64,000 bases of DNA from Candidatus Thioglobus autotrophicus (GTDB taxonomy: Bacteria; Pseudomonadota; Gammaproteobacteria; PS1; Pseudothioglobaceae), in NCBI GenBank assembly GCA_022448455.1, contig JAKUUR010000001.1:1-64000 (forward strand). Direction: 5' to 3'. Of the stretch, positions 1-64,000 are shown piece after piece; position 1 is the stretch's first letter, and each line of letters starts with the position of its first letter. The translations under genes and the position numbers were made by a program. Below the pieces are notes generated by a model. The model was given only the letters and a program-made list of their open reading frames with translations, searched no databases and had not been told where the DNA came from.

Positions 1-18
1 TCAATTGAAAATATATCG

Positions 19-792
19 ATGCGTTTCCATGTACGTAATGGTAAGTCAATTCAGGCACTTAAAGATATATCTCTGGAGATCGAAGAGGGACAAATTATTA
101 CCGTACTTGGACCATCAGGTTGCGGCAAAACCACACTCCTAAATATTATTGCAGGTTTTTTGTCTCCGACTGAAGGGCAAGTCGTTCTCAACGATCAGAC
201 CGTTCTCGGTCCAGGTGCTGAACGTGGCATGGTTTTCCAGCAGGGGGCACTCTTTGAGTGGATGAATGTACGTTCAAATGTAGCCTTTGGGCCACGAATG
301 AAGGGTATGCCAAAAGCTCAACAAAATGAAAAAGTCAAGCACCTGTTGGAAATTGTCGGGCTTAGCGATTTCGAAGACAAAGCGGTTTACGAACTCTCGG
401 GTGGAATGCAGCAAAGGGTTGCTTTAGCACGCTGTCTAGCAAACGATCCAGATGTCATTTTGATGGATGAACCCCTGGGTGCACTGGATGCACTAACTCG
501 TGAAAAGATGCAGGGCCTGGTACTCAAACTCTGGAAGGATACCGGGAAAACAATCCTATTAATAACCCACTCGGTTGAAGAAGCAGTTTTGCTTGGCGAG
601 CGACTTCTGGTATTGGCTCCAAGACCAGGAAGGGTCCTAAAAGAATATAAACTCCCTTATGCTGAAATGGGTACCGGTAAGGATCTTCGAGAAGTCAAAA
701 AATCTAAAGGCTATATCGAAACTCGAGATGAAATACTTTCCATTATTTGGGAGATGGAAGAAGAAATTATGGGTAGAGTGGAGAACAACTAA
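19..792 (+). CDS. tauB: Taurine/nitrate/sulfonate-type ABC transporter ATP-binding protein (possibly 5'-truncated by window start)
   Basis: Walker A GPSGCGKTTL, signature LSGGMQQRVALARCLA, Walker B VILMDEPLGALD. Overlaps the TauC-type permease and lies beside tpa/ald/xsc. Confidence 0.85.
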   Translation: MRFHVRNGKSIQALKDISLEIEEGQIITVLGPSGCGKTTLLNIIAGFLSPTEGQVVLNDQTVLGPGAERGMVFQQGALFEWMNVRSNVAFGPRMKGMPKAQQNEKVKHLLEIVGLSDFEDKAVYELSGGMQQRVALARCLANDPDVILMDEPLGALDALTREKMQGLVLKLWKDTGKTILLITHSVEEAVLLGERLLVLAPRPGRVLKEYKLPYAEMGTGKDLREVKKSKGYIETRDEILSIIWEMEEEIMGRVENN

Positions 793-2060
793 TGGCCATT
801 TTACTGATCTATATTGTAGTTTTTATTGTCTCTTTTTATGTAGTACACTTAGTGTCAAAGATGATGACTGCTCGGAAGGACTATACGAGTCTTAAAACTG
901 TAACATTTGGCGATGAAAGCGCCGTTTCACCTAACCGACCCGCATCAATTATCTCAGTTCTGGCTATTTTTATGATTTGGGGGGCATTTACGGGCTCAAA
1001 ATTGGTGCCGTTTCACGCGCCAGGTCCATTTATTGGTGAAACTACTTTTACCTATACCGCAATGAATGCAGCGGGTGAGACCGATGACGCACAAGTTTTC
1101 GTTACTGTTTACGATATACAGTCTGGCAAAACACCTCCGGAAATGGAAATTGACCCAGGTACAGGATTTGCAAAAAACGATACTGCCAATATTGTAGCTT
1201 GGCGTAGCGGGTTAATTAAAGTAAAACGTAATGATATTGGTAGTAAAGAGGATGGTTATAAAGTTATTGCTATCGATGGTCAGGAGATCTCCCCTAGTTC
1301 AGAAGTTTTTATAGATGATGCTCGAGTCTATATGACCGCTAAAGGTACACTGAGCTATACTCCAGAAAAAGGTTGGCAAATGCAACCGATCTGGCTACCT
1401 GCACCTGAAGCTGTTTGGTCAAGACTAGTTCTTGTAGCCTCTGAAGGGTATAAAAATTTTAGCTTGGTAGAGCACCTTGGTTGGTCGCTTATTCGTGTAA
1501 TTGTTGGATTTTTGGCGGGAGCCCTTATTGGTATTCCGCTTGGTTACGCGATGGGACTTTCGGGCTGGTTTCGTGGTTGGTTCGATCCAATCGTCGAATT
1601 TATGCGTCCAGTTCCGCCACTTGCGCTTATTCCGCTGGTAATTATCTGGTTTGGGATTGGTGAACAAGGCAAGATAATTTTGCTCTTCCTTGCATCACTA
1701 TGGATCATGACAATTTCTGCCAGAGCAGGCGTTTCTGGAGTCAATATTAGTAAAATTCATGCTGCATATTCTCTTGGGGCATCAAAGGGACAAATTATGA
1801 GACTGATAATTGTGCCTAATAGCCTACCTGAGATATTTACAGGTGCTCGTGTGTCTATGGGTGTTTGTTGGGGTACCGTTGTCGCGGCCGAACTTGTTGC
1901 AGCTCAGAAGGGTGCAGGTATGATGATAATCAATGCTGCAAAATTTCAAATGACCGACCTCGTTATTATGGGAATCGTTCTGATTGGAGTGATAGGATAC
2001 TCTATAGATATTCTCATGCGTATTGCAGAAAATTATCTGGTACCCTGGAAAGGTAAATAG
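792..2060 (+). CDS. tauC: Taurine-type ABC transporter permease with an extra N-terminal TM segment and periplasmic insertion
   Basis: C-terminal half is a typical SsuC/TauC permease (GFLAGALIGIPLGYAMGLS, EAA-like loop AAYSLGASKGQIMRLIIVPNSLPEIFTGARVSMG). About 200 extra N-terminal residues. Confidence 0.8.
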   Translation: MAILLIYIVVFIVSFYVVHLVSKMMTARKDYTSLKTVTFGDESAVSPNRPASIISVLAIFMIWGAFTGSKLVPFHAPGPFIGETTFTYTAMNAAGETDDAQVFVTVYDIQSGKTPPEMEIDPGTGFAKNDTANIVAWRSGLIKVKRNDIGSKEDGYKVIAIDGQEISPSSEVFIDDARVYMTAKGTLSYTPEKGWQMQPIWLPAPEAVWSRLVLVASEGYKNFSLVEHLGWSLIRVIVGFLAGALIGIPLGYAMGLSGWFRGWFDPIVEFMRPVPPLALIPLVIIWFGIGEQGKIILLFLASLWIMTISARAGVSGVNISKIHAAYSLGASKGQIMRLIIVPNSLPEIFTGARVSMGVCWGTVVAAELVAAQKGAGMMIINAAKFQMTDLVIMGIVLIGVIGYSIDILMRIAENYLVPWKGK

Positions 2061-2096
2061 CCTTATAATTCTTGGTTTATTAGTTTCGCGTCAATT

Positions 2097-4565
2097 ATGT
2101 CTGATATATTACCTAAAAAGGCACAAGTTGTAATTATTGGGGGAGGTGTTGTTGGCTGCTCGGTAGCTTATCATCTCGCCAAACTTGGCTATACTGATAT
2201 TGTCCTTTTAGAGCGAAAAAAACTTACCTCTGGAACTACATGGCATGCAGCAGGGCTTGTAGGTCAAATGCGCTCATCTTTAAATCTAACTCAAATGGTT
2301 CAGTACTCAGGCAACCTTTATGAGACATTAGAAGCCGAAACAGGTATGGCGACAGGGTATCGTCGTACGGGCTCTGTGAGTATTGCAACTAATGAGGAAA
2401 GGCTAAAAGAATTTAAAAGAAACGCTTCTCTAGCTAAAGTCCATGGCGTTGATGTTCAGATACTGTCACCTTCAGAACTCAAAGAAAAAATTAATCTATT
2501 TAATTTAGATGATGTTGTTGGCGGTGCATGGATTCCTAAAGATGGTAAAGCTGATCCTGCAAACGTTGCGATGGCTCTTGCTAAAGGAGCTAAAAACAAT
2601 GGAGTAAAAATATTTGAAGACGTTAAAGTGACTGGAATCCATAAAGAAGATGGAAAAGTCAAAGGTGTCCAGACTGAATTAGGCGAGATACAATCCAGTG
2701 TTGTTGTTAACTGCGGAGGAATGTGGGCAAGGGAAATTGGAAAAATGGCAGGCGTATCTGTACCACTTCATGCCTGTGAACATTTCTATGTGCTTACCTC
2801 ATCTGTACCAAATTTAGGTGATATGCCTGTTGTAAGAGTGCCTGATGAGTCTGCATATTACAAGGAGGACGCTGGAAAAATTTTGATTGGTTTATTTGAG
2901 CCAAACGCTAAACCTTGGGGACAGAATGGGATACCTGAAGATTTCTGTTTTGATCAATTACAAGATGACTTAGAGCACTGTATGCCTTACCTTGAATTGG
3001 CAATGAAGAGATTACCGGTAATTGAAAACTTAGGTATAGAAACTCTTTTCAATGGCCCAGAAAGTTTCACACCTGATGATAATTTTCAAATCGGCGAATC
3101 ACCTGAATTGAGAAACTTTTTTGTTGCAGCTGGATTCAATTCAATTGGTATTCAGGCTGCTGGAGGAGTAGGCAAATATCTTGCAGAATGGATTGTTGGT
3201 GGGGAACCTCCTTGTGATTTATGGGAGGTCGATATCAGAAGAAACGACCCATTCCAAAATAATAAACTTTACCTAGCTAATCGAGTCACGGAGACGCTAG
3301 GTTATCTATACGAAAATCATTTCCCATATCACCAATATAGCACTGCTAGAGAGCTCCGTCGAACACCACTGTATCAATTCTTTAAAGATCGTGGTGCCTG
3401 TTTTGGGGAGGTAGCAGGATGGGAAAGGGCTAACTGGTTTGTGCCTCAACATTTAATTGGTAAAGTTCGGGCTGAATATGAGTATTCATGGGGAAAACAG
3501 AATTGGTTTGACTTTCATAAATTAGAGCATCAAGCTATCAGAGAAGCTGTTGGCATGTATGAAATGTCATCTTATTCCAAAATCAGAATCAAAGGCTCTG
3601 ATGCAATGGATTATCTTCAACTCATTTGCGCAAACGATGTTGATGTTTCAACTGGAAGAATTGTTTATACGCAATGGTTAAATGAAAAAGGTGGAATTGA
3701 GGCTGACGTCACAATTACACGTTTAGATGTTGATGATTATCTCGTTGTAAGTGGTACGCTATGTGCTAACCGTGATATGAATTGGCTGAAAAAGAATATG
3801 CCTAAGGATGCACACTGCTCTTTATTTGATTCTACAAGCGCAGAAGGTTGTATTGCAATTATGGGTCCTAATTCACGAGAACTTTTACAATCATTAACAG
3901 ACACTGATTTAAGTAATGAAAATCTCCCATTTACCAGTGTCTGTAATCTAGAAATTGGTATGGCAACGGTTCGGGCACACCGTATTACCTATGTTGGTGA
4001 GTTGGGATGGGAATTATATTTTCCCATTGAATTTTCTAACTATATTGCTGAGTTGATTGAGTCAATAGGAGAAAAATTTTCTTTGAAACTTTGTGGAATG
4101 CATTCTGTAGATAGTTGTCGTATTGAAAAGGCTTACAGACATTTTGGTCATGACATTACAGATGAAGATCATGTGCTCGATGCGGGCCTTGGATTTGTTG
4201 TTAAGCCTGATAAAAAACCTTCTAAATATGGAAAATTTATTGGTTATGATGCTGTAAGGAAAAAACAAACTAACGGATGTGAGAAGAGGGTAATGCAATT
4301 CCTATTAATTAATCCAGATATAATGCTCTACCATGACGAACCTATTCTTAGGAATGGCGAGATAATCGGCTATTTAACTAGCGGAGCATACGGACATACG
4401 TTAGGCGGAGCAGTTGGATTGGGTTATATCGACTGTAAACCTGGTGAAAGTGACGAGGACTTGATGACTGCTGAATACTGTATTGAGGTTGAAGGTGTCA
4501 TTGAAAAAGCTAGCACATCACTAAAGCCCATGTACGACCCTCTAAATAAAAAAATTAGAATTTAA
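2097..4565 (+). CDS. FAD-dependent oxidoreductase with C-terminal GcvT/aminomethyltransferase domain (dimethylglycine/sarcosine dehydrogenase-like)
   Basis: N-terminal VVIIGGGVVGCSVAYHLAKLG dinucleotide fold, GTTWHAAGLVGQ, C-terminal GcvT-like region (LGWELYFPIEF, RIEKAYRHFGHDIT). 822 aa. Confidence 0.85.
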   Translation: MSDILPKKAQVVIIGGGVVGCSVAYHLAKLGYTDIVLLERKKLTSGTTWHAAGLVGQMRSSLNLTQMVQYSGNLYETLEAETGMATGYRRTGSVSIATNEERLKEFKRNASLAKVHGVDVQILSPSELKEKINLFNLDDVVGGAWIPKDGKADPANVAMALAKGAKNNGVKIFEDVKVTGIHKEDGKVKGVQTELGEIQSSVVVNCGGMWAREIGKMAGVSVPLHACEHFYVLTSSVPNLGDMPVVRVPDESAYYKEDAGKILIGLFEPNAKPWGQNGIPEDFCFDQLQDDLEHCMPYLELAMKRLPVIENLGIETLFNGPESFTPDDNFQIGESPELRNFFVAAGFNSIGIQAAGGVGKYLAEWIVGGEPPCDLWEVDIRRNDPFQNNKLYLANRVTETLGYLYENHFPYHQYSTARELRRTPLYQFFKDRGACFGEVAGWERANWFVPQHLIGKVRAEYEYSWGKQNWFDFHKLEHQAIREAVGMYEMSSYSKIRIKGSDAMDYLQLICANDVDVSTGRIVYTQWLNEKGGIEADVTITRLDVDDYLVVSGTLCANRDMNWLKKNMPKDAHCSLFDSTSAEGCIAIMGPNSRELLQSLTDTDLSNENLPFTSVCNLEIGMATVRAHRITYVGELGWELYFPIEFSNYIAELIESIGEKFSLKLCGMHSVDSCRIEKAYRHFGHDITDEDHVLDAGLGFVVKPDKKPSKYGKFIGYDAVRKKQTNGCEKRVMQFLLINPDIMLYHDEPILRNGEIIGYLTSGAYGHTLGGAVGLGYIDCKPGESDEDLMTAEYCIEVEGVIEKASTSLKPMYDPLNKKIRI

Positions 4566-4571
4566 TATAGA

Positions 4572-5075
4572 ATGGTATATGTTTTTTTTGGTGTATCTTG
4601 CTCTGGAAAAACCACTATAGGAAAAAAAATATCTATTAAATTAGATGTTCCATTCTATGATGCCGATGACTTTCATTCTGAAGCAAACATTGAAAAAATG
4701 AGTCAAGGGATTCCTCTTGACGATTTTGACCGACTAGCTTGGCTTCAAAAAATTTCCAAAAAAATAGATGAATGTAATGAAAAAGGAAATGCCATTTTTG
4801 CATGTTCAGTATTAAAGGAAGAGTATAGGGAAATATTATCTGATTCATTTCAGAAAAAAGTTATATTTATTTTTTTAGATATTAGTAGGACTGAAGCTGT
4901 AAAAAGATTAAAAATGAGAGCGAACCATTTCTTTCCAATAGAATTACTAGATAACCAGTTTGAAATACTTGAGAGCCCATCTAATGCAATTAAAGTTAAT
5001 GCTAGCAATGATATAGATCTAGTATGTGATGAAATATATATTCAGATAATGGTTGAACCTACTTTAGGAAATTAA
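4572..5075 (+). CDS. Gluconokinase-like (GntK family) kinase
   Basis: GVSCSGKTTIG P-loop, YDADDFHSEANIEKMSQGIPLDDFDRLAWL, CSVLKEEYR, ANHFFPIELLDNQFEILESP. Confidence 0.8.
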   Translation: MVYVFFGVSCSGKTTIGKKISIKLDVPFYDADDFHSEANIEKMSQGIPLDDFDRLAWLQKISKKIDECNEKGNAIFACSVLKEEYREILSDSFQKKVIFIFLDISRTEAVKRLKMRANHFFPIELLDNQFEILESPSNAIKVNASNDIDLVCDEIYIQIMVEPTLGN

Positions 5076-6553
5076 GATTGAGACATCATTGCCTTAATTT
5101 CATTTACGATGATTTCAATACCCTTGTTTATCTTATTTGTATCAATTGCAGAATAACCAAGATGTAAATAGTTTTTTGGTGAGTCTTGACTAAAGAAAGA
5201 CGCATCTCCAGGCCTTAAAACTACGCCTTTTTTGAGCAATTCTTGACAAAGTTTTGCACTATTAATAGATTCTGGTATTTTAATCCAGAATGTTGATCCT
5301 CCGACCGTCGGTGCACATGACAACAAAGGTTCTTCTTTAATTTTTTCATTAATTAAATTCCATCGCTCTTTATTGGTTCTCTGTATTTTGGTAAACATAT
5401 TGTGGTAATGGCCCAGTCCAATAAACAATGCAACTGAGCGTTGATTGTTTGCAGGTATATGTCTCAACATCAAACGTCTTAAGGCCCTTGCTTCTTTGAT
5501 AAAGCTTTCTGCTGCAACCATATAGCCTAGACGAAGGCCGGGCGCAAAAGCTTTTGAAAAACTACCACAATAAATAACATTATTATGATCATCTAAACTT
5601 TTTAAAGAAGGATGGGGTTTTTCTTGAAAATTAATCTCGGCCTCATAGTCATCCTCTATGATGACTATGTTATTTTGTTGTGCACTTTCTAACAACTGTT
5701 TTCTTCGCTCCATACTCATTGTCACGCCGGTAGGGTACTGGTGACTCGGTGTGGTGTAGATCATATCGATATGAGGTTTGATCTCATCAACCATGATGCC
5801 TTCATGGTCTACAGAAATTGGAATAATATTATCGGTTCTAAAGCTATAAATATTCCTAACATCTGGATATCCAGGGTTTTCGATACCAACAACTGTTTTT
5901 TCCTTAACCAGAAGGCTTGCCAGGATATAAATGGCATTCTGACTACCAGAAGTTATTAAAATTTGATTTTTATTGGCCCAAATTCCACGCTTTGGCAGTA
6001 CTTTGGATTGAATTTGTTGAATTAGAGATGGATCGTCACTGTCCACATGGTCAATATTCCACTTTTTAATCTCTGGAACGGTTGAGGATTGCCTTACCAC
6101 CTCTCGCCATTCATAAAAAGGAATTAGGCTATTGTCAAGCTGACCTACAGTAAAAGAATAAGGCAATTTTTGCCAATCTTCTGATTTTTGAATATTGGTT
6201 TTAAATGACGGTTTTTTTGTAATTAATTGGTCAAGCCATTGTGGTGATTTCTGAGTTACTGATGAAACTTCTTTAGTATCAGAATAATTTTCATAAATTT
6301 TATCGTTTACAAAATAACCCTTCCTCGGTTGAGCAGTAATATAGCCGTCAAACTCTAACTCTTTATATGCAGCTATAACAGTGTTTCTAGCAACTTTTAG
6401 GGATTTCGCCAGGTTCCTCGAAGAGGGCAGAGATTCATTCGGTCCTATTAAGCCATTTGTAATAGCATCTACTAATTGTTGACGAATTTGAAGTTGCAGA
6501 GTTCTTGGTTTATCAAGCCTTAAAGAAAAAAACTGATTCCACATTTCGTTCAT
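5072..6553 (-). CDS. tauR: MocR-type (GntR HTH + aminotransferase fold) regulator, likely taurine regulator TauR
   Basis: N-terminal wHTH (GLIGPNESLPSSRNLAKSLKVARNTVIAAYKELEFDGYI) plus PLP aminotransferase domain (YCGSFSKAFAPGLRLGYMVA). Divergent from tpa. Confidence 0.82.
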   Translation of the reverse strand: MNEMWNQFFSLRLDKPRTLQLQIRQQLVDAITNGLIGPNESLPSSRNLAKSLKVARNTVIAAYKELEFDGYITAQPRKGYFVNDKIYENYSDTKEVSSVTQKSPQWLDQLITKKPSFKTNIQKSEDWQKLPYSFTVGQLDNSLIPFYEWREVVRQSSTVPEIKKWNIDHVDSDDPSLIQQIQSKVLPKRGIWANKNQILITSGSQNAIYILASLLVKEKTVVGIENPGYPDVRNIYSFRTDNIIPISVDHEGIMVDEIKPHIDMIYTTPSHQYPTGVTMSMERRKQLLESAQQNNIVIIEDDYEAEINFQEKPHPSLKSLDDHNNVIYCGSFSKAFAPGLRLGYMVAAESFIKEARALRRLMLRHIPANNQRSVALFIGLGHYHNMFTKIQRTNKERWNLINEKIKEEPLLSCAPTVGGSTFWIKIPESINSAKLCQELLKKGVVLRPGDASFFSQDSPKNYLHLGYSAIDTNKINKGIEIIVNEIKAMMSQS

Positions 6554-6557
6554 AAGT

Positions 6558-6592
6558 CTGGTCTATTAATTGCAAGTTTGCTGGATCTATAC
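6558..6592 (+). promoter_or_regulatory. Candidate TauR operator: two direct CTGG(T/A)-type repeats
   Basis: CTGGTCTATTAA at 6558 and CTGGATCTATA at 6581 in the tauR/tpa intergenic region. Resembles the CTGGACTTAA-like direct repeats recalled for Rhodobacter TauR. Confidence 0.5.
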
Positions 6593-6669
6593 ATATCTTT
6601 ATTCTATACCTCTTATATTTTACAATTCAATACTCTGAATTGCAGTAAATTTAATATCAAGGATTTATT

Positions 6670-8028
6670 ATGTCTGAAAGCACAATTATACAAAATGATA
6701 AGAAACATGTTTGGCATCATTTAACGCAGCATAAAGCTTTTGAATCGAGTGACCCTCTTGTGGTTTCAGAAGGGAAAGGGATGTATGTCACTGATATCAA
6801 AGGTGATGAATATCTAGACGCAACTTCTGGCGGAGTATGGACAGTCAACCTTGGCTATGGAAGGGATGAAATGGTAGATACTATCAGTAATCAGTTGTCA
6901 AAAATTCCTTACTTTGCAGGTTCTATTGGTAATGAGCCAGCTGCACAATATGCAAAAGAGTTAACCTCAATTATGCCTGGTTTAGATCGTGTTTACTATT
7001 CGAATTCAGGTTCTGAGGCTAATGAAAAGGGCTACAAAATGGTACGACAAATTGCCCATTTTCATAATGAAGGAAAAAAACACAAAATTATATATCGTGA
7101 CCGGGATTATCATGGAACAACCATTGGAGCAATGAGCTCTTCTGGTCAAATTCAAAGAACAAAGCAATATGGACCATTTGCGCCTGGTTTTGTTGAAATG
7201 CCAAATTGCTGTTGTTATCGCTGCCCGTTTGGTAAAAAATATGGTGAATGCAATATTGAGTGTGCTCATGCTCTTGAAGATGTCATTCAAAAAGAGGGTG
7301 CAGATAATATCGGTTCTGTAGTTTTAGAGTCAATAACTGCAGGTGGTGGAGTTATTACCCCTGTGCCAGAATATTTCCCAATCATTGAATCAATCTGTAG
7401 AAAGTATGATGTGTTGCTTCATATTGACGAAGTGGTTTGCGGTCTTGGAAGGACAGGAAAATGGTTTGGTTATCAAAATTATGATGTGCAACCCGATATT
7501 GTTACTATAGCCAAAGGTCTGGCAGCCGGTTATGCAGCGATATCAGTAACAGTTACTACTGATAAAGTTTTTGAAGCGTTTAAAGAGGATCCAAGTAATC
7601 CTGACAGCTATTTCAGAGATATATCTACATTTGGAGGATGCACGGCTGGTCCAGCAGCTGCTTTGGAAACTTTAAATATTATTAAAAGAGATAAGCTTCT
7701 TGACAATGTTAATACTGTTGGTGATTATTTAAAAAGTAAGTTGCATGAACTTGAAGAAAAACATCAAATAATTGGTGAAGTTCGTGGAAAGGGTTTGTTT
7801 TGTGGCGTAGAGCTTGTCAAAGATAGACAAACTAGAGAGCCAGTAGATGAAACAGTTGCAATGTCAATCGTTGGTCATTGCTTAAAAAATAAAGTAATGA
7901 TTGGTAGAATTAATAGATGTTTTGAACATAACAATAATGTATTACTATTTAGTCCCGCTTTTATATGTACTAAGGATGAAGTTGATCTTATTGTTGAAGC
8001 GGTTGACAATGCCCTTGAAGTTAATTAA
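6670..8028 (+). CDS. tpa: Taurine--pyruvate aminotransferase (class III)
   Basis: Class III aminotransferase motifs (YYSNSGSEANEKGYKM, LLHIDEVVCGLGRTGKWFGYQ, TIAKGLAAGY), followed directly by ald and xsc. Confidence 0.9.
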   Translation: MSESTIIQNDKKHVWHHLTQHKAFESSDPLVVSEGKGMYVTDIKGDEYLDATSGGVWTVNLGYGRDEMVDTISNQLSKIPYFAGSIGNEPAAQYAKELTSIMPGLDRVYYSNSGSEANEKGYKMVRQIAHFHNEGKKHKIIYRDRDYHGTTIGAMSSSGQIQRTKQYGPFAPGFVEMPNCCCYRCPFGKKYGECNIECAHALEDVIQKEGADNIGSVVLESITAGGGVITPVPEYFPIIESICRKYDVLLHIDEVVCGLGRTGKWFGYQNYDVQPDIVTIAKGLAAGYAAISVTVTTDKVFEAFKEDPSNPDSYFRDISTFGGCTAGPAAALETLNIIKRDKLLDNVNTVGDYLKSKLHELEEKHQIIGEVRGKGLFCGVELVKDRQTREPVDETVAMSIVGHCLKNKVMIGRINRCFEHNNNVLLFSPAFICTKDEVDLIVEAVDNALEVN

Positions 8029-8058
8029 TAGTTAATATATATAAACAGGATATTTGAT

Positions 8059-9177
8059 ATGATTATTGGAGTACCAAAAGAAATTAAAAACCATGAATAC
8101 AGAGTTGGCTTAACACCAAGAAGTGTTAGGGAATGTGTTAGAAACGGCCACAAAGTGATGGTCCAAAATAATGCTGGTAGCGGAATCGGTGCAAGTGATG
8201 ATGATTACATTGATAATGGTGCCGAAATTATAGCGACTGCTGAAGAGATTTTTGCAACTGCAGAAATGATCGTCAAGGTTAAAGAACCTCAAGCAAATGA
8301 ACGCGCTATGCTGAGAGAGGGTCAAATACTTTATACCTATCTTCATCTCGCTCCAGACCCTGAGCAGACAAAAGATTTAGTTAAGAGTGGTGCTACATGC
8401 ATTGCTTACGAGACGGTAACGTCTCCTCGAGGCGGTTTACCATTATTAGCTCCAATGTCAAAAGTTGCTGGGAGAATGGCTATTCAGGCAGGTGCACACT
8501 TTTTAGAACACCCTAATGGCGGCATGGGAGCCTTGCTTGGTGGTGTACCTGGTGTTAACCCACTAAAAGTTGTTATTTTAGGGGGAGGTGTTGTAGGTGC
8601 CCATGCCGCTCATATGGCAGTAGGAATGGGGGCTGATGTTTGGGTGCTTGACAATAATCCTGACGCATTAGAGAAACATTGGCAACAATTTGGTCGCAGT
8701 ACGAATACCGTTTTTTCAACTCAAAGTACAGTTGAAGAATATGTACTAAAAGCTGATTTAGTCATTGGAGGAGTTTTAATACCCGGTGCTGAAGCGCCAA
8801 AACTAGTTACAAAAGAGATGATTAAGGCAATGAAGCCTGGTTCAGTTGTTGTTGATGTTGCAATAGACCAGGGTGGCTGCTTTGAGACTTCTAAAGCAAC
8901 AACGCATGCAGATCCAACATATGTGGTGGATGATGTTGTTCATTATTGTGTAGCCAATATGCCTGGTGGTGTTCCCAAAACATCAACATTTGCGCTTAAT
9001 AATGTAACTCTCCCATTCGCAATTGACATTGCCAATAAAGGGGTTAAACAAGCATTACTTGACGATGAACACCTTAGAGCCGGTTTAAATGTTCATAAAG
9101 GCAAGGTAACATGTCTTGAAGTAGCCGAAGATTTGGGTTATGAATACGTTTCAGCGCTTGAAGCGCTACAAAATTAA
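8059..9177 (+). CDS. ald: Alanine dehydrogenase
   Basis: [20 protein letters not shown] start, [42 protein letters not shown]. Confidence 0.95.
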
Positions 9178-9197
9178 TATTAATAGGAGAAGTAAGA

Positions 9198-10970
9198 ATG
9201 GCGAAAATGACTGCAAGTGAAGCCTTTGTTGAAACAATGGTTGTAAATGGTGTTAAGGATATCTTTGGCATTATGGGTTCAGCATTCATGGATGCTATGG
9301 ATATTTTTGAACCTGCAGGCATAAGATTAATTCCAGTGGTTCATGAGCAAGGTGCTGCCCATATGGCTGATGGCTATTCCAGAGTGAGCGGAAAGCATGG
9401 TGTTTGTATTGGTCAAAATGGCCCAGGTATCTCAAACTGTGTGACTGCAATTGCTGCAGCTTATTGGGCTCATAGTCCAGTGGTAATTGTTACGCCAGAG
9501 GCCGGTACTGGCGGTATTGGTTTAGGTGGATTCCAAGAAACCAATCAGCTGCCAATGTTTCAAGAATTTACTAAATATCAAGGTCATGTCGTCAATCCAA
9601 TGAGAATGGCTGAATTTACTGGCCGTTGCTTTGATAGAGCAATGAGCGAAATGGCGCCTACTCAACTCAACATACCGAGGGATTATTTTTATGCTGAGGG
9701 CGAATTTACAATCCCTCAACCTCGAAGAATTGATCGAGGTACGGGTGGCGAAGAAACTTTAAATGAGGCTGTAGCTATAATCGCTAAAGCACAATTTCCT
9801 GTAGTTGTTTCTGGTGGTGGTGTAGTGATGGCCGATGGCGTTCAAGAATGTATAGCATTAGCTGAGCGTTTAGGAGCTCCAGTTGTGAATAGTTATCTCC
9901 ATAACGACTCTTTTCCTGCAAGTCATGACCTTTGGTGTGGACCATTAGGATATCAAGGCTCGAAAGCAGGCATGAAACTGATATCACAGGCAGACGTTGT
10001 CATTGCCCTAGGAACTCGCTTAGGACCGTTTGGAACGTTACCTCAGCATGGAATGGATTATTGGCCAAAAGACGCTAAAATCATCCAAATAGATGCAGAC
10101 CATAAGATGCTTGGACTGGTTAAGTCAATTACTGTAGGTATTTGTGGTGATGCTAAAGCTGTCGCAGAAGCGCTTTGCGAAAAATTAGTTTCTGCAAAAC
10201 TTTCCTGCGATTCTACGAAAGAAGAAAGGGCTAAAAAGATTGCCGATGAAAAAGCGGTTTGGGAACTAGAGCTGGATGAGTGGATTCATGAAACTGACTC
10301 ATATAGCATGGACATGATCGCCAATAAGGAGGAGGGTTGTCTTCACCCTAGACAAGTTTTACGTGAACTAGAAAAAGCAATGCCTGAGGACGTCATGGTG
10401 TCAACAGATATTGGTAATATTAATTCTGTTGCAAATAGTTACCTTCGTTTTGAGAAGCCTCGTAGCTTCTTTGCAGCAATGAGCTGGGGTAATTGTGGAT
10501 ACGCCTTCCCAACAATAATCGGAGCAAAAGCTGCAGCACAACATAGACCCGCTGTCTCTTATGCGGGTGACGGCGCCTGGGCGATGAGTATGGTTGAGAC
10601 GATGACATGTGTTCGCCATGATATCCCTGTCACAGCAGTTGTCTTCCATAACCGCGATTGGGGTGCAGAAAAGAAGAACCAAGTAGACTTCTATGACAGA
10701 CGCTTCGTTGCTGCTGAACTTACAGATCAACACTTTGTGAATATTGCAAAGTCAATGGGCGCTGAAGGCATTCGTGTTGATAAACTTGAGGATGTAGGTC
10801 CGGCACTGAAAAAAGCCGTAGACATGCAAATGAATGAAAGAAAGACAACAATTATTGAAATCATGTGTACTCGTGAACTCGGTGATCCGTTCAGAAAGGA
10901 TGCATTGAGTAAGCCAGTCCGTCATTTGGCTAAATATAAAAACTACAGTAGCGATACAAAACATCGTTAA
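9198..10970 (+). CDS. xsc: Sulfoacetaldehyde acetyltransferase (ThDP-dependent)
   Basis: TPP-enzyme fold with MASEAFVET-like N-terminus, GIMGSAFMDAMDIFEPAGIRLIPVVHEQGAAHMADGYSRV, NRDWGAEKKNQVDFYDRRFV, and tpa-ald-xsc context. Confidence 0.92.
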   Translation: MAKMTASEAFVETMVVNGVKDIFGIMGSAFMDAMDIFEPAGIRLIPVVHEQGAAHMADGYSRVSGKHGVCIGQNGPGISNCVTAIAAAYWAHSPVVIVTPEAGTGGIGLGGFQETNQLPMFQEFTKYQGHVVNPMRMAEFTGRCFDRAMSEMAPTQLNIPRDYFYAEGEFTIPQPRRIDRGTGGEETLNEAVAIIAKAQFPVVVSGGGVVMADGVQECIALAERLGAPVVNSYLHNDSFPASHDLWCGPLGYQGSKAGMKLISQADVVIALGTRLGPFGTLPQHGMDYWPKDAKIIQIDADHKMLGLVKSITVGICGDAKAVAEALCEKLVSAKLSCDSTKEERAKKIADEKAVWELELDEWIHETDSYSMDMIANKEEGCLHPRQVLRELEKAMPEDVMVSTDIGNINSVANSYLRFEKPRSFFAAMSWGNCGYAFPTIIGAKAAAQHRPAVSYAGDGAWAMSMVETMTCVRHDIPVTAVVFHNRDWGAEKKNQVDFYDRRFVAAELTDQHFVNIAKSMGAEGIRVDKLEDVGPALKKAVDMQMNERKTTIIEIMCTRELGDPFRKDALSKPVRHLAKYKNYSSDTKHR

Positions 10971-11034
10971 ACTTTAACTATTTGTATTGTTGGGCAGCTT
11001 TTCCTGTCCTGATAAACAAATCTCATCAATAACT

Positions 11035-11571
11035 ATGAATCATTCTGATGTTATTAAATATTGGTTTTCTGAAAAAAGTAGACAACATTGGTTTTCCTCG
11101 ACCTCTGAAATGGACTTTGAAATAAAGCAACGTTATGAGAAGCTCTGGACAAGCGCTGCATCTGGAGAACTTAACGATTGGCAAGATTCTCCTCAAGGTT
11201 GTTTGGCGTTGGTTATTGTCTTAGACCAGTTTCCTTTGAATATGTTTAGAGGTAAATCTAAAAGCTTTCAAACCGAGGAGATGGCTGTTGAAGTGGCTTT
11301 AAAAGCAATTAATAACGGCTATGATGAAATTTTGAATACTGAAGAATTGCTTTTTCTCTTTATGCCTTTAATGCACAGTGAAAATCTTGAACATCAAGAC
11401 ATACAGGTTAAATTTTTTGAGAAATATGATTTCAATGATGAATATTCCAAGCATCATAGGAATATCGTAAAGAGGTTTGGTCGTTTCCCACATAGGAATG
11501 ATATATTGGGTAGAAAAAGTACTCCAGATGAAGTTGAATACTTACTTTCTGACAGCGCATTTAAAGGCTGA
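11035..11571 (+). CDS. DUF924 family protein
   Basis: VIKYWFSEKSRQHWFS, LALVIVLDQFPLNMFRGK, YDEILNTEELLFLFMPLMHSE. Start moved from the TTG at 10987 to the ATG at 11035. Confidence 0.75.
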   Translation: MNHSDVIKYWFSEKSRQHWFSSTSEMDFEIKQRYEKLWTSAASGELNDWQDSPQGCLALVIVLDQFPLNMFRGKSKSFQTEEMAVEVALKAINNGYDEILNTEELLFLFMPLMHSENLEHQDIQVKFFEKYDFNDEYSKHHRNIVKRFGRFPHRNDILGRKSTPDEVEYLLSDSAFKG

Positions 11572-11586
11572 ATTGGCTTCAGTGAG

Positions 11587-13728
11587 TTAGTCTATTTTTA
11601 AGAATTTCCTTCTGAAATGTGTCAATATTTCTTCAGTGTAACCGTTTGGTTGATCCTTACCTTCAAAAGCAAGAGCCAATGATGCCTGGTAAGCAAAGCT
11701 ATCATAGCTAGGCGCAAGATTTATGTAGTTTAGGTCATGTTTGTTTTGTTCATCAACAACCAGTGCCATATCTTGAAAAGCCTTGTGGACCTGTTCTGGT
11801 GAGCATATATTGTGATGAAGCCAGTTCGCCATGTGCTGAGATGAAATTCGAAGAGTTGCTCGATCTTCCATAAGTCCAACATGATTAATATCCTGAACTT
11901 TAGAACAACCAATACCCTGGTCGATCCATTTAACTACGTAACCTAAAATGCTCTGTGCATTATTATTAATCTCATTGACCACCTTTTCCTCAGATAATTG
12001 CTCTGGCGACTTCAGGAGAGGAATCACTAGCAGTTGGTCTTGGTTTGTTTCTAGCTTTTCTAAAAGTAGCCTTTTTTGTTGCTTAAAAACATCATAACGA
12101 TGGTAGTGCGTTGCATGTAATGTTGCTGCAGTAGGAGAGGGTACCCAGGAACAGCTTGCTCCTGCCTCAAGATGTATCATCTTATTATCAAGCATTTCAC
12201 GCATTTGGTCTGGTTGTGCCCACATACCTTTGCCTATTTGGGCTTTATTGAAAAAACCGCACTCTAGGCCAGTATTCACATTGTTAACTTCGTACGCGAA
12301 ATACCAGTCCTCCTCTTTAATTACGTTTTTACATCTCATTGCTCCAGCCATCATGGAGGTATGAATTTCGTCCCCAGTGCGATCTAAGAAACCTGTATTA
12401 ATAAAAATAATTCTATTTCTTGCTTCATGAATACATGCTTTTAAGTTAAGCGTTGTCCGTCTTTCTTCGTCCATGACACCTATTTTTAAAGTATTCTCAT
12501 CCAAACTAAGTGCCTTTTCAACTAAAGAAAATAGTTTCACTGTAAATGCAACTTCTTCTGGGCCATGAAGTTTGGGCTTGACAATGTAAACGCTACCCTT
12601 TTTTGAGTTTGATTTACTTTTCAAGTCATGAAGAGTAATCAATGTGGTAACCATTGCATCCAAAATACCTTCAGGAGTTGGAGAGCCGTCTGAATTTTTC
12701 ACGAGATCCGTCATCATATGAAGGCCAACATTACGAACTAAGGTCATACTCGTTCCAGGCAAGGTAAAGTTTTGTCCGTTAATGTCAGTATATTGCTTAT
12801 CTATATTCAATGAACGAGTCATTGCCTCTCCACCTTTAGTAAATGAGGCATTGAGCTCTCTCTTCATTAAACCTAAATAGTTTTGATAAGCATGAATCTT
12901 TTCAGAAAAAGTTACCGTTGAAGCAGAGTCCTCGAAGTCAACAATAGTGGTAACAGCTGACTCTAATATGACATCAAAAATACCGCTTTTGTGAAAGCTC
13001 TTTTTTTGGTCTCCAATAATTTCAATATGAAGGTTATTATTATTAAGTAGTACATTCCCTGCATCATCAAAACCTACAAATTGCTCGGGGTTGACCAAGG
13101 TAGCTACTTCGCCATCATTCAAATTAAAAATTAACGCTCCTGTGTACCTTACTCGTGAATTAATCTGTCTGTAAGAGGCGCCTTTTAGAGGTGCAACCTC
13201 ATCCAAGAAATCACAAGCCAATTCAGCTGTTCTATTAACGCGTTGAAGGTTGTGAGCAAAAGATTTTGTCATGCTGCCTCTATTAGGTATGACGTTGGTG
13301 CCATATAAAGAGTCAAATAGACTGCCCCAACGAGAGTTAACTGCATTGAGTACAAATCTTTCATTGGTTATTGGTACGACTAATTGAGGTCCGGCAATAT
13401 TGGCGATCTCATCATCCACTTTATTAACATTAATAGAGAATTTGGGAGGTTCAGGCACAATATAGCCAATATCTTTTAGGAAGTTTTTATAGGCAGCCGG
13501 ATCTATCTCATTGTTTTCTATATGCCATTTATCAATTTGAGTCTGAAGAGAGTCACGCTTTTTTAGAAGTTGAGTATTTTCATCCTGCAAATCATTCAAA
13601 ATATCAGAAAGAGATTGAAAGAAATTTTCGGCAGAAATGTCTAAACCTTCACATACCTCATTTTCAATGAAATCAAATAGGCTTTGTTCAATACTCAGGT
13701 TGCCAACGATACACTGTGTTTTACTCAC
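11587..13728 (-). CDS. glcB: Malate synthase G
   Basis: 713 aa, GASYRQINSRVRYTG, TLPGTSMTLVRNVGLHMMTD, MDEERRTTLNLKACI, FINTGFLDRTGDEIHTSM. Confidence 0.95.
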   Translation of the reverse strand: MSKTQCIVGNLSIEQSLFDFIENEVCEGLDISAENFFQSLSDILNDLQDENTQLLKKRDSLQTQIDKWHIENNEIDPAAYKNFLKDIGYIVPEPPKFSINVNKVDDEIANIAGPQLVVPITNERFVLNAVNSRWGSLFDSLYGTNVIPNRGSMTKSFAHNLQRVNRTAELACDFLDEVAPLKGASYRQINSRVRYTGALIFNLNDGEVATLVNPEQFVGFDDAGNVLLNNNNLHIEIIGDQKKSFHKSGIFDVILESAVTTIVDFEDSASTVTFSEKIHAYQNYLGLMKRELNASFTKGGEAMTRSLNIDKQYTDINGQNFTLPGTSMTLVRNVGLHMMTDLVKNSDGSPTPEGILDAMVTTLITLHDLKSKSNSKKGSVYIVKPKLHGPEEVAFTVKLFSLVEKALSLDENTLKIGVMDEERRTTLNLKACIHEARNRIIFINTGFLDRTGDEIHTSMMAGAMRCKNVIKEEDWYFAYEVNNVNTGLECGFFNKAQIGKGMWAQPDQMREMLDNKMIHLEAGASCSWVPSPTAATLHATHYHRYDVFKQQKRLLLEKLETNQDQLLVIPLLKSPEQLSEEKVVNEINNNAQSILGYVVKWIDQGIGCSKVQDINHVGLMEDRATLRISSQHMANWLHHNICSPEQVHKAFQDMALVVDEQNKHDLNYINLAPSYDSFAYQASLALAFEGKDQPNGYTEEILTHFRRKFLKID

Positions 13729-14207
13729 AAACTTTCCTTTTCTTTGATAACAATTACACCATCTTCGTCAGCATATAAATACTCACCTGGTGTGAATGTA
13801 ACTCCTGAAAAGTTGACAGTTAAGTTGCTATCACCAGCTCCATTTTTAATACTTTTAAGTGGGCAAACTCCAAGTGCGAGAATACTAATCTCCATCTTAT
13901 TGATTGTTGATGAATCCCTAATCAATCCATGAACTAAAATACCTTCCCATTCATTTTTGATTGCGTCAGCTGCTCTTTTATCTCCTAACATTGCACAATT
14001 CATAGAGCCGCCTGCATCAATTACTAATACTGAGTCCTTGCCATTAGCCTTTAAGGCTTTTTCAACAAGTGAGTTGTCTTCATAGCACTTGATAGTAACA
14101 ATACGGCCTGAAAATGAAGTTTTTGCACCGTAACTTTTATATACTGGATCTAAATACTGTACATCAGGATGTAGCTTATCTGAGATATCACAGGTTGTCT
14201 CATTCAT
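13725..14207 (-). CDS. RraA / HMG-CHA aldolase family protein
   Basis: FSGRIVTIKCYEDNSLV, KDSVLVIDAGGSMNCAMLGD, GILVHGLIRDSSTI, YLYADEDGVIVI. Start set at MNETTCD (ORF track gives 14249). Confidence 0.8.
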   Translation of the reverse strand: MNETTCDISDKLHPDVQYLDPVYKSYGAKTSFSGRIVTIKCYEDNSLVEKALKANGKDSVLVIDAGGSMNCAMLGDKRAADAIKNEWEGILVHGLIRDSSTINKMEISILALGVCPLKSIKNGAGDSNLTVNFSGVTFTPGEYLYADEDGVIVIKEKESL

Positions 14208-16005
14208 TGTTTTCTCCATAGATTTCAAACATCCTTTTCTCGGAACCATAGGGATAATAATCCATCACACCATTTTTTTTAATATTTTCTTGAATCGACC
14301 CCCAATACTCTGCATCTAGTAATTTTTGATAGCGAGAATTAAATGTCTCTTTCATATGTTTACTTGGCAACATAAAGTATTGAAATTCTTCAGGAAAAAC
14401 ATCATTTGGGCCAACGTAATACCATGGCTCTGATGCCATCTCTTCTTCATAAGTTCTTGATTTTGGTATCTTTTTAAAGACCGGTGTACTCATTAAAGTG
14501 ATTTCATCATAGTCATAGAAAACGACACGATTTTGACGGGTAACACCGAAATTTTTTGTCAACATATCACCGGGAAAGATGTTTGAGTTAATCAACTCAT
14601 CAATCGCTTTACCGTAGTCATTAATGATATGGGTTTGTTGCTTTTTGTTGGCTGTTTCAAGGTAAATGTTAAGTGGAGTCATTTTGTTTTCTATATACAT
14701 ATGTTTGATAATCAACAAATCATCTTCAATCTCTAAATTTAAGCCAGCTTTTTTCTTTAACTCATTAAGCAAAGAGTCATCGATATACTTCATTGGAAAG
14801 GCCACATTGGAAAACTCCCATGTATCTGCAAGTCTTCCAACTCGAACGTGATTTTTAACAAAATAATATTTCTCTTTAACCATTTCTCTTGTGCCCATCT
14901 TTGGTGGCTCAAAATGGTCATTAATTACTTTAAAAACGTAAGGGTACATCGGGAAGGTGAAGACTGACATAACCATACCTTTGATTCCGGGAGCTATTAT
15001 TAGCTTCTCACTGGTGATTTTTGAATATTTTAAAAAGTGTCTGTAGAGTAGAGTCTTGCCCTGTTTATGAAGACCAATAGCGCTATATAGAAGCGCTCTA
15101 GTTTTTCCTGGCAGCAGTTCTTTTAAATAATCAACTATGGCTGCGGGGTAATCAGTAGTAATAAAGAAGTATGACCTAGAGAAGCTAAATACAACTGAAA
15201 TGCTTCCAGTATCAGTGAGCAAACTGTCAACATAAAGTCCACTCTTTTCATCGTTTAGTAGTGCGATTAAAAGTGGTTGGTCGGAGTATAGTTGGGTAAT
15301 AATTTTGCCAACAATATATGCACCTTTACCTCTAATAAAAGGGGTTTTTATTACTTGAATTTCGAAGGTTTGAGATTTTAATTGAGCTATTTGTTTGTAG
15401 AGTTGTTCCTGTAAGCGCTGGATATCTTGATCGAGGTTGCCGAACTTGCAATTAAAAGAAAAGCTTTTAAGGATTTGAGTAAAAGTATCTTTGAGTTGCC
15501 CTTGTTCAACAAAGAAGCTTTCAATTACAGGTTCATCCATGTCAATGTAGCTAAGCGACACGCAGGGCTTGGTAAAAATATATTGATTGTTGTAAAAGCT
15601 TCTAGAAAACAAGCGACAAAACACTGAGTTATAAAAGGTTTCCGCTAATTCCGGCTGTTTATGTTGTGTAATCAGTTCAATGTAGGCAAGTTTGGTGTTT
15701 TTCCAAAATTCAGAATTAAATTTATCCAAATCCGTTTGCTGATGCATTACAACTTTAGCGCCGTAAACACTTTGTTTTTTTAGATTTAAATCAACAGATA
15801 GTTTTTTGCAGAAGGCATTAACTTTTTTGTCATAGAAATTAAGTCTAAGCTTTGAATCTTTTTCAATTTTTTCCCATTCCCTTTCTTCAAAGCACCTTTT
15901 TGCCTCTACCGAGGCTCTTTTAATGTTGCGATAGTGCTGCTCAAAGCCACCCAAAATCTTTTTAGCAATTGTAAGTGACAATGTATCCGAAAAATCATCA
16001 AACAT
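14200..16005 (-). CDS. aceK: Isocitrate dehydrogenase kinase/phosphatase
   Basis: Family motifs AAIVDYLKELLPGKTRALLYSAIGLHKQGKTLLYRHF, APGIKGMVMSVFTFPMYPYVFKVI, YGKAIDELINSNIFPGDMLTKNFGVTRQNRVVFYDYDEI. Confidence 0.95.
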   Translation of the reverse strand: MFDDFSDTLSLTIAKKILGGFEQHYRNIKRASVEAKRCFEEREWEKIEKDSKLRLNFYDKKVNAFCKKLSVDLNLKKQSVYGAKVVMHQQTDLDKFNSEFWKNTKLAYIELITQHKQPELAETFYNSVFCRLFSRSFYNNQYIFTKPCVSLSYIDMDEPVIESFFVEQGQLKDTFTQILKSFSFNCKFGNLDQDIQRLQEQLYKQIAQLKSQTFEIQVIKTPFIRGKGAYIVGKIITQLYSDQPLLIALLNDEKSGLYVDSLLTDTGSISVVFSFSRSYFFITTDYPAAIVDYLKELLPGKTRALLYSAIGLHKQGKTLLYRHFLKYSKITSEKLIIAPGIKGMVMSVFTFPMYPYVFKVINDHFEPPKMGTREMVKEKYYFVKNHVRVGRLADTWEFSNVAFPMKYIDDSLLNELKKKAGLNLEIEDDLLIIKHMYIENKMTPLNIYLETANKKQQTHIINDYGKAIDELINSNIFPGDMLTKNFGVTRQNRVVFYDYDEITLMSTPVFKKIPKSRTYEEEMASEPWYYVGPNDVFPEEFQYFMLPSKHMKETFNSRYQKLLDAEYWGSIQENIKKNGVMDYYPYGSEKRMFEIYGENNE

Positions 16006-16075
16006 AAAGAACCAAGCAACAAAAAAAATTAAACTTCATTTGGTGAAGAAAGCACAATTGTTAGGCAGCCATTTC

Positions 16076-17383
16076 TTAGTTAAACTGCTCTTCTTCTGTG
16101 GAGCCTGTCAATGCGGTCACCGATGACAGGCCGCCCTGAATTACCGTGGTAACATCATCGAAATAGCCAGCCCCAACTTCTTGCTGATGTGATGCAAAAG
16201 TGTAACCCTTTTTGGAAGCTTTAAACTCAGGCTCCTGCACTTTGTTTACGTAGTGCTTCATACCTTCCCCTTTTGCATAGTCATAAGCCAAGTCAAACAT
16301 GTTATACCACATATTGTGAATACCCGCTAAAGTGATAAACTGATACTTATAACCCATTTCTGCGAGCTTCTCTTGAAAAGAGGCAATCTCAGAATCGTTT
16401 AGATTTTTCTTCCAATTGAATGATGGCGAACAGTTGTATGCCAATAATTGATTAGGATTTTCAGCTAAAACTGCTTCCGCGAACTCGCGCGCAAAACCAA
16501 GATCAGGTTTACCAGTTTCGCACCAAACCAAGTCTGCGTATGGTGCATAGGCAACGCCACGAGAAATGGATTGTTCTAAACCATTTTCTACAACATAAAA
16601 GCCTTCCGAAGTGCGCTTGCCTGTTATAAATGAAGCATCGTACGGGTCTACGTCAGAGGTCAGTAGGTTTGCCGCTTCTGCATCAGTCCGAGCTAATAAA
16701 ACGGTGGGCACTCCCATAACATCTGCTGCCAGTCGAGCAGAAATAAGTTTTTGTATTGCTTCTTGAGTGGGTACTAAAACCTTACCGCCCATGTGGCCAC
16801 ACTTTTTAACAGCGGCTAATTGATCTTCGAAATGAACTCCAGATGCACCATTTGCGATCATATTTTTCATCAACTCAAAAGAATTCAATACACCACCAAA
16901 ACCGGCTTCAGCGTCAGCAACAATCGGTAAAAAGTAATCAATATGACCCTCATCACCAGACTCAATGCCTTTTGCCCATTGAATTTCATCTGCTCTCTTG
17001 AAGGTATTATTGACACGCCTTACCATGGTTGGAACTGAGTCATATGCATACAATGATTGGTCTGGATACATTGTCTCAGAGGTATTTCCATCAGCTGCAA
17101 CTTGCCAACCTGATAAGTAGATTGCCTCAATACCTGCTTTTGCTTGTTGCATCGCCTGGCCGGCAGTAATAGCGCCCATACAATTCACATAGCCTTTTTT
17201 AGCGGTGCCATTTACTAAGTTCCAAAGCTTTTCTGCACCACGATGAGCATAGGTACATTCGGGTTGAACTGAACCACGCAAGCGTACAACGTCTTCTGCG
17301 CCATAAGTGCGCTTAACATTTGACCATCGAGGGTTATCTTGCCAATCTTTTTGCAGTGCTTCTATTTGTTCTTGTCTATTCAT
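16076..17383 (-). CDS. aceA: Isocitrate lyase
   Basis: KKCGHMGGKVLVPTQEAI, DADAEAGFGG-type motif (VADAEAGFGGVLNSFELMK), YNCSPSFNWKKNL. Start placed at MNRQEQIEALQKDW, preceded by a CAAAGGGG ribosome-binding site (ORF track gives 17476). Confidence 0.95.
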   Translation of the reverse strand: MNRQEQIEALQKDWQDNPRWSNVKRTYGAEDVVRLRGSVQPECTYAHRGAEKLWNLVNGTAKKGYVNCMGAITAGQAMQQAKAGIEAIYLSGWQVAADGNTSETMYPDQSLYAYDSVPTMVRRVNNTFKRADEIQWAKGIESGDEGHIDYFLPIVADAEAGFGGVLNSFELMKNMIANGASGVHFEDQLAAVKKCGHMGGKVLVPTQEAIQKLISARLAADVMGVPTVLLARTDAEAANLLTSDVDPYDASFITGKRTSEGFYVVENGLEQSISRGVAYAPYADLVWCETGKPDLGFAREFAEAVLAENPNQLLAYNCSPSFNWKKNLNDSEIASFQEKLAEMGYKYQFITLAGIHNMWYNMFDLAYDYAKGEGMKHYVNKVQEPEFKASKKGYTFASHQQEVGAGYFDDVTTVIQGGLSSVTALTGSTEEEQFN

Positions 17384-17489
17384 ATTTTTTTGCCCCTTTG
17401 TAATTATTATTTGTTTTTTAATCCTGGCAGTTTTTAGACAGGTTGCTAGTCTAGCATCAATGTTGTCTTTTTGCATTGATTAGATTTGT

Positions 17490-17513
17490 TTGTTGTTTTC
17501 ATGATACCAACAA
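17490..17513. promoter_or_regulatory. 24-bp inverted repeat in the aceA/IclR divergent intergenic region
   Basis: TTGTTG-N3-TCATGA-N3-CAACAA, symmetric about 17501.5. Confidence 0.45.
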
Positions 17514-17555
17514 TAAATTTTAAATATTCAATAATTTCACTATATAATATTTATT

Positions 17556-17570
17556 TTTCATAATATGAAA
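17556..17570. promoter_or_regulatory. 15-bp palindrome TTTCATA-A-TATGAAA immediately upstream of the IclR-family gene
   Basis: Perfect 7+1+7 palindrome ending 5 bp before the ATG at 17576. Confidence 0.45.
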
Positions 17571-17575
17571 TAATT

Positions 17576-18265
17576 ATGATTTTAAGATCTCTAGACAAAA
17601 AATACAATGCCATTGAAAAATGCCTTCAAATCCTGTCTATATTTTCACTTGATAAAACACAATTTAGCATCAATGAAATTTGTGAAAAATTGGATTTTAA
17701 TATATCTACTACCTATCGCATCTTGAGCACACTTGAGGAATATGGATACGTTTCAAGATTAAAAAATAAAGATTATGTAGTTGGAACACAGGCTCTTTAT
17801 TTAAGTGCTATTTACACTCAAAGTAATCACTTAGAACAAATTCGTCCTATTGTTGATGCAATAAGAGATATATCCGGTGAAACTGCTTCATTCTTTGTAG
17901 AAGAGGATAGCATGCGAATTTGCCTATATAGGGCTCATTCGCGTGATGAAATTCGTCACAATATTGAACAGGGTAGCCGTTTGGAATTGAATCGTGGGGC
18001 TTCTGGAAGAATTATTCTTGCTTATGGCAAAAGAAAGAATGACAAAGCTGGATTTTATAAGGAAATTAGAGATGATGGATATTACCTCTCAATTCATGAG
18101 CATAACCCATCTTTATTCGCTATAGCTATTCCAGTTATTTCAAAAAGCAATATATTTGTTGGTGCTATAGTTGCCTCAGGTCCAATTAGTAGATTTAATG
18201 AAAATAAAAAGAGGTTATTGTTAAATATCTTGAGATCTAACTTAACAAAAATTGTCATGCCGTAA
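17576..18265 (+). CDS. IclR-family transcriptional regulator
   Basis: N-terminal wHTH (FSINEICEKLDFNISTTYRILSTLEEYGYVSR), C-terminal IclR effector domain (LNRGASGRIILAYG, FAIAIPVISKSNIFVGAIVASGP). Divergent from aceA. Confidence 0.85.
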   Translation: MILRSLDKKYNAIEKCLQILSIFSLDKTQFSINEICEKLDFNISTTYRILSTLEEYGYVSRLKNKDYVVGTQALYLSAIYTQSNHLEQIRPIVDAIRDISGETASFFVEEDSMRICLYRAHSRDEIRHNIEQGSRLELNRGASGRIILAYGKRKNDKAGFYKEIRDDGYYLSIHEHNPSLFAIAIPVISKSNIFVGAIVASGPISRFNENKKRLLLNILRSNLTKIVMP

Positions 18266-18331
18266 TAATTCTTTATTTCAAGGTAAATAGTATTTTTACT
18301 TAATTGCAGAGATCATTAAAACTAGCAATAG

Positions 18332-18350
18332 TCATATATATGAGTATACT
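18332..18350. promoter_or_regulatory. Candidate operator upstream of GntR-Pta: TCATATATATGA overlapping AGTATACT
   Basis: Two adjacent perfect palindromes (18332-18343 and 18343-18350). GTATAC fits the general GT-N-AC style core of GntR sites. Confidence 0.3.
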
Positions 18351-18407
18351 GTGAAATTTTAGCGTTGTATTTATATCAAATTAGTTAGTTTTAGTCGAGA
18401 AATGTGA

Positions 18408-19625
18408 ATGAATAAAAAACTTTACCAAACAGTAATTGAGTATATCAATAAGGAAATAAAAAGCGGTAATCTTACTAATGGAGATGCAATTCCTTCTGAA
18501 TCTCAACTATCCAAATTGCTAGATGTTAGTGTTGGTACCATCAGAAAAGCAGTTGACAAATTGGAAAACAACAACACCTTGTACCGCCAACACGGTAAAG
18601 GCACATTCGTTTCCGATTATGGATTCGACAATAGATTACTAAACAAACTAACCAAAAAAGTTCAAAAAAAGTTTCCTCGCATATTACTACCTGAATCAAG
18701 CGATGAAAGAGTTCTACAGGCCGCTATAAATATCTCTAGAAAAAAAATTGCACAAATTGTCCTTCTCGGTGATGAAGCTAAGATCTCTCAACAGATAGCC
18801 AGATTAAATCAAGGCTTGGATAGTGAGTTTAAATATTTAGATACGAAGGATATTCAATTAAAAAATATTTATGCCGAAATCTTTTATAGAAAAAGGAAGC
18901 ATAAAGGGATGTCGTTGGATGAAGCGAAAAAGCTGTTAGAAGACGATACAGTTTTTGCTATGTTAGCTTTAGAAAATGATGATGCGGACGGAGTTGTAAC
19001 TGGAGCCATAACGCCTAGCCAGACAGTTCTTAGTAATGCCCTAAGGATAATTGGGGTTGCTGATAACAGCAAGCTTGTTTCTAGCTTCTTTCTAATGATT
19101 TTTGATGCAAAACATCAAAGCTATGGTAGTGAAATGATATTTTCTGATTGCGCGATGAATGTTGATCCTGATTCTGATGAATTGGCAGAAATAGCAAAAA
19201 GTGCATACAAATCAGCTAAAAGCTATCTTGATATCGAACCGAAAATCGCTATGCTTTCTTTTTCAACTAATAAAAATACAAAACATACTCAGGTAGAAAA
19301 AGTAAGTGTTGCGACTAGCACTTTAAGAAAGAAGCTTCCCGAGGCTGACATTATTGGCAATATTCAGCTTGATGCTGCTTTAGATAGTATTGTTCTTAAA
19401 ACAAAGTCTCCAGAAGCAAATTTTACACCTCCAGCTAATGTCCTTATCTTCCCAAACTTAGATGCTGCGAATATTGGCTATAAGCTTGTTCAACGATTTT
19501 CAGGCGCTAAAGCCATAGGGCCAATTCTTCAAGGGATGGCCAAGCCAGTAAACGATCTATCAAGAGGTTGCAGTGTTGATGAGATATTTAATACAGTAGT
19601 CATTACTGCAAACCAGTGTAAGTAA
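18408..19625 (+). CDS. pta: Fusion protein: N-terminal GntR-type wHTH plus phosphate acetyltransferase (PTA_PTB) domain
   Basis: aa 1-75 GntR wHTH (GDAIPSESQLSKLLDVSVGTIRKAVDKLENNNTLYRQHGKGTFVS). aa ~90-405 Pta (RILLPESSDERVLQAA, DGVVTGAITPSQTVLSNALRIIG, SDCAMNVDPDSDELAEIA, FPNLDAANIGYKLVQR, GPILQGMAKPVNDLSRGCSVDEI). Confidence 0.88.
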   Translation: MNKKLYQTVIEYINKEIKSGNLTNGDAIPSESQLSKLLDVSVGTIRKAVDKLENNNTLYRQHGKGTFVSDYGFDNRLLNKLTKKVQKKFPRILLPESSDERVLQAAINISRKKIAQIVLLGDEAKISQQIARLNQGLDSEFKYLDTKDIQLKNIYAEIFYRKRKHKGMSLDEAKKLLEDDTVFAMLALENDDADGVVTGAITPSQTVLSNALRIIGVADNSKLVSSFFLMIFDAKHQSYGSEMIFSDCAMNVDPDSDELAEIAKSAYKSAKSYLDIEPKIAMLSFSTNKNTKHTQVEKVSVATSTLRKKLPEADIIGNIQLDAALDSIVLKTKSPEANFTPPANVLIFPNLDAANIGYKLVQRFSGAKAIGPILQGMAKPVNDLSRGCSVDEIFNTVVITANQCK

Positions 19626-19626
19626 A

Positions 19627-21246
19627 CTACATACTGATGTAATTTGGACCGCCACCCCCTTCTGGAGGCGTCCAAGTAATATTTTGTGCTGGGTCTTTAA
19701 TGTCACAAGTCTTACAATGAAGACAATTTTGAGCATTTATTTGGAAATAATCCGACCCTTCTTTTTCAATGATTTCATAGACTCCGGCAGGGCAGTATCT
19801 CTGTGCCGGTTCGTCATATTTTTGAAGATTATAATCCAGCGGAATTTTAGCATCAGCTAGTTTTAAATGAACTGGCTGGTCCTCCTCGTGGTTCGTGCCA
19901 GAAAGAAACAAGGAAGAACTAATGTCAAAACTTAAAACATCATCTGGTGCAGGGTAGGATTTTATTTTAGAATCTTTGGAAGGCTTTAAAGAGTCACAAT
20001 CTCGCTCATCATCCTTGATATCAATTGGTAATTTATTACGAAAAATATTGGACTCAATGAAGTTGTAAATTGAGCCTCCATAAAAACCAAACTTATGAAG
20101 TGCGCTACTAAAGTTTCTTGCTTTATGAAGCTCCTTGTAAAGGCCGCTAGACTTAAACATATCGTCAAAATCGCAGACCTCTTCGGTAAGTACTTTATTT
20201 ACATATTCTGCAGCAAGGATTCCAGACTGTAATGCGCAATGACTGCCCTTGATTTTTCCGGGATTCAATGTGCCTGCGTCGCAACCAATAATCATTCCGC
20301 CATCAAAGTCCATTTTAACGAGTGAGTGAAGACCTCCTTTGGTGATAGCTCTTGCACCATAAGAAACTCGTTTGCCGGACTCCAAGAATTCTTTAATCTT
20401 AGGGTGTTTTTTATATTGTTGAAACTCTTGAAAAGGGCTATGGTGAGGATTGTTGTAGTTCAAGTCCACAATCAGTCCAACCGCTATTCGGTTATCGCTA
20501 AAATGATATAAAAATCCTCCACCTGATGTACCCTTATTAAGTGGCCAACCAATTGTATGAAGGACATCGCCTAAGCTATGCTTATCTGTATCAACCTCCC
20601 AAATTTCTTTAAAGCCAATTGCGAAGTGTTGTGGTGTTTTACTTTCATCTAGATTGAATTCTTTAATCAGCTGTTTACCTAAGTGACCCCTTGAACCTTC
20701 TGCAAATATAGTTTGTTTTGCATAAATATCCATACCCGGCGTCCAGTTACCTTTTTGATTTCCCTGCTTATCAAGACCCATATCGCCTGTTGCGATTCCA
20801 CAAACTCTGCCGCTTTTATCAAGTAAATAATTCTGAGCAGGAAACCCTGGAAAAATATCGACACCGAGTTCGATAGCTCTTTCTCCAATCCATTGACAGA
20901 GTTCACCTAGAGAAATTAAATAATTACCATTGTTGTGTAATCCTTTAGGTGTAAGCCAAGAGGGCACTTTGATACTTTTGTTGCTGCCGGTTAGGAGATA
21001 AACATCATCTCTTTTAACAGGAGTATTAAGAGTGGGGCAACTACTTGCCTCTTCAGGAAAAAGGTCAAATAATGTTTCAGGTTCAAAAACAGCTCCTGAA
21101 ATAATGTGAGAGCCTATTTCAGAGCCTTTTTCTAATAGACAAACGGAAAGATTTTGATTAAGTTGTTTTAGTTTGCATGCTGATGCCAGGCCTGATGGTC
21201 CTCCACCAACAACTACAACATCATATTCAATTGACTCTCTTTCCAT
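19627..21246 (-). CDS. Electron transfer flavoprotein-ubiquinone oxidoreductase
   Basis: VVVVGGGPSGLASACKLKQL, SHIISGAVFEP, C-terminal 4Fe-4S NAQNCLHCKTCDIKDPAQNITWTPPEGGGGPNY. Confidence 0.95.
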   Translation of the reverse strand: MERESIEYDVVVVGGGPSGLASACKLKQLNQNLSVCLLEKGSEIGSHIISGAVFEPETLFDLFPEEASSCPTLNTPVKRDDVYLLTGSNKSIKVPSWLTPKGLHNNGNYLISLGELCQWIGERAIELGVDIFPGFPAQNYLLDKSGRVCGIATGDMGLDKQGNQKGNWTPGMDIYAKQTIFAEGSRGHLGKQLIKEFNLDESKTPQHFAIGFKEIWEVDTDKHSLGDVLHTIGWPLNKGTSGGGFLYHFSDNRIAVGLIVDLNYNNPHHSPFQEFQQYKKHPKIKEFLESGKRVSYGARAITKGGLHSLVKMDFDGGMIIGCDAGTLNPGKIKGSHCALQSGILAAEYVNKVLTEEVCDFDDMFKSSGLYKELHKARNFSSALHKFGFYGGSIYNFIESNIFRNKLPIDIKDDERDCDSLKPSKDSKIKSYPAPDDVLSFDISSSLFLSGTNHEEDQPVHLKLADAKIPLDYNLQKYDEPAQRYCPAGVYEIIEKEGSDYFQINAQNCLHCKTCDIKDPAQNITWTPPEGGGGPNYISM

Positions 21247-21266
21247 TAAACAAACTCCAATAGAAG

Positions 21267-22193
21267 TTATAAGACATGGTCATTCAATTCTTTTAAGGCA
21301 CCAAATAGATCAGTCTGCCATACTAAATCAGCCATTCTAGCCATTGGTGCATCTGGGTCACTGTTAATGACCACAATCACCTGAGAATCTTTCATGCCAG
21401 CAAGGTGTTGAATAGCGCCCGATATTCCAACGGCTAAGTATAGTTTAGGCGCAACAACTTTACCAGTCTGGCCGACTTGATAATCGTTTGAAATAAAGCC
21501 TGCATCTACTGCAGCCCTTGATGCACCAACCGCCGCATCAAGTTTGTCAGCTAATTGCTCAATTAAAGCAAAATTATCCTTTGATCCAAGTCCACGCCCA
21601 CCTGAAACAATTCTATCCGCTGTTGTTAGTTCAGGTCGCTCTGATTGAGATTCATGAAGAGAAATAAAGTTTGATTTTTGTTCGGGTATGGGCAATGATA
21701 ACTCTTCAACGGTGGCAGAACCTCCGTCACCAGAATGTTCAAAAGCAGTGGCTCTAACTGTCATCACGATAGTGTCATCACTCGACTCAACAGTCGCCAT
21801 GATGTTGCCCGCATAAAGTGGTCTCACAAAGGTGTTATTTGATTTGATTTCACATACATCAGATATTGGTTGAACGTCTAGTAGGGCGCCTACCACTGGT
21901 AAAATATTTTTACTATAGGTGGAAGATCCAGAAAGCAGGTATTTATAATCAGTCATCACCTCTGCCACTAATTTACTGGCAACCCCAACACTTACATGTT
22001 CTAACTTTGAGTCAGCAATAACTTTTACGGTATTAATACTCTTTAGTGAAGCAACCGAGGCGGCATTAGCCGAATCATCTGTCAGCACTAATGCATCAAT
22101 CGTATCTGAAAGTTGAGTTGCAGCTGTTATTGCAGCGCGACTGTTAGAGCTTACTTCAGACCCGTTTAGTTCGATTAATATTAGTGCAGACAT
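21267..22193 (-). CDS. etfA: Electron transfer flavoprotein alpha subunit
   Basis: VSGGRGLGSKDNFALIEQLADKLDAAVGASRAAVDAGFISNDYQVGQTGKVVAPKLYLAVGISGAIQHLAGM. Confidence 0.95.
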   Translation of the reverse strand: MSALILIELNGSEVSSNSRAAITAATQLSDTIDALVLTDDSANAASVASLKSINTVKVIADSKLEHVSVGVASKLVAEVMTDYKYLLSGSSTYSKNILPVVGALLDVQPISDVCEIKSNNTFVRPLYAGNIMATVESSDDTIVMTVRATAFEHSGDGGSATVEELSLPIPEQKSNFISLHESQSERPELTTADRIVSGGRGLGSKDNFALIEQLADKLDAAVGASRAAVDAGFISNDYQVGQTGKVVAPKLYLAVGISGAIQHLAGMKDSQVIVVINSDPDAPMARMADLVWQTDLFGALKELNDHVL

Positions 22194-22954
22194 TACAGGA
22201 CCCCCAACTGGCTGAGTTCGGAAAACAGCTCTTCAGCTGATTGGACTTGTTTTGAAGCCCTATCCTTGGTTCCAGACTCTTCAACACTGATAACTTTGAC
22301 TCTAGGGCTGATATCAATGTCAAAGCTTGATATTTCGATCGTTTCTAAAGGTTTGGATCTCGCTTTCATGATATTAGGCAAAGAGGCGTATCTTGGTTCA
22401 TTGAGCCTCAAATCAACAGTAACAATGGTTGGTAAATTTAACTGTCTAGTTTCAATTCCAGAGTCAATTTCTCGACAAACTTCGACGCTTTTCCCATCAT
22501 CACTTAGTTGAAATTTAGAGATAAAAGTTCCCAGTGAATAATCCAAAAGGCCAGAGAGAATTTGCCCGGTTTGGTTGTTGTCATTATCGACAGCCTGCTT
22601 ACCCATAATGACAAGTTGAGCCTCTTCGCGTTTAACAATATTTGCCAAAATCTTACCTAGATGAAGGGGTTGTAGGTCAAGCTCGGAGTCTGTTTTGACA
22701 AAAATAGCTCGGTCCACACCCATTGCTAAAGCAGTTCTCAGGGTATCTATGGTTTTTTCTGTCCCAATACTGACAGCTATGGTTTCGCTAGCAGCATTGC
22801 TCTCTTTAATCTTTAAAGCTTCTTCAACAGCAATCTCGCAAAAAGGGTTCATTGCCATTTTTGCATTAGTCAAATCAACTAATTGAGTTTGTTTGTTAAC
22901 CCTGGCCTGAGTGTAAGGATCAAGTACACGTTTAATTGGGATAATTATTTTCAT
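22193..22954 (-). CDS. etfB: Electron transfer flavoprotein beta subunit
   Basis: MKIIIPIKRVLDPY, MNPFCEIAVEEALKIKE, VIMGKQAVDNDNNQTGQILSGLL, LNEPRYASLPNIMKARSKPLE. Confidence 0.95.
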   Translation of the reverse strand: MKIIIPIKRVLDPYTQARVNKQTQLVDLTNAKMAMNPFCEIAVEEALKIKESNAASETIAVSIGTEKTIDTLRTALAMGVDRAIFVKTDSELDLQPLHLGKILANIVKREEAQLVIMGKQAVDNDNNQTGQILSGLLDYSLGTFISKFQLSDDGKSVEVCREIDSGIETRQLNLPTIVTVDLRLNEPRYASLPNIMKARSKPLETIEISSFDIDISPRVKVISVEESGTKDRASKQVQSAEELFSELSQLGVL

Positions 22955-23082
22955 ACTCAGTCAAGTTTATCGTTAAAAATCTCGCGATAATACCATATAA
23001 ATTAGTTTTGTCTAGAGATAGAAAAGACAATATTAGAATACCATATATTGATTGATTTTGTTTTTCTGGAGATTTTTTAATA

Positions 23083-24582
23083 CTAACTCAATGGAAATCT
23101 TAATTTCACCTCAGCTCCCACCTGCAATAATCGGCTTTTTAGAGTAATTTCTCCTCCGTGAAGTTGCATAATCTTCCTTACGAATCTAAGGCCTAGGCCA
23201 GTACCTCTGGATCCTGAATCTGGCCTTGCAACTGAGAAGAAGCGAGTAAACAGTTTGCTTGAAACGTGAGGCGGTATGCCCGGCCCTTCATCGAGTACAA
23301 CGATTGTTACATATGTATTGGACTCAGAAGATTTGATAGTAATGGTGCCAGCCTTAGGACTAAATTCTAGTGCATTTTTTAAGATATTCCCTAAAGCTTG
23401 TTCTAGGAGTATTTTTTCAGCAAAAACTGTGCTTTTCTTTTCTATATCGTCAAGATTTATAGTGATATTTTTACTGACAATTAAACGATTATGAGTAGGC
23501 ATTTTTAAGACATTTTTTATTGTGAACAAGATTTTGAGTGTGTCTGCGTTGGTTAGTTTTTCACGTCTTTCAATTCTGGAAAGATCCAGTAACCTTGTAA
23601 CAAGGAGATCCATTTTCTTATTTTCTTTAAGAATGGTTTTAATCCATTGTTTTCTAACTTTAGCTTCTTCAGTTAATTCTTTATGTTTTTGATCATCTTT
23701 CTCTTCTAGAAGATAATTCTCAATACCCATCGGTATTAACAGATTTTCTGCAGTTAGCCGAATCCCAGTAATGGGAGTTCTTAATTCATGTGCAAGTGTT
23801 TCAATATATTCTTCAACGTCATCCTTAAGTTCAACATCACTTCGAGCATTCTCTAGGGCCATAGCAAGTTTATTAAACTGAACGTTTAAATTAGGAATCG
23901 ATACATCTTCACCCTTGAAAAGCTTTGTAGCATATTTTTCCAGGCGACGAATGTTTCTTGAAATTCTGTAGCTACCTAAGGCACCAAAAAATAAAGAGAG
24001 GAGAAATATATAGAAGATGAACCTATATAAACGGGCTTTATTCATTAGGTCTAACATCGGAGCTACTACGACAAGAACTCCTTGAACTTGTTGTCTGTTG
24101 TCATAAATAGGGCTTGAGACATGTAAGAATTCAGGTTTATAAAAATATTCAATATTTACTCCTCTTGCTTTCCAAGGGCCACGAACAGTTTCGGCAGAAA
24201 TTCTACTTATCCCACGCTGACCTGACAATGCTGAGTCGACCTCTAAATGAGCTCTCATGTCTGTTCCTAGGCTTAAACCACGAGAGTCCAAGATAAGAAT
24301 ACCATCCTTATCAGTAATGTAAATCGCTAGATTCTGTAATCTTTCATCACCATGTGGTGACTGGAAGTAGTCAACAATAACACCTTCAAAAGTAGTAAGA
24401 TCAATTTCAGCGTCTTTGATATTTTGCGAGGCAATTTTGCTAAACATAATTGCTACCTCAACCATGACCTCTTTCGCAGATTCTATACTTGTGCGATGAG
24501 CAAAAAGCCAAACCAGAGTGCTACTGATTACAAAGTAAAGAATAAATAGTTTGGTGCCAATATTTAATTTGAAGTATTTCAT
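23083..24582 (-). CDS. creC: CreC-like sensor histidine kinase
   Basis: H-box LAHELRTPITGIR, ATPase EQALGNILKNALEFSPKAGTITI, GTGLGLRFVRKIMQLHGG. Sensor region ITDKDGILILDSRG...VSSPIYDNRQQVQGVLVV is CreC-like. Confidence 0.78.
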   Translation of the reverse strand: MKYFKLNIGTKLFILYFVISSTLVWLFAHRTSIESAKEVMVEVAIMFSKIASQNIKDAEIDLTTFEGVIVDYFQSPHGDERLQNLAIYITDKDGILILDSRGLSLGTDMRAHLEVDSALSGQRGISRISAETVRGPWKARGVNIEYFYKPEFLHVSSPIYDNRQQVQGVLVVVAPMLDLMNKARLYRFIFYIFLLSLFFGALGSYRISRNIRRLEKYATKLFKGEDVSIPNLNVQFNKLAMALENARSDVELKDDVEEYIETLAHELRTPITGIRLTAENLLIPMGIENYLLEEKDDQKHKELTEEAKVRKQWIKTILKENKKMDLLVTRLLDLSRIERREKLTNADTLKILFTIKNVLKMPTHNRLIVSKNITINLDDIEKKSTVFAEKILLEQALGNILKNALEFSPKAGTITIKSSESNTYVTIVVLDEGPGIPPHVSSKLFTRFFSVARPDSGSRGTGLGLRFVRKIMQLHGGEITLKSRLLQVGAEVKLRFPLS

Positions 24583-25244
24583 TCAATAAGACTGTAGCCG
24601 ATACCTCTGTGCGTTTCTATGTAATCGTTCATTTCATCAATTTCGTGTAAACGTTTACGTATAGACTTGATGTGCGTATTGATTGTCTTTTCATCTGAGC
24701 CGTGGGGTCTATCCCATATAATATTCATCAAATATTCCCTTGTATGAACTTGATTAGGGTGCTTTATTAGGTGAGACAGAATTTTGAATTCAGCCGGTGT
24801 TAAGGTCAGCTCTTGATTATGAAACAATACTCTTTGCATGGCTTGATTAATGCTAAATTTTGATTTAGGGTTTTTATCAGCACGATCACGTCTTAGTTGT
24901 GAACGCACATGAGCAACAACTAATCTGGGACTAAAGGGTTTGGTTATGTATCCATTGGCACCTAGCCCCTCTAAACCAAGAACTTGGTCAGACTCATCAT
25001 CCCTGGCAGAAATAATGATGACAGGTAAATTTGATTTGATGCGAACTTTTCGCAGGACATCAAAGCCACTCATATCAGGTAAGCCTACGTCAAGGAGCAT
25101 AAGGTCTACTTCATTGTTCTCTATATAGTCTAGAGTATCACGACCGTTATCAAACCACTGGCAGCTAAAAGAATCCTGTTCAAGAATGAAGGCTATACTT
25201 TCAGCAATCGTTCTATCGTCTTCAACTATCAGAATATGTTGCAT
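24579..25244 (-). CDS. creB: CreB-like OmpR-family response regulator
   Basis: Receiver domain (VEDDRTIAESIAFILEQ, LMLLDVGLPDMSGFDVL, TKPF) plus winged-helix C-terminus. Overlaps the creC-like gene. Confidence 0.8.
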   Translation of the reverse strand: MQHILIVEDDRTIAESIAFILEQDSFSCQWFDNGRDTLDYIENNEVDLMLLDVGLPDMSGFDVLRKVRIKSNLPVIIISARDDESDQVLGLEGLGANGYITKPFSPRLVVAHVRSQLRRDRADKNPKSKFSINQAMQRVLFHNQELTLTPAEFKILSHLIKHPNQVHTREYLMNIIWDRPHGSDEKTINTHIKSIRKRLHEIDEMNDYIETHRGIGYSLIE

Positions 25245-25306
25245 GCAAGTAAGCCCCTATAAGAAAAGATATTATTGTAGTGCAAAATTCAATAAAAAAA
25301 ACAATC

Positions 25307-25333
25307 TTCACGCAATCTTCACCAAAACTTCAT
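25307..25333 (+). promoter_or_regulatory. CreB-box-like tandem repeat, TTCAC-N6-TTCAC-N6-TTCAT
   Basis: TTCAC at 25307, TTCAC at 25318 and TTCAT at 25329, with exact 11-bp periodicity. The first two match the enterobacterial cre tag TTCACnnnnnnTTCAC. Confidence 0.65.
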
Positions 25334-25402
25334 TTATAAAACATTTGACGTCTATCTGTATCACCTATGATGGGGTCATTGTTTTTAGTTAATTAGAGAA
25401 AA

Positions 25403-25630
25403 ATGCGACGACAACCCCTTAAAGTTGCAAATGCCAGTGCTGGGATAGCAAAGCTCAAGGTTGTTATGTTTGATGATATCACAACACGTGTGCCGAAAAA
25501 TTCTCTAATGACTAAAAACAATACTATTGAAACTCAGCGTGTTGACATTAATAATTTAATTCAGGACATGATTTTTCTTTTATTAAGAACCTCGAACACC
25601 CTTACCATTCACTCTCCGTTTGGTAACTGA
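25403..25630 (+). CDS. Hypothetical small protein (75 aa), candidate CreB target; coding status uncertain
   Basis: ATG ORF immediately downstream of the cre-like box and upstream of a terminator-like hairpin. No recognised family. Confidence 0.35.
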   Translation: MRRQPLKVANASAGIAKLKVVMFDDITTRVPKNSLMTKNNTIETQRVDINNLIQDMIFLLLRTSNTLTIHSPFGN

Positions 25631-25637
25631 GGTAGCG

Positions 25638-25685
25638 GCTTATAGCTGGCGGGTTGCTCCTACCAGCCAGCTAAAGCTTTTTTTA
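25638..25685 (+). terminator. Rho-independent terminator or attenuator-like hairpin
   Basis: TAGCTGGC (25643-25650) pairs with GCCAGCTA (25666-25673), with extra inner GGT/ACC pairs, followed by CTTTTTTTT. Confidence 0.7.
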
Positions 25686-25696
25686 AGGAACCAAAA

Positions 25697-25858
25697 ATGA
25701 ATCAAGTACAAAATCAATCAATAGTCAAGAATCCAAGCGATAGTAGAACTAGTGCTTATTGCAAAAGAAATAACATTAATGAATATCAATTCAAAAAGGC
25801 CTTAGCCTGGTATCACAGCGCTATACAAGGTTCGAAACAAGGCAAAAGAAAACACTAA
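25697..25858 (+). CDS. Small protein (53 aa) MNQVQNQSIVKNPSDSRTSAYCKRNNINEYQFKKALAWYHSAIQGSKQGKRKH, not in the supplied ORF track
   Basis: ATG at 25697 with AAGGAA upstream; TAA ends at 25858. Central SAYCKRNNINEYQFKKALAWY loosely resembles the HTH of IS66-type accessory proteins. Confidence 0.5.
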   Translation: MNQVQNQSIVKNPSDSRTSAYCKRNNINEYQFKKALAWYHSAIQGSKQGKRKH

Positions 25859-25939
25859 AAGTTTTTTTTAAGTCTTATACCCTCAATTTGTCTCTCAATT
25901 AATGTAGATCTTTTGATAAGGCATTATAATGTTCAATTC

Positions 25940-26482
25940 ATGCAACTCAAATCAATCATAACAGCATCTGTAATCGCAGTTCTTTTGACAGCCTCTTCAG
26001 CGTCAATTGCGGGACTCAAGGTTGGTGACAAGGCGCCAAACTTTAGTTTAAAAGACCAAAACAATTTAACCCACACTTTGAGTGATTATGAGGGTCAGTG
26101 GATTATTTTATATTTTTACCCTAAAGATGACACTCCTGGCTGCACAACCCAAGCTTGCGATTTTAGAGATGCAGTAAAACGTATCATTGCAAGTAAAGCT
26201 GAGGTTTTCGGTCTTAGTCTTGATAGTGTTGCATCACACAAACTTTTTGCCGAAAAGTTCAACTTACCGTTCTCATTACTTGCTGATGAAACAGGGGAGG
26301 TATCTAAGTTGTATGATTCGTTACGCAATCTCTGGTTTTATAAAGTGGCAAAAAGAAATACCTTTATCGTTGGCCCTAAAGGAAACATTGCCAAAATATA
26401 TCTATCTGTAGATCCAAAAACCCACTCCGAGATGGTCTTAAGTGACCTTAGTAGCCTCCAAAAAGCAGCTGGCAAGCCATAA
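25940..26482 (+). CDS. Peroxiredoxin (Bcp/PrxQ type) with N-terminal signal peptide
   Basis: VGDKAPNFSLKDQNN, YFYPKDDTPGCTTQACDFRD, preceded by a hydrophobic export signal. Start moved to the ATG at 25940. Confidence 0.88.
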   Translation: MQLKSIITASVIAVLLTASSASIAGLKVGDKAPNFSLKDQNNLTHTLSDYEGQWIILYFYPKDDTPGCTTQACDFRDAVKRIIASKAEVFGLSLDSVASHKLFAEKFNLPFSLLADETGEVSKLYDSLRNLWFYKVAKRNTFIVGPKGNIAKIYLSVDPKTHSEMVLSDLSSLQKAAGKP

Positions 26483-26483
26483 T

Positions 26484-26786
26484 CTAACTTGAATCTTCTT
26501 TGAAAGAATTAATAAGAGTTTGTTTTTCAACTTTTGACATTTTTTTTATAATTACCTCTCTTTGCAAAGCTTCACTTCGACTTGATGACTTTTCTTCATA
26601 AACTAATTTGCAAGGCCAATGTGAGCGGGTATATTTAGCTCCACCTTTAATTTCCCCTTTGTGTTGTTTGAGACGTTTCTCTAAGTTATTTGTGATGCCA
26701 CAATAGAGACTGCCGTCTCTACATTCAAGTATATAAATCAGCCAATTATTTTGGGGTGTTGTACCCATAAAAAAACTTTTTACCAT
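26484..26786 (-). CDS. GIY-YIG nuclease family protein
   Basis: WLIYILECRDGSLYCGITNNLEKRLKQHKGEIKGGAKYTRSHWP. Confidence 0.88.
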   Translation of the reverse strand: MVKSFFMGTTPQNNWLIYILECRDGSLYCGITNNLEKRLKQHKGEIKGGAKYTRSHWPCKLVYEEKSSSRSEALQREVIIKKMSKVEKQTLINSFKEDSS

Positions 26787-26903
26787 GTTTATTAAATTTG
26801 ATAATGAAATATATTAAAATGCGCGTTTTTAAATAAAATATGTCGTGATAAACTAAGCTAGTTTTATTGTGATTTTTGTCTACAGTTAACTCAAAAAATT
26901 GAT

Positions 26904-28160
26904 ATGTTAAGTACCGTGATTCGTACAATTTGGCCATTATTTCTAGGAATATTTTTCATAGGATTAGGAAACGGCCTGCAAGGAACTCTAAGTAGCTGGC
27001 GTGCTGACTTTGAGGGTTTCTCGGTTTTGACAACAGGTCTGATAATGTCAGGGTTTTTTATCGGCGCATTAGCCAGTTCTATGCTGTCACCTAAACTAAT
27101 TAAAAAGACGGGTCAAATTCGGACATATGCTGCATATGCATCGATAGCTTCCACGGCAATTTTAATTCAAATTTTGTTTATTGAGCCGCCAGTATGGTTT
27201 GTAGCTCGATTCTTGTCTGGCTTTTGTATTATTGGCATTATGATTATAGTTGAAGGTTGGTTAAATTCGATTTCCTCAAACGAAAATCGAGGGCAAATAT
27301 TTTCATTTCACATGATTATTGTTTGGGGAGGTTTGGCACTTGGTCAAGGCTTATTTGCCGTCGATGACCCTTCAGGTGTAAGCCTTTTCTTGTTGGCGTC
27401 TATTTTGCTGTCGGTTTCATTAATACCGATACTTTTAACAGAAATTAAAGCACCAGAAACGGATGTTCAAGAGTCACTTGGCCTTCGAGCCTTATGGAAA
27501 GCCTCACCATCAGGTGTGGCAACGATTGGTCTATCTGGACTTGCCTCTGCCGGTTTTTTTGGTGTTGGAACAATCTATGCTATTAAGGCGGGCTTATCAG
27601 TGTCTGAAACAGCACTTTTTATGACACTTTTTATTGGTTTTGGAGCAGCCTCTCAATGGCCCCTGGGCTGGTTGTCAGACAAGATTGATCGAAGAAAAGT
27701 CATTTTGTTGTGTTGTGCCAGTGTTATTAGCATTTGTATCGTTTTGGCATCATTCGAATTTACAAGCACAATTTTTCTAATATTAAGTGCTCTAGTAGGT
27801 GCCTTTACTTTACCGCTATATTCACTTGGTGTGGCACAAGCCAATGATCGTCTGGAACCAAAACAAATGATCAGTGCGAGTGGAACTATCGTTCTTGTGT
27901 TTAGTGTTTTTGCAGCACTAGGGCCCCTTACAATGAGTTATTTTCTTGAACTCTTTGAAATGTTTGGGTTTATGCTCTATATGGGCATTGTTCACTTGAT
28001 TATTGCTGTTACAATGTTAATGATGATGATGATTAACCAAGATGTTGATGAGTCTGAGCAGACAAACTTCCAGGTCATGGGGCAGAGGCCAAGTGTAGTT
28101 GCTATGGAAGTTATTGCCGAAGAGGCGCTGGAATCTCAATCAGACCAAGACACTACTTGA
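26904..28160 (+). CDS. MFS transporter (YcaD-like)
   Basis: 12-TM profile with MFS loop motifs (GWLSDKIDRRKVIL) and RFLSGFCIIGIMIIVEGWLNS. Confidence 0.8.
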   Translation: MLSTVIRTIWPLFLGIFFIGLGNGLQGTLSSWRADFEGFSVLTTGLIMSGFFIGALASSMLSPKLIKKTGQIRTYAAYASIASTAILIQILFIEPPVWFVARFLSGFCIIGIMIIVEGWLNSISSNENRGQIFSFHMIIVWGGLALGQGLFAVDDPSGVSLFLLASILLSVSLIPILLTEIKAPETDVQESLGLRALWKASPSGVATIGLSGLASAGFFGVGTIYAIKAGLSVSETALFMTLFIGFGAASQWPLGWLSDKIDRRKVILLCCASVISICIVLASFEFTSTIFLILSALVGAFTLPLYSLGVAQANDRLEPKQMISASGTIVLVFSVFAALGPLTMSYFLELFEMFGFMLYMGIVHLIIAVTMLMMMMINQDVDESEQTNFQVMGQRPSVVAMEVIAEEALESQSDQDTT

Positions 28161-28500
28161 TTGGTTTATTTATACCCCTTTGGAAAACCATTAATAAGGC
28201 ACCTTTTTCTGTATATGAAGAATGCTTACTGCCAGGCTCAAAGGTAACAAAGTCGCCTTTTTTAAAAACCGTATTATCTGCATCAATCAGTTCACCCTCT
28301 ATCACCAAAAACTCTTCAAAACCGATATGAGTGTGTGGAGTACTTCTTGCACCAGGATCCATCTTTAAAATAAAGCTACCAAAACCAGTTTTTTCCTCAA
28401 AACTAATCTTGTGCCAACTCATCTTTGGTACGATTGGACCGTATCGGTCGAAAGGTAAAAAATCTACCTTATAAATATCAGTTATTTTTCTTTTTTTCAT
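28153..28500 (-). CDS. Cupin-domain protein
   Basis: DPGARSTPHTHIGFEEFLVIEGELIDADNTVFKKGDFVTFEPGSKHSSYT. Start taken as MKKRKITDIY. Confidence 0.8.
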   Translation of the reverse strand: MKKRKITDIYKVDFLPFDRYGPIVPKMSWHKISFEEKTGFGSFILKMDPGARSTPHTHIGFEEFLVIEGELIDADNTVFKKGDFVTFEPGSKHSSYTEKGALLMVFQRGINKPIK

Positions 28501-28516
28501 ATTGTAGGAGATTCTA

Positions 28517-29335
28517 TTAAAGGCCTGATTGAAGCCAGTTGTCTTTTGCATAATAGCAGTCCTGGTCCACCAAATGTAGACTAAAAGCTTGTCTAGACTT
28601 AGTTGATTTATTGGCGGCGCTATAATGTGGTAATTGGCCGTGCAATATAATCAAGGTACCTGCCTCAACTTCTAGCATATCAAGGGGTTGGTCAGGCCAT
28701 GGAACGTCATCTAAAAGGTCAAACTCTGTGCCTCCGTTTTCTGATAAACGAAATCGTTTTTTGAGTGGAATTTTGTGTCCACCAGTCATTACTTGTAGGC
28801 AGCCATTCTCTTCGTTTGCGTCCTCTAGTGCAAACCAAAAACCAATACAACTCATTGGTTCTGTATACAAAAAACTGGAGTCTTGATGCAGACCTACTTC
28901 ACCTCCAATGCTAGGTTGTTTAAAGATATGCATTGACTGCAAAGCCCTCGGTGTTTTGATACCCAACTGCTTACCTAATTTTGGAAAGTTTAACTCATTA
29001 ATCACTTCTTTGTATACGGGATCTAGAATGTGTTGAGCATGACCTATTTTATTGATAGATTTTTGTTTAGGGACAGTGAAGTTACCGTTTTGATCAATTG
29101 CCTTTTCTTCAAAGAAAAATCTTATTTGATCGCCTGAGTTCAAGAAATATTCGTCACTCGTTCTTTCTTGTTCATCAGTAGAAAACACTGAATGCTTTGA
29201 GGGTGGTGGTTGAAATTCATCAATTAGTTGCTCTGCTCGCTGCATTAAAAGTATTCGTTGACGACTGTTTATAAATTTTTTAATAACCACATAGCCATTT
29301 TGATTGAAAGTTTGTATTTGACTTTTTGTCAGCAT
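28517..29335 (-). CDS. Phytanoyl-CoA dioxygenase family protein
   Basis: Fe(II)/2OG-oxygenase-like GLHQDSSFLYTEPMSCIGFWFALEDANEENGCLQVMTGGH and LHGQLPHYSAANKSTKSRQAFSLHLVD. Start taken as MLTKSQIQTF. Confidence 0.83.
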   Translation of the reverse strand: MLTKSQIQTFNQNGYVVIKKFINSRQRILLMQRAEQLIDEFQPPPSKHSVFSTDEQERTSDEYFLNSGDQIRFFFEEKAIDQNGNFTVPKQKSINKIGHAQHILDPVYKEVINELNFPKLGKQLGIKTPRALQSMHIFKQPSIGGEVGLHQDSSFLYTEPMSCIGFWFALEDANEENGCLQVMTGGHKIPLKKRFRLSENGGTEFDLLDDVPWPDQPLDMLEVEAGTLIILHGQLPHYSAANKSTKSRQAFSLHLVDQDCYYAKDNWLQSGL

Positions 29336-29402
29336 AGAGCGAGTCTTTAAATATAAAAAATTGAATTTTAAATAATCTTTATTATATGAGGTTTGTAGTA
29401 GA

Positions 29403-30479
29403 TCAGATGTATGCTTTATAGACTCTTCTTGTGATTTTTGAGAGAATTTCATAAGAGATTGTGTTGCAATATTTAGCAACTTCATCCACAGAGACGTTTT
29501 CACCAAAAAGCTCAACGCGATCACCTATTTGTGGATTCGGAACACCAGTTAAATCTATCGTTATCATGTCCATTGAAACCCTTCCAGCAATTTTACTTTT
29601 AACTCCATTTATGAAAACAGGTGTGCCATCTATTGCGCTGCGTGGATAACCATCAGCATAACCAATAGCCACAACTCCAATTAGTGTATTTTTCTTACAA
29701 ATATAGCGACAACCATAGCCAATCGATTGTCCTGCTTTAAAGCTTTTAATTGATATAAGGACTGAGGACAGCGTCATTGCTGGTGTTAGTTTTTTTAGAG
29801 GGGTTTTTTCTGAAAATGGAGAAGATCCATAAAGCATGATTCCTGGACGGACATATTCTCTATGAGATTCACTCCACTTCAAAATTGCAGCTGAATTTGC
29901 AAGTGAACCCGGGTATTTTTCTGTGTATAGAGTGTTATCAAAGTTGCTGATTTGTTTGGTAGTTAGAGTGCTGCCTAGGTCATCGGCACTTGAAAAATGC
30001 GTCATTAGAGTTATTTCACCAATATTGTTGCTTTTTTCAAGTAAATTTATTGCATGGGTAAATGAATCGTCTTGAAAGCCCAGGCGTCCCATGCCAGAAT
30101 CATATTTAACAAATACATCAATAGGCCTATTTAAATGAGCATCTAGAAGCCATTGAAGTTGTACTGAATTACATACTGTAACAATTAGACTATGTTTTTC
30201 AACAAGAATGAGTTCAGATTTTTCAAAAACTCCTTCCAATAATAGTATTGGGATTTTATCTATTCCAGAGCTTATTAATTCAATAGCCTCCTCGATGCAA
30301 GCCACGCCATAAGCATCAGCTACTTCGTTTAACTCTTTGGCAACTTTAATGGCACCATGACCATAAGCATCAGCCTTAATAATTGCGATGGCTTTTGAGC
30401 TAGGTGCTAAAGATTTTGCGTATAAATAGTTTTCCTTAATTGCGCTAAGATTAATAGAAGCGGTACACTTTCTAGCCAT
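29403..30479 (-). CDS. alr: Alanine racemase
   Basis: AIIKADAYGHGAIKVAKEL, VFVKYDSGMGRLGF, RPGIMLYGSSPF, GRVSMDMITID. Confidence 0.95.
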   Translation of the reverse strand: MARKCTASINLSAIKENYLYAKSLAPSSKAIAIIKADAYGHGAIKVAKELNEVADAYGVACIEEAIELISSGIDKIPILLLEGVFEKSELILVEKHSLIVTVCNSVQLQWLLDAHLNRPIDVFVKYDSGMGRLGFQDDSFTHAINLLEKSNNIGEITLMTHFSSADDLGSTLTTKQISNFDNTLYTEKYPGSLANSAAILKWSESHREYVRPGIMLYGSSPFSEKTPLKKLTPAMTLSSVLISIKSFKAGQSIGYGCRYICKKNTLIGVVAIGYADGYPRSAIDGTPVFINGVKSKIAGRVSMDMITIDLTGVPNPQIGDRVELFGENVSVDEVAKYCNTISYEILSKITRRVYKAYI

Positions 30480-31758
30480 AATTTAAGAGAGTTTTGTTAG
30501 CATAATTAAAGCGACTCATATCTATACCCTCCATAGAGATTTCAGGCTCAATGCCTGAAATGATGCTTGCCAACAGTTTGCCAGAGCCGAGAGACATTGT
30601 CCATCCTAAAGTTCCATGTCCTGTATTTAGGTATAAATTTGAGTAGGGCGTTTCCCCAATGATAGGGGGGCCATCAGGGGTATTTGGGCGTAGTCCTGCC
30701 CAAAACTTCATGTCATCACATTCTCCTGTTGCATATGGAAAAAGCCTGTTTAATCCGTGTTTCAATAAAGATAGTGACTTTTCTCTTAACTCTAAGTTGT
30801 AGCCCGTTAAATGGGCAGTACCAGCAACTCTAATGTTATTGCCTAGTCTGGTAATGCCAATCTTGAAAGTGTCATCAATAATTGTTGATTGTGGTGCATC
30901 TTCATTATTCAGAACTGGCAATGTAATTGAATAGCCCTTAACTGGGTATACAGGAATATTAATACCAACTTTAGACAGGATTTTTGATGAGTAGCTTCCT
31001 AAAGCTACTATATAACTATCAGAAACAAATTCACCCAGATTTGTCTTTATTGCTGAGACTCTTTCTTTTTCTAATAGAATATCTTCAATATGAGTATTAA
31101 ACTCAAATTTAACGCCCATTTCAAGGCATTTTTTATAAAGCTGATTTGTAAAAAGGTAGCAATTACCTGTGCAATCATTGGCAAATCTCAGGCCGCCAGT
31201 AAATTCGTTCTTAACATGATGAAGGCCGGGTTCTGCTTGGATACATCCATTTAAATCTAGGAGTTCATGTTGAATATTAAGTTTCTCTAAAACAGAAAGA
31301 TCATTTTTAATATTTTCAATCTGTTTAGCGCTCTTAAAAAGGAGCAGAGAACCCTGTTTACGCTGTTCATAAAAGATATCTACATCTTCTTCTAACTCTA
31401 ATAGGCATTTTTGAGAAAAGTTAGACACTCTAACCATGCGGCTTTTATTAATCTCATAGCTTTTTGAATTACAGTTCTTGAGCATTTGATACATAAATTT
31501 GACAGTTTCAGAATTTAGCTTTGGATTAACGATTAAAGGAGGGTACTTGCTAAGCATCCATTTAATTAAACTTAATGGAAGTCCTGGGGTGGCCCATGGA
31601 GAAGTGAATGAATAAGAAAGTTGACCTGCATTGGCATGGCTTGTCTCAAGGGCAACGCTGTTTTGGCGATCAATGACAGTGACATCATGCCCTTGTTTTG
31701 CTAAATAGTAAGCAGAAGTGGTGCCAATAATGCCACTTCCTAAAATTAATACTCTCAT
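30472..31758 (-). CDS. dadA: D-amino acid dehydrogenase
   Basis: MRVLILGSGIIGTTSAYYLAKQGHDVTVIDRQ, SHANAGQLSYSFTSPWATPGLP, FWAGLRPNTPDGPPIIG. Confidence 0.93.
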   Translation of the reverse strand: MRVLILGSGIIGTTSAYYLAKQGHDVTVIDRQNSVALETSHANAGQLSYSFTSPWATPGLPLSLIKWMLSKYPPLIVNPKLNSETVKFMYQMLKNCNSKSYEINKSRMVRVSNFSQKCLLELEEDVDIFYEQRKQGSLLLFKSAKQIENIKNDLSVLEKLNIQHELLDLNGCIQAEPGLHHVKNEFTGGLRFANDCTGNCYLFTNQLYKKCLEMGVKFEFNTHIEDILLEKERVSAIKTNLGEFVSDSYIVALGSYSSKILSKVGINIPVYPVKGYSITLPVLNNEDAPQSTIIDDTFKIGITRLGNNIRVAGTAHLTGYNLELREKSLSLLKHGLNRLFPYATGECDDMKFWAGLRPNTPDGPPIIGETPYSNLYLNTGHGTLGWTMSLGSGKLLASIISGIEPEISMEGIDMSRFNYANKTLLNYG

Positions 31759-32001
31759 TTACACAATTATAAATCTTAAAAAAACAGAATTTTACCATTC
31801 AGATAAATGATAAAACTTTTCAACGATAGAATCAATCAAAAAAAATATCTACCAGTAATGTAAAAAACTACAGATTGTCTCTAATGAAAATCATTTTATG
31901 GATTATTTTGGTATTATTTGTATCTGTTAACACTAAGAATTTAACTCAATAAATCAATGTGGGTTAAAATTGTCCCTTTTGTCTATATTTAGAAAGAAAT
32001 T

Positions 32002-33255
32002 ATGTTTGAAAAATCTCTAACTTTAGCTGAAGTTGATTCTGATATTGCAAATGCAATTACTGCTGAAGAAGCTCGCCAGGAAGCTCATATTGAATTAATA
32101 GCTTCTGAAAACTATACATCAACTGCAGTAATGATTGCTCAGGGCTCTCAACTTACTAATAAATATGCAGAAGGCTACCCTTACAAGCGTTATTATGGAG
32201 GCTGTGAACATGTTGATGTTGTAGAACAGCTTGCAATAGACCGTGCAAAAGCTTTATTTAATGCTGATTATGCAAATGTACAGCCACACTCTGGTTCACA
32301 AGCAAATGCTGCAGTTTTTCAGGCCTTGTTGGTTCCAGGTGACACTATATTGGGTATGAGTTTAGCTCATGGTGGTCATTTGACTCATGGTGCTGCACCA
32401 TCATTTTCAGGCAAGAATTTTAATGCAATTCAGTATGGCCTTAATGCTGATACTGGAGAAATTGACTATGATGAGGTAGATCGATTAGCGCAAGAACACA
32501 AACCAAAAATGATTATTGCAGGATTTTCTGCATATTCACGTATTGTTGATTGGGATCGTTTTAGATCTATTGCAGACTACGTTGGTGCGTACTTGTTTGT
32601 TGATATGGCACATGTTGCAGGTCTTGTCGTAACTGGTGATTATCCTTCACCAATAGCAATTGCAGACGTAGTGACAACAACTACTCATAAAACTTTAAGA
32701 GGGCCTCGTGGCGGTTTGATTTTAGCGAGAGCCAATGAAGAGATTGAAAAGAAACTCAACTCCGCCATTTTCCCAGGTATTCAGGGTGGACCACTGATGC
32801 ACATTATTGCAGCTAAAGCGGTGGCTTTTAAGGAAGCAATGAGTGATGATTTCAAAGCTTACCAAAAGCAAGTTGTAGTGAACGCAAGGGCTATGGCCAA
32901 TGTTTTCATGAAACGAGGTTATGAAGTCATTTCCGGCGGTACTGATGATCATTTGTTTTTAGTTAGTTTTATTTCACAAGGATTGACAGGAAAAGATGTT
33001 GATGCTGCTTTGGGCTCAGCTCATATTACAGTTAATAAAAATGCAGTGCCTAATGATCCGCAATCTCCTTTTATTACCAGCGGTATACGTGTGGGCACTC
33101 CAGCAGCAACAACTAGAGGTTTTGGTGAATCGGAATGCAGTGATCTGGCTAATTGGATGTGTGACATTTGTGATGACATTAAGAATGAATCTATTGTGGA
33201 TGATGTCAGGGAAAAAGTTGAAAAACTTTGCGCAAAATTTCCCGTTTATAGGTAA
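32002..33255 (+). CDS. glyA: Serine hydroxymethyltransferase
   Basis: [44 protein letters not shown]. Confidence 0.97.
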
Positions 33256-33260
33256 ATTAT

Positions 33261-33713
33261 ATGCGCTGTCCGTTCTGTCAATCAGATGACACTAAGGTAC
33301 TGGACACAAGGCTTCTAGATGATGGCTCTCAAGTTCGCCGTCGTCGTGAATGTGTCGCATGTGGAGAGAGACACTCAACTCGTGAAACTGTTGATCTAAA
33401 CCTTCCAAGACTAATAAAAAGTGATGAATCGAGGCAAACCTTTAGCGAAGATAAGCTGCGCTCAGGCTTACTAAAAGCTCTTGAAAAGAGGCCCGTTTCA
33501 ATTTCAAAAATTGAAACAGCCATTCAAAAAATACAGCGCAAGTTGATGTCACAAAATGAGCGAGAAGTTGAATCTTCTGTTCTTGGTGAGTGGGTGATGG
33601 AAGAATTACGTGCTTTGGATGAAGTTGCCTATATTCGATTTGCTTCCGTTTACCGACAATTTCAAGACATTGAGGCGTTCAAAAGTGAAATTGATAAACT
33701 GATGAAAAAATAG
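33261..33713 (+). CDS. nrdR: Transcriptional repressor NrdR
   Basis: [42 protein letters not shown]. Confidence 0.96.
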
Positions 33714-33836
33714 AATTGCAGCTTAATAGCTAGGCATAATATTTTAGTAGGTTTCCCTTTTTGCTTTTTTCAATAGATTCTTAGAAGCAATGAATTTTTT
33801 TTAGCTCTTTATGAGTTGTAAAATTAATGCACAGTT

Positions 33837-35198
33837 ATGGCTAAAACTAAAATTGAATTTGTTTGCAGAGAGTGTGGAGCATCCCATTATCAGTGGGCAG
33901 GGCAGTGCTTAGAGTGTGAGGCCTGGAATACATTAGAAGAGATTGTTGTCTCTCAAGTCACTTCATCTAGGCCTGAAAGCCTAAAAGACTTGCCGGCATC
34001 AAAAGTTCAAAATTTATCTGAAATATCAACCGAAAATAAAACAAGATTAACGACAGGTTTGAGTGAACTTGATCGTACCTTGGGTGGTGGCTTAGTTGAT
34101 GGTTCAGTGGTTCTTATTGGTGGTGACCCAGGTATAGGTAAATCTACCCTTATTTTGCAAGCTCTGGCAGCTATTAATCGATCAAACGTAACATTATATG
34201 TCAGTGGAGAAGAGTCAGCTGAGCAAGTAAGCGAGAGATCGATTCGGTTAGGCATTAAAGCAGATATATTATTTATAAGTGAGACTCATTTAGAAAAAAT
34301 TCTTAAGATTTCAAAAGAGGTTCAACCCAAAGTTATTGTTATTGATTCAATTCAAACTATGGTTACTGATCTTTCTACTTCAGCGCCAGGTTCAGTCTCT
34401 CAAGTGCGAGACTGTGCAGCTCAACTAACTCAGTACACAAAACAGACTCATACCATTCTTATATTGATTGGTCATGTAACAAAAGGTGGTGCACTTGCAG
34501 GACCACGTATCTTAGAACATATGGTTGATACTGTTCTTTATTTCGAAGGTGATGCAGGTGGTCGTTACAGAGTTATTAGGGCAGTTAAAAATCGTTATGG
34601 TGCGGTCAATGAAATTAGCGTTTTTGCAATGAGTGGAAAGGGTTTGCAACAGGTTAGTAATCCATCTTCTATTTTTCTTTCAAATCAAAAAACACCGTCA
34701 CCTGGTTCGATGGTTATGGTGGTGCGTGAGGCTACCAGGCCGTTACTGATAGAAATTCAAGCTTTAGTTGATCAAGCAAATGGCCCAGCAAAGCGAGTGA
34801 GTGTTGGTTTAGATCAAAATCGACTTTCTCTGCAATTGGCAATTCTTCATAAACATGGTGGAATTGCGACCTTTGATCAGGATGTTTTTGTAAATGTTGT
34901 TGGCGGTATTAAAGTCAGCGAAACGGCTTCTGACCTAGTGGTTATGATGGCAATCGCCTCTAGTTTGAGAGATAAAGTCATTCCGAAAGATTGGATAGCT
35001 TTTGGTGAAGTTGGATTAAGTGGAGAAGTTCGTCCAGTTTTTAATGCCTCAGAGCGTTTATCTGAAGCCCAAAAACAAGGATTTAAAGTGGCTATAATCC
35101 CTAAAGCAAATGCTCCTAAAAAAGCAGATAAAGGTATCAAGATTGTCCCAATAGAGTTCCTAAATCAAGCAATTCGGTATTTAATCGAAAGCACTTAA
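33837..35198 (+). CDS. radA: DNA repair protein RadA
   Basis: N-terminal zinc finger CRECGASHYQWAGQCLECEAWNT, Walker A GGDPGIGKST, KNRYGA motif, Lon-like C-terminus. Confidence 0.96.
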   Translation: MAKTKIEFVCRECGASHYQWAGQCLECEAWNTLEEIVVSQVTSSRPESLKDLPASKVQNLSEISTENKTRLTTGLSELDRTLGGGLVDGSVVLIGGDPGIGKSTLILQALAAINRSNVTLYVSGEESAEQVSERSIRLGIKADILFISETHLEKILKISKEVQPKVIVIDSIQTMVTDLSTSAPGSVSQVRDCAAQLTQYTKQTHTILILIGHVTKGGALAGPRILEHMVDTVLYFEGDAGGRYRVIRAVKNRYGAVNEISVFAMSGKGLQQVSNPSSIFLSNQKTPSPGSMVMVVREATRPLLIEIQALVDQANGPAKRVSVGLDQNRLSLQLAILHKHGGIATFDQDVFVNVVGGIKVSETASDLVVMMAIASSLRDKVIPKDWIAFGEVGLSGEVRPVFNASERLSEAQKQGFKVAIIPKANAPKKADKGIKIVPIEFLNQAIRYLIEST

Positions 35199-35201
35199 AA
35201 C

Positions 35202-35792
35202 TTATAAGTCTAGCCCTTTTTGTGCCTTTATATTGGCTCTAAATGCATGCTTAATGTCTAGTATTTCGCTAACAGTGTCAGCAACTTCAATTAAATTATC
35301 ACTGGCAGCTCTGCCAGTAATGACGACGTGTTGATTTGTAGGTCGATTAGCAAGGGCTTTGAGGATTGATTTTTCTTCAAGATATTTATAATTAATCATG
35401 TAGGTAATTTCATCAAGCACTACAAGGTTAAAGTCAGAATTAGAAAGGAATTTTTTAGCTTCGACCCAAGCCTCAAGTGCCTTTCTTTTGTCTAATTCTT
35501 GATCTTGAGTGTCCCAAGTAAAGCCGGTTTCCATTAACACAGTAGAAACATTTTCATGGTTATTTAAGAAGATATCTTCACCAGTAGCTTGTGCACCTTT
35601 TAAAAAACGTACTATACCTACCTTCATGTCATAACCTAGAGATCTGCAAATCATACCCATAGCGGAGGAAGATTTTCCTTTACCATTTCCTGTTAATAAG
35701 ACAATGATTCCTTTGTCAATATTTGCAGCCTCGATACGAGAATCGATATACGCTTTTTTACGTTGCATGCGTTTTTTGTAAGAGCTTTCCAT
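35202..35792 (-). CDS. cobO: Cob(I)yrinic acid a,c-diamide adenosyltransferase
   Basis: GIIVLLTGNGKGKSSSAMGMICRSLGYDMKVGIVRFLKG, VVLDEITYMINYKYL, HVVITGRAA. Confidence 0.95.
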   Translation of the reverse strand: MESSYKKRMQRKKAYIDSRIEAANIDKGIIVLLTGNGKGKSSSAMGMICRSLGYDMKVGIVRFLKGAQATGEDIFLNNHENVSTVLMETGFTWDTQDQELDKRKALEAWVEAKKFLSNSDFNLVVLDEITYMINYKYLEEKSILKALANRPTNQHVVITGRAASDNLIEVADTVSEILDIKHAFRANIKAQKGLDL

Positions 35793-35881
35793 AACTAGTA
35801 TTTGGTTCTGTTCATAAATATTATTATAAAGCTATTTAACTTTTTTAACTAATTTGAAAATTGAATAGCTAAATTTATTTT

Positions 35882-37651
35882 CTAGAAACTGTAAGTTAAC
35901 CCTAAAGTTGATAAACGACCTGGCGTTTTGTAGCCTTGGGCCATTTCATAATTTTTGTTTAAAGCGTTGGTCTGATTAAAATAAACACTCAAATCTTCAT
36001 TGAAGTAATAACTTGTAGTTAAGTTAAGCAAACCATAGCCACCTAACTTTATGTTATTTGTATGAGCATCTTTATCCCAAGCCCATGATTTAGCTGTCCA
36101 ATTAGCACTTCGTTTCCATTTGCCACTTGTTTTGGACACATTGATTCCAATAGAGCGATTAGGTCTTCTGCCTTTTTGTAAGCCGGTCGATTTGTTGATG
36201 GCTTGATTGAAATCAATATTGGCATCAAGCTGCCAGCTAAATAATTCTGTATCAAGAGTCAATTCAGCTCCCTTAATGTCAACAGTGCCATCATTTTTAT
36301 AATAAGCATTATCTGTGAGCCAGTTGTTATCCGGATCTAGATAAGTAAACGCATCACTTACTTTACTTTTATATAGCTTTATTCCAGTTGTACCCCAACC
36401 GTACTCTTTTATTAAGCCCAGTTCAAAGTTTTTTGAGCGCTCAGGCTTAAGATCTGTTTGGCCTTGAGTTATATTTAAATTGTTTTTGTAGTGATCAGGA
36501 AGATTTGTAGCGCTTCCGTAAGAGCCGTTTAATCTTAGGCTGCTGCTGAGATCTTTAGCCCAATTAAAGTTATAAGTATAATGGGTGCTGAACTTGTCAT
36601 GATCAACTATTCTAGCGCCAATTGATAATTCGTTATCAATAATTAATCCCTGCCATTGAGAGAAAAGGTCAGTATGCTTTATATTTTTTGCATTCCCTAT
36701 ATCTTTATCAACGGTATCTGACAATCCAACAGATAATTTACTATGATTAAATTGGAGCTCATTGATAACAGAAACAGTATTGAGCTTGTATTTGTTGCCT
36801 CTGCGCTGAGTATTTTGATTCATATAATCAAAGTTTGTGGTAAATTTATCGCTAAACTTTTGGCTTACACCAATATTAAATTGTCGTAAATTATTATCTG
36901 GCTTAGGGGTACTCCAGGAGTCATCATATTCAATAATAGCCTTGGTATTCATAAAGTTAAGATTAACAGAAGTTTTATCTGAAACTTCAGTGCCGATGTT
37001 TATTCCAACCGTAGTTCTATCAATAGGATCTAGATCGCCGTCTCCAGTAGCATCAATGCCATCTGTATGAAAATCAGTTAAAGAAATATTTGCATAGCTA
37101 GTGTCACCTTTAAAGTAAGAATTAAGGCTAACTTTCTTAGTACCATTGGATCCATATGAAACATCAATCTTGCTGCTACTAATTGAGTTAATGTCTTTAT
37201 CCGTAAATACATGAATAACGCCACCTATTGCGCCTGGCCCATAAAGAGAAGAGAAGGGGCCTTTAGTAATCTCGATACGCTCTATTTGATCTAGCGGTAT
37301 AACGTCAAGGTTAGGTTGACCTCCTGTAATGGTTACTTTGTTGCCGTCTAAAAGTAGCAAAGTGTGGCTTGCCTCATTTCCACGAATTCTCAATGCAGTT
37401 AGATTTCCTTGACCACCCTCGAATGAAACTCCAGGAATAGTTTCTAATAGCCCTGTAAAAGTACTTGCACCGGTTTTCTTAATATCGGATTTATTAAGCT
37501 TTATTGAAGTGGCAATTGGCCCAATTACGGGAGTTGATGTCCTATATTCTGTATTTAATGTGATTTTTATTGGCCCTAGTAAAGCGTTTGCAGTGTTAGA
37601 TATTTGTATAGCTATAAGGATAATAGCCAAAAATAAGTTTTTAAGATTCAT
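35882..37651 (-). CDS. btuB: TonB-dependent outer-membrane vitamin B12 receptor (BtuB-like)
   Basis: Plug domain (LLETIPGVSFEGGQGNLTALRIRGNEASHTLLLLDGNKV), C-terminal beta-barrel ending in F. Start at MNLKNLF with a GGAGG ribosome-binding site. Downstream of a cobalamin riboswitch and next to cobO. Confidence 0.88.
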   Translation of the reverse strand: MNLKNLFLAIILIAIQISNTANALLGPIKITLNTEYRTSTPVIGPIATSIKLNKSDIKKTGASTFTGLLETIPGVSFEGGQGNLTALRIRGNEASHTLLLLDGNKVTITGGQPNLDVIPLDQIERIEITKGPFSSLYGPGAIGGVIHVFTDKDINSISSSKIDVSYGSNGTKKVSLNSYFKGDTSYANISLTDFHTDGIDATGDGDLDPIDRTTVGINIGTEVSDKTSVNLNFMNTKAIIEYDDSWSTPKPDNNLRQFNIGVSQKFSDKFTTNFDYMNQNTQRRGNKYKLNTVSVINELQFNHSKLSVGLSDTVDKDIGNAKNIKHTDLFSQWQGLIIDNELSIGARIVDHDKFSTHYTYNFNWAKDLSSSLRLNGSYGSATNLPDHYKNNLNITQGQTDLKPERSKNFELGLIKEYGWGTTGIKLYKSKVSDAFTYLDPDNNWLTDNAYYKNDGTVDIKGAELTLDTELFSWQLDANIDFNQAINKSTGLQKGRRPNRSIGINVSKTSGKWKRSANWTAKSWAWDKDAHTNNIKLGGYGLLNLTTSYYFNEDLSVYFNQTNALNKNYEMAQGYKTPGRLSTLGLTYSF

Positions 37652-37754
37652 GAATACCTCCATTGATCCATTGATTAAAAAAGGCATCAGAGAAGGCATT
37701 GTAATGGAATACATTGCAACAACTCACCACCCATCGTAGTAGTTAATACAAAAT

Positions 37755-37870
37755 TTGGTTATATATCGGACTCATCTTTTTGAAGAAACACCGTTGCGAG
37801 GGCAGTGTTGGATTTGCACCAACTTCAATAATTCAAATTCTCGTGAATTATAGTAGTTTTTTCTATTAAG
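37755..37870 (-). promoter_or_regulatory. Cobalamin riboswitch upstream of btuB (boundaries approximate)
   Basis: Minus-strand GTTGGTGCAAATCCAACACTGCCCTCGCAACGGTG...GAGTCCG matches the core pattern GGTGNNAATCC...CNGCCCNCGCAACNGT...GAGYC. Confidence 0.88.
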
Positions 37871-37986
37871 AGGTTAATTTAAAATTTATTTAAATCTATC
37901 TACAAAATGCTATTCAATGCAATATTTAGTCGTAATTAGGAGTCTTAGGTAAAATGTTGTCAATTTTCACAATTTAGATTAATTCG

Positions 37987-39066
37987 ATGAACAAAGTTTA
38001 TAACTTTAGTGCAGGTCCTGCAGCATTGCCGAGAGCTGTATTAGAGCGTTTAAAAATTGAATTACCAGAATTTAGAGATGCTAAGGCATCTGTTATGGAA
38101 ATCTCTCATAGAGGGGTAGACTTCCTGGTGCTAGCAAAAAAAGCTGAACAAGATTTGAGAGACTTAATGAGTATTCCAGATAATTACAAGGTTTTGTTTT
38201 TACAGGGTGGTGCTTCCCAGCAGTTTTCTATGGTTCCAATAAACCTTTTAAGAGGTAAAAAAATTGCTAATTACGCCAACACAGGTCATTGGTCTGAGAA
38301 AGCAATCCTTGAAGGATCAAGATATTGTGACGTTAACGTGTGTACAGATAGTACAAAAAATGGCTTTACTGATATTGAAGACTATTCAAGTTGGAAGATT
38401 GACCCTGATGGCGCCTATCTACATTACACTCCCAACGAAACTATTGCAGGTCTAGAGTTTGATTATATTCCTGAGATTGATATGCCATTAGTGGCAGACA
38501 TGTCATCATCTATTCTTTCTAGACCGATTGATGTTTCAAAGTTTGGTGTGATCTATGCTGGTGCTCAAAAAAATATTGGAGTTTCTGGTTTGACAATCGT
38601 GATTGTTAGAGAGGATTTAATAGGGAAAGTTGTTCAACATCAACCAGTTTTATTTGATTACTCTACTCAAGCAAATAATGACTCTATGTATAACACCCCT
38701 TGCACTTTTGCATGGTACACGGCAGCGCTTGTTTTTGAGTGGTTAAAAGAGCTAGGTGGTATTGAATCAATTACTCAACATAACAAGAAGAAATCTCAGT
38801 TACTATACGAGGCAATTGATTTAAGTGATTTTTATTCTAACAATGTAGCCACAAGGTTTCGCTCTAGAATGAATGTACCTTTTTTTACGCCTAACCCTGA
38901 ACTGGACAAGTTGTTTATTCAAGATGCTTTAAATGAAAACCTTTTGGCCCTTAAGGGACATAGAGCTATTGGTGGTATTCGAGCTAGCATATATAACGCA
39001 ATGAGCATGGAAGGGGTTGAAGCTTTAGTATCATTTATGGGTGATTTTGAAAAAAATTCTTGTTAG
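37987..39066 (+). CDS. serC: Phosphoserine aminotransferase
   Basis: YNFSAGPAALPRAVLE, GGASQQFSMVPINLL, YAGAQKNIGVSGLTIVIVRED. Confidence 0.96.
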   Translation: MNKVYNFSAGPAALPRAVLERLKIELPEFRDAKASVMEISHRGVDFLVLAKKAEQDLRDLMSIPDNYKVLFLQGGASQQFSMVPINLLRGKKIANYANTGHWSEKAILEGSRYCDVNVCTDSTKNGFTDIEDYSSWKIDPDGAYLHYTPNETIAGLEFDYIPEIDMPLVADMSSSILSRPIDVSKFGVIYAGAQKNIGVSGLTIVIVREDLIGKVVQHQPVLFDYSTQANNDSMYNTPCTFAWYTAALVFEWLKELGGIESITQHNKKKSQLLYEAIDLSDFYSNNVATRFRSRMNVPFFTPNPELDKLFIQDALNENLLALKGHRAIGGIRASIYNAMSMEGVEALVSFMGDFEKNSC

Positions 39067-39129
39067 AAGTATTAGTAATCTTAATGATTGACCTCTAACC
39101 CACTAAATCTAATAAAATTTACAATTAGA

Positions 39130-40209
39130 ATGAAAGAGAAAACACTTAAAAAACTAAGATCAGAAATTGATGCTTTGGACAATGAGATCCAATTGCTTAT
39201 AGCTTCTCGTGCTGATCTCGCAGCTCAGGTAGCTAAAGCAAAGAAAGAATCAAACACGCAAAGCGCCTTTTATCGACCTGAAAGGGAGGCTCAGGTTCTG
39301 AGTCGAGTTATTGGAAGAAACCAAAGTTTATTAAAAGATAAAGATGTTGCTCTTATTTTTAGAGAAATAATGTCTGCCTGTCTAGCAATTGAACAACCTC
39401 TCAAGGTTGCCTTTCTTGGGCCCGAAGGTACATTCACACAAGAGGCAGCATTAAAACATTTTGGCCATGGAGTGTCAACACTAGACTGTGGCACTATTGA
39501 TGAGATTTTTCATCAAGTAGAGACTGACAACGTTCATTATGGCGTCGTGCCTATAGAAAACTCATCAAATGGTGTAATAGGAACCTCCCTCGACATGCTA
39601 TACAGTCATGACCTTAATATTTGTGGTGAAGTTGAGATTGCTGTTGCCCATCACTTAATGATGCAAGATCAGTCTCAAGAAATTAATATAATTTATGCTC
39701 ACCAACAAGCATTTGACCAATGCCATCGATGGCTGTCAAACCATTACCCTCATACAGAGCTACGTCCCGTAGCATCAAATGCACTTGCTGCTCGAATGGT
39801 GAAAGATGAAACCAATGCTGCGGCTATAGCTTCTAAGGCTGCGCTGAATCTTTATGGCCTCCAGCGTGTAGCAAAAAATATTGAGGACAGGGCTGGCAAC
39901 GTTACTCGTTTTATTGCCATTGGTAAAGATGAGATTCCTCCTGGAGTTGAAGACAAAACTTCCTTATTGGTTGTTACAAAACATGAGCCTGGAGCCTTGT
40001 TTGATTTGTTGGAGCCATTTAAGAGTCGTAAAATAAATATATTGCAGTTGGCCAGGCACCCAATTCCTGGGGTGAAATGGGAGTACTTGTTCTTTATCGA
40101 TATTGAAGGTCATCAAACTGACAAAAACGTTAGAGAAGCTATCTCTGAAGTTGAGAAGCAAGCTTTAAAACTAAATATTCTTGGATCTTATCCTGTAGCA
40201 ATTTTATGA
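39130..40209 (+). CDS. pheA: Bifunctional chorismate mutase/prephenate dehydratase
   Basis: N-terminal CM (LRSEIDALDNEIQLLIASRADLAAQVAKAK), PDT (AFLGPEGTFTQEAALKHFG), ACT domain. Start moved to the ATG at 39130. Confidence 0.95.
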   Translation: MKEKTLKKLRSEIDALDNEIQLLIASRADLAAQVAKAKKESNTQSAFYRPEREAQVLSRVIGRNQSLLKDKDVALIFREIMSACLAIEQPLKVAFLGPEGTFTQEAALKHFGHGVSTLDCGTIDEIFHQVETDNVHYGVVPIENSSNGVIGTSLDMLYSHDLNICGEVEIAVAHHLMMQDQSQEINIIYAHQQAFDQCHRWLSNHYPHTELRPVASNALAARMVKDETNAAAIASKAALNLYGLQRVAKNIEDRAGNVTRFIAIGKDEIPPGVEDKTSLLVVTKHEPGALFDLLEPFKSRKINILQLARHPIPGVKWEYLFFIDIEGHQTDKNVREAISEVEKQALKLNILGSYPVAIL

Positions 40210-41270
40210 ATGCATGTGAATCTATTCTTGGCTTGAGTCCATACCAAGGAGGCAAGTCGATTGAAGAGCTTGAGCGTGAGTTAGGAATAAAAAATGTAAT
40301 TAAGCTCGCTTCAAACGAAAACCCTTTAGGTGCTAGCCTGAAAGTAGTTGAGGCTATGAAACTTTCGCTCAAAGAGGTTCATAGATACCCAGACGGCAAT
40401 GGCTATGAATTAAAAAAAGCTATAAGTGAATACTTAGATGTAGCTACAGAAATGATTTCATTGGGTAATGGTTCTAATGAATTATTGGAATTGATCGCTA
40501 GAGTGTTTGTTTGCAAGAAGACAGACGAAGTGATTTTTTCACAGTATGCTTTTGTTGTTTACCCATTAGTTACTCAGGCGTTGGGTGCAACTGCAAAAGT
40601 AGCCCCCGCAAAAGAATACGGCCACGATTTAAATGCTATGCTTGAGTTAATTAACAATAACACGAAACTCATCTTTGTTGCCAACCCCAATAACCCTACA
40701 GGAACAATGGTAAGCGACGAAGAAATATATAACTTTTTAATTAAGGTGCCTAGCCATATACCAGTGGTTTTGGATCAAGCATACTTTGAATATTTGAATA
40801 TTAATGATCAGGCTATTGACTGGTTAAAAGTATTTGGCAATTTAATCATAACTCGTACCTTTTCAAAGGCTTATGGCTTGGCTGGTCTAAGAGTTGGATA
40901 CTCTATTTGTAGCCCAACAATCGCGGATTTTATTAACCGAATTAGGGAGCCATTTAATGTCAATCATACAGCTCAAATAGCTGCAATTTGTGCCTTGTCA
41001 GATTTAGACTATTTAAAGGAGTCTAGAAAGGTGAATGATAGTGGTTTAAAGCAGCTAGAGCAGGGCTTTAACCGCCTTAAATTAAACTACATTCCTTCTC
41101 ACGCTAATTTCATTGCAGTTAAATTTTCTAATGCAATGAAAATATATAATAGTCTACTTAAAGAGGGTGTTATTGTGCGTCCTGTGGAGATGGATAATTT
41201 TCTTAGAATTTCGATTGGCACTACTAAAGAAAATACTTACTTGCTTCGAGCACTGGAAAAAATATTATGA
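40206..41270 (+). CDS. hisC: Histidinol-phosphate aminotransferase
   Basis: KLASNENPLGASLKVVEAM, VANPNNPTGTMV, RTFSKAYGLAGLRVGY. Confidence 0.92.
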   Translation: MNACESILGLSPYQGGKSIEELERELGIKNVIKLASNENPLGASLKVVEAMKLSLKEVHRYPDGNGYELKKAISEYLDVATEMISLGNGSNELLELIARVFVCKKTDEVIFSQYAFVVYPLVTQALGATAKVAPAKEYGHDLNAMLELINNNTKLIFVANPNNPTGTMVSDEEIYNFLIKVPSHIPVVLDQAYFEYLNINDQAIDWLKVFGNLIITRTFSKAYGLAGLRVGYSICSPTIADFINRIREPFNVNHTAQIAAICALSDLDYLKESRKVNDSGLKQLEQGFNRLKLNYIPSHANFIAVKFSNAMKIYNSLLKEGVIVRPVEMDNFLRISIGTTKENTYLLRALEKIL

Positions 41271-42118
41271 TGAAAAAGGTTTGCATAATTGGTATTGGGT
41301 TGATTGGTGGGTCGCTGGCGAAGGCGATTAAAAAAACTCATCAGTCTGAGATTGTCTTTGGTTTTGGAAGAGATAGAACTCGTCTTGAAAAAGCACAAAA
41401 AGGCAACGTCATTGACCAATATTCAACAGATATAGGTGAGGCCCTAGATGGTGCGAATATGGTAATTATCGCTATACCAGTTGGAAGTTATGAGTCAATA
41501 CTTAAGGAAATGAAACCTCATATAGCAGAAGACATGGTTATTAGTGATGTTGGTAGCACTAAAGTTAGTGTTATTGAAGCCGTCAAGGCAGTGTTTGACG
41601 GTGCTCTTGATAACTTTATCCCAGCACACCCAATTGCTGGCAAAGAGAAGAGTGGCTTTGAAGTGAGTGGTGCCGATTTATTTGTAAACAAAAAAGTTGT
41701 TATTACTCCTCTAGAAAATAACAATCCTGAATCAATAAAAATGCTTACAAAGATGTGGAAAGGGGTAGGGGCTGAAGTTGATTTTATGACTCCACAATCG
41801 CACGACGACTTGTTAGGTATGACTTCACATTTGCCCCATATGTTGGCCTTTTCTTTGGTTAATTACCTCATCAGTCAACACCCTGAAGCGTCCGTATATG
41901 CGGCTGGTGGTTTTAAAGACTTTTCTAGGATAGCTTCTGGCGATGCGATCATGTGGCGGGATATTTGTCTTCATAATCGAGATGCAATCGTTGCACACAT
42001 TAAGGGCTACCAAGAATCATTGAATGTTCTAGTTGATGCCATTGATAGTCAAAATAAAGAACAACTTGAGTCATTGTTCCGTGAAGCGAAAAACACCCGT
42101 GATTCATGGATAGATTGA
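41267..42118 (+). CDS. tyrA: Prephenate dehydrogenase
   Basis: VCIIGIGLIGGSLAKAIK, SDVGSTKVSV, HPIAGKEKSG, TSHLPHMLAFSL. Confidence 0.94.
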   Translation: MMKKVCIIGIGLIGGSLAKAIKKTHQSEIVFGFGRDRTRLEKAQKGNVIDQYSTDIGEALDGANMVIIAIPVGSYESILKEMKPHIAEDMVISDVGSTKVSVIEAVKAVFDGALDNFIPAHPIAGKEKSGFEVSGADLFVNKKVVITPLENNNPESIKMLTKMWKGVGAEVDFMTPQSHDDLLGMTSHLPHMLAFSLVNYLISQHPEASVYAAGGFKDFSRIASGDAIMWRDICLHNRDAIVAHIKGYQESLNVLVDAIDSQNKEQLESLFREAKNTRDSWID

Positions 42119-42124
42119 GGCATC

Positions 42125-43429
42125 TTGATGACTAGTTTTAAGGCTTATTCCTGCCACTCATTAAATGGCTCAATTAAAGTGCCTGGTGATAAATCAATTT
42201 CTCATCGATCAATTATGTTGGGATCGATTGCTAATGGCGTTACCAATGTATCTGGTTTTTTAGAAGGTGAAGATAGCCTTGCCACTTTGAAGGCGTTTCA
42301 ACAGATGGGTGTCCAAATTGAAAGAACGGTCTCTAATATTGCTATTCGTGGTGTAGGTAAACACGGCTTAAAATCTCCATCGGAACCCCTTGATTTAGGC
42401 AATTCTGGGACCTCCATTCGACTCATGTTAGGCCTTCTCAGCGCCCAAAGCTTTAATTCTCAGCTTTGCGGAGACGAGTCTCTATCAAAAAGACCGATGG
42501 CAAGGGTGATTGAGCCGTTAAGTATGATGGGAGCCCTAATTGATAGCTACGAATCAAAACCACCTTTATCTATAACTGGCAATCAGAAATTATCAGCGAT
42601 TAATTACACTCTTCCTGTTGCCTCTGCCCAAATTAAATCGTGCTTATTGTTGGCAGGGTTATATGCCGAGGGAGAAACTTGCATTGTTGAGAACAGCACA
42701 ACGAGAGATCACACCGAGAGGATGCTGAGAGGTTTTGGTTACCCTGTCAATACTTCTAATGGCCAAATTTCGTTAATGGGTGGTGGTGAATTACATGCTT
42801 GCGATATAGAAGTGCCGAGTGATATTTCTTCAGCCGCTTTCTTTATCGTTGCTGCCAGTATTGCCAAAGAGGCAGATATAACACTGAATGCAGTAAACAT
42901 TAACCCTACACGAACAGGAATCCTTGATATTCTTGACTTGATGGGCGCCAATATTACACTCACTGATGAGAGGATTGTTGCTGGTGAGTTGGTTGCTGAT
43001 ATTCGTGTCTGTTCAGCTGAACTCCGTGGAATCGATATACCGCAGGAGCTTGTACCCTTAGCGATTGATGAGTTTCCAGTTATTTTTATTGCTGCAAGCT
43101 GTGCAACAGGTGAAACCCTATTGACGGGCGCAAAAGAGCTACGCGTTAAAGAGTCTGATCGTATTCAAGTTATGGCTGATGGTTTGACAATTTTAGGTAT
43201 TAAAAATGAGGTTCTTGAAGATGGAATTCGAATTCAAGGCGGTGAATTTAGTAAGCAAAATTTGGTAATTAAATCTCACTATGACCATCGTATCTCAATG
43301 TCATTTGCAATTGCCTCAAGTAGATCTGAATATGACATCAAGATAGAAGGTGTCGATAATGTTCAGACATCCTTTCCAAATTTTGTAGAGCTGGCTAACA
43401 GAATTGGCATGAATATTGAAGAAATTTGA
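42125..43429 (+). CDS. aroA: 3-phosphoshikimate 1-carboxyvinyltransferase (EPSP synthase)
   Basis: IKVPGDKSISHRSIMLGSIA, LGNSGTSIRLM, ELRVKESDRI. Confidence 0.97.
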   Translation: MMTSFKAYSCHSLNGSIKVPGDKSISHRSIMLGSIANGVTNVSGFLEGEDSLATLKAFQQMGVQIERTVSNIAIRGVGKHGLKSPSEPLDLGNSGTSIRLMLGLLSAQSFNSQLCGDESLSKRPMARVIEPLSMMGALIDSYESKPPLSITGNQKLSAINYTLPVASAQIKSCLLLAGLYAEGETCIVENSTTRDHTERMLRGFGYPVNTSNGQISLMGGGELHACDIEVPSDISSAAFFIVAASIAKEADITLNAVNINPTRTGILDILDLMGANITLTDERIVAGELVADIRVCSAELRGIDIPQELVPLAIDEFPVIFIAASCATGETLLTGAKELRVKESDRIQVMADGLTILGIKNEVLEDGIRIQGGEFSKQNLVIKSHYDHRISMSFAIASSRSEYDIKIEGVDNVQTSFPNFVELANRIGMNIEEI

Positions 43430-43510
43430 CGATATGTAGTGTTATATAAATCTTCAAAACCTGGCTCAGGGTAATTGCTATAATACGTTTTTTTTATAAA
43501 GAGAAAAAAT

Positions 43511-44413
43511 ATGACAATTGAAAATGCCGAATCTTTCTTTGCCTGGGATGTATTGAGTTGGCTTTTTTTAGCAATGCTCTTGGCAATCGTCATTGTATTG
43601 ATTGATCTACTATTTTTCTCAAAACCTCAACCTGAAAGCGACATCAAAGTAACTGAAAAGAGATCAACTTTTAGAAAAGTTTGTTACTTTCTAATCTTCT
43701 TAAAGTTTTCAAAATCTGAAAAATATAGCCATCGACCTAAAGTTGTTCAGTGGTCAATTGAGCTCTTCCCGGTACTGTTGTTGGTTTTAGTCTTTCGAGG
43801 CTTTATCTTTGAGCCCTTTCGAGTGCCTTCGAATTCAATGATGCCAACACTATTAACTGGTGATTTTATCTTAGTTAACAAGTTTAACTATGGCTTCAGA
43901 TTGCCGATAGTAAACTCTAAAATTATTGATTTTTCAAAGCCAGAAAGGGGCGATATTATTGTTTTCAGGTACCCCAATTATGAGCATAGCGCTGCCTATT
44001 CTGGCGTAGATTTCATTAAGAGAGTGGTGGCTCTTCCAGGTGATACTATTAGTTATGAAAAAGATCAACTAACAGTCAATGGTGAGACTGTTGATTATAG
44101 AAAAATTGGTGCTTATCAAGGCGTTGATTCGGGTAAAGCGATGAGCGGTTATCGTCACATTAGGGAGTTAATTGATCAGGCCGACCATGACATCTTGCTT
44201 CACCCTTTAGGACACTCTAGAGAGCTTTCTAAAACAACTGTTCCCGAAGGCCATTACTTTGTCATGGGCGACAATAGACCTCATAGTAGTGATTCTCGGT
44301 TCTGGGGTTATGTGCCAGAAAATTACATTCTTGGCAAGGCAATTGGTATCTGGATGCATTGGGATTGGAATCATAACACCATGCAGTTCAGCCGAATAGG
44401 TGGGTTCGACTAG
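43511..44413 (+). CDS. lepB: Signal peptidase I
   Basis: FRVPSNSMMPTLLTGDFILVNKFNYG, RGDIIVFRYP, DFIKRVVALPGDTI, GDNRPHSSDSRFWGYVP. Confidence 0.96.
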   Translation: MTIENAESFFAWDVLSWLFLAMLLAIVIVLIDLLFFSKPQPESDIKVTEKRSTFRKVCYFLIFLKFSKSEKYSHRPKVVQWSIELFPVLLLVLVFRGFIFEPFRVPSNSMMPTLLTGDFILVNKFNYGFRLPIVNSKIIDFSKPERGDIIVFRYPNYEHSAAYSGVDFIKRVVALPGDTISYEKDQLTVNGETVDYRKIGAYQGVDSGKAMSGYRHIRELIDQADHDILLHPLGHSRELSKTTVPEGHYFVMGDNRPHSSDSRFWGYVPENYILGKAIGIWMHWDWNHNTMQFSRIGGFD

Positions 44414-44490
44414 TTGGCTGATTGCCATTAGTGTTAATCGTCAGAGCCTGTCTTTGAATGCTTAAATGACAGTCACAGCTTCCTGGTTAT

Positions 44491-45846
44491 TTATTTGTTG
44501 GTAATAACTTTTAAAGCTTTGAGGACATTGATGGCTTCGTGAACAAAGTAGTCTTCCCTGAGTAGCTCTATATATTCCTTGTCTCTGTTCTCAGTGATTT
44601 CATCCTGCATTTCAAGGATGTCTTCTTCGGATAGTTCAGAAGGGCTCTCTGCCAATAAATGATTTTTTAAGTCTTTTTCTTGAGAACTTAAGTTAATTGC
44701 GTCTTCAAAACTGCTTAGAGTGATATCCTCTAAATAAATATCAGGAGCAATGCCTTTGGCCTGAATAGATCTTCCGGAAGGTGTATAGTAACGCGCTGTG
44801 GTTAACTTGAGGCCAAACCCATCCTCTAAACTTAATATTGACTGTACAGAGCCCTTGCCAAATGACTCTTGACCCATAATAATAGCACGTCTGTGGTCTT
44901 GCAGTGCTCCAGCAACAATCTCTGAAGCCGAAGCAGAACCTTTATTCATCAACACAATAATAGGGGCCCCATTTAGGATATCTCCTGCTTCAGTTGGGAA
45001 GGAAACGTCAGATTTCGAGACTCTACCTTCTGTGTAGACAACAATGCCATCGCTATCAATAAATAAATTGGCGACATCAATTGAAGAGTTTAGCAAGCCA
45101 CCCGGGTTATTTCTTAGGTCAAGAATTAAGGAATCAAGCTTCGTTTCATTCTCTGTGACAAGCTCTGAAACAATATCGTCCACTAATTCTGCAGTTGGGT
45201 TTTGAAACTGTGAGATTCGAATATAACCAATACCTTCATCCAAAAGAAGACCTTTAGCAGAAACAATAGTAATAATTTCTCGAGTTATTTCAACAACAAA
45301 TGGTGCGATATCGGGTCTACCAATAGTCAATTTAACTTTCGTCCCTGGGGCGCCTCTCATTAATTTCACGCCTTCTTCAAGGTTGATTTGATTAACATTT
45401 TGATCACCAATTTGTAGAATGATGTCACCGGCTTGAAGACCTGCACGGTATGCCGGTGTGTCATCTATGGGGGAGATAATCTCAATAAAACTACCCTTAG
45501 TACCAATAACAATACCCACGCCGCCAAATCTGCCCATTGTACTTTCATTTAAATCAGATTGATCTTCTGGATCAAGAAAGCTTGAATGCGGATCAAGCCC
45601 TTCAACCAGCCCCTTAATGGCGTTCTTAAACATTGTTTCATCATCAATCTCATCGACGTATAGTTGTTTGATTTGTGAATAGACAGCTGTAAAAGTGTTT
45701 AATCCTTCAAAAAATTCTGGAGAATCCAAGGGGGAATAATTGCCATCTGCAAGACAAACATTGGAGATGCTTGAAAACATAAATAAAGTAAATAGACAAA
45801 TAGTTTTTAATAAATTTTTTAGAGATGACATGATTAAACTATTCAA
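44491..45846 (-). CDS. Carboxyl-terminal processing protease (S41 family)
   Basis: Signal sequence, PDZ domain (VGIVIGTKGSFIEIISPIDDTPAYRAGLQAGDIIL), catalytic GSASASEIVAGALQDHRRAIIMGQESFGKGSVQ. Confidence 0.95.
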   Translation of the reverse strand: MNSLIMSSLKNLLKTICLFTLFMFSSISNVCLADGNYSPLDSPEFFEGLNTFTAVYSQIKQLYVDEIDDETMFKNAIKGLVEGLDPHSSFLDPEDQSDLNESTMGRFGGVGIVIGTKGSFIEIISPIDDTPAYRAGLQAGDIILQIGDQNVNQINLEEGVKLMRGAPGTKVKLTIGRPDIAPFVVEITREIITIVSAKGLLLDEGIGYIRISQFQNPTAELVDDIVSELVTENETKLDSLILDLRNNPGGLLNSSIDVANLFIDSDGIVVYTEGRVSKSDVSFPTEAGDILNGAPIIVLMNKGSASASEIVAGALQDHRRAIIMGQESFGKGSVQSILSLEDGFGLKLTTARYYTPSGRSIQAKGIAPDIYLEDITLSSFEDAINLSSQEKDLKNHLLAESPSELSEEDILEMQDEITENRDKEYIELLREDYFVHEAINVLKALKVITNK

Positions 45847-46008
45847 TGCTGTAATATTGGAATTAGTAGGATTATATTAATGAGCTAGATTGTACTTTGT
45901 TTTGTTTTATTAATTATGGAGAAATAAAAAAGTTTTTGTGGAGAAAAAACAATGATTTTTTCATACAATCTCTTGTAATTGTTAAAATCATCCATTGATA
46001 TATATATT

Positions 46009-46085
46009 GCGTCCGTAGCTCAGATGGATAGAGTGTCGGCCTCCGAAGCCGAATGTCGGGTGTTCAAATCACCTCGGACGCACCA
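46009..46085 (+). tRNA. tRNA-Arg (anticodon CCG), CCA encoded
   Basis: Acceptor GCGTCCG/CGGACGC-ACCA, anticodon arm TCGGC-CTCCGAA-GCCGA, T-loop GTTCAAATC. Confidence 0.95.
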
Positions 46086-46115
46086 GTTTACTAAATATTT
46101 CAAATGTTGAGGTAA

Positions 46116-46595
46116 ATGACATTTATTTATAAAAACGCAACCTTTTCAAGTTGTCGTACATATAGATACTCACTTTCCCGTATTTGGGATAAGAAAAAGA
46201 AGTTTGTTTTGTTTATAGGGCTTAATCCATCAACCGCTGACGAAAAAGTGGATGATCCTACGATACGAAGATGTGTTAATTATGCAAAAAACTGGGGATA
46301 TGGTGGCTTTTTAATGGTGAATCTTTTTGCTTATAGAACAACATTACCTTCCAACCTTAAAAAAGTAAAATATCCTATTGGAAAGGACAATGATAAATAT
46401 ATTGTGACACTATCAAAAAAAGCTGATATAACTGTCGCTGCTTGGGGAAATAATGGAAATCTCTATAGTAGAGACAAACAAGTATTGAGCCTCGTTCCAA
46501 GCCTTATGTGTTTGAAGGTTAACAAATCAGGTCAGCCAGCTCATCCTTTGTATTTAAAAAAAGATTTAAAGCTAACTAAATTTGCTAGATTATGA
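46116..46595 (+). CDS. DUF1643 family protein
   Basis: CRTYRYSLSRIWDKKKKFVLFIGLNPSTADEKVDDPTIRRCVNYAKNWGYGGFLMVNLFAYR. Confidence 0.88.
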   Translation: MTFIYKNATFSSCRTYRYSLSRIWDKKKKFVLFIGLNPSTADEKVDDPTIRRCVNYAKNWGYGGFLMVNLFAYRTTLPSNLKKVKYPIGKDNDKYIVTLSKKADITVAAWGNNGNLYSRDKQVLSLVPSLMCLKVNKSGQPAHPLYLKKDLKLTKFARL

Positions 46596-47380
46596 AATAT
46601 ATCGTTATTGATCCCGTAATTCTGGATTTGGGTATTGTAAAAATACATTGGTATGGTGTAATGTATTTATTGGCTTTTCTGCTTGCCTATTTACTCGCTA
46701 AATACAGAGCAAATTTGAGTCATGAATGGAGTACTCAGCAAGTTGATGATCTCATTTTTTATGGAGCTTTGGGCGCAGTTTTGGGCGGTCGCTTAGGCTA
46801 TATGGTGTTTTACAGTTTGCCAAGTTTTTTAGCCAACCCTTTAATTTTTTTAGATTTTCAAAATGGTGGAATGTCTTTTCATGGTGGTTTTCTTGGCGTT
46901 TTGCTTGCAATACTTTTATTTAATCGCAAGTCAAAAAAAAGCTTTTTTCAAACAACCGACTTTATTGCTCCATTAGTCCCTCTTGGTTTGGCCTTTGGAA
47001 GGATTGGTAATTATATAAATGCTGAGCTTTGGGGTAAGGTTACTACTAGTGCTTGGGGTGTATATTCACCTGACCAAAGCGGTATGTGGGCTCAGCGCTA
47101 CCCAACACAACTCTTTGAAGCTCTACTCGAGGGTGTTGTGCTATTTGTCATTTTGTGGATTTTTAGCAAAAAAAATCGACCATTGATGGCTACATCTTCC
47201 CTATTTTTGATTTTCTATGGATTCTTTAGATTTATAATTGAGTTCATCAGAGTGCCAGACGCTCAATTAGGGTATTTGGCTTTTGAGTGGTTAACGATGG
47301 GGCAGTTATTAAGCTTTCCGATGCTCGTTATTGGTATTTATTTATTTTTTAGGTCTTACTATTCAGAGAAACAGTTATGA
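46592..47380 (+). CDS. lgt: Prolipoprotein diacylglyceryl transferase
   Basis: [49 protein letters not shown]. Confidence 0.96.
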
Positions 47381-48171
47381 AGCAGTATTTAGATTTTTTG
47401 AAGCTCGTAAGGGATCATGGCTCGATTAAAACCGACAGAACAGGTACGGGCACGGTAAGTGTTTTCGGTCATCAGATGCGATTTAATCTTAAAGATGGGT
47501 TTCCCTTGGTTACAACTAAACGTATCCATCTTCCGTCGGTCATCCATGAATTGTTGTGGTTTTTGAGTGGTGAGACTAACATTAAATATTTACAGGAAAA
47601 TAAAGTTAATATTTGGAATGAATGGGCAGATGAGAATGGTGAATTAGGACCAGTATATGGTGCACAGTGGCGTCATTGGAAGAATGCTGATGGTGAAGTG
47701 ATAGATCAAATCTCAGAGGCGATGGAATTAATCAAAAATTCACCGGATTCTAGGCGAATTCTTGTTTCAAGTTGGAACGTTGGAGAGCTTGAAAGTATGG
47801 CCTTGCAGCCCTGTCACGTGATTTTTCAATTTTATGTAGCTAACGGGCAATTATCATGCCAACTCTATCAAAGAAGTGCTGATATTTTCCTTGGAGTGCC
47901 GTTCAATATTGCATCTTATGCGCTTTTAACTCACATGGTTGCTCATCAATGCAATCTTGAAGTGGGTGACTTTATATGGAGTGGTGGCGACTGTCACGTT
48001 TATTCGAACCATTTTGAGCAGGTTAATATTCAACTAGAAAGAACTCCAAAATCTTTACCAAGGCTTATTATCAAAAGAAAGCCTAACAGTATCTTTGATT
48101 ATCAATTTGATGACTTTGAATTTTATAATTATGTTCATGACGACGCAATTAAGGCGCCAATTGCAATTTGA
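47377..48171 (+). CDS. thyA: Thymidylate synthase
   Basis: [67 protein letters not shown]. Confidence 0.97.
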
Positions 48172-48194
48172 TCATCATTCCTTGAATTCGCTGT

Positions 48195-48860
48195 ATGGAT
48201 AAATTACAAAAAAATATTTCTTATCAATTTAACAATGTTGAGTTACTTAAACAGGCTCTGACTCACCGAAGTGTTAGTAAAAAAAATAATGAAAGATTAG
48301 AATTTTTGGGAGATAGTATCCTTGGCTGTATTATTTCTCGTGAACTCTATCAACGCTTCCCATTAATTGATGAAGGACAGTTGTCAAGGCTCCGTTCTCA
48401 CCTAGTAAGAGGGCAAACCTTAGCAAAACTAGCAAAAACAATCAATTTATCTGAAACCCTTGTTTTGGGTCAAGGCGAGTTAAAAAGTGGCGGTTTTCGA
48501 CGTGAATCGATTCAGGCAGATGCTTTTGAAGCAATTCTGGGAGCAATATTTCTTGATTCTGACTATTTGACTGTTAGTGGCGTGGTTTTAAAGCTTTATG
48601 AAGACTTACTAAATGATGCTAGCCCTGAAGATTCATTAAAAGATTTTAAAACTCAGCTTCAGGAGTTATTACAAAAAAAAGGGTATTCTCTTCCTCAATA
48701 CGAACTAATTAAAACGAAGGGTCAGGATCATGACGCTATTTTTTATGTACGTTGCATTGTCAGTGAGTATGACCTTGAGGTGGAGAGAGAAGCAAAAAGT
48801 ATCAAAAGGGCAGAACAAGCCTGTGCCGAGTCTCTTTTAGAAAGACTGACTTCCTCATGA
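48195..48860 (+). CDS. rnc: Ribonuclease III
   Basis: LTHRSVSKKNNERLEFLGDSIL, DAFEAILGAIFLDS, C-terminal dsRBD. Confidence 0.96.
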   Translation: MDKLQKNISYQFNNVELLKQALTHRSVSKKNNERLEFLGDSILGCIISRELYQRFPLIDEGQLSRLRSHLVRGQTLAKLAKTINLSETLVLGQGELKSGGFRRESIQADAFEAILGAIFLDSDYLTVSGVVLKLYEDLLNDASPEDSLKDFKTQLQELLQKKGYSLPQYELIKTKGQDHDAIFYVRCIVSEYDLEVEREAKSIKRAEQACAESLLERLTSS

Positions 48861-49741
48861 ACTTTCAGTCAGGTTTTATTGCAGTCGTAGGTCGGCCGAA
48901 TGTTGGTAAATCAACGCTCATTAATGAATTGATTGGTCAAAAACTTTCAATCACTTCTCATAGGCCACAAACCACTAGACATCGCATCCACGCCATAGAC
49001 ACTCAGATCAACTACCAAATGATTTTTGTTGACACCCCAGGTATTCATATTGGCAATAAGAAGGCAATCAACTCCTATATGAATAAAACTGCAAGCTCAA
49101 GCCTTTCAGGAGTGGATATGATACTTTGGTTAGTTGAAGCTCTTAAATGGACCAAAGAAGATGAACGTGCAATGGAGCATTTAACGAAAATAAAAGTTCC
49201 AATTATTCTTTGTGTGAATAAAATTGACAAATTAAACACTAAAGATGAAATACTTCCTTACTTAGAAAATTTAGGAGAAAAATTTCAAGCTAACGAAGTT
49301 TTCCCATTATCGGCATTTAAAAAAAATCACACCAATGACTTAAGGCAACTAATTCTGAAGTATTTACCACAACAAGAAGCATTATTTGAATCTGACTATG
49401 TGACCGACCGATCACAGCGATTTGTAGTTGCTGAGTTTATTCGTGAAAAATTGATGCGCAATCTTTCGGACGAACTACCTTATGATTTGACAGTTGAAAT
49501 TGAAAAATTTGATTTGGATGGTCAAATGTATCGAATTGCAGCTAGAATTTTTGTTGAAAAACCATCTCAAAAAAAGATTGTAATTGGCGACAAAGGTAAA
49601 ATGCTTAAACAAATAGGTGAGGAGTCTCGTGTTAGTATTGAGGGATTTTTAGAAAGGAAAGTTTTTTTAGAATTATGGGTTAAAGTGCGACAAGGTTGGT
49701 CTAATGATAAAAGGGCCTTAGCCTCTTTGGGTTATGACTAA
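48857..49741 (+). CDS. era: GTPase Era
   Basis: VVGRPNVGKSTLINEL, TSHRPQTTRHRI, FVDTPGIH, C-terminal KH domain (KIVIGDKGKMLKQIG). Confidence 0.97.
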   Translation: MNFQSGFIAVVGRPNVGKSTLINELIGQKLSITSHRPQTTRHRIHAIDTQINYQMIFVDTPGIHIGNKKAINSYMNKTASSSLSGVDMILWLVEALKWTKEDERAMEHLTKIKVPIILCVNKIDKLNTKDEILPYLENLGEKFQANEVFPLSAFKKNHTNDLRQLILKYLPQQEALFESDYVTDRSQRFVVAEFIREKLMRNLSDELPYDLTVEIEKFDLDGQMYRIAARIFVEKPSQKKIVIGDKGKMLKQIGEESRVSIEGFLERKVFLELWVKVRQGWSNDKRALASLGYD

Positions 49742-50420
49742 AATAGAATTGACACCAGCATTTTTAATTCATCGGAGAATGTATCAGGACAGCTCCCTTT
49801 TGTTAGATTTTTTTACCCGTAACTATGGAAAAATTCGTCTCGTTGCCCGTGGTGCTCGTAGCAATAAGACCTCGTTGCAAATGTTTCAACGTCTGAATAT
49901 TTCTTTTAAAGGTAGAAGTGAACTCAAAAATCTAACCAACTGGGAATCTAGTGACCAGCCACGCAGATTTTTAGGCAATGATCTAGTTCTTGCAATCTAT
50001 ACAAATGAACTTCTTTCAAGGCTATTACCGGAAGCTGAAAAACACCAAAAGGTATTTGATGGGTACTGGCACTACTTAATAATGATTAATGAACAATCAG
50101 ATGCTGAAAAAGAATACTCCCTCAGATTGTTTGAAAACCTGTTGTTAGAGGAGCTTGGCTATGGTTTAGAATTTAATAAGGACTCTACAGGAAGTCCTAT
50201 TGATTCTGAACTTGAGTACCAGTTTCAGGAGCACGAAGGCTTTGTTGCAAAAGTAGATGGTAACATACCCGGTGAAGTTCTGTTAGTGGTTAATGATGAT
50301 GACAATGACCGTTTAAGTGTCGGTCATTTAGCTATATTAAAAAAATTAAATCGAAAGCGCCTAAGGTCAATCCTTGGCGAAAGGCCACTGAAAAGTAGGG
50401 AATTATTTTTTGCAAACTAG
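49734..50420 (+). CDS. recO: DNA repair protein RecO
   Basis: [38 protein letters not shown], position between era and pdxJ. Confidence 0.92.
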
Positions 50421-50431
50421 TTAAAAAAATT

Positions 50432-51163
50432 ATGAGTATTTATTTGGGTGTTAATATTGACCACATTGCGACACTAAGGGAAGTAAGAGGTACTACATAT
50501 CCCAGTCCACTAGAAGCTGCACTCATCTGTGAAAAATCGGGTGCTGACAGCATCACCCTTCATCTCCGTGAAGATAGGCGTCATATTCAAGATAAAGACG
50601 TTGAAGAGATAAAAGCAACACTAAAAATAAAAATGAATTTAGAGATGGCTGCAACCGATGAAATGCTAAAAATTGCTTCTCAAATTAGTCCTCAAGATTG
50701 CTGTCTAGTTCCAGAAAAAAGAGAAGAGTTGACGACTGAAGGTGGTCTAGATGTAGCCTCTCAATTACCACGTATGAAGGAAGTTTGTTCTCAACTAGAG
50801 GACAATAATATAAGAGTTTCACTTTTTATAGATGCTGATAAGAAACAAATAGATGCAGCAATGGCTTGTGGCGCACCTGTAATCGAAATCCATACAGGAA
50901 AATATGCTGATGCAATTAATCTTGCCGAACGTGAATTAAAATATAATGAAATAAAAGGGGCTTGTGAATATGCACACAGTTTGGGTCTTCAGGTTAATGC
51001 AGGACATGGTTTAACACTTGAGAATACTTTTGCTATTGCAAAAATTGATTCAATTGTTGAACTCAATATTGGTCACTCAATTATCTCCAGGGCAGTTTTT
51101 GTAGGCCTAGCGAATGCGACAGCTGAAATGAAAGCCTTAATGTTGGAGGCAAGGGGTTTATGA
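50432..51163 (+). CDS. pdxJ: Pyridoxine 5'-phosphate synthase
   Basis: [57 protein letters not shown]. Confidence 0.97.
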
Positions 51164-51546
51164 TATATGGTGTAGGAACTGATATTGTTAACATCGACAG
51201 GGTAAAAAAGATCCTTTCAAAAAATCGAGATGGCTTTGTTAAAAGAGTTTTAAGTGAGCATGAACAAGCCTTGTTTGCAAACAAGGCTGACAGTGCGGCA
51301 TATTGTGCAAAGCGCTTTGCAGCCAAAGAAGCCTTTGCTAAAGCTCTAGGGACTGGAATCGGTCGTGTAGTTAGCTTTCAAGATTTAACCGTTCGAAATA
51401 ATGAGAACGGTAAACCGCACTTCATTCCCAGTGAAAAATTAAGACAGTTCTTGGTAGAAAAGAAAATTAAACAGGCTCATTTAAGTATCTCTGACGAGAG
51501 TCAAAATGCGATTGCATTTGTAGTTTTGGAGACGTTTGACTTGTAG
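51160..51546 (+). CDS. acpS: Holo-[acyl-carrier-protein] synthase
   Basis: [47 protein letters not shown]. Confidence 0.95.
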
Positions 51547-51598
51547 CTCAAGATTAATTCAAGGCTTCATTATTAAAAAACACATTGCAATTTAAAAA

Positions 51599-52054
51599 CT
51601 AAAAAGGTATGTCATCCTCAAATTCATCTTTTGAGACTGGGGTAATGCTTGGTTCTGTTTGATCCTTTACAGTTACATCCTCACTTGGGGCGCTAGAACT
51701 TGAATCGTCACGACGATCAAGCATCTGCAAAGTTCCATTAAAACCACTGACAACAACTTCTGTTGTCCATCTTTCGATCCCATCCTTGTCAGTATATTTT
51801 CTTGTTTGTAATTTTCCTTCGACATAGACTTTTGAGCCTTTGTCTAAATATTGACCCGCAATCTCTGCTAGTTTGCCAAATAAGCTGACACGATGCCATT
51901 CAGTTCTTTCTTGTTTCTGGCCAGTGCTTTTATCTGTCCAAGATTCACTTGTAGCAACAGATAAGTTACTAATTGCATTACCATTAGAGGCGTATTTTAC
52001 TTCTGGCTTTGCGCCAAGATTTCCAACTAGTATTACTTTATTAATGCCTGCCAT
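51599..52054 (-). CDS. ssb: Single-stranded DNA-binding protein
   Basis: [21 protein letters not shown], acidic C-terminal tip DEFEDDIPF. Confidence 0.97.
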
Positions 52055-52056
52055 AT

Positions 52057-53223
52057 CTACTCCTGTAATGTTTCTACTTTATGTCGCAAAGTTATCATGA
52101 AAAACCACCAGATAATTGCCACAAATATGCTCAATAAGAATACACTATTTAAGTCATAAATGCTATAAATAAGACCACCAATAGCGCCACCAAAAAAAGT
52201 CCCTAAGAACTGAGAAGTTGAAAAAATACCCATTGCAAGTCCGCGCTTGGAGGTGCTTGCAGTTCTGGATAAAAGCGAAGGTAATATAGCTTCGATTGAG
52301 TTAAAGGCAACAAAGAAAATAGTCAAAATTACAAGAAACACTGTGAAGTTTAAGTTTAAGGTAAAAAACATTCCCTGACTCAATATCAAAAGAGCAATAC
52401 AAAAAAGCAATATAGGTTTGGTTTTTTTATATCTCTCAGAAAGAATAATTAATGGCAACATACCAACAAACGAAAGCAACATTGCTGGAATATAGAGTTG
52501 CCAATTATCAATCATGTTGACAATGTTATTTTCAACAATCAATAGAGGCATTACAATAAAGCCGCTAGACAGTATCATGTGCAAACTAAACACACTGAAA
52601 TCAAGGCGTAATAAGTCGGGGTTTAGAACTTCTCTGAAAGCAGAAATGGATAAACGGTAATATTTTTTTGGCTTGGCATAAGGCAGAGTAAAAACAAACA
52701 AAATAGCAATAATTGAAAGTAAGCCAATAACCCAGAAAAGTCCAGACAATCCTACCGATGATGCAATTATGGGTCCAATAATAAGCGACAGCATGAATGC
52801 AAGGCCAATTTGAAAGCCGACAAAGGCGTTGGCTTTTGCACGACTCTGTTCAGACACTGAGTCAGCTAAAAAAGCCATCAGTACAGCTGAAATAGCACCG
52901 CCTCCTTGGAGAGCTCGACCGATCACCACAAAGATAATGTCTGTCGAATTAGCTGATACAATACTTCCAATAAAAAAAATGCACAAGCCTAAAATTAGTA
53001 GTGGTTTTCGACCATATCTATCAGACAGATAACCGAAAGGTATTTGAAAAAAAGCTTGTGTTAAACCGTATATTCCAATCGCCAGACCTATCATAAAAGG
53101 TGATGAATTATCGTACTCACTGGCATAAACACTCATGACTGGAAAAAGCATGAAAAGTCCCAACATTCTAACCCCCATAATTAATGAAACCTTGAAGGTA
53201 AAAAGTCTTTCAGTTGTATTCAT
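52057..53223 (-). CDS. MFS transporter
   Basis: 12-TM profile, [16 protein letters not shown], next to ssb. Confidence 0.85.
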
Positions 53224-53240
53224 ATTTACCTAAAGAAAAA

Positions 53241-54014
53241 CTATCTATCTATTTTGTAGTTAGGAGAGTAGTTAGGGTAACTTGCATAAAGCACAGTTCT
53301 TGCATCTTGGGCTAGTTCTTCAGCATTGATAGCTTCATAATTGTGAGCCATTAAGTGAAGTCCGTCAGCCACAGAAGGACTGTTAGGGTAGTTCTCAATG
53401 ATGTACTTTGAACGATTGATTGCAGCTATATGTGATCCATTGATTGTGTAGTATAGTGCTACGTAGAATTCATGCCTTGCAAGGATGTTCTTAAGTACTA
53501 CTAGTTTCTTTGACGCTTCTTCAGAATATTTTGAATTGGGAAATTTATCAATTAACAAGTAGAAATAACTATAGGCATCGTGTACACTTTGAACATCTCT
53601 TTGTGCACTATCGGTGATTATTTCATCGAGAATTGATGCAGATTTTTCTTCTGCAATGACTCCTCTTAAGTAATAAGCATATGGGGTAGAGGGAATGGCA
53701 GGGTATCGCTCAATAAATTCATTTAATGCAAGTATAGCGTGGTTATATTTTTTGCGCTTAAACAAGTTATATGCAATGTCTAGTCGTGCCTGTATCGCAT
53801 ACTTTGAGCCAGGATAAGCAGCAAGTATAACTTCTAACTGCTCGATTCCTTGCTCAATGGAACCAGCGCTAAACTTATCTTCAGCAAGCTCATATAGCGC
53901 CTTTGGGGAGAGTCCATCAGCAACCGGCCCTCTTCTTTCTTTGTCACCTCCAAATAGTGAGCAGCCGCCAAGGAGAATTGAAAATGAAATAAATAAAATT
54001 AATGACCTGGTCAT
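53241..54014 (-). CDS. bamD: Outer membrane protein assembly factor BamD (lipoprotein)
   Basis: Lipobox LLGGCSLFG, TPR-like repeats (PGSKYAIQARLDIAYNLFKRKKYNHAI, PAIPSTPYAYYLRGV). Confidence 0.92.
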   Translation of the reverse strand: MTRSLILFISFSILLGGCSLFGGDKERRGPVADGLSPKALYELAEDKFSAGSIEQGIEQLEVILAAYPGSKYAIQARLDIAYNLFKRKKYNHAILALNEFIERYPAIPSTPYAYYLRGVIAEEKSASILDEIITDSAQRDVQSVHDAYSYFYLLIDKFPNSKYSEEASKKLVVLKNILARHEFYVALYYTINGSHIAAINRSKYIIENYPNSPSVADGLHLMAHNYEAINAEELAQDARTVLYASYPNYSPNYKIDR

Positions 54015-54149
54015 ATAAAGTTGCTTGGTTATTTTTTATAAAAAGGCATTATACTTGGGTGCAGTGTTAATAGAAACCTTTGTATAAACAACCTTGCTTG
54101 GTTTATAACTTGCTTATAATTATCTGACTATATTTATATTTTTTAACCA

Positions 54150-56255
54150 ATGGCAATTGCTTTCTTTCATAAAAAAACTCAAATTGGAGATCTGACTTCA
54201 GTACTCGAAGATTATCTGACTGATGATGAAGTTGTTCTTGTCAAAAAGGCCCACAAATTAGCGGAAAAGGCTCATGAAGGACAATTGAGAAAATCTGGTG
54301 AGTCTTATATACATCATCCCTTAGCGGTAGCCCTAATACTTGCAGATCTTAAGCTGGATTATTATTGCATTGTTGCTGCAATTTTGCATGATTGTATCGA
54401 GGATACCCCTGTAACAAAAGATGAAGTCGAACAAGAGTTTGGGAGTCAGGTTGCTCATATCGTAGAAGGAGTATCAAAGTTGACAAATTTGGAGTTTACT
54501 TCGAGCTCACAAAAACAAGCTAAAAATTTTCAGAAACTAGTTTTTGCGATGTCAAAAGACATGAGAGTAATGATCATTAAGCTCGCAGATAGACTGCATA
54601 ATATGCGTACTCTTGAGTCTATGAGTGATGAAAAGAAGATTCAAAAAGCCAAAGAAACTTCAGAGCTTCATGCCCCTATTGCAAGGCGACTTGGGTTACA
54701 TAGTATTAGGGTAGAGTTGGATGACTTGTGTTTTCAAACACTTCATCCTAGGAAATACTTGATACTTAAAAGAAAAATCAAAAAACAATATGGCAATCAA
54801 AAGAAAATGATTGCACTCACTCAAACAGAAATTGAAAACCGGTTAAAACTTGAAGGTATTAATGCTGAAGTTAAAGGTCGTCAAAAACAACCTTTTAGTG
54901 TTTATCACAAAATGAAAACCAAATCTTTAAAGTTTTCCGAAGTGCTGGATATGCACGCCTTTCGAGTTATTGTTGATAGTACTAGTGCATGTTATCAAGC
55001 GCTAGGTCAACTTCACAGCTTATACAAACCTTTACCATTAAAGTTCAAAGACTATATTGCAGCTGCAAAACCTAACGGTTATCAATCAATTCATACGGTT
55101 TTATTGGGCCCAAGAAAAATGTTTATTGAGGTTCAAATTCGTTCTCAAGAGATGCATTTCATTTCAGAGTATGGAATTGCTGCACATTGGCACTATAAAA
55201 GTACTGACAAGCCGAGTGAAAAGCTCGCTCAAAATTGGCTTGGCTCCTTGCTCGACATTCAACAAAATTCAGACTCTTCGATTGATTTTCTTGAAAGCAC
55301 GAAGGTCGATTTATTTCCGGATGAAGTTTTTGTATTTACTCCAGCTGGAAAAATCATACAATTGCCGCAAAGGGCAACGGTGCTTGATTTTTCTTATGCA
55401 GTTCATACAAACGTTGGCAAGAGAACTCAGAAGGCAACTATTAATGGAAATGAAGCTGGCCTAGCGACAGAACTAAAATCTGGTCAAACTGTAGAAATAA
55501 CTACCAGTCGTTTGGTCAAACCAAAGCCGGATTGGTTAGATATGGTAATTACCTCTAAAGCTAAAACAGCTATAAAAGCCCAACTTAAGGAAAACTCCAA
55601 AGTTGAGTTGTCCAAACTGGGTAAGCATTTAATTTCTGACGCCCTTAAATATCAAAAAATAGACATTAATGATATTCCCAAAGAGAAATGGAAGGAATGT
55701 TTTAAAGAGTTGCATTGTTCAAATTTTCATGATTTATACATTAAAGTTGGTTTGTCAGAAATATTTGTTGCAGTTGTTATCAACAAACTGCTTAAAGATA
55801 TTAGCAAAGAAACAATAAATACGATAACAATTAATAAAACAAAAGGTATGGCAATTAACTTTGCACACTGCTGCTACCCGATACCTGGAGACGAAGTAAC
55901 AGGCGTCTTAACTATCTCTAAAGGTATGGTGATGCATCGTTCAAATTGTGCAAACCTGGCCCACATTAAGGAGAAAAATGCACAATGGATGGAGATCGAC
56001 TGGAAGTCAGATGATAGTGAACTATTCGAGGTTAGTATAAGCTGTTTGGTGGAAAATCGTAGTGGCACTTTGGCAACTATGGCTAATATATTGGCAAACT
56101 TAGGAGTAAACATTGAAAACATAGAACAACGCGATAAACCCAATGCAAAAAAATTAATTGGCATGGTTATAGTTGTTGCAAATATTATCCAACTTAATAA
56201 TGTATTGGATAAATTAAAAGGTCTTCCTCATATCGTTTCGGCATCAAGATATTAA
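54150..56255 (+). CDS. spoT: Bifunctional (p)ppGpp synthetase/hydrolase (RSH)
   Basis: HD domain (HHPLAVALIL...ILHDCIEDTPV), RelA/SpoT region (FKDYIAAAKPNGYQSIHTVLLG), TGS, ACT. Confidence 0.95.
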   Translation: MAIAFFHKKTQIGDLTSVLEDYLTDDEVVLVKKAHKLAEKAHEGQLRKSGESYIHHPLAVALILADLKLDYYCIVAAILHDCIEDTPVTKDEVEQEFGSQVAHIVEGVSKLTNLEFTSSSQKQAKNFQKLVFAMSKDMRVMIIKLADRLHNMRTLESMSDEKKIQKAKETSELHAPIARRLGLHSIRVELDDLCFQTLHPRKYLILKRKIKKQYGNQKKMIALTQTEIENRLKLEGINAEVKGRQKQPFSVYHKMKTKSLKFSEVLDMHAFRVIVDSTSACYQALGQLHSLYKPLPLKFKDYIAAAKPNGYQSIHTVLLGPRKMFIEVQIRSQEMHFISEYGIAAHWHYKSTDKPSEKLAQNWLGSLLDIQQNSDSSIDFLESTKVDLFPDEVFVFTPAGKIIQLPQRATVLDFSYAVHTNVGKRTQKATINGNEAGLATELKSGQTVEITTSRLVKPKPDWLDMVITSKAKTAIKAQLKENSKVELSKLGKHLISDALKYQKIDINDIPKEKWKECFKELHCSNFHDLYIKVGLSEIFVAVVINKLLKDISKETINTITINKTKGMAINFAHCCYPIPGDEVTGVLTISKGMVMHRSNCANLAHIKEKNAQWMEIDWKSDDSELFEVSISCLVENRSGTLATMANILANLGVNIENIEQRDKPNAKKLIGMVIVVANIIQLNNVLDKLKGLPHIVSASRY

Positions 56256-56331
56256 TATTGAAAAAATGTACCTAGCCACTTAATCAATTGATTAAAATTG
56301 CGTTTATCATTTACTTCGCCTATTTAACAAA

Positions 56332-56526
56332 ATGATCAGCTGGACTGACTCACTCGAAATTGCTATTTCACTTGAAGAAGCTCACCCAGATATTGACCCT
56401 ATAACTATCAATTTTGTTGATTTACGTGAACTCGTAATGGCCCTTGAAGACTTTAATGAAGGCGACACTCAATGTGGAGAGAAGATATTAGAAGCCATTC
56501 AAATGTGTTGGATTGACGAAAAATAA
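56332..56526 (+). CDS. iscX: Fe-S cluster assembly protein IscX
   Basis: WTDSLEIAISLEEAHPDIDPITINFVDLRELVMALEDFNEGDTQCGEKILEAIQMCWIDE matches the IscX family over its full length. Confidence 0.92.
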   Translation: MISWTDSLEIAISLEEAHPDIDPITINFVDLRELVMALEDFNEGDTQCGEKILEAIQMCWIDEK

Positions 56527-57806
56527 TGAAATATCTTAAAGCACTGATTCTATTTTCAGTTTTATTATCTTTTTCGGCTAACGCTCTTTTAGAAATCAAC
56601 ATTATAAAGTCGAAAGAAGAACTCTTTCCTGTTGTAATTGCTCCTTTTGAGGTTATCGGAGATGCTCAACAGGGAGCCGAAATTGCAAACATTATCAGAG
56701 ATAATTTGAATCGTTCTGGACAATTTAATGCACTCAGTACAAATGAATTAGTTACAAATCAAATTGATTTTAACTTTTGGCAAGAACACAAAAAAGATGC
56801 CGTTATTTTTGGAAAGATTGAACAAGTCAGTAGCAAAGTTTTTAATGTCTATATCTATATTTATGATGTATTCTCCGAAAAGAGTCTTTATGCTAAAAAG
56901 ATTGCAGTTCACAATAGCGGTATAAGACGAATCGCACATTACTTAAGTGATAAAATTTATTATGTTCTACTTGGACAAAAAGGTTCGTTTGATACTAGAT
57001 TGTCTTACGTCACTGTTTCTGAGGGCAAAAAAGGTAATCGAACCTACAGACTTCAAATTTCTGACTCGGATGGTTACAACCCTCAAACGGTTGTAAAGTC
57101 TTCTCATCCTATCTTGTCTCCTGTCTGGTCATCTGACCAGAACAAGTTGGCCTATGTGTCATTTAAAAATAATCGTTCAGAGGTCTTTGTTATTTATCCT
57201 TTTTTAAAAATAAAATCTACAAAGTTACCTAAATTTGATGGTATCGCTTCCTCTCCAAGTTGGCATCCAGACGGAGAAAACATTGCACTAACTATTTCAA
57301 AAAAAGGCAACAAAGACATTTATTTGTATAACCTTAAAACTAAAGAACTTAAAAGGTTGACAACAAATACTGCTATCGACACTGAAGCTAACTTTTCACC
57401 CGATGGCAAAAGTATCGCTTTCACTTCGAATCGAACAGGGCAAGTTCAAATTTATATTAAAAATTTAAAAACAGGCAAGATAAGTCGCGCTACTTTTGAA
57501 GGTTCATATAACGCAAAACCTGTTTTTTCTCCTGACGGTAAAGAGCTGGCTCTGATTCATCGTGTTGGTAAAGATTACAGATTGGCTTTGCTTAACATTG
57601 CAACTCGAGACTTGACAATTATGACACAAAATAAATCAGACGAGTCACCCTATTTTTCCCCAAATGGTGGTATGATTATTTTTGCAACCAATCGTGACAA
57701 CAAAGGAATATTGTCTATAATTTCACTACATAACAATCAAATAGTTGAACTTACACAAAAAGATGGTGTGATTAGAGAACCAAGTTGGTCAAATTATTCA
57801 AATTAA
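56526..57806 (+). CDS. tolB: Tol-Pal system beta-propeller protein TolB
   Basis: Signal peptide, TolB_N-type domain, WD-like repeats (SPVWSSDQNKLAYVSF, NFSPDGKSIAFTSNRTGQVQIYI). Confidence 0.94.
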   Translation: MKYLKALILFSVLLSFSANALLEINIIKSKEELFPVVIAPFEVIGDAQQGAEIANIIRDNLNRSGQFNALSTNELVTNQIDFNFWQEHKKDAVIFGKIEQVSSKVFNVYIYIYDVFSEKSLYAKKIAVHNSGIRRIAHYLSDKIYYVLLGQKGSFDTRLSYVTVSEGKKGNRTYRLQISDSDGYNPQTVVKSSHPILSPVWSSDQNKLAYVSFKNNRSEVFVIYPFLKIKSTKLPKFDGIASSPSWHPDGENIALTISKKGNKDIYLYNLKTKELKRLTTNTAIDTEANFSPDGKSIAFTSNRTGQVQIYIKNLKTGKISRATFEGSYNAKPVFSPDGKELALIHRVGKDYRLALLNIATRDLTIMTQNKSDESPYFSPNGGMIIFATNRDNKGILSIISLHNNQIVELTQKDGVIREPSWSNYSN

Positions 57807-57816
57807 GGAAATAAAA

Positions 57817-58821
57817 ATGTCAAAAAAACTATTGCTAATAACAGGTGTAATTTTTTTAAGCTCTTGCGCAACTACTAATATTCAGGAGTTAGGAGATAAA
57901 TTTTTAGACTTGATTAATCCGTCTGACTCCCCTGCAGAAGTTGCTGATCTGAGCGAACAGGTATTGGTTTTGAGTGCTGAAAGTGGAGGATTTACTGAAG
58001 AAGAACTTGAAACCTTATCAAACGACGAGTTAATTGAGTTAGCCATAGAAAAAGGTTTGGGAGACATATTGGTTCTAGATGCTGATGGTAACCTTCAGAA
58101 CAGAGATGAAGTAATCAAAGCCCTAGTTGAGAGTGATGAAAGTGGAGGCTTTACCGAAGAAGAACTTGAGGTGTTATCTAACGATGAGTTAATTGAGATT
58201 GCTAAAGAGAAAGGTTTAGAAGGCATATTGCTTCTAGATTCTGATGACAACCTTCAGAACAGGGATCAAGTAATCAAGACACTGGTTGAGAGTGAGTCTC
58301 TAATGGAAAGTGCAACCCAAGAACTTAAATCACTATCAGACGATGCACTAATTGAGATAGCTCAGACAAAAGGCATGGAAGATGAAATAATTCTAGATGA
58401 CGATGGTAACCTTCAGAACAGAGATGAACTAATTAAAGCACTAGTCGAGGGAGCTGCTGAAACTAAGGCAGCTGTTTTGGTACTAGAAAGTTCTGGAATT
58501 CCGTCCACTCTTTATTTTGCTTATGATGACACTGAAATCGATGAAGCAGCCACCAGAGTGATTATTGAACATGCCAACTTTATGCAAAACAACCGTTCCG
58601 TTAGGCTTCGTCTTGAAGGCCATGCGGACGAAAGAGGTACTCGAGAATACAATTTAGCGCTGGGTGAAAATCGTGCTCTGAGCGTTAAAGAGGTACTAGG
58701 TCTCTATAACCTTGAGGATAGAGTTGTTGTTGTCAGTTACGGTGAAGAGCAACCTGTCGCAATCGAACATAACGAAGAGGCTTGGGAAAAGAACCGTCGG
58801 GTAGAGTTCGTATACTATTAA
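57817..58821 (+). CDS. pal: Peptidoglycan-associated lipoprotein with an N-terminal triple-repeat insertion
   Basis: Lipobox FLSSCATT, C-terminal OmpA-like domain (LRLEGHADERGTREYNLALGENRALSVKEVL). Three 53-aa repeats between them. Confidence 0.92.
   Translation: MSKKLLLITGVIFLSSCATTNIQELGDKFLDLINPSDSPAEVADLSEQVLVLSAESGGFTEEELETLSNDELIELAIEKGLGDILVLDADGNLQNRDEVIKALVESDESGGFTEEELEVLSNDELIEIAKEKGLEGILLLDSDDNLQNRDQVIKTLVESESLMESATQELKSLSDDALIEIAQTKGMEDEIILDDDGNLQNRDELIKALVEGAAETKAAVLVLESSGIPSTLYFAYDDTEIDEAATRVIIEHANFMQNNRSVRLRLEGHADERGTREYNLALGENRALSVKEVLGLYNLEDRVVVVSYGEEQPVAIEHNEEAWEKNRRVEFVYY
57979..58455 (+). repeat. Three tandem 159-bp coding repeats within pal
   Basis: aa 55-107, 108-160 and 161-213. 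Core LSNDELIELAIEKGL...LDADGNLQNRDEVIKALVES recurs at exact 53-aa spacing; the third copy is more diverged. Confidence 0.9.
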
Positions 58822-58865
58822 ATTAATGCCTCTGCCAAGCATCAACATATGCCTTTTGACGTCTG

Positions 58866-59846
58866 ATGAAAAAGACTCTATTTAAAGTTATCGTTTATAT
58901 TTTCTGTGTTTTTTCTATCGTTGAACTATGTGCGGAAGAGGGCATGGATGATCTTGAAAAGAAAAATTTTTTCAAGATCGAGCGTCTTGAGGCTGAGATC
59001 ATAGTGCTGAAAGATCAATATAAATTGCTCACAGAGCAACAAAGATTAAATATTCAAAAAAAATCTGAATCGGAAGAGGCGCTAAATCTTGGGACGGTTA
59101 TGGATCTTGCTGCAGGTATCTATTCCGCATTAAATACAAAAATTAACTCTCTAAATAAAGACATTCTCATCCTGAAAAATCAATTCAAATTACTTGCAGA
59201 AGAACAAGTAATAAATACCCAAGAACAATCTGAATCAGAAGGGGGACTAGATCTTGAGGTGGCATTTTTTAAGCTTAATGCGAAAGTTAACTCTCTAAAT
59301 GATGATATTCTCGCACTAAAAGACCAATACGAATTACTCACAGAGCAGCAAAGATTAAATACTCAAAAAATCACTGAATTTTTTGATATGCTTGAGTTAA
59401 AGTACACTAAAGAGGCTGTCAAAGAAGTGGTTCTTGACGATAAAGAAAACGAAAAAAAGGCTTATCAAATTTATACTGATGGAAGAAATCAGTTTATTGC
59501 TGGAGAGTATGATAAAGCTATTGCACTATTTAAAAGCTACTTAGATAGCTTTCCTAATTATAAAAATGTCGCTGATGCAAAATTGTGGCTAGGGCGCACG
59601 TATTTTGCCAATGAGCTATACTCTCAATCTAATGCTATTTATTTAGAGTTTCAATCTGAAAACCTTCAACATGCCAAATATCCTGATTCTATGTACGAAT
59701 TGTCTCGTGCGCTTTTTGAGCTTGGAGAGCTAGATGCAGCTAAAAAATTGTTAACAAAAATGATAGAAAAGTTTCCAACACATGATCTATACAAAAAAGC
59801 CAAACAAATGCTTACAGAGCTTGAAGAGTTAACTATCGACGCTTGA
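58866..59846 (+). CDS. cpoB: Tol-Pal associated TPR protein CpoB/YbgF with repeated coiled-coil segment
   Basis: Position after pal. C-terminal TPR-like AYQIYTDGRNQFIAGEYDKAIALFKSYLDSFPNYKNVADAKLWLGRTYFANELY. Confidence 0.9.
   Translation: MKKTLFKVIVYIFCVFSIVELCAEEGMDDLEKKNFFKIERLEAEIIVLKDQYKLLTEQQRLNIQKKSESEEALNLGTVMDLAAGIYSALNTKINSLNKDILILKNQFKLLAEEQVINTQEQSESEGGLDLEVAFFKLNAKVNSLNDDILALKDQYELLTEQQRLNTQKITEFFDMLELKYTKEAVKEVVLDDKENEKKAYQIYTDGRNQFIAGEYDKAIALFKSYLDSFPNYKNVADAKLWLGRTYFANELYSQSNAIYLEFQSENLQHAKYPDSMYELSRALFELGELDAAKKLLTKMIEKFPTHDLYKKAKQMLTELEELTIDA
58983..59375 (+). repeat. Three imperfect coiled-coil repeats within cpoB
   Basis: LKDQYKLLTEQQRLNIQKKSESE (aa 48), LKNQFKLLAEEQVINTQEQSESE (aa 103), LKDQYELLTEQQRLNTQKITE (aa 151). 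Confidence 0.85.
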
Positions 59847-59850
59847 AAAA

Positions 59851-61143
59851 GTGAAAATTCTAGAAATAGGCAAAGTTGATTTAGCTTCACTTTGTTATCT
59901 CAACAAAGAACGCTATCCCTTTTTACTTGAAAGTGTCAATCATAATGATAATAATAGATATTCGATTTTGTTTGCTTTTCCAGGAAAAAGTATTGTTCTT
60001 GACAACTTTTCTGACTTTAACTTCCTAAGCGAACTTGAGAAACAATTTAAATTAAACAACCTAAAAACAAATCTGCCTTTTTCGGGCGGCTGGTTTGTTT
60101 ATCTCTCTTATGAGCTTATTGGTCAAATAGAGCCAATTTTGTCTGAAGAACTTCACACTTCTGAATTACCAATTGCTTATGCAGTCAAAATACCCTCTGC
60201 AATCATCATTGATCACCAATTAAATACTACTTATCTTATTGATCAAGATAACGACCAAAATCGTATTGATACTATTTTGTCAGATATAGATGCAATTAAA
60301 CCGATTCCAGAAGCAGGTGTTTTAGGGGAATTGGACCAAGAAAATGAAGATAAATTTTTAAGTGGCGTAAAAGCTTGTCTAGACTACATTGTGGCAGGTG
60401 ATGTGTTCCAGGTCAACCTCTCAAGACAGTGGCAATATAAATTAACCAAAGAAATAGACTCAACAATTATCTATCACGCCTTAAAAAATTCAAATCCAGC
60501 ACCATTTTCAGCGCTTATTCAATATGAAAATTTCAGTATAGTATCATCTTCACCGGAACGACTTTTTAGTGTTCAAGACGGTATTTTACAAACCAGACCT
60601 ATTGCAGGAACTCATCCAAGAGGACAAGGTTCTGAGGATGAAGCCCAAAAAGAAGGTTTAATTAGTCATCCAAAGGAGATAGCAGAGCATGTCATGCTTC
60701 TTGACCTAGAGCGTAACGATATGGGTAGGGTGTGTGAATACGGTAGTGTGTTTGTCAATGAAGTTATGACACTAGAAACCTATCCTTATGTTCATCATAT
60801 CGTTTCCAATATAAAGGGAAAACTTAAAGAAAGGGTGACTATAAAAGGTATAGTTCAGGCTCTCTTTCCTGGAGGCACTATTACTGGCTGTCCAAAAGTG
60901 CGATGTATGCAAATCATTAGTGAGCTAGAACAAATGCCAAGAGGTCCTTACACAGGCTCTCTTGGTTACCTTAGCCAGGATGGAAAAATGGACTTCAATA
61001 TTCTTATCCGCAGTTTTGTCCACACTGGTAAAAAGCTGACTTTTCGAGCTGGAGCAGGAATTGTATATGACTCAATCCCTGAAAGAGAATTGGCAGAAAC
61101 TAAGCATAAAGCTGCTGGATTGGTTAAGATTTTTCAAGATTAG
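59851..61143 (+). CDS. pabB: Aminodeoxychorismate synthase component I
   Basis: PFSGGWFVYLSYELIGQIEP, GDVFQVNLSRQW, SSSPERLFSVQDGILQTRPIAGTHPRG, MGRVCEYGSVFV, FPGGTITGCPKVRCMQII. GTG start. Confidence 0.88.
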   Translation: MKILEIGKVDLASLCYLNKERYPFLLESVNHNDNNRYSILFAFPGKSIVLDNFSDFNFLSELEKQFKLNNLKTNLPFSGGWFVYLSYELIGQIEPILSEELHTSELPIAYAVKIPSAIIIDHQLNTTYLIDQDNDQNRIDTILSDIDAIKPIPEAGVLGELDQENEDKFLSGVKACLDYIVAGDVFQVNLSRQWQYKLTKEIDSTIIYHALKNSNPAPFSALIQYENFSIVSSSPERLFSVQDGILQTRPIAGTHPRGQGSEDEAQKEGLISHPKEIAEHVMLLDLERNDMGRVCEYGSVFVNEVMTLETYPYVHHIVSNIKGKLKERVTIKGIVQALFPGGTITGCPKVRCMQIISELEQMPRGPYTGSLGYLSQDGKMDFNILIRSFVHTGKKLTFRAGAGIVYDSIPERELAETKHKAAGLVKIFQD

Positions 61144-61176
61144 GTTGTTTGATAACAACTAAATCAGCAAGCACGA

Positions 61177-63054
61177 TTAGGGTTGAAATTTTGATGTCAT
61201 AGGGTAACGTCTTTCTCTACCGAAGGCATTGCTACTTATTTTTGGACCTGGAGCTGATTGTCGTCGCTTGTACTCATTTTTAAGAATCATTGAAGTAATC
61301 TTGTTAACCAAGTCTAAATCATGTCCTTGTTCAGTTATTTTACTAACAGATTGCTTCATTTCAACGAATCGCATTAATATATCATCCAAGATTTCATAAG
61401 GTGGTAGGGAATCTTGGTCGAGTTGATTTGGTGAAAGTTCAGCAGAAGGTGACCTTGTTATAACACGATCAGGAATGACCCTGGATAATGTATTACGATA
61501 ATTCGCAAGTTGATAGACCATAGTTTTCGAGATATCCTTAAGAGGAGCAAAGCCACCACACATGTCACCATAAAGAGTTGCATATCCTACGGCCATTTCA
61601 GATTTATTGCCAGTTGCTAAAACAATTTTATGATGCTTGTTTGATAATGCCATCAACAATACTCCACGAACTCTTGCTTGAATATTCTCCTCAGTAATAT
61701 CTCTAAAAGAATCTTCAAAAAAATCTTTTAAAGATAAATTAAATGCATCAACCATAGGATGAATATCAATACTTGAAAAGGTAACACCCTGGCTGAGAGC
61801 CTGTAATTCAGAGTCTTCTAGGCTCATAGTAGAAGTGAATTGATATGGCATCATTACGGCATGAACATTTTCTGGACCAACAGCATCAACAGCAATTGCA
61901 AGAGTTAATGCAGAATCAATGCCACCAGATAGACCAATAAGGGCTGCTTCAAAAGAATTTTTTTGAATATAGTCACGAGTAGCTAAAACTAAAGCCGAGT
62001 AAATGGATTCCTCTAACATAACAGGTTGAAAGTTTTTTAATGATTCTGTATGAAGACAGAAATATTCCTTAAATTCAGGTAACTGCTGAATTAGAGTTCC
62101 TTCAGAGTCAGTAACAAAAGAGTTACCATCAAAAACCACTTCATCCTGGCCACCAACCATATTTACGTAAATATATGAAACTTCAAACTCAGCAGCATAC
62201 TTTTTACAAATATTCAACCTATCTTTATGCTTTTCAGCTTGAAAGGGAGACGCATTAATGCTAATCACAATATCTACATTTAATTGACAAAGTTTAGAGA
62301 TAGGACCATCAATCCACTGGTCTTCACAAATCAAAACACCAATTCTAGTTTGTTGGCACACAAACACAAAAGATTTATTTCCTGATGAAAAATAGCGCTT
62401 TTCATCAAATACACCATAATTAGGTAACTCTTGTTTATGATAAATATTCGAAATTCGATTCTTTTGAATACAATAAGCGCTGTTAAACAAGGAATCATCA
62501 TTTCGAGAAGGCGCACCAAACAAAACACTTATGGAAGAAGGAATTGAGTCACAAAGGTAATTAATTTGTTCTTCAACTTGAATCATAAATCCATCTCGAA
62601 ATAAAAGATCCTCAGGAGGATAACCAGTAAGAGCCATTTCTGGGAAGACAATCAAGTGAGCTCCAGCACCATCTGCTTCTGTGATCAAAGTTAACATTTT
62701 TTGGGTGTTTATTCTAACATCACCAACAATTGCATTAAATTGGGCGATTTGAATCTTAATAGGCTCAGATGAGGAAAAAATATTATTAAGCTGTTCTTGC
62801 CAAAATATGGCCTTCTCTTTATTGGCAGTATTAATAGCATGCTCATATTTAGTATGAGCAACAACTTCAGCAGGGTCAATATCAAGAATATTTGCGAATA
62901 ACCAGGCATGCGTCTCGCTTAAAGCAGCCTTACCAGAGCTATATTTACTTAAATTTGACTGATTAATAGCATATTTTTTAGCAATTTTATAATCCGATAA
63001 ACCCGTTTTTTCACGCACCATTACAAGGTATTCAGTTGTTTTTTTATTCATCAT
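61177..63054 (-). CDS. nadE: Glutamine-dependent NAD+ synthetase with an N-terminal phage-Cro/DUF3693-like HTH domain
   Basis: Nitrilase domain (IVFPEMALTGYPPEDLLFRDGF, GVLICEDQW), synthetase (GLSGGIDSALTLAIAVDAVGP, ATGNKSEMAVGYATLYGDMCGGFAPLKD). ~90 aa N-terminal HTH-like extension (SDYKIAKKYAINQSNLSKYSSGKAALSETHAWLFANILDIDPAEVVA). Confidence 0.92.
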   Translation of the reverse strand: MMNKKTTEYLVMVREKTGLSDYKIAKKYAINQSNLSKYSSGKAALSETHAWLFANILDIDPAEVVAHTKYEHAINTANKEKAIFWQEQLNNIFSSSEPIKIQIAQFNAIVGDVRINTQKMLTLITEADGAGAHLIVFPEMALTGYPPEDLLFRDGFMIQVEEQINYLCDSIPSSISVLFGAPSRNDDSLFNSAYCIQKNRISNIYHKQELPNYGVFDEKRYFSSGNKSFVFVCQQTRIGVLICEDQWIDGPISKLCQLNVDIVISINASPFQAEKHKDRLNICKKYAAEFEVSYIYVNMVGGQDEVVFDGNSFVTDSEGTLIQQLPEFKEYFCLHTESLKNFQPVMLEESIYSALVLATRDYIQKNSFEAALIGLSGGIDSALTLAIAVDAVGPENVHAVMMPYQFTSTMSLEDSELQALSQGVTFSSIDIHPMVDAFNLSLKDFFEDSFRDITEENIQARVRGVLLMALSNKHHKIVLATGNKSEMAVGYATLYGDMCGGFAPLKDISKTMVYQLANYRNTLSRVIPDRVITRSPSAELSPNQLDQDSLPPYEILDDILMRFVEMKQSVSKITEQGHDLDLVNKITSMILKNEYKRRQSAPGPKISSNAFGRERRYPMTSKFQP

Positions 63055-63159
63055 TAACTATTAATAAAAGTATATATTAGTTATTTTATACCACTACAGG
63101 TAATTAATAACTATATATAGTTAAATAATAACAAATAAATAGTTGTAATTAATAACTAT
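63055..63159. promoter_or_regulatory. Cluster of TAACTA/TAGTTA motifs upstream of HTH-nadE, including the perfect palindrome TAACTATATATAGTTA (63108-63123)
   Basis: TAACTA at 63055, TAGTTA at 63078, TAACTA at 63108, TAGTTA at 63118, TAACTA at 63153, plus near match TAGTTG at 63140. Confidence 0.5.
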
Positions 63160-63499
63160 TAAACTTGTAAAACATTGATTTAACAATAAATAATGATATT
63201 TGTTAAAATAATCTAAATTGATCAAATTAAATTAATAATAACGACTGAACTGTGAATTTAATAGATTGATTGGATATACGTAAATTGAATTTAATTAAAT
63301 TAACTTATTGTTAATTCTGAACAATCAAACGCTCTATATTTGACTTTAGAACAAAGTTTTCAAAGCTTATCTTGATTTGAATTAATTTCAGTTTTTTAAA
63401 AAATAATTCAACATAGTCATAAACTAGTGATAAAATTTCCGTAATCCTCATTCAATTGTGATGGATTGAGATACTTTAGATACTCATTAGGAGAAATAT

Positions 63500-64000
63500 A
63501 TGAAACAATTATTAAAATTGTCTGTCGCATCATTCTTGATCGCTGGCGCACTAGCTGTGCAGGCATCTACGTTGAGTGATGTTCAAAGTAAAGGCTACCT
63601 TAGTTGTGGTGTTTCCAAAGGTCTTGCAGGGTTTTCTGCTGCTGACTCTTCTGGTACTTGGACAGGCGTTGATGTTGATGTTTGCCGTGCTGTTGCTGCT
63701 GCAACGCTTGGTGACGCGACAAAAGTTCAATTTGTACCATTAACTGCTAAAGAAAGATTTACCGCACTTCAATCAGGTGAAATCGATATGTTGTCTAGAA
63801 ACACTACTTGGACAATTACTCGTGATGCATCTCTTGGATTAAACTTTGCCGGTGTTAACTATTACGACGGTCAAGGTTTTATGGTTAAGTCTTCTTTAGG
63901 TGTTTCAAGTGCTCTAGAGCTTGGTGGAGCGGCTATTTGTATCCAGGCGGGTACAACAACTGAGCTTAACCTAGCTGACTGGGGTAAGCAATTTGGTATT
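63500..64000 (+). CDS. General L-amino acid ABC transporter substrate-binding protein (AapJ-like), 3' end outside window
   Basis: Manual translation MKQLLKLSVASFLIAGALAVQASTLSDVQSKGYLSCGVSKGLAGFSAADSSGTWTGVDVDVCRAVAAATLGDATKVQFVPLTAKERFTALQSGEIDMLSRNTTWTITRD. Signal peptide followed by family motifs. Confidence 0.88.
   Translation, partial: MKQLLKLSVASFLIAGALAVQASTLSDVQSKGYLSCGVSKGLAGFSAADSSGTWTGVDVDVCRAVAAATLGDATKVQFVPLTAKERFTALQSGEIDMLSRNTTWTITRDASLGLNFAGVNYYDGQGFMVKSSLGVSSALELGGAAICIQAGTTTELNLADWGKQFGI

Follow-up and report, generated by a model that had tools for sequence, protein, structure and literature searches.

A putative trigger enzyme joining a GntR winged helix to phosphate acetyltransferase in a Thioglobus-like bacterium

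PutA, BirA and NadR are trigger enzymes with a DNA-binding domain, and regulators of the GntR family bind palindromes as dimers. The phosphate acetyltransferase (Pta) of P. gingivalis is a dimer (PMC6461089), and the Pta domain of MaeB has been proven to sense acetyl-CoA and to drive the partner fused to it (PMC7902834). In the literature searched we found no characterised Pta-type trigger enzyme with a DNA-binding domain and no published GntR-Pta fusion; nor does it name a regulator linking organosulfonate carbon to dissimilatory sulfur oxidation in SUP05/Thioglobus.

Here we describe a gntR-pta fusion in the window (the whole stretch of DNA analysed, 64,000 nucleotides) of an uncultured marine sulfur-oxidising bacterium, in which sulfite is the other product of the same (Xsc) pathway as acetyl phosphate. 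The fusion, its origin, the selection on it, the conservation of a putative operator and the co-occurrence of this operator with the winged helix are all read from sequence. They catch what appears to be the birth of a trigger enzyme, since living relatives still show its ancestor, both of the enzymes that were joined to it, the operator that was conserved and a second target. They also predict that in marine SUP05/Thioglobus bacteria a specific regulatory link ties dissimilatory sulfur oxidation to organosulfonate carbon.

The fusion protein and its Pta domain

The gene is one intact open reading frame with an ATG start and no internal stops (Table 1). Pfam places GntR (PF00392) at aa 5–68 with 58.3 bits (cut-off 27) and PTA_PTB (PF01515) at aa 78–401 with 344.9 bits (cut-off 24), and the pta equivalog of NCBIfam (TIGR00651) is matched with 339 bits against a cut-off of 311. 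The original prediction had read a GntR-Pta fusion in one uninterrupted frame and expected exactly these two Pfam families; both points are confirmed. The AlphaFold2 model (mean pLDDT 88) comprises a GntR-type winged helix (helices 3–18, 31–38 and 42–54, two strands), a short linker, weaker than the rest near aa 71–80, and a Pta fold. Foldseek confirms the latter, as the best PDB matches of the model are Pta enzymes; the closest solved structures are the Ptas of P. gingivalis, B. subtilis and M. thermophila for the C-terminal part and the HutC-type YvoA for the N-terminal part. The PF00392 score and the predicted winged helix make the protein a member of the GntR family. Pfam detects neither the UTRA domain of the HutC/UTRA subfamily, nor the C-terminal aminotransferase fold of MocR regulators (Pta stands there instead), nor the N-terminal malic enzyme of MaeB hybrids. 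Where stand-alone Pta reads MALLEKL the fusion has RLLNKL, and the next Met comes only at aa 168; Pta can therefore be produced solely as part of the fusion.

Table 1. Features of the window discussed in the text
Feature	Position	Strand	Remarks
MocR-type GntR-aminotransferase regulator	5072..6553	-	divergent from the taurine cluster/aminotransferase gene; its likely regulator
Taurine cluster (class III aminotransferase, alanine dehydrogenase type, xsc)	6670..10970	+	should supply acetyl phosphate and sulfite
IclR-type regulator gene	17576..18265	+	adjoins fusion, divergent from aceA; left recombination breakpoint in its 3' part
Approximate segment most likely from homologous recombination	18060..19460		iclR 3' end, operator, fusion to about aa 345; inside, L027 allele; flanks, close relatives
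Putative operator AGTCATATATATGAGT	18330..18345		1 mismatch to ACTCATATATATGAGT; fusion's own promoter
TATACT, possible -10 element	18345..18350	+	overlaps operator edge; in most relatives' gntR promoters, not L118, L120, L125
gntR-pta fusion gene	18408..19625	+	405 aa
GntR winged helix and inherited linker, aa 1-76	18408..18635	+	source: GntR-UTRA sulfoacetate-operon regulator
Complete Pta domain, aa 77-405	18636..19622	+	native Pta Met lost
ETF-ubiquinone oxidoreductase (ETF-QO)	19627..21246	-	syntenic right neighbour of pta in relatives

It had been noted that no other pta is visible in the taurine cluster. This is true even across the whole assembly of this Thioglobus-like genome (G000; 1.7 Mb, 95% complete), in which the fusion is the sole PTA_PTB gene; no acetate kinase was found in it either. 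Going by its named close relative L028, the host is a gammaproteobacterium of the Thioglobus/SUP05 type. Aligned with the Pta of M. thermophila (Methanosarcina), whose residue numbering is used here, the fusion keeps R87, R287, C312 and the site-1 residues Y282, K283, N306, D307, S309 and R310, whose role is described in PMC6461089 and PMC9706017, and departs from it by S at R133 and E at D316. D316 is the proposed catalytic base (PMC9706017), and in the P. gingivalis enzyme D318A, at the equivalent position, is strongly affected while R133-type mutants are affected just moderately (PMC6461089). Given both substitutions, Pta activity of the fusion is not certain, and the domain might be a pseudoenzyme that only senses, catalysis having been lost as in MaeB. 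Against this, E at 316 and either S or G at 133 are found in every free Thioglobus Pta examined, among them stand-alone enzymes encoded in sau operons or beside xsc, and the fusion thus does not degrade the enzyme beyond the free Ptas. The change of D to E is moreover conservative, the effect of R133-type mutations is moderate, and the genome offers no other PTA_PTB or acetate kinase, all of which makes a pure sensor very improbable. The Pta domain of the fusion is probably catalytically active. We also noticed that in Ptas of Thioglobus relatives (e.g. L107:4058-5050) GAITPSQ or a similar sequence replaces the usual motif.

Origin, selection and exchange between lineages

In relatives Pta is free (about 320–349 aa) and winged helices 61–78% identical to that of the fusion reside in separate genes. 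The closest relatives (G021, G027 and G008), whose ETF-QO is 93–94% identical to that of the window, have the locus order aceA (−), iclR (+), gntR-UTRA (−), tctA-tctB-tctC, a SauS-SauT fusion and pta (+), ETF-QO (−), SauS being assigned by NF047625 (710 versus 600 bits). By its gene content this syntenic locus is a sulfoacetate operon (tctABC-sauST-pta) with a divergent GntR-UTRA regulator. The 973-aa SauS-SauT protein within the tct-sau-pta operon (L107:5140-8061 and orthologues) unites SauS, an acylating dehydrogenase for sulfoacetaldehyde, with a SauT-like ligase of the AMP-forming type. At the window locus the UTRA domain and the tct-sau genes are gone, and in alignment with the relatives the regulator's winged helix and linker (HGKGTFVSDYGFDN) join Pta at its second residue, nearly all columns invariant among intact GntR-UTRA relatives being retained. 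On this alignment and synteny, the fused winged helix is the DNA-binding half of the sulfoacetate-operon regulator and did not originate for taurine. Since gntR has the opposite orientation in the closest relatives, the rearrangement must have included an inversion.

Among 84 family genomes the fusion is present only in G000 and on L027, a contig of 3.9 kb in the G073 bin. The latter represents a second species and comes from an independent assembly (ETNP2_MAG_37), and its protein is 87% identical across aa 1–393, up to the contig end. No further GntR-Pta fusions were found in 369 class-level or 399 phylum-level genomes (overlapping sets), and none on plasmids among the matches listed; open frames of 390–519 aa in G376, G178, G628, G613 and G638 were discarded because no GntR domain was seen in them by eye. 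The L027 contig (also L126, JASLYC010000046.1) is binned with another genus, and its iclR and aceA match those of G017 at 97%, so it looks misbinned, and the apparent presence in G073 of a free Pta alongside the fusion is discounted.

Comparison of the two GntR-Pta genes gives a dN/dS of 0.114 for the winged helix and 0.115 for Pta (dS 0.55), by which both domains are under purifying selection. For the iclR beside both fusions dS is 1.66, and aceA is saturated. These values bear on the reading that the winged helix is a passive relic, a harmless N-terminal extension of a protein that is purely an enzyme. Such a relic would fit the rarity of the fusion and DNA binding that is only putative, but equal constraint on the two domains, the largely invariant columns of the winged helix and the retention of an operator in its own promoter together with a perfect distant copy (see below) render it improbable.

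Sliding identity reveals a mosaic. Until about 18060 the window is about 93% identical to G027/G021/G008, from there to about 19460 it matches the L027 allele at 83–97% in most sliding windows, and beyond it is again like the relatives (88–95%). The fusion and its promoter were therefore most likely passed between lineages by homologous recombination. At the same place G017, to which L027 is so close in iclR and aceA, has gntR-UTRA and tct-sau, yet L027 has the fusion, which would thus be an alternative allele in the G017 lineage. An assembly chimera, suggested by the position of the fusion within a mosaic segment, was rejected: the independent assembly of L027 has the fusion in frame and with its promoter, and neither breakpoint disturbs frame or synteny.

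Pta is not the only partner. In six genomes of the genus (G012, G020, G016, G014, G004 and G003) the same winged helix is fused to class II aldolase (PF00392 + PF00596), and the operator or a variant, mostly ACACATATATATGAGT, lies upstream; the loci are L111:6022-6969, L112:4855-5802, L113:3851-4798, L114:2751-3698, L115:4673-5620 and L201. In G006 and G025 class II aldolase and gntR-UTRA are adjacent but unfused genes. sauST is missing from each of the seven enzyme-fusion genomes that were tested. In the aldolase tree the fused rows do not group together, so the aldolase may have been fused more than once, or recombination may have occurred, and we limit the claim to this: as read from the domain architectures, the winged helix acquired two different enzyme partners, Pta and class II aldolase, within one genus.

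A palindromic operator and its predicted targets

The 16-bp palindrome ACTCATATATATGAGT, or a one-base variant of it, is found upstream of gntR-UTRA, tctA, gntR-aldolase and gntR-pta. It does not contain GT-N4-AC, the usual operator core of HutC regulators (PMC4494728). At no more than one mismatch G000 holds it in two places, against 0.03 (first-order Markov) to 0.08 (composition) copies expected: before the fusion and, as a perfect copy (C34:80610), 55 bp before sat, which is followed by a QmoC-like membrane gene (aprM position) and aprB. Directly downstream of the sat palindrome lies TTGAAG-17-TATACT, although chance alone would give an equal number of promoter-like matches. Before the fusion, a sigma-70 consensus scan of 18266–18420 found no promoter. 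Two more one-mismatch copies are present in G021 (L179:221-236 and L180:1540-1555). Several genomes, the winged-helix-less G028 among them, also have in common a second element upstream of sat, about ATATATTAATTCATGTATAC (L187, L189, L194, L145, L148).

The sat-upstream palindrome occurs in 20 of 29 same-genus genomes, about 31–107 bp before sat. Across the family the palindrome is found in all 20 genomes with the winged helix versus 6 of the 64 without it (Fisher P-value 2e-14, relatedness uncorrected), and in one of these six, G011, a contig end cuts the regulator position. No sat palindrome was seen at eight checked sat genes of winged-helix-less genomes from other genera, nor in G028; G010 and G073 have the winged helix and no sat palindrome. 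Some other transcription factor, governing both sat and the sau/pta locus, might instead recognise the palindrome, a reading to which G026, with a sat palindrome and no detected winged helix, and the putative nature of the binding lend something. Yet the palindrome tracks the winged helix across the family and stands in promoters of all three kinds of genes that encode it, and we regard another factor as the least probable of the readings considered.

The trigger-enzyme idea of the original prediction is plausible and fits purifying selection on both domains and the conserved putative operator; its proposed targets, the taurine and/or glyoxylate-shunt genes, did not hold up. The palindrome is absent from 6554–6669 and 17384–17575 and has no copy near taurine or glyoxylate genes, so these targets are unsupported and were rejected, and the taurine cluster likely has its own regulator in the MocR-type protein. 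From the operator two targets are predicted, namely the promoter of the fusion itself and the sat-aprM-aprB operon (sulfite oxidation). Elsewhere in the window, a DUF924 protein (10987–11571) lies directly downstream of xsc, and a histidine kinase and response regulator pair (23083–25244) lies beyond the ETF genes, its kinase being poorly conserved (52–63% in relatives at greater distance) next to ETF subunits that are highly conserved.

Proposed mechanism and comparison with known systems

In our opinion the best explanation, which we hold with somewhat better than even confidence, is a bifunctional Pta/regulator that ties removal of acetyl phosphate to sulfite oxidation. The Pta domain would convert Xsc-derived acetyl phosphate to acetyl-CoA and would at the same time substitute for the lost UTRA as dimerisation module of the winged helix, for which it is the obvious replacement given that GntR regulators bind as dimers and that Pta is dimeric in P. 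gingivalis. It probably also takes over the role of UTRA as sensor, and the relay of acetyl-CoA occupancy by the Pta fold of MaeB supports this as possible. The winged helix would still bind the ancestral operator at its own promoter, where the overlap with a possible -10 element suggests autorepression, and upstream of sat-aprM-aprB, where the operator abuts a possible -35 box and either sign of regulation may result. Occupancy of Pta by acetyl-P, CoA or acetyl-CoA would modulate DNA binding, so that sulfite oxidation would follow C2-sulfonate flux, its expression being linked to the flux handled by the enzyme that disposes of the second Xsc product. In this account we infer that the protein is catalytic and binds DNA, and likewise the sign of regulation and these effectors.

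The main rival is a ligand-blind autorepressor: an active Pta that pairs the winged helices as a dimerisation scaffold only, with concentration-dependent repression making the enzyme level self-limited and the fusion setting sat-apr. Loss of UTRA accompanies loss of the sulfoacetate pathway, and regulation by a ligand may just have disappeared along with it; also, the same winged helix was joined to the unrelated class II aldolase family. Both the Pta and the class II aldolase families form homo-oligomers. Pta domains do, on the other hand, relay the binding of acetyl-CoA to the partners they are fused with (PMC7902834), and we consider the scaffold unlikely, though a serious contender. Preferring the ligand-modulated Pta/regulator, we advance its fullest form only tentatively, as falling short of even chances: an active Pta would read its own substrate or product and exert direct control over the sulfite-oxidation operon, so that what becomes of one Xsc product would be coupled to what becomes of the other. 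It would have arisen by exchange of a regulator's ligand-binding domain for a neighbouring enzyme, and within one genus such an exchange would have occurred two or more times (Pta, class II aldolase).

Among known systems, the MocR subfamily of GntR (TauR, PdxR, GabR; PMC5320631) likewise combines a winged helix with a metabolic-enzyme fold as sensor, and some of its members control taurine genes; its domain is aminotransferase-like and the subfamily large and broadly distributed, whereas the fusion described here has Pta and is known from two assemblies. From the HutC/UTRA subfamily it has its winged helix, by descent from a GntR-UTRA regulator, with linker and operator kept and UTRA absent. 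As a Pta (TIGR00651) it has a full-length domain above cut-off with most site-1 residues kept, and differs by its obligate N-terminal winged helix; D316E and R133S are common to Thioglobus relatives. In MaeB hybrid malic enzymes a Pta domain is also fused to another function, but in them the Pta fold serves an enzyme as a sensor without catalysing anything itself (PMC7902834), while here Pta is probably catalytic and sits on a DNA-binding domain. PutA, BirA and NadR, finally, likewise unite enzyme and DNA-binding domain in one polypeptide, with other types of both.
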